Of a stretch of DNA of 10,586 nt, positions 1 to 10,586 are shown in pieces; the first letter of the stretch is position 1, and every line of letters begins with the position of its first letter. The DNA lies in contig JAFQVZ010000253.1 in NCBI GenBank assembly GCA_017407765.1, forward strand, positions 1-10,586. Reading direction: 5' to 3'. The DNA is from Clostridia bacterium (GTDB lineage: Bacteria; Bacillota; Clostridia; Oscillospirales; Butyricicoccaceae). The notes under the pieces were generated by a model. The model saw only the letters and a list, made by a program, of their open reading frames with translations. It searched no databases and was not told where the DNA came from. The position numbers and the translations under genes were made by a program.

Positions 1-611
1 AGTTTGTCTTTGTTGTCGGACCTTCCGGCTCGGGCAAATCCACGCTTATCAAAATGCTGACTGCAGAGCTTGCGCCCGATGAGGGAAAGGTCATGCTCAA
101 CGGCTTCGATGTAGGTTCGCTCAGGCGTAAGGATATCCCTTATCTGCGCAGGACCATCGGAGTTGTTTATCAGGATTTCCGCCTCATCGAAAACAAAACG
201 GTGTATGAGAATGTTGCTTTTGTTATGAGAGCTGTCGGCGCGCCGGCAAGGATCATCAAAAAGCGCGTGCCTTATGTTCTTGAACTGGTAGGACTCAAGA
301 ATAAATCACGCAGGCTGCCGCACCAGCTTTCGGGCGGCGAGCAGCAGCGTGTTGCCATAGCCAGAGCGCTGGTCAACAACCCCGACGTTATAATCGCAGA
401 CGAGCCTACAGGCAACCTCGACCCCTCGCGTTCGGTCGAACTGATGATGCTCCTTGAGAAGATTAACGGCCTGGGAACTACCGTGCTTGTAGTTACGCAT
501 GAAAAAGAGCTTGTAAATCAGCTCAACAGACGAGTAATAACCATTGAGCGAGGCGTGGTTATCAGCGACAGAACCGGTGGGTACTACTTAGATGATAACG
601 ACGAAGATTAA
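1..611 (+). CDS. ftsE: Cell division ATP-binding protein FtsE (5' end missing)
   Basis: This is the ABC-type ATPase of the FtsEX complex. On the cytoplasmic side it hydrolyses ATP and, through FtsX, switches on peptidoglycan hydrolases outside the cell. The reading frame is open from the window edge (codons start at base 3). About 202 codons are present, so roughly 25 N-terminal residues are missing compared with the usual ~228. Visible motifs in order are Walker [10 protein letters not shown] (bases 18-44), a Q-loop in VVYQDFRL, the ABC signature LSGGEQQR (about 327-350), Walker [13 protein letters not shown] (from about 387) and the H-loop in VVTHE (His codon at 498). The spacing and the [12 protein letters not shown] segment are typical of FtsE rather than LolD-type ATPases. 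The gene overlaps ftsX by 20 bases, which suggests translational coupling. The ATG at base 54 is internal because Walker A lies upstream of it. Confidence 0.95.
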
Positions 612-1494
612 AAACCTTAATATCGGCTATTTTATAAAAGAAGGCCTCGTGGGCATCAAGCAGCACGGGCTTATGAGTTTTGCGGCGGTGACAGTCATCG
701 CCGCATGCCTTTTGATAGTCTCGACCTTTGGTCTGATAGCATATAACATCGACCTGCTGATCGATGGGCTGGCATCTCAGAACGAGATCGCAGTTTTTGT
801 CGATGAGGCGCTTTCGCGTGAGGAGGCACAGGCGCTTCAGCAAGCCTTTGAATCCATAGCAAATGTCGAAGAGGTCACATTTATAACCAGAGAGCAGGCA
901 TTTGACAACTATCTCGAGACGATGGGTGAAGATGCGTATATCATGGAAGATCTGAGGGAAGATAACCCTCTGCGCGACGAATACAGGATTGTTATGAAGG
1001 ATGTTTCGCTTCATGACGAAACTGTCGATCAGCTCAAGGCTGTGTCGGGCGTTGCTTCCACAAACAGCGAAAAGGAGATCTCGGACAGGCTCATTCAGAT
1101 GAAGAGCATCGTCAATGCTGTTTCCTATACCCTGATCGCTCTGCTGGGTGCGGTATCCATCTTTATCATCTCCAACACCGTAAGGCTGGCCATGTTTGCC
1201 CGCCGCGAGGAGATTTCCATTATGAAGATGGTCGGCGCCACCGACGGCTTTATCCGTGCCCCCTTTGTTATCGAGGGCATGACGCTTGGCCTTCTGGCCG
1301 GACTGGTCTCTTTTGGTGTTGAATGGGTCGTATATGACTATATCACCGAAAAGCTTGTTGAGAGCTCGGGTCTTTTCTCGATGATAGCCTTTGAGGAGAT
1401 CTGGAGAATGATGCTTCCCTTGATGCTTGGGGCCAGCGTTGTCATCGGTATCCTCGGCAGTGTCCTGACCATCAGAAAGTTCTTGAGGGTATGA
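592..1494 (+). CDS. ftsX: Cell division protein FtsX (ABC transporter permease-like)
   Basis: This is the integral membrane partner of FtsE. It passes the ATPase cycle to an extracellular peptidoglycan hydrolase. The 300 residues match the usual family length. The order is a short cytoplasmic N-terminus, TM1 at about residues 27-52, a large extracellular loop at about 53-172 (the region that in the family contacts the coiled coil of EnvC/PcsB/CwlO), TM2 at about 173-196, then the conserved cytoplasmic stretch NTVRLAMFARREEISIMKMV with the following GA, TM3 at about 223-248 and TM4 at about 272-294. The start lies inside the end of ftsE, preceded by a modest GGTGGG ribosome binding site at 576-581. 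The hydrolase gene follows within a few bases, so these genes are very likely one transcript. The fold and context leave little doubt. Confidence 0.95.
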   Translation: MITTKIKNLNIGYFIKEGLVGIKQHGLMSFAAVTVIAACLLIVSTFGLIAYNIDLLIDGLASQNEIAVFVDEALSREEAQALQQAFESIANVEEVTFITREQAFDNYLETMGEDAYIMEDLREDNPLRDEYRIVMKDVSLHDETVDQLKAVSGVASTNSEKEISDRLIQMKSIVNAVSYTLIALLGAVSIFIISNTVRLAMFARREEISIMKMVGATDGFIRAPFVIEGMTLGLLAGLVSFGVEWVVYDYITEKLVESSGLFSMIAFEEIWRMMLPLMLGASVVIGILGSVLTIRKFLRV

Positions 1495-1499
1495 TAACA

Positions 1500-2723
1500 A
1501 TGGCAAACAATTACGAAAAAAAACAGAGAAGAACACGCAGGCTGGCGGCTGTAGTTGCCGGTCTGCTGGCATTTCTGATGATAGCATCCACTGTAATGGG
1601 TGCGATCTCGGCGTCGGCAGTGTCGCAGGCAACGGTAAATGCCCTTAAAGACCAGCTTTCGTCGGTCACGACGAAAAAGAAGAATGCAAAAAAGGAGCTT
1701 GCTTCCATTCAGAGCCAGAAGAGCTCGATCCTCGCCGAGATCGAAAAGCTCGATGCGGCTATTGAAGCGGCTGCCGAAGAGATCGAGGTCCAGCAGCAGC
1801 TCATTACCGAGCTTGAAAGCCTTATCGAAATAAAAGAGCTGGAGCTGGCCGAGAGCCAGCAGAAGGAAGAAACTCAGTATGCCAAGCTCAAGGATCGCGT
1901 GCGTTTTATGCATGAAAACGGCTCGATGAGCTATCTCTCCATTCTGCTTTCCAGCGACGATTTCGCCGATTTCCTTTCGCGTTACGAGATCGTTTCACAG
2001 ATATCCAAATACGATAAGAATCTTTTTGAAGAGCTTAAAGCTCTCAAAGAGCAGATCGCTGAGCAGAAGGCTTCGCTTGAGGCCGACCATGCCGATGCGG
2101 TCACTATCAAGGCGTCGATGGACGAGAACAAGAGAAATCTTGAGGTCCAGTTCAACGAGCGAAATGCTCAGATGAAGAAGGTCGAAGAAGCAGAGGCTGA
2201 GGCAAAGGCCCAGTATGCCGAGATCGCTCAGGAAGAGGATAAGATCACGGCGGCTGTGCAGAAGGCGGTCAGGGAACTGGCGGCTCAGAGCAGCAGCACT
2301 TATGTCGGCGGCAATATGATGTGGCCGCTTCCTGCAGCCAACAACGTAATCACCTGCAAATACGGCATGAGGACTCATCCTATCACAGGTGTTTATAAGC
2401 TGCATACGGGTATAGACCTTCGCGCCTCTACCGGAACAAAGATCTATGCGGCCAATGCAGGCACGGTCATCAAGGCTACATACAGCTCTGCATACGGCTA
2501 TTATGTCGTTGTCAACCATGGCGGCGGAACCTCTACACTTTATGCGCACATGTCAAAGATGGCGGTAAAGAACGGACAGAAGGTGTCGCAGGGCACAGTT
2601 CTGGGATATGTAGGGTCGACCGGTTATTCTACGGGACCTCATCTGCACTTTGAGGTTATCAAAAACGGTAACTATGTAAATCCCGTCACCATGTATCCCA
2701 ATTTCAAGGTAGTTTATAAGTAA
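1500..2723 (+). CDS. Secreted coiled-coil M23 peptidoglycan endopeptidase (PcsB/CwlO/EnvC-like)
   Basis: This is a predicted zinc endopeptidase that cuts peptide cross-links of the wall and is controlled by FtsEX. Residues are numbered from Met at 1500. A basic N-terminus and hydrophobic segment (about 15-38) end in an ASA site (38-40), a plausible type I signal peptide. A long charged coiled coil follows (about 45-265), then the M23/LytM domain (about 275-400). Expected zinc ligands are present: His302 and Asp306 in HTGID, and His383 in HLHFE. So are the catalytic histidines His350 (YAH) and His381. It is therefore probably an active enzyme, unlike Escherichia coli EnvC, whose LytM domain is degenerate. 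An in-frame ATG at 1491 overlaps the ftsX stop, but GAGGG (1485-1489) directly abuts it. The same motif is 10 bases from the ATG at 1500, so the later start is preferred (407 residues, against 410). Confidence 0.9.
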   Translation: MANNYEKKQRRTRRLAAVVAGLLAFLMIASTVMGAISASAVSQATVNALKDQLSSVTTKKKNAKKELASIQSQKSSILAEIEKLDAAIEAAAEEIEVQQQLITELESLIEIKELELAESQQKEETQYAKLKDRVRFMHENGSMSYLSILLSSDDFADFLSRYEIVSQISKYDKNLFEELKALKEQIAEQKASLEADHADAVTIKASMDENKRNLEVQFNERNAQMKKVEEAEAEAKAQYAEIAQEEDKITAAVQKAVRELAAQSSSTYVGGNMMWPLPAANNVITCKYGMRTHPITGVYKLHTGIDLRASTGTKIYAANAGTVIKATYSSAYGYYVVVNHGGGTSTLYAHMSKMAVKNGQKVSQGTVLGYVGSTGYSTGPHLHFEVIKNGNYVNPVTMYPNFKVVYK

Positions 2724-2741
2724 TAGGCGGCAAAAAACAAA

Positions 2742-4016
2742 ATGAAGAAAAAAAGAACAGTGCCAATGGGAACCTGCCTTATGCTTGTGTTCCTTGCGGT
2801 GGTCACAACAGCAAATATCTGTGTTTTCGGCATGACCGAATTTTACAACAACAAACTGGGAAGCCTTCAGGCCAAGACGGAAGATTACAAGCGTCTTGAA
2901 GAGCTTGTCGGTGTGGTGGATAAGCACTATGTCGGCGAATATGAGTTCGAAGATGCGATGGACGGCATCCTTGCCGGATATATGGCGGGCGTAGGCGACA
3001 AGTGGTCGGGCTATTATACTCAGGAAGAGTATGAGGCTCTGCTCGAAATGAACGAAAACAGTTATGTGGGCATTGGTGTCACGATCTCGACAGAGGAGGC
3101 AAACGGCTATGCCGTAACCGCTGTCACCAACGATTCGCCCGCACAGCAGGCCGGGATCAAGCCCCTTGATGTCATTATCGAGGTAGACGGCGTGTCTACC
3201 GATACATTCGCAAATTATTCCGAGCTTGTAGCTGTGGTCAGAGGTGAAGAGGGAACCGTGGTCAACATCGGCGTTCGCCGCGGCACCGAGATCCTGCACT
3301 TCGATATCACACGTGCAGCTCTCTTTAATCCCGGCGTTGAGGTTGAGATGCTCGGCGAGATCGGCTATGTTTATATTGCCGGTTTTGATAAGAATGTCGA
3401 TGTAGAGTTTGCCGAGAAGGTAAACGGCCTTATCAACGACGGCGCAAAGGCGCTGGTGTTTGATGTAAGGCTCAACGGCGGCGGATATGTGGACGTTATG
3501 AGCAATATGCTCGATCTGCTTCTGCCCGAAGGCACCATCATTACAATGAGCGATAATAAGGGCCAGACCACCGAATATCGTTCGGCCGAAGGCCAGATAG
3601 ATATGCCCATGGTGGTGCTCACCAATGAATATTCAATAAGTGCAGCCGAGTTCTTTGCGGCAGTCCTTCAGGAATACGGCGTTGCAACGGTCGTCGGCGA
3701 CAAGACCACAGGCAAGGGTTATGCACAGACTCTGATCCCCCTTACTGAGGGTGCCGTCAATCTGTCGACACTTAAGTATTATACCCCCAAGGGCGTAAGT
3801 CTTGCCAATGTCGGCATTACACCGGATATTGAAATAAGCCTTTCCGAAGAAGCGCTTTATAACTTCTACACACTGGCTCCCGAGGAGGATGCCCAGCTCA
3901 TGAAGGCTGTTGAGCTGCTCAAGGACGAGCTTGGCATTGTCGACGAGCCCGTCAATGACATTCCTGCTGAGGGCGAAGAGATAACAGGCGATGAGGATCA
4001 GCCTGCCGACGAATAA
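2742..4016 (+). CDS. S41 family carboxy-terminal processing protease (CtpA/CtpB type)
   Basis: This is a predicted extracytoplasmic serine protease of the Prc/CtpA family, anchored by an N-terminal hydrophobic segment (about residues 9-30, after MKKKR). A helical N-terminal region and a PDZ domain (about 105-185, with YVGIGV and the DSPAQQAGIKPLDVIIEVDG stretch) precede the S41 core (about 200-370). The likely dyad is Ser300 in NEYSISAAE and Lys325 in TTGKG. Their 25-residue spacing equals that of Ser430/Lys455 in E. coli Prc. The strand motif reads DVRLNGGGY where DLRNNPGG is usual. The C-terminus is a strongly acidic tail of about 25 residues. The gene starts 18 bases after the M23 gene, with only a weak AGGCGG ribosome binding site (2725-2730), so it probably belongs to the same operon. 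The substrate is unknown. The neighbouring hydrolase or another wall enzyme is an inference from context. Confidence 0.9.
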   Translation: MKKKRTVPMGTCLMLVFLAVVTTANICVFGMTEFYNNKLGSLQAKTEDYKRLEELVGVVDKHYVGEYEFEDAMDGILAGYMAGVGDKWSGYYTQEEYEALLEMNENSYVGIGVTISTEEANGYAVTAVTNDSPAQQAGIKPLDVIIEVDGVSTDTFANYSELVAVVRGEEGTVVNIGVRRGTEILHFDITRAALFNPGVEVEMLGEIGYVYIAGFDKNVDVEFAEKVNGLINDGAKALVFDVRLNGGGYVDVMSNMLDLLLPEGTIITMSDNKGQTTEYRSAEGQIDMPMVVLTNEYSISAAEFFAAVLQEYGVATVVGDKTTGKGYAQTLIPLTEGAVNLSTLKYYTPKGVSLANVGITPDIEISLSEEALYNFYTLAPEEDAQLMKAVELLKDELGIVDEPVNDIPAEGEEITGDEDQPADE

Positions 4017-4032
4017 AAATTATATATTTGCT

Positions 4033-4080
4033 TGCTTCAGGCAGGGAAGAGAAAGGATTTTCTCTACCTGCCTTTAAGCA
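4033..4080 (+). terminator. Imperfect hairpin after the ftsEX-M23-S41 operon
   Basis: The inverted repeat has arms AGGCAGG...AGAGAAA (4039-4054) and TTTCTCT...CCTGCCT (4059-4073), separated by a GGAT loop and with a small internal asymmetry. It can be extended outward by TGCTT/AAGCA (4033-4037 with 4076-4080). The position, 16 bases after the S41 stop and before a strong promoter, fits a transcription end. There is no good U-tract after the stem (only TTT inside its 3' side), so it may be a weak or factor-assisted terminator, or an RNA-stabilising structure. Confidence 0.5.
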
Positions 4081-4098
4081 TAAGTTGGGGCAGTGTTC

Positions 4099-4127
4099 TT
4101 GACAGATAATTGCCTTCATAATATAAT
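4099..4127 (+). promoter_or_regulatory. Perfect-consensus sigma-A promoter for the greA-greA-lysS operon
   Basis: TTGACA (4099-4104) and TATAAT (4122-4127) are separated by exactly 17 bases, both boxes matching the housekeeping consensus at every position. Transcription would start near 4134, leaving a leader of about 40 bases before the first greA-like gene. No second promoter is seen between the three genes, so this promoter probably drives all of them, including lysS. Confidence 0.85.
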
Positions 4128-4140
4128 AAATCGAATGTGG

Positions 4141-4414
4141 ATATTAAAATCCGGTACGGGAGCGAGAGCTTATAATGCAGAAACCCATGAAGATGACCCT
4201 TGCGACTCTGAAGGCTCTCAAGGATGAGCTGGAATATCGCAGAACAGTAGAGCGGTACGAAGCCGAAGAAGAGCTCAGGCTGGCAAGAAGTTATGGCAAC
4301 CTTTCGGAAAATGCCGAATACGATGCAGCCAAGGAATGGATAATGGATATTGAGCATCGCATTGCTGAGCTGGAAGCTTTTATTGCAAATGCGGTTATAA
4401 TCGAAGCACCCGTC
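4141..4414 (+). repeat. Tandem duplication unit, copy 1 (leader plus truncated greA)
   Basis: This stretch is the first copy of a degenerate direct repeat whose second copy is 4456-4726. The 25 bases at 4141-4165 match 4456-4480 at 19 positions, including a shared ATTAAAAT block and a shared GGAGCGA. The proteins then align without gaps over their first 80 residues with 47 identities. The similarity therefore extends into the untranslated leader, which indicates tandem duplication of leader plus gene rather than separate recruitment of two gre genes. Copy 1 has three extra bases between GGAGCGA and the ATG. Confidence 0.8.
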
Positions 4415-4453
4415 GATACAGAAACAATTGTTGATGATAAAAACAACAGATAA
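4175..4453 (+). CDS. Truncated GreA paralogue: coiled-coil domain only, with D-to-N change at the catalytic tip
   Basis: The 92-residue product aligns without gaps to residues 1-80 of the adjacent full-length GreA (47 identical), then ends about 12 residues later at the point where the interdomain linker would lead into the C-terminal FKBP-like domain. That domain, which holds GreA on RNA polymerase, is absent, and no remnant of it lies in the 33 bases before the next gene. The coiled-coil tip reads YGNLSENAEYD. The first catalytic acid (Asp41 in E. coli GreA) is Asn42, whereas the second (Glu44 there) is kept as Glu45. Residues 54-60 (EWIMDIE) also differ strongly from the partner. The ribosome binding site GGGAG (4158-4162) lies 12 bases from the ATG, longer than for the second copy, so translation may be lower. 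It could be a regulator, decoy or modified cleavage factor. A decaying duplicate is possible, but the frame is intact and the promoter strong. Confidence 0.85.
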   Translation: MQKPMKMTLATLKALKDELEYRRTVERYEAEEELRLARSYGNLSENAEYDAAKEWIMDIEHRIAELEAFIANAVIIEAPVDTETIVDDKNNR

Positions 4454-4455
4454 AT

Positions 4456-4726
4456 AAATTAAAATACAAGACAGGAGCGAACTTAAATGCAGAAAGTTGA
4501 GAAAATGACCCTTGCGACCCTGAATGACCTCAAGGCGGAGCTGGAATATCTCAAGACAGAGCGCAGCGACGAAGTTGCAGAACAGATCAAGATCGCCAGA
4601 GGTTACGGCGACCTTTCGGAGAACAGCGAATACGACGAGGCTAAGAATGAGCAGGGCAAGCTCTATTCCCGCATCGCCGAGCTGGAATACATCATTGCAA
4701 ACGCAGTTATTATCGAAGAGCCTCTT
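4456..4726 (+). repeat. Tandem duplication unit, copy 2 (leader plus 5' part of full greA)
   Basis: This is the second copy of the direct repeat starting at 4141. It covers the short leader with AGGAG (4473-4477) and codons 1-80 of the complete greA. Beyond about residue 85 the two genes no longer resemble one another, because copy 1 ends there. Confidence 0.8.
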
Positions 4727-4960
4727 GGCACAGACACTACTGTCGGCCACGGCAGCAAGGTAGTCATCAAGTTTGATGAAGAAGACGAAGAAGAGGCATA
4801 TACCATCGTAGGTACACGCGAAGTTGATCCTCTTGAGGGCAAGATCTCGGATGCTTCCCCCATCGGCAAGGCCATCGTTGGCAAGGGTGCAGGCGACCGT
4901 TTTGTCGTCGAGGCTCCCAACGGCCACATGGCAGGCGTTATCATTTCGGTCACAAGATAA
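4487..4960 (+). CDS. greA: Transcription elongation factor GreA
   Basis: GreA enters the secondary channel of RNA polymerase and stimulates cleavage of the 3' end of backtracked RNA, rescuing stalled complexes. The 157 residues match the normal family length. The N-terminal coiled coil (about 1-78) carries the tip GDLSENSEYDEAKNEQG with both catalytic acids, Asp42 and Glu45. The C-terminal domain (about 85-157) contains typical segments such as GSKVVIKF, YTIVG, ISDASPIGKAIVGKGAGD and VEAPNG. The start is set by AGGAG at 4473-4477, 9 bases upstream. The gene lies 33 bases after the truncated paralogue and 13 bases before lysS. Linkage of greA to lysS is common in Bacillota and other bacteria, so this copy is the ancestral one. 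Confidence 0.97.
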   Translation: MQKVEKMTLATLNDLKAELEYLKTERSDEVAEQIKIARGYGDLSENSEYDEAKNEQGKLYSRIAELEYIIANAVIIEEPLGTDTTVGHGSKVVIKFDEEDEEEAYTIVGTREVDPLEGKISDASPIGKAIVGKGAGDRFVVEAPNGHMAGVIISVTR

Positions 4961-4973
4961 AAGGAGATAGGAA

Positions 4974-6953
4974 ATGAGCACAGAAGTTGAAAGAAACGAG
5001 CAGCTGGAAGTCTCCGGCGAAGAGCTGAACGAGCTTCTGCAGATCCGCCGCGACAAGCTGTCCAAGCTGCAGAGCGAAGGCAAGGACCCCTTTACCATCA
5101 CAAAGTATGATGTAACAGCATACAGCAAGACAACAAAAGATAACTTCGAGACAATGGAAAACCAGACAGTCTCGATGGCCGGCCGCCTTATGTCGATGCG
5201 TGACATGGGCAAGGCTTCTTTCTGCGACCTGCAGGATAAGGAAGGCCGCATCCAGCTTTATGTCAAGGTCGACGAGCTGGGCGCAGACGGATATGAGCAG
5301 TTCAAGAAGTTCGACATCGGTGACATCGTCGGCATCAAGGGCTTTGTGTTCCGCACACGCCGCGGTGAGATATCCATCCATGTTCAGGAGATCACACTGC
5401 TGAGCAAGTCGCTCAAGCCCCTGCCTGAGAAGTTCCATGGCCTGACAAATGTAGATCAGCGCTATCGTCAGCGTTATGTTGACCTTATCATGAATCCCGA
5501 AAGCCGCGACACATTCATCAAGCGTTCCAAGATCATCGCTTCGATCCGCCGCTTCCTCGATAATAAGGGCTTCCTTGAAGTTGAAACACCCATGCTGGTC
5601 TCCAACGCAGGCGGCGCTGCCGCACGTCCCTTTGAGACACACTTCAATGCTCTCAACGAGGACCGTAAGCTGCGTATCTCCCTCGAGCTGCCTCTTAAGA
5701 GACTTATTGTCGGCGGCCTTGACAGAGTTTATGAGATCGGCCGCGTTTTCCGTAACGAAGGTGTCGACACACGTCATAATCCCGAGTTCACACTGATGGA
5801 GCTCTATCAGGCATACACCGATTATCACGGCATGATGGACCTGACAGAGGAGATGTACCGTCACGTTGCTCAGGAGGTCCTTGGCACAACAACTATCGTA
5901 TTCAATGGCGTAGAGATGGATCTGGGCAAGCCCTTTGCCCGCGTCACAATGCTGGATGCCGTTAAGCAGTATTCCGGTGTAGACTTCAACGAGATCAAGA
6001 GTACCGAAGAGGCACGCGAGGTCGCCAAGGCTCACAAGATCGAGTTTGAAGAGCGTCACAAGAAGGGCGACATTCTTAACCTCTTCTTCGAGCACTATGT
6101 TGAAGAGCATCTGGTCCAGCCCACATTTGTTATGGATCATCCTGTTGAGATCTCTCCCCTTACAAAGAGAAAGCCCGATGCTCCCGACTATGTCGAGCGC
6201 TTCGAGTTCTTTATGAACGGCTGGGAGATGGCAAATGCCTACTCCGAGCTGAACGACCCCATCGACCCGCGCGCACGTTTTGCCGCACAGGAAGAGCAGT
6301 TTGCAGCCGGCGACGACGAGGCAAACCACACAGATGAAGACTTCCTCAATGCTCTTGAGATCGGTATGCCTCCCACGGGCGGCATCGGCTACGGCATTGA
6401 CCGTATGTGCATGCTGTTCACCGACTCGCAGGCGATCCGCGACGTTCTGCTGTTCCCCACAATGAAGACACTGGGCGGCGAGAAGAAGGTCGAGCGTGCC
6501 GCTGCTCCCGCAGCTCAGGCAGCAGAGACAGCCGAGGCTGCTCCCGTTGAGGAAGTTCCCGCAGAGCCCGAAGTTATCGACTTCTCCAAGGTCGAGATCG
6601 AGCCTCTGTTTGCCGACATGGTAGACTTTGAGACATTCTCCAAGTCCGACTTCCGCGCAGTAAAGGTAAAGTCCTGCGAGGCAGTCAAGAAGAGCAAGAA
6701 GCTGCTGCATTTCGTTCTGGATGACGGCACAGGCACCGACCGCGTTATCCTCAGCGGCATCCATGCTTATTATGAGCCCGAAGAGCTGGTAGGCAAGACA
6801 CTGATCGCCATCACAAATCTGCCTCCCAGAGCTATGATGGGCATCGATTCCTGCGGTATGCTGCTCAGCGCCATCCACACAGAGGAAGGCGAAGAGAAGC
6901 TCCACCTGCTGATGGTCGACGACCACATCCCCGCAGGCGCAAAGCTCTATTAA
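4974..6953 (+). CDS. lysS: Lysyl-tRNA synthetase (class II) with fused C-terminal tRNA-binding domain
   Basis: It charges tRNA-Lys with lysine using ATP in the cytoplasm. Of 659 residues, about the first 500 are a standard bacterial class II LysRS: an OB-fold anticodon-binding domain (about 66-145), motif 2 around FRNEGVDTRHNPEFT (259-273) and motif 3 with GGIGYGIDRMCMLF (469-482) followed by RDVLLFPTMK. An Ala/Glu/Pro-rich linker (about 505-540) then leads to a Trbp111/Arc1p-type tRNA-binding domain (about 548-659), recognised by SDFRAVKV, LDDGTGTDR, VILSGI, YYEPEELVGKT and NLPPRAMMGIDSCGMLLSA. That domain is most familiar at the C-terminus of MetRS. LysRS without it is about 490-510 residues. 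The start has a strong AAGGAGA site (4961-4967). Only 13 bases separate it from greA, so there is no room for a T-box leader. Its codon choice is very uniform, suggesting high expression. Confidence 0.97.
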   Translation: MSTEVERNEQLEVSGEELNELLQIRRDKLSKLQSEGKDPFTITKYDVTAYSKTTKDNFETMENQTVSMAGRLMSMRDMGKASFCDLQDKEGRIQLYVKVDELGADGYEQFKKFDIGDIVGIKGFVFRTRRGEISIHVQEITLLSKSLKPLPEKFHGLTNVDQRYRQRYVDLIMNPESRDTFIKRSKIIASIRRFLDNKGFLEVETPMLVSNAGGAAARPFETHFNALNEDRKLRISLELPLKRLIVGGLDRVYEIGRVFRNEGVDTRHNPEFTLMELYQAYTDYHGMMDLTEEMYRHVAQEVLGTTTIVFNGVEMDLGKPFARVTMLDAVKQYSGVDFNEIKSTEEAREVAKAHKIEFEERHKKGDILNLFFEHYVEEHLVQPTFVMDHPVEISPLTKRKPDAPDYVERFEFFMNGWEMANAYSELNDPIDPRARFAAQEEQFAAGDDEANHTDEDFLNALEIGMPPTGGIGYGIDRMCMLFTDSQAIRDVLLFPTMKTLGGEKKVERAAAPAAQAAETAEAAPVEEVPAEPEVIDFSKVEIEPLFADMVDFETFSKSDFRAVKVKSCEAVKKSKKLLHFVLDDGTGTDRVILSGIHAYYEPEELVGKTLIAITNLPPRAMMGIDSCGMLLSAIHTEEGEEKLHLLMVDDHIPAGAKLY

Positions 6954-6970
6954 TTGAAAAGTACATATTT

Positions 6971-7004
6971 TGCCCCCGACGTCGTGTCGGGGGCATTTTG
7001 TTTG
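6971..7004 (+). terminator. Intrinsic terminator of the greA-lysS operon
   Basis: A perfect 10-bp stem, TGCCCCCGAC (6971-6980) with GTCGGGGGCA (6986-6995), encloses a 5-base loop and is followed directly by TTTTGTTT. It lies 17 bases after the lysS stop. This is a textbook factor-independent terminator. Confidence 0.95.
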
Positions 7005-7013
7005 TGGTATAAT
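7005..7013 (+). promoter_or_regulatory. Extended -10 promoter directly behind the lysS terminator
   Basis: TGGTATAAT (7005-7013) is a perfect extended -10 element that begins right after the terminator U-tract. A -35 box at 17 bases would fall inside the 3' arm of the terminator (6985-6990) and matches the consensus poorly, so recognition probably depends on the TGn motif. It would serve the zinc-ribbon/DUF3592 pair, whose first ATG is at 7036 behind AAGGAGGAGG (7021-7030). Transcription from near 7020 leaves almost no leader beyond the ribosome binding site. Confidence 0.7.
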
Positions 7014-7035
7014 GAGAAAAAAGGAGGAGGAATAG

Positions 7036-7260
7036 ATGAAAAATACAAATAAATGTCCCAAGTGCGGAAGCAGTGATATAGTCAGATTTGACGGTTATGC
7101 GGGGGCCCATGGCGCGGGCAACAACATCATGGTGGGTATGACTGTGTTTTCGGCAGTCAATGTCAACCGATACATCTGCTGCAGCTGCGGATATACCGAA
7201 GAATGGATAGATAAAGAAGATATCGAAAAGGTAAAACACAGCAGAAAGGCAATAAGATGA
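7036..7260 (+). CDS. Small zinc-ribbon protein of unknown function
   Basis: The product has 74 residues with two CxxC knuckles: Cys7-Pro-Lys-Cys10 at the N-terminus and Cys48-Cys-Ser-Cys51 near the middle. The pattern is that of a zinc ribbon binding one Zn. The region between is glycine-rich (GYAGAHGAGNN) and then moderately hydrophobic (IMVGMTVFSAVNVNRYI). The C-terminus, from about residue 55, is charged and likely helical (EEWIDKEDIEKVK). No signal peptide is seen, so it is probably cytoplasmic. The strong AAGGAGGAGG at 7021-7030 fixes the start. The stop overlaps the next gene's start in an ATGA arrangement, suggesting the two proteins are made together. I do not recognise a specific family beyond the zinc ribbon, and a nucleic-acid or protein-binding role is only possible, not shown. 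Confidence 0.8.
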   Translation: MKNTNKCPKCGSSDIVRFDGYAGAHGAGNNIMVGMTVFSAVNVNRYICCSCGYTEEWIDKEDIEKVKHSRKAIR

Positions 7261-7916
7261 GCAGGAAAAAATCGTTTGGATTTATGTGGGTGCCCATTGG
7301 ACTTGTCCTTATATGTTTTGTGTCGGGAATTGCCCTTTTGTGGCTGGGCATAGACCGAAAAGCAGAGCTTGACGCCAGAATAAAAGGCTATACACAGGCA
7401 GAAGGTTATTTTGCAGATGTCGAGATCTACAATGTCGATAAAGACGGGAAGGTTACGTATACACTTTTATATTCATTCGAGGCAGATGGAAAAGAATATA
7501 CGGCGCGCACCGACTTCGGCACGGAGGCTGTGCCCGATATCGGATATGCAAACACGGTTTATTATGATCCTGATGAACCGGCAAACAATGTTGTGGGTGA
7601 GGTGAGAGGACCCGAGATGACCATAGCCATGGGAATCTTTTTTATTCTCGGCTCGTCGGTGTTTATATTTATAGGTCTTTCGGTATGGGGTCTTTTTGAT
7701 AAATGCAGCTTCAATATGACCGATATTTTCATCGGATTCGTGGTGCTTATTATGGGTATGGGAGGCATTTATATCATAACGGAAGGGTTTTCGCTGAGAG
7801 TGCTGTTTATGCTGGCAGGACCTTTCGGGATCATTCCGGTTTTGTTTATGCTTATGGGTGTGCATCTTATATGCAGAGGTGTTTTTCACAAAAACCAAAA
7901 GGGGAGAAAACAATAA
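7257..7916 (+). CDS. DUF3592-like membrane protein
   Basis: The protein has 219 residues and four predicted membrane segments: TM1 at about 9-31, then a soluble extracytoplasmic or cytoplasmic domain at about 32-118, TM2 at about 120-145, TM3 at about 154-176 and TM4 at about 181-208, with a basic tail HKNQKGRKQ. The soluble part has the strand-rich pattern of DUF3592 proteins, including TYTLLYSFEADGKEYTAR, a GTEAVPDIG turn and the VYYDPDEPANNVV end. The molecular role of that family is not established. The gene overlaps the zinc-ribbon gene by 4 bases (ATGA) and probably depends on its translation, having only a weak AAAGG nearby (7245-7249). Its bases are more A/T-rich and codon use less biased than in lysS, suggesting modest expression. 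The family assignment rests on pattern recognition of the soluble domain. Confidence 0.8.
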   Translation: MSRKKSFGFMWVPIGLVLICFVSGIALLWLGIDRKAELDARIKGYTQAEGYFADVEIYNVDKDGKVTYTLLYSFEADGKEYTARTDFGTEAVPDIGYANTVYYDPDEPANNVVGEVRGPEMTIAMGIFFILGSSVFIFIGLSVWGLFDKCSFNMTDIFIGFVVLIMGMGGIYIITEGFSLRVLFMLAGPFGIIPVLFMLMGVHLICRGVFHKNQKGRKQ

Positions 7917-7930
7917 TCCATATGTTTTCT
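7905..7930 (+). terminator. Possible weak terminator after the DUF3592-like gene
   Basis: AGAAAAC (7905-7911) can pair with GTTTTCT (7924-7930) across a 12-base loop, and a run of six T lies at 7941-7946. The stem is short, A/T-rich and overlaps the stop codon at 7914-7916, and the T-run is 10 bases too far. It is listed as the only candidate transcription end between this unit and the next promoter. Confidence 0.25.
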
Positions 7931-7933
7931 TAA

Positions 7934-7962
7934 TTGCATCTTTTTTAGGACCGTGATATAAT
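7934..7962 (+). promoter_or_regulatory. Promoter of the oadB-oadG-like operon
   Basis: TTGCAT (7934-7939) and TATAAT (7957-7962) have a 17-base spacer, and a TGA triplet (7954-7956) directly before the -10 box supplies the extended -10 TGn motif. Transcription would start near 7969. This argues against the in-frame ATG at 7976, which would leave almost no leader, and supports the start at 8012. Confidence 0.8.
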
Positions 7963-8011
7963 TCCTTGGAAATGTATGAATGCGTTTCAAAACTATTTAA
8001 AGAGGTGCTTT

Positions 8012-9151
8012 ATGAGCTTTTTGTTCGAAGGACTTTTGGCTGTTACATGGAAGCAGATAGTCATGTATGCGGTCGGTGTGGTCCTTATCTATCTGGCTAT
8101 CAAAAAAGGCTATGAGCCTTCGCTGCTGCTGCCTATGGGCTTTGGCGCGATCCTTGTAAATCTGCCCTTCTCCGGTGTTCTTAATCAGAACATTGAAGGT
8201 ATTGGCGAAGTTCAGGGTATCATTGAATGGCTTTACGACATCGGTATCGAGGCATCCGAGGCCATGCCGCTGCTGCTGTTTATCGGTATCGGCGCCATGA
8301 TCGACTTTGGTCCTCTGCTCTCCAATCCCCGCATGTTCCTTTTCGGCGCTGCCGCTCAGTTCGGTATTTTCTTTGTTATCCTTGTAGCGGTAATGCTCGG
8401 CTTTGATCTCAAGGATGCCGCATCTATCGGCATCATCGGTGCAGCCGACGGCCCCACAGCTATTCTCGTTTCTCAGGTGCTTAAGTCCAGGTATGTAGGC
8501 CCTATTGCAGTCGCTGCATATTCCTACATGGCCCTGGTTCCCATTATCCAGCCTATCGCCATCAAGGCCGTAACAACAGAAGAAGAGAGAAAGATCCGCA
8601 TGGCTTATAACCCCGCAAACGTCACAAGAGGCCTGCGTATTTCGTTCCCCGTTATCGTAACCGTAATTGCCGGTTTTATTGCCCCTCAGTCGGTAGCGCT
8701 GGTAGGATTCCTGATGTTCGGAAATTTGCTTCGCGAATGCGGCGTTCTTAACAGCCTTTCCGAGGCTGCTCAGAATATGCTTGCGAATCTGATCACTCTG
8801 CTGCTTGGTATCACTATTTCCTACAGCATGGTTGCCGAGCAGTTCGTAAATGTCGAAACTCTGCTTATCATGGGCCTTGGCCTGCTGGCATTTGTTTTCG
8901 ACACAGTTGCCGGCGTATTCTTCACAAAGTTCCTTAACCTTTTCTCCAAAGAGAAGATGAATCCCATGGTTGGTGCTGCAGGCATTTCGGCGTTCCCCAT
9001 GTCTTCGCGAGTTATTCAGAAGCTGGGTCAGGAGGCCGACAGCCAGAACTTCCTGCTGATGCACGCAGTAGGCGCCAATGTATCGGGTCAGATCGCTTCG
9101 GTGCTTGCCGGCGGTATGATCCTCAACCTGGTGCCTCAGCTGATTTTCTAA
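8012..9151 (+). CDS. Na+-pumping decarboxylase beta subunit (OadB/GcdB/MmdB family)
   Basis: This is the membrane subunit of a biotin-dependent decarboxylase. Decarboxylation of carboxybiotin is coupled to export of Na+ across the cytoplasmic membrane. From Met at 8012 it has 379 residues with many hydrophobic segments, close to the family length. Diagnostic stretches are LAIKKGYEPSLLLPMGFGAI, MPLLLFIGIGAMIDFGPLL and GIIGAADGPTAI, whose Asp146 corresponds to the Na+-linked Asp203 of Klebsiella OadB. Near the C-terminus is the MHAVGANVSGQIASVLAGG helix with Asn356. The frame is open to an earlier ATG at 7976, but AGAGGTG at 8001-8007 and the promoter position favour 8012. No alpha (carboxyltransferase) or biotin-carrier gene is in the window, so the substrate (oxaloacetate, methylmalonyl-CoA or glutaconyl-CoA) cannot be told. 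It pairs with the small OadG-like gene 21 bases downstream. Confidence 0.93.
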   Translation: MSFLFEGLLAVTWKQIVMYAVGVVLIYLAIKKGYEPSLLLPMGFGAILVNLPFSGVLNQNIEGIGEVQGIIEWLYDIGIEASEAMPLLLFIGIGAMIDFGPLLSNPRMFLFGAAAQFGIFFVILVAVMLGFDLKDAASIGIIGAADGPTAILVSQVLKSRYVGPIAVAAYSYMALVPIIQPIAIKAVTTEEERKIRMAYNPANVTRGLRISFPVIVTVIAGFIAPQSVALVGFLMFGNLLRECGVLNSLSEAAQNMLANLITLLLGITISYSMVAEQFVNVETLLIMGLGLLAFVFDTVAGVFFTKFLNLFSKEKMNPMVGAAGISAFPMSSRVIQKLGQEADSQNFLLMHAVGANVSGQIASVLAGGMILNLVPQLIF

Positions 9152-9172
9152 GGACGTAAGGAGGATATAATT

Positions 9173-9331
9173 ATGGCAGAAACATTTTTCGGAATACTTG
9201 AAGGATTTGGGATCGATCCCGTAGCACTTGCGCTTGCATCCAAGCTTATGGTCCAGGGTATGTTCGGCATCATGGTCGTTATGGCGGTCATTTCGGGCAT
9301 CGTATCCTGCATCACAAAGATCAAAAGATAA
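9173..9331 (+). CDS. OadG-like small membrane subunit (52 aa)
   Basis: This short gene has a strong AAGGAGG site (9158-9164), 8 bases before its ATG. The 52-residue product begins MAETFFGILEGFGIDPVALA and has one clear membrane helix at about residues 26-47 (from the MVQGMFGIMVV stretch through the GIVSCI stretch). It ends in a basic tail, TKIKR. The M/V-rich helix with an early Gly-Met pair resembles the single helix of decarboxylase gamma subunits (OadG). It lacks the extended C-terminal region with Zn-binding residues of classical OadG. The position directly after the beta subunit and before a terminator makes it the likely gamma-type partner that stabilises the pump. Similar very small OadG-related proteins occur beside beta subunits in Clostridia. 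The gene is certain enough from its start signals and placement; the function is inferred. Confidence 0.8.
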   Translation: MAETFFGILEGFGIDPVALALASKLMVQGMFGIMVVMAVISGIVSCITKIKR

Positions 9332-9344
9332 ATAACTGCAATTT

Positions 9345-9374
9345 GGGCCCCGAGATTTTCGGGGCCCGTTTTTT
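9345..9374 (+). terminator. Intrinsic terminator of the oadB-oadG-like operon
   Basis: A perfect 9-bp GC-rich stem, GGGCCCCGA (9345-9353) with TCGGGGCCC (9359-9367), encloses a 5-base loop and is followed by G and six T. It lies 13 bases after the small subunit's stop codon. Confidence 0.95.
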
Positions 9375-9375
9375 G

Positions 9376-9384
9376 TGCTATAAT
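9376..9384 (+). promoter_or_regulatory. Extended -10 promoter directly behind the oad terminator
   Basis: TGCTATAAT (9376-9384) is a perfect extended -10 element starting two bases after the terminator T-run. At 17 bases the -35 hexamer would be TTTTCG (9356-9361), spanning the terminator loop and 3' arm and matching poorly. Transcription would begin near 9391 and serve the MBL-fold hydrolase gene. Confidence 0.7.
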
Positions 9385-9416
9385 AGCTGCAATATTACTG
9401 TATAGGGAGGGTCTGT

Positions 9417-10181
9417 GTGAATAACTGGTTTACTGTAGAACAGATAGATAAAGATACCTATGCCATAAGTGAATATGGTCATTGGGAAGAGCCGCACTCG
9501 TATCTGCTGCTGGGGGAAGAACAGGCGGTCATTATAGACACCGGCCTGGGAGTGGCTGACATCAGAAAAGAAGCTGAAGAAATAACCGGCCTGCCAATTT
9601 CGGCAGTTACCACCCATGTCCATTGGGATCATATCGGAGGTCATGGGCTGTTTGACAGCTTTGCTGTGCATGAAAACGAGATCTCGTGGATAAACGGAGG
9701 TTTTCCTCTCCCGCTAAGTATGGTCAGGCGCGATCTTGCGCGGCCGCCCCGAGGCCTGCCTGAAGGCTTTGATGAAAACACATATAAAGTGTTTCAGGGC
9801 GAGCCTTCGCGCATCCTCAGAGATGGGGACATTGTTGATCTTGGCGGCAGACAGCTCAGAGTTATCCATACGCCGGGTCATTCACCGGGACACTGCTGTT
9901 TTTATGAAGAGGCGAGAGGGTATCTTTATTCGGGAGATATTGCATATATGGGGTGTCTTTATGCCTTCTATCCCTCTACCGATCCCAAGGCATTTTATCA
10001 GTCGATAAAGAAGCTTGAGGGCCTCGAGATAACTAAGATCCTTCCCGGTCATCATTCACTTGTGGTGTCAAATAGTATTATATGCGATATTTCAAAAGGA
10101 TTTGCCATGATAGAGCAAAACGGAGGCCTTGCTCAGGGCAGGGGAGAGTTCGATTTCGGCTGCTTTAAGATACATATCTGA
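9417..10181 (+). CDS. MBL-fold metallohydrolase (glyoxalase II-like), GTG start
   Basis: The 254-residue cytoplasmic protein has the metallo-beta-lactamase fold and full metal-binding set. Visible residues are His67, His69, Asp71 and His72 in THVHWDHIGGH, His155 in HTPGHSPGH, Asp174 in SGDIAY and His212 in LPGHH, giving a probable two-metal site. An early strand ends VIIDTGLG, also typical. The Gly-His-rich second motif and the overall length resemble glyoxalase II-like hydrolases, but the substrate cannot be read from sequence. The start is GTG at 9417, supported by AGGGAGGG (9404-9411) 5 bases upstream and by the absence of a nearby in-frame ATG. It appears to be a single-gene unit, with its own promoter at 9376-9384 and argG's promoter downstream. 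No clear terminator follows it. Confidence 0.92.
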   Translation: MNNWFTVEQIDKDTYAISEYGHWEEPHSYLLLGEEQAVIIDTGLGVADIRKEAEEITGLPISAVTTHVHWDHIGGHGLFDSFAVHENEISWINGGFPLPLSMVRRDLARPPRGLPEGFDENTYKVFQGEPSRILRDGDIVDLGGRQLRVIHTPGHSPGHCCFYEEARGYLYSGDIAYMGCLYAFYPSTDPKAFYQSIKKLEGLEITKILPGHHSLVVSNSIICDISKGFAMIEQNGGLAQGRGEFDFGCFKIHI

Positions 10182-10204
10182 CGAGTGAAAAAATTTTCGG
10201 AAAA

Positions 10205-10253
10205 ATGAATAAAACACTTGCATATTCATTCACGCTGTGCTAATATATATTCA
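10205..10253 (+). promoter_or_regulatory. argG promoter with ArgR-like half-sites
   Basis: TTGCAT (10218-10223) and TAATAT (10241-10246) lie 17 bases apart, and a TGC triplet (10238-10240) before the -10 makes it an extended -10. Around it are ATGAATA (10205-10211) and its exact inverted copy TATTCAT (10223-10229), plus a further TATTCA (10248-10253). TGAAT/ATTCA are the half-sites of ARG boxes bound by the arginine repressor ArgR. Their placement over the -35 and just past the -10 would fit repression of argG by arginine. The spacing between halves is not the standard 4 bases, so ArgR binding is inferred. Confidence 0.6.
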
Positions 10254-10289
10254 CAACAAAAACTAAATCCATTTATGGAGGAATATATT

Positions 10290-10586
10290 ATGAATCTGCA
10301 CAAGAAGAATATCAAGAAGGTCGTTCTGGCATATTCCGGCGGTCTCGATACATCCATTATCATTCCCTGGCTCAAGGAAAACTATGATAACTGCGAAGTT
10401 ATCGCTGTATGCGGCGACGTAGGTCAGGGCACCGAGCTTGACGGCCTCGAAGAAAAGGCCATTGCAACAGGTGCTTCCAAGCTTTATATTGCAGACCTCA
10501 AGGAAGAGTTCGTTAATGAATATATTATGCCCGCTGTCAAGGCCGGCGCAAAGTATGAAGACTATCTGCTGGGCACAGCTTTTGCA
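10290..10586 (+). CDS. argG: Argininosuccinate synthase (3' end missing)
   Basis: It joins citrulline and aspartate with ATP to form argininosuccinate, the next-to-last step of arginine synthesis. The first 99 codons are present, of a usual total near 400. The N-terminus carries the N-type ATP pyrophosphatase P-loop in [13 protein letters not shown] (about residues 11-23), followed by IIPWLKENY, a second strand [11 protein letters not shown] and the conserved YLLGTAFA at the window edge. The ATG is preceded by GGAGG (10277-10281) at 8 bases. The gene has its own promoter about 45 bases upstream, so it begins a new transcription unit. argH commonly follows but lies outside the window. Confidence 0.96.

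Follow-up and report, generated by a model that had tools for sequence, protein, structure and literature searches.

A short greA-like reading frame ahead of greA in a clostridial genome is probably a drifting partial duplicate with asparagine at the catalytic tip

What is a gene for the N-terminal coiled coil of GreA, with asparagine in place of the catalytic aspartate, doing directly ahead of a complete greA? The arrangement lies in a 10,586-nucleotide stretch of DNA, analysed whole and called the window here, from a clostridial draft genome (assembly GCA_017407765.1, contig JAFQVZ010000253.1; 1.76 Mb in 378 contigs, 83% complete). On the + strand of the window, a gene for an S41 peptidase (positions 2742-4016) is followed by the short ORF (4175-4453), greA (4487-4960) and lysS (4974-6953). 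Our preferred answer, to which we assign a probability of roughly 0.6, is that the short ORF is a young partial duplicate of greA that is cleavage-dead, drifting, and of little or no effect of its own.

The 92-residue product of the short ORF is identical to GreA at 47 of the first 80 residues, and at 50 of the first 86, in a gap-free alignment (BLASTP E 2e-29), so the likeness of the two proteins is not due to chance; the colinearity claimed in a preliminary description of this DNA is thereby borne out. Pfam reports one family in the short protein, GreA_GreB_N (PF03449; residues 6-75, E 1.3e-20, 73.7 bits against a cut-off of 24.5), and no DksA/TraR-type domain was found in it at E 0.001. The neighbouring greA product (157 residues, full length, Asp42 and Glu45 intact) carries both GreA_GreB_N and GreA_GreB, and is the sole match to PF01272 in this 83% complete assembly. 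As first described, the short protein consists of the N-terminal coiled coil with no C-terminal domain; it scores below the NCBIfam GreA cut-offs (NF001263/TIGR01462). At codon 42 the short ORF reads AAC (Asn; 4298-4300, + strand) where greA reads GAC (Asp; 4610-4612), and the asparagine aligns with D41 of E. coli GreA (PDB 1grj). Glu45 and the flanking LSEN/EYD are retained, again in agreement with the earlier account, leaving Asn42 and Glu45 in place of the acidic Asp and Glu pair.

The start codons of the short ORF and greA are 312 bases apart, a period that spans both the leader and the N-terminal domain, and the two leaders can be aligned with each other (shuffle p 0.0055). The leader and ribosome-binding region of the short ORF (GGGAGCGA; 4128-4174, + strand) is thus related to that of greA, which lies in the 33-base gap between the two frames (4454-4486, + strand), includes a ribosome-binding site of its own (AGGAGCGA), and is closest to the leaders of three genus mates (G004, G005 and G006). 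Ahead of the short ORF, at 4099-4127 on the + strand, stands a sigma-70-type promoter (TTGACA-17-TATAAT) that matches 12 of 12 consensus bases, and promoters of the greA kind start 77-92 bases before greA in all six genus mates. Because the 5' leader was duplicated too, a greA-type promoter now stands in front of the short ORF, which makes co-expression with greA plausible; the promoter appears to be greA's own, inherited one. Most simply, a tandem duplication copied leader and N-terminal domain downstream of this promoter, with the full-length greA as the relative from which the duplicate stems. A protein tree joins the short protein to GreA of this species, though the support for this pairing (84/81) falls short of decisive.

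The gene neighbourhood shows further features. The lysS product, LysRS (window 4974-6953), has a tRNA_bind domain at its C terminus (PF01588, residues 561-657), similar to that of MetRS/CsaA. G004, G005 and G006 each carry, on the greA contig and some 2 kb from greA, an open frame of 659-674 residues that matches PF01588; there is no such match on the greA contigs of G001 and G002, and greA of G003 is too near a contig end to tell. Between greA and the apparent end of the S41 peptidase gene, as judged by eye, G001, G002 and G004 also have an additional open frame that measures 268-322 codons from stop to stop, and window positions 4017-4174 hold no counterpart of it. Two adjoining small genes occupy 7036-7916 of the window, encoding products of 74 residues (a below-cut-off Lar_restr_allev match) and 219 residues (a DUF3592 match).

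No second greA copy occurs in any of the six genus mates. Searches of 98 further genomes, drawn from the genus, family and order, gave a match at E 0.001 or better in 95, in open frames of at least 152 residues except in one genome (G064), whose 81-residue frame is a greA that stops at the contig end. The preliminary description had looked to other genomes for the same short gene; barring that cut greA, no second short greA-like copy was found in the 98 relatives searched, including the six of the genus. A near-identical counterpart is instead a record, P0001, in a database of proteins from public genomes and metagenomes. It has 92 residues and an intact frame like that of the window, is 98% identical to the window's protein, and differs from it at residues 34 and 51, which are conserved sites of GreA; its 90% cluster has seven members, the window's own perhaps among them. 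A further record, P0002, is a fragment without the first part of the frame and looks broken. Its contig has a length of 1464, which the contig of P0042 shares; P0042 is a greA copy whose sequence passes into GreA-unlike residues. From this shared size we infer that both probably stem from one poor contig. The earlier concern that the gene might be broken in close relatives thus comes down to one doubtful record beside an intact one, and the short gene is probably real. Our searches found it in no other species, and the signs of a broken copy amount to one weak case.

We compared the short protein with 29 relatives, the best-scoring of the 95 genomes with a match. The tip has both Asp and Glu in all 29, and in 259 of 262 fetched proteins, the exceptions being P0001 and P0002 (Asn) and P0050 (Ala). 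This last protein, a 157-residue GreA relative with alanine for the catalytic aspartate (GALSEN), is the sole tip variant among the 262 besides P0001 and P0002. A search of 391 genomes of the class for the DNA-encoded pattern G-N-L/F-x-E-N-x-E-Y, which misses tips with other neighbours, matched four genomes, one of them the window's; the other three matches lie, by eye, in GreA-unlike proteins. Judged by this pattern the Asp-to-Asn tip is rare, with no other GreA-like match in the 391 genomes. A family search over the same genomes covered the best matches, below which short copies could still rank, and a pattern scan of genome contigs confirmed none of 584 matches.

Stand-alone Gre N-terminal domains were also sought by length. 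The length-limited search returned 2216 short relatives, and the 17 of these that were inspected appear to be truncated or frameshifted GreA with both Asp and Glu kept, including P0242 (93 residues, longest contig 582 kb). Matches in mobile elements were few: five of 50,697 phage records, all unannotated and one covering 92% of the query, and 10 of 72,556 plasmid records, four annotated as greA and six with no listed gene. The sole match among viral contigs (L040) was set aside by eye as an unrelated protein sharing a short motif. Titles and abstract openings of the Gre literature, among the matches listed, mention no natural stand-alone Gre coiled coil.

A closer view of the sequence goes beyond the preliminary description, which mentioned neither the duplicated 5' leader nor the extent of change at conserved residues. 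Forty-two positions are at least 90% conserved in the 29 relatives. This species' GreA keeps all 42 and the short protein 27, and in a leave-one-out comparison no relative misses more than five. The Asp-to-Asn substitution does not stand alone; the losses at conserved positions number 15 in all. Many of the 15 sit in two blocks on the + strand, residues 22-35 (4238-4279; 3 of 14 residues identical to GreA) and residues 54-61 (4334-4357; 0 of 8 residues and 5 of 24 bases identical), which make up the middle of the hairpin. The changes are clustered (adjacent-change permutation p 0.012), and the base and tip of the hairpin are better kept than its middle, with block boundaries that were chosen after seeing the data. 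Compensated frameshifts were considered as an origin of the two blocks. Over codons 51-61 this was rejected, since the gapped alignment did not beat shuffles (p 0.33 against greA, 0.22 against G006). Over codons 22-36 the gapped alignment did so (p 0.0004 against greA, 0.025 against G006), but greA is matched positively without gaps as well, and a frameshift there is no more than possible.

Retention of GreA residues in the short protein is similar at conserved (27 of 42) and variable positions (19 of 36; p 0.36), whereas five relatives tested in the same way protect their conserved positions (p 0.019 to 4e-8). Tip residues 36-53 are retained at 13 of 18 positions versus 33 of 60 for the rest (p 0.28). 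The preliminary view that selection had kept the shape of the tip is not supported by these comparisons; its other half, a loss of normal cleavage, is what published mutants, described below, lead one to expect.

Rates of change tell of weakened constraint. The end branch of the protein tree is 1.71 for the short protein versus 0.05 for GreA. In a codon model of 80 codons, omega was 0.355 on the short branch versus 0.031 for the rest (log-likelihoods -1365.81 free, -1374.41 equal and -1367.35 with omega 1); equality with the background is rejected, and p for omega = 1, calculated by hand from the log-likelihoods, is 0.08. Three topologies on 77 codons gave 0.37, 0.45 and 0.50 versus 0.024-0.026, with equality again rejected (p 2e-4 or less) and p for omega = 1 of 0.11, 0.23 and 0.35. 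When the two blocks were removed (54 codons), omega became unstable (0.20, 2.1 and 48.6), with p of 0.002-0.03 for background equality and 0.21-0.90 for omega = 1. Pairwise omega between the short ORF and greA, into which greA's own constrained branch is mixed, was 0.27 (NG86) and 0.40 (ML) over all codons, and 0.14 (NG86), 0.37 (YN00) and 0.24 (ML) without the blocks. Constraint on the short ORF is strongly relaxed relative to greA. As to the check for a dN/dS below 1 that had been proposed, the branch estimates over all codons (0.355-0.50) are lower than 1 but not distinguishable from it.

Codon choice differs between the copies as well. For six amino acids, C- and T-ending codons stand at 6:16 in the short ORF versus 15:6 in the N-terminal domain of greA (p 0.006). 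Because other genes of the window also lean towards T (21:51 in the gene at 9417-10181, 46:59 in the S41 peptidase gene), the ratio is not abnormal for the window and is unlike only greA and lysS. In simulations of neutral substitution alone, which left out indels and let a stop arise and revert on the way, 86 codons ended stop-free with a probability of 0.19 at 0.2 changes per site, 0.09 at 0.375, 0.06 at 0.5 and 0.04 at 0.97.

Together, the relaxed evolution and the one-species range in our searches make a drifting duplicate with little effect the most likely reading. A partial tandem duplication of leader and N-terminal domain would have arisen within the lineage of this species, immediately behind the greA promoter, and the short ORF is probably still transcribed with greA and perhaps weakly translated. 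Its product, if made, would be a coiled-coil fragment that, without Asp42, could not stimulate RNA cleavage, and that would be poorly held on RNA polymerase, having no C-terminal domain and having lost many family-conserved residues. Asn42, the missing C-terminal domain and the published Gre mutants together lead us to expect a cleavage-dead, weakly bound protein with little function, whose gene most likely drifts under strongly relaxed selection. Several observations pull against drift: the 92-codon frame is intact, for which the neutral probability is 0.04-0.19; P0001 is of the same length and belongs to the cluster of seven that perhaps includes the window's own protein; all-codon omega estimates lie below 1, as do the pairwise values without the blocks (0.14-0.37, greA's branch included); and the changes are clustered, not spread. 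In addition, R27 and E60 of the short protein match the positions of R26-E59, a salt bridge in E. coli GreA (PMC7527559) that is absent from this species' GreA, which has Ser and Tyr there. If the short ORF is a drifting duplicate, it offers a clean snapshot of the beginning of a Gre paralog, with the catalytic residue gone and the frame still open.

The alternative that survives best, although we consider it unlikely, is that of a cleavage-dead competitor: the fragment would enter the secondary channel and displace GreA or slow elongation, in a ratio to GreA set by co-transcription. Such a role is conceivable because co-transcription from the greA-type promoter ahead of the short ORF could supply the quantity and because related natural antagonists exist, namely the inhibitory Gre paralogs Gfh1 and Rv3788 (PMC4598747) and TFS4, an archaeal cleavage-factor paralog turned inhibitor (PMC5715097). 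According to PMC3078854, the E. coli greA alleles D41N and E44K were isolated as suppressors and their effects on recombination exceed those of a greA deletion, and mutants at D41/E44 generally lose cleavage, not binding to RNA polymerase; the D43N form of MtbGre lost activity completely (PMC3132773). By analogy with these mutants, the short protein likely lacks cleavage activity under either reading. Against competition, plasmid-borne D41N and E44K greA gave no suppressor phenotype in wild type in the same study (PMC3078854), although growth was slower. In PMC7527559, full-length D41A/E44Y GreA is described as harmful in E. coli and overexpression of the N-terminal domain alone as non-lethal, and specific binding seems to need both domains. 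The short protein has no C-terminal domain, has lost conserved coiled-coil residues, and has a dN/dS not confidently below 1.

We give somewhat less credence to a fuller version of this idea, a natural stand-alone, cleavage-dead Gre coiled coil, co-transcribed from greA's promoter, that has lost its C-terminal anchor and had its hairpin middle rebuilt so as to act as a brake or antagonist in the secondary channel. If functional, the short protein would be an unusually small natural Gre-type secondary-channel factor, and a bacterial parallel to TFS4 in which a catalytic factor was made an antagonist by point change and domain loss.

About as doubtful, or slightly more so, is an effect exerted through expression, not through the protein, with a translated leader cistron between promoter and greA altering greA output. 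The short ORF does separate greA from the promoter, and greA retains its own ribosome-binding site in the 33-base gap. On the other hand, the window has no Rfam match at gathering scores, and the two terminator-like sites within 3900-5100 are both on the - strand.

It is improbable that the coiled coil has been repurposed for a new partner, with the rebuilt residues 22-35 and 54-61, expected to lie opposite one another in a hairpin of the Gre type, forming a new interface. The clustering of changes is in keeping with this, and I56, I59 and the R27/E60 pair are compatible with a coiled coil, with core positions assigned by eye; yet the blocks were picked after the data had been seen, and L22R and V30A are poor changes for a coiled-coil core. 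An assembly artefact of the fragmented draft genome (378 contigs, 83% complete) is hardly credible, for the two copies share 68% of bases over 258, which mis-assembly of one gene would not give, and P0001, although it may share source data with the window, argues against pure assembly error in being 92 residues long with two differing residues.

Set beside known systems, the short protein resembles full-length GreA in its colinear N-terminal coiled coil, its LSEN/EYD tip loop and Glu45, and it is identical to E. coli GreA at 29 of 74 aligned residues, the same number that GreA of this species reaches; it differs in having no C-terminal domain, asparagine for the catalytic aspartate, and 15 of 42 conserved positions lost. 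To our knowledge, TFS4 is not homologous to Gre. Like the short protein, TFS4 of Sulfolobus is a cleavage-factor paralog with catalytic acids lost, but it is archaeal, with zinc-ribbon domains and proven inhibitory activity. Gfh1 of Thermus and Rv3788 of M. tuberculosis are Gre paralogs without cleavage stimulation, a property that is predicted for the short protein; unlike it, they have a C-terminal domain and keep acidic tip residues. Two E. coli variants also resemble it: the engineered GreA N-terminal domain, ended by a stop after codon 75 and nearly the same fragment, and the D41N mutant, in which GAC likewise became AAC. The E. coli fragment and D41N are a separate laboratory construct and mutant, whereas here both are united in one natural gene, with further changes.
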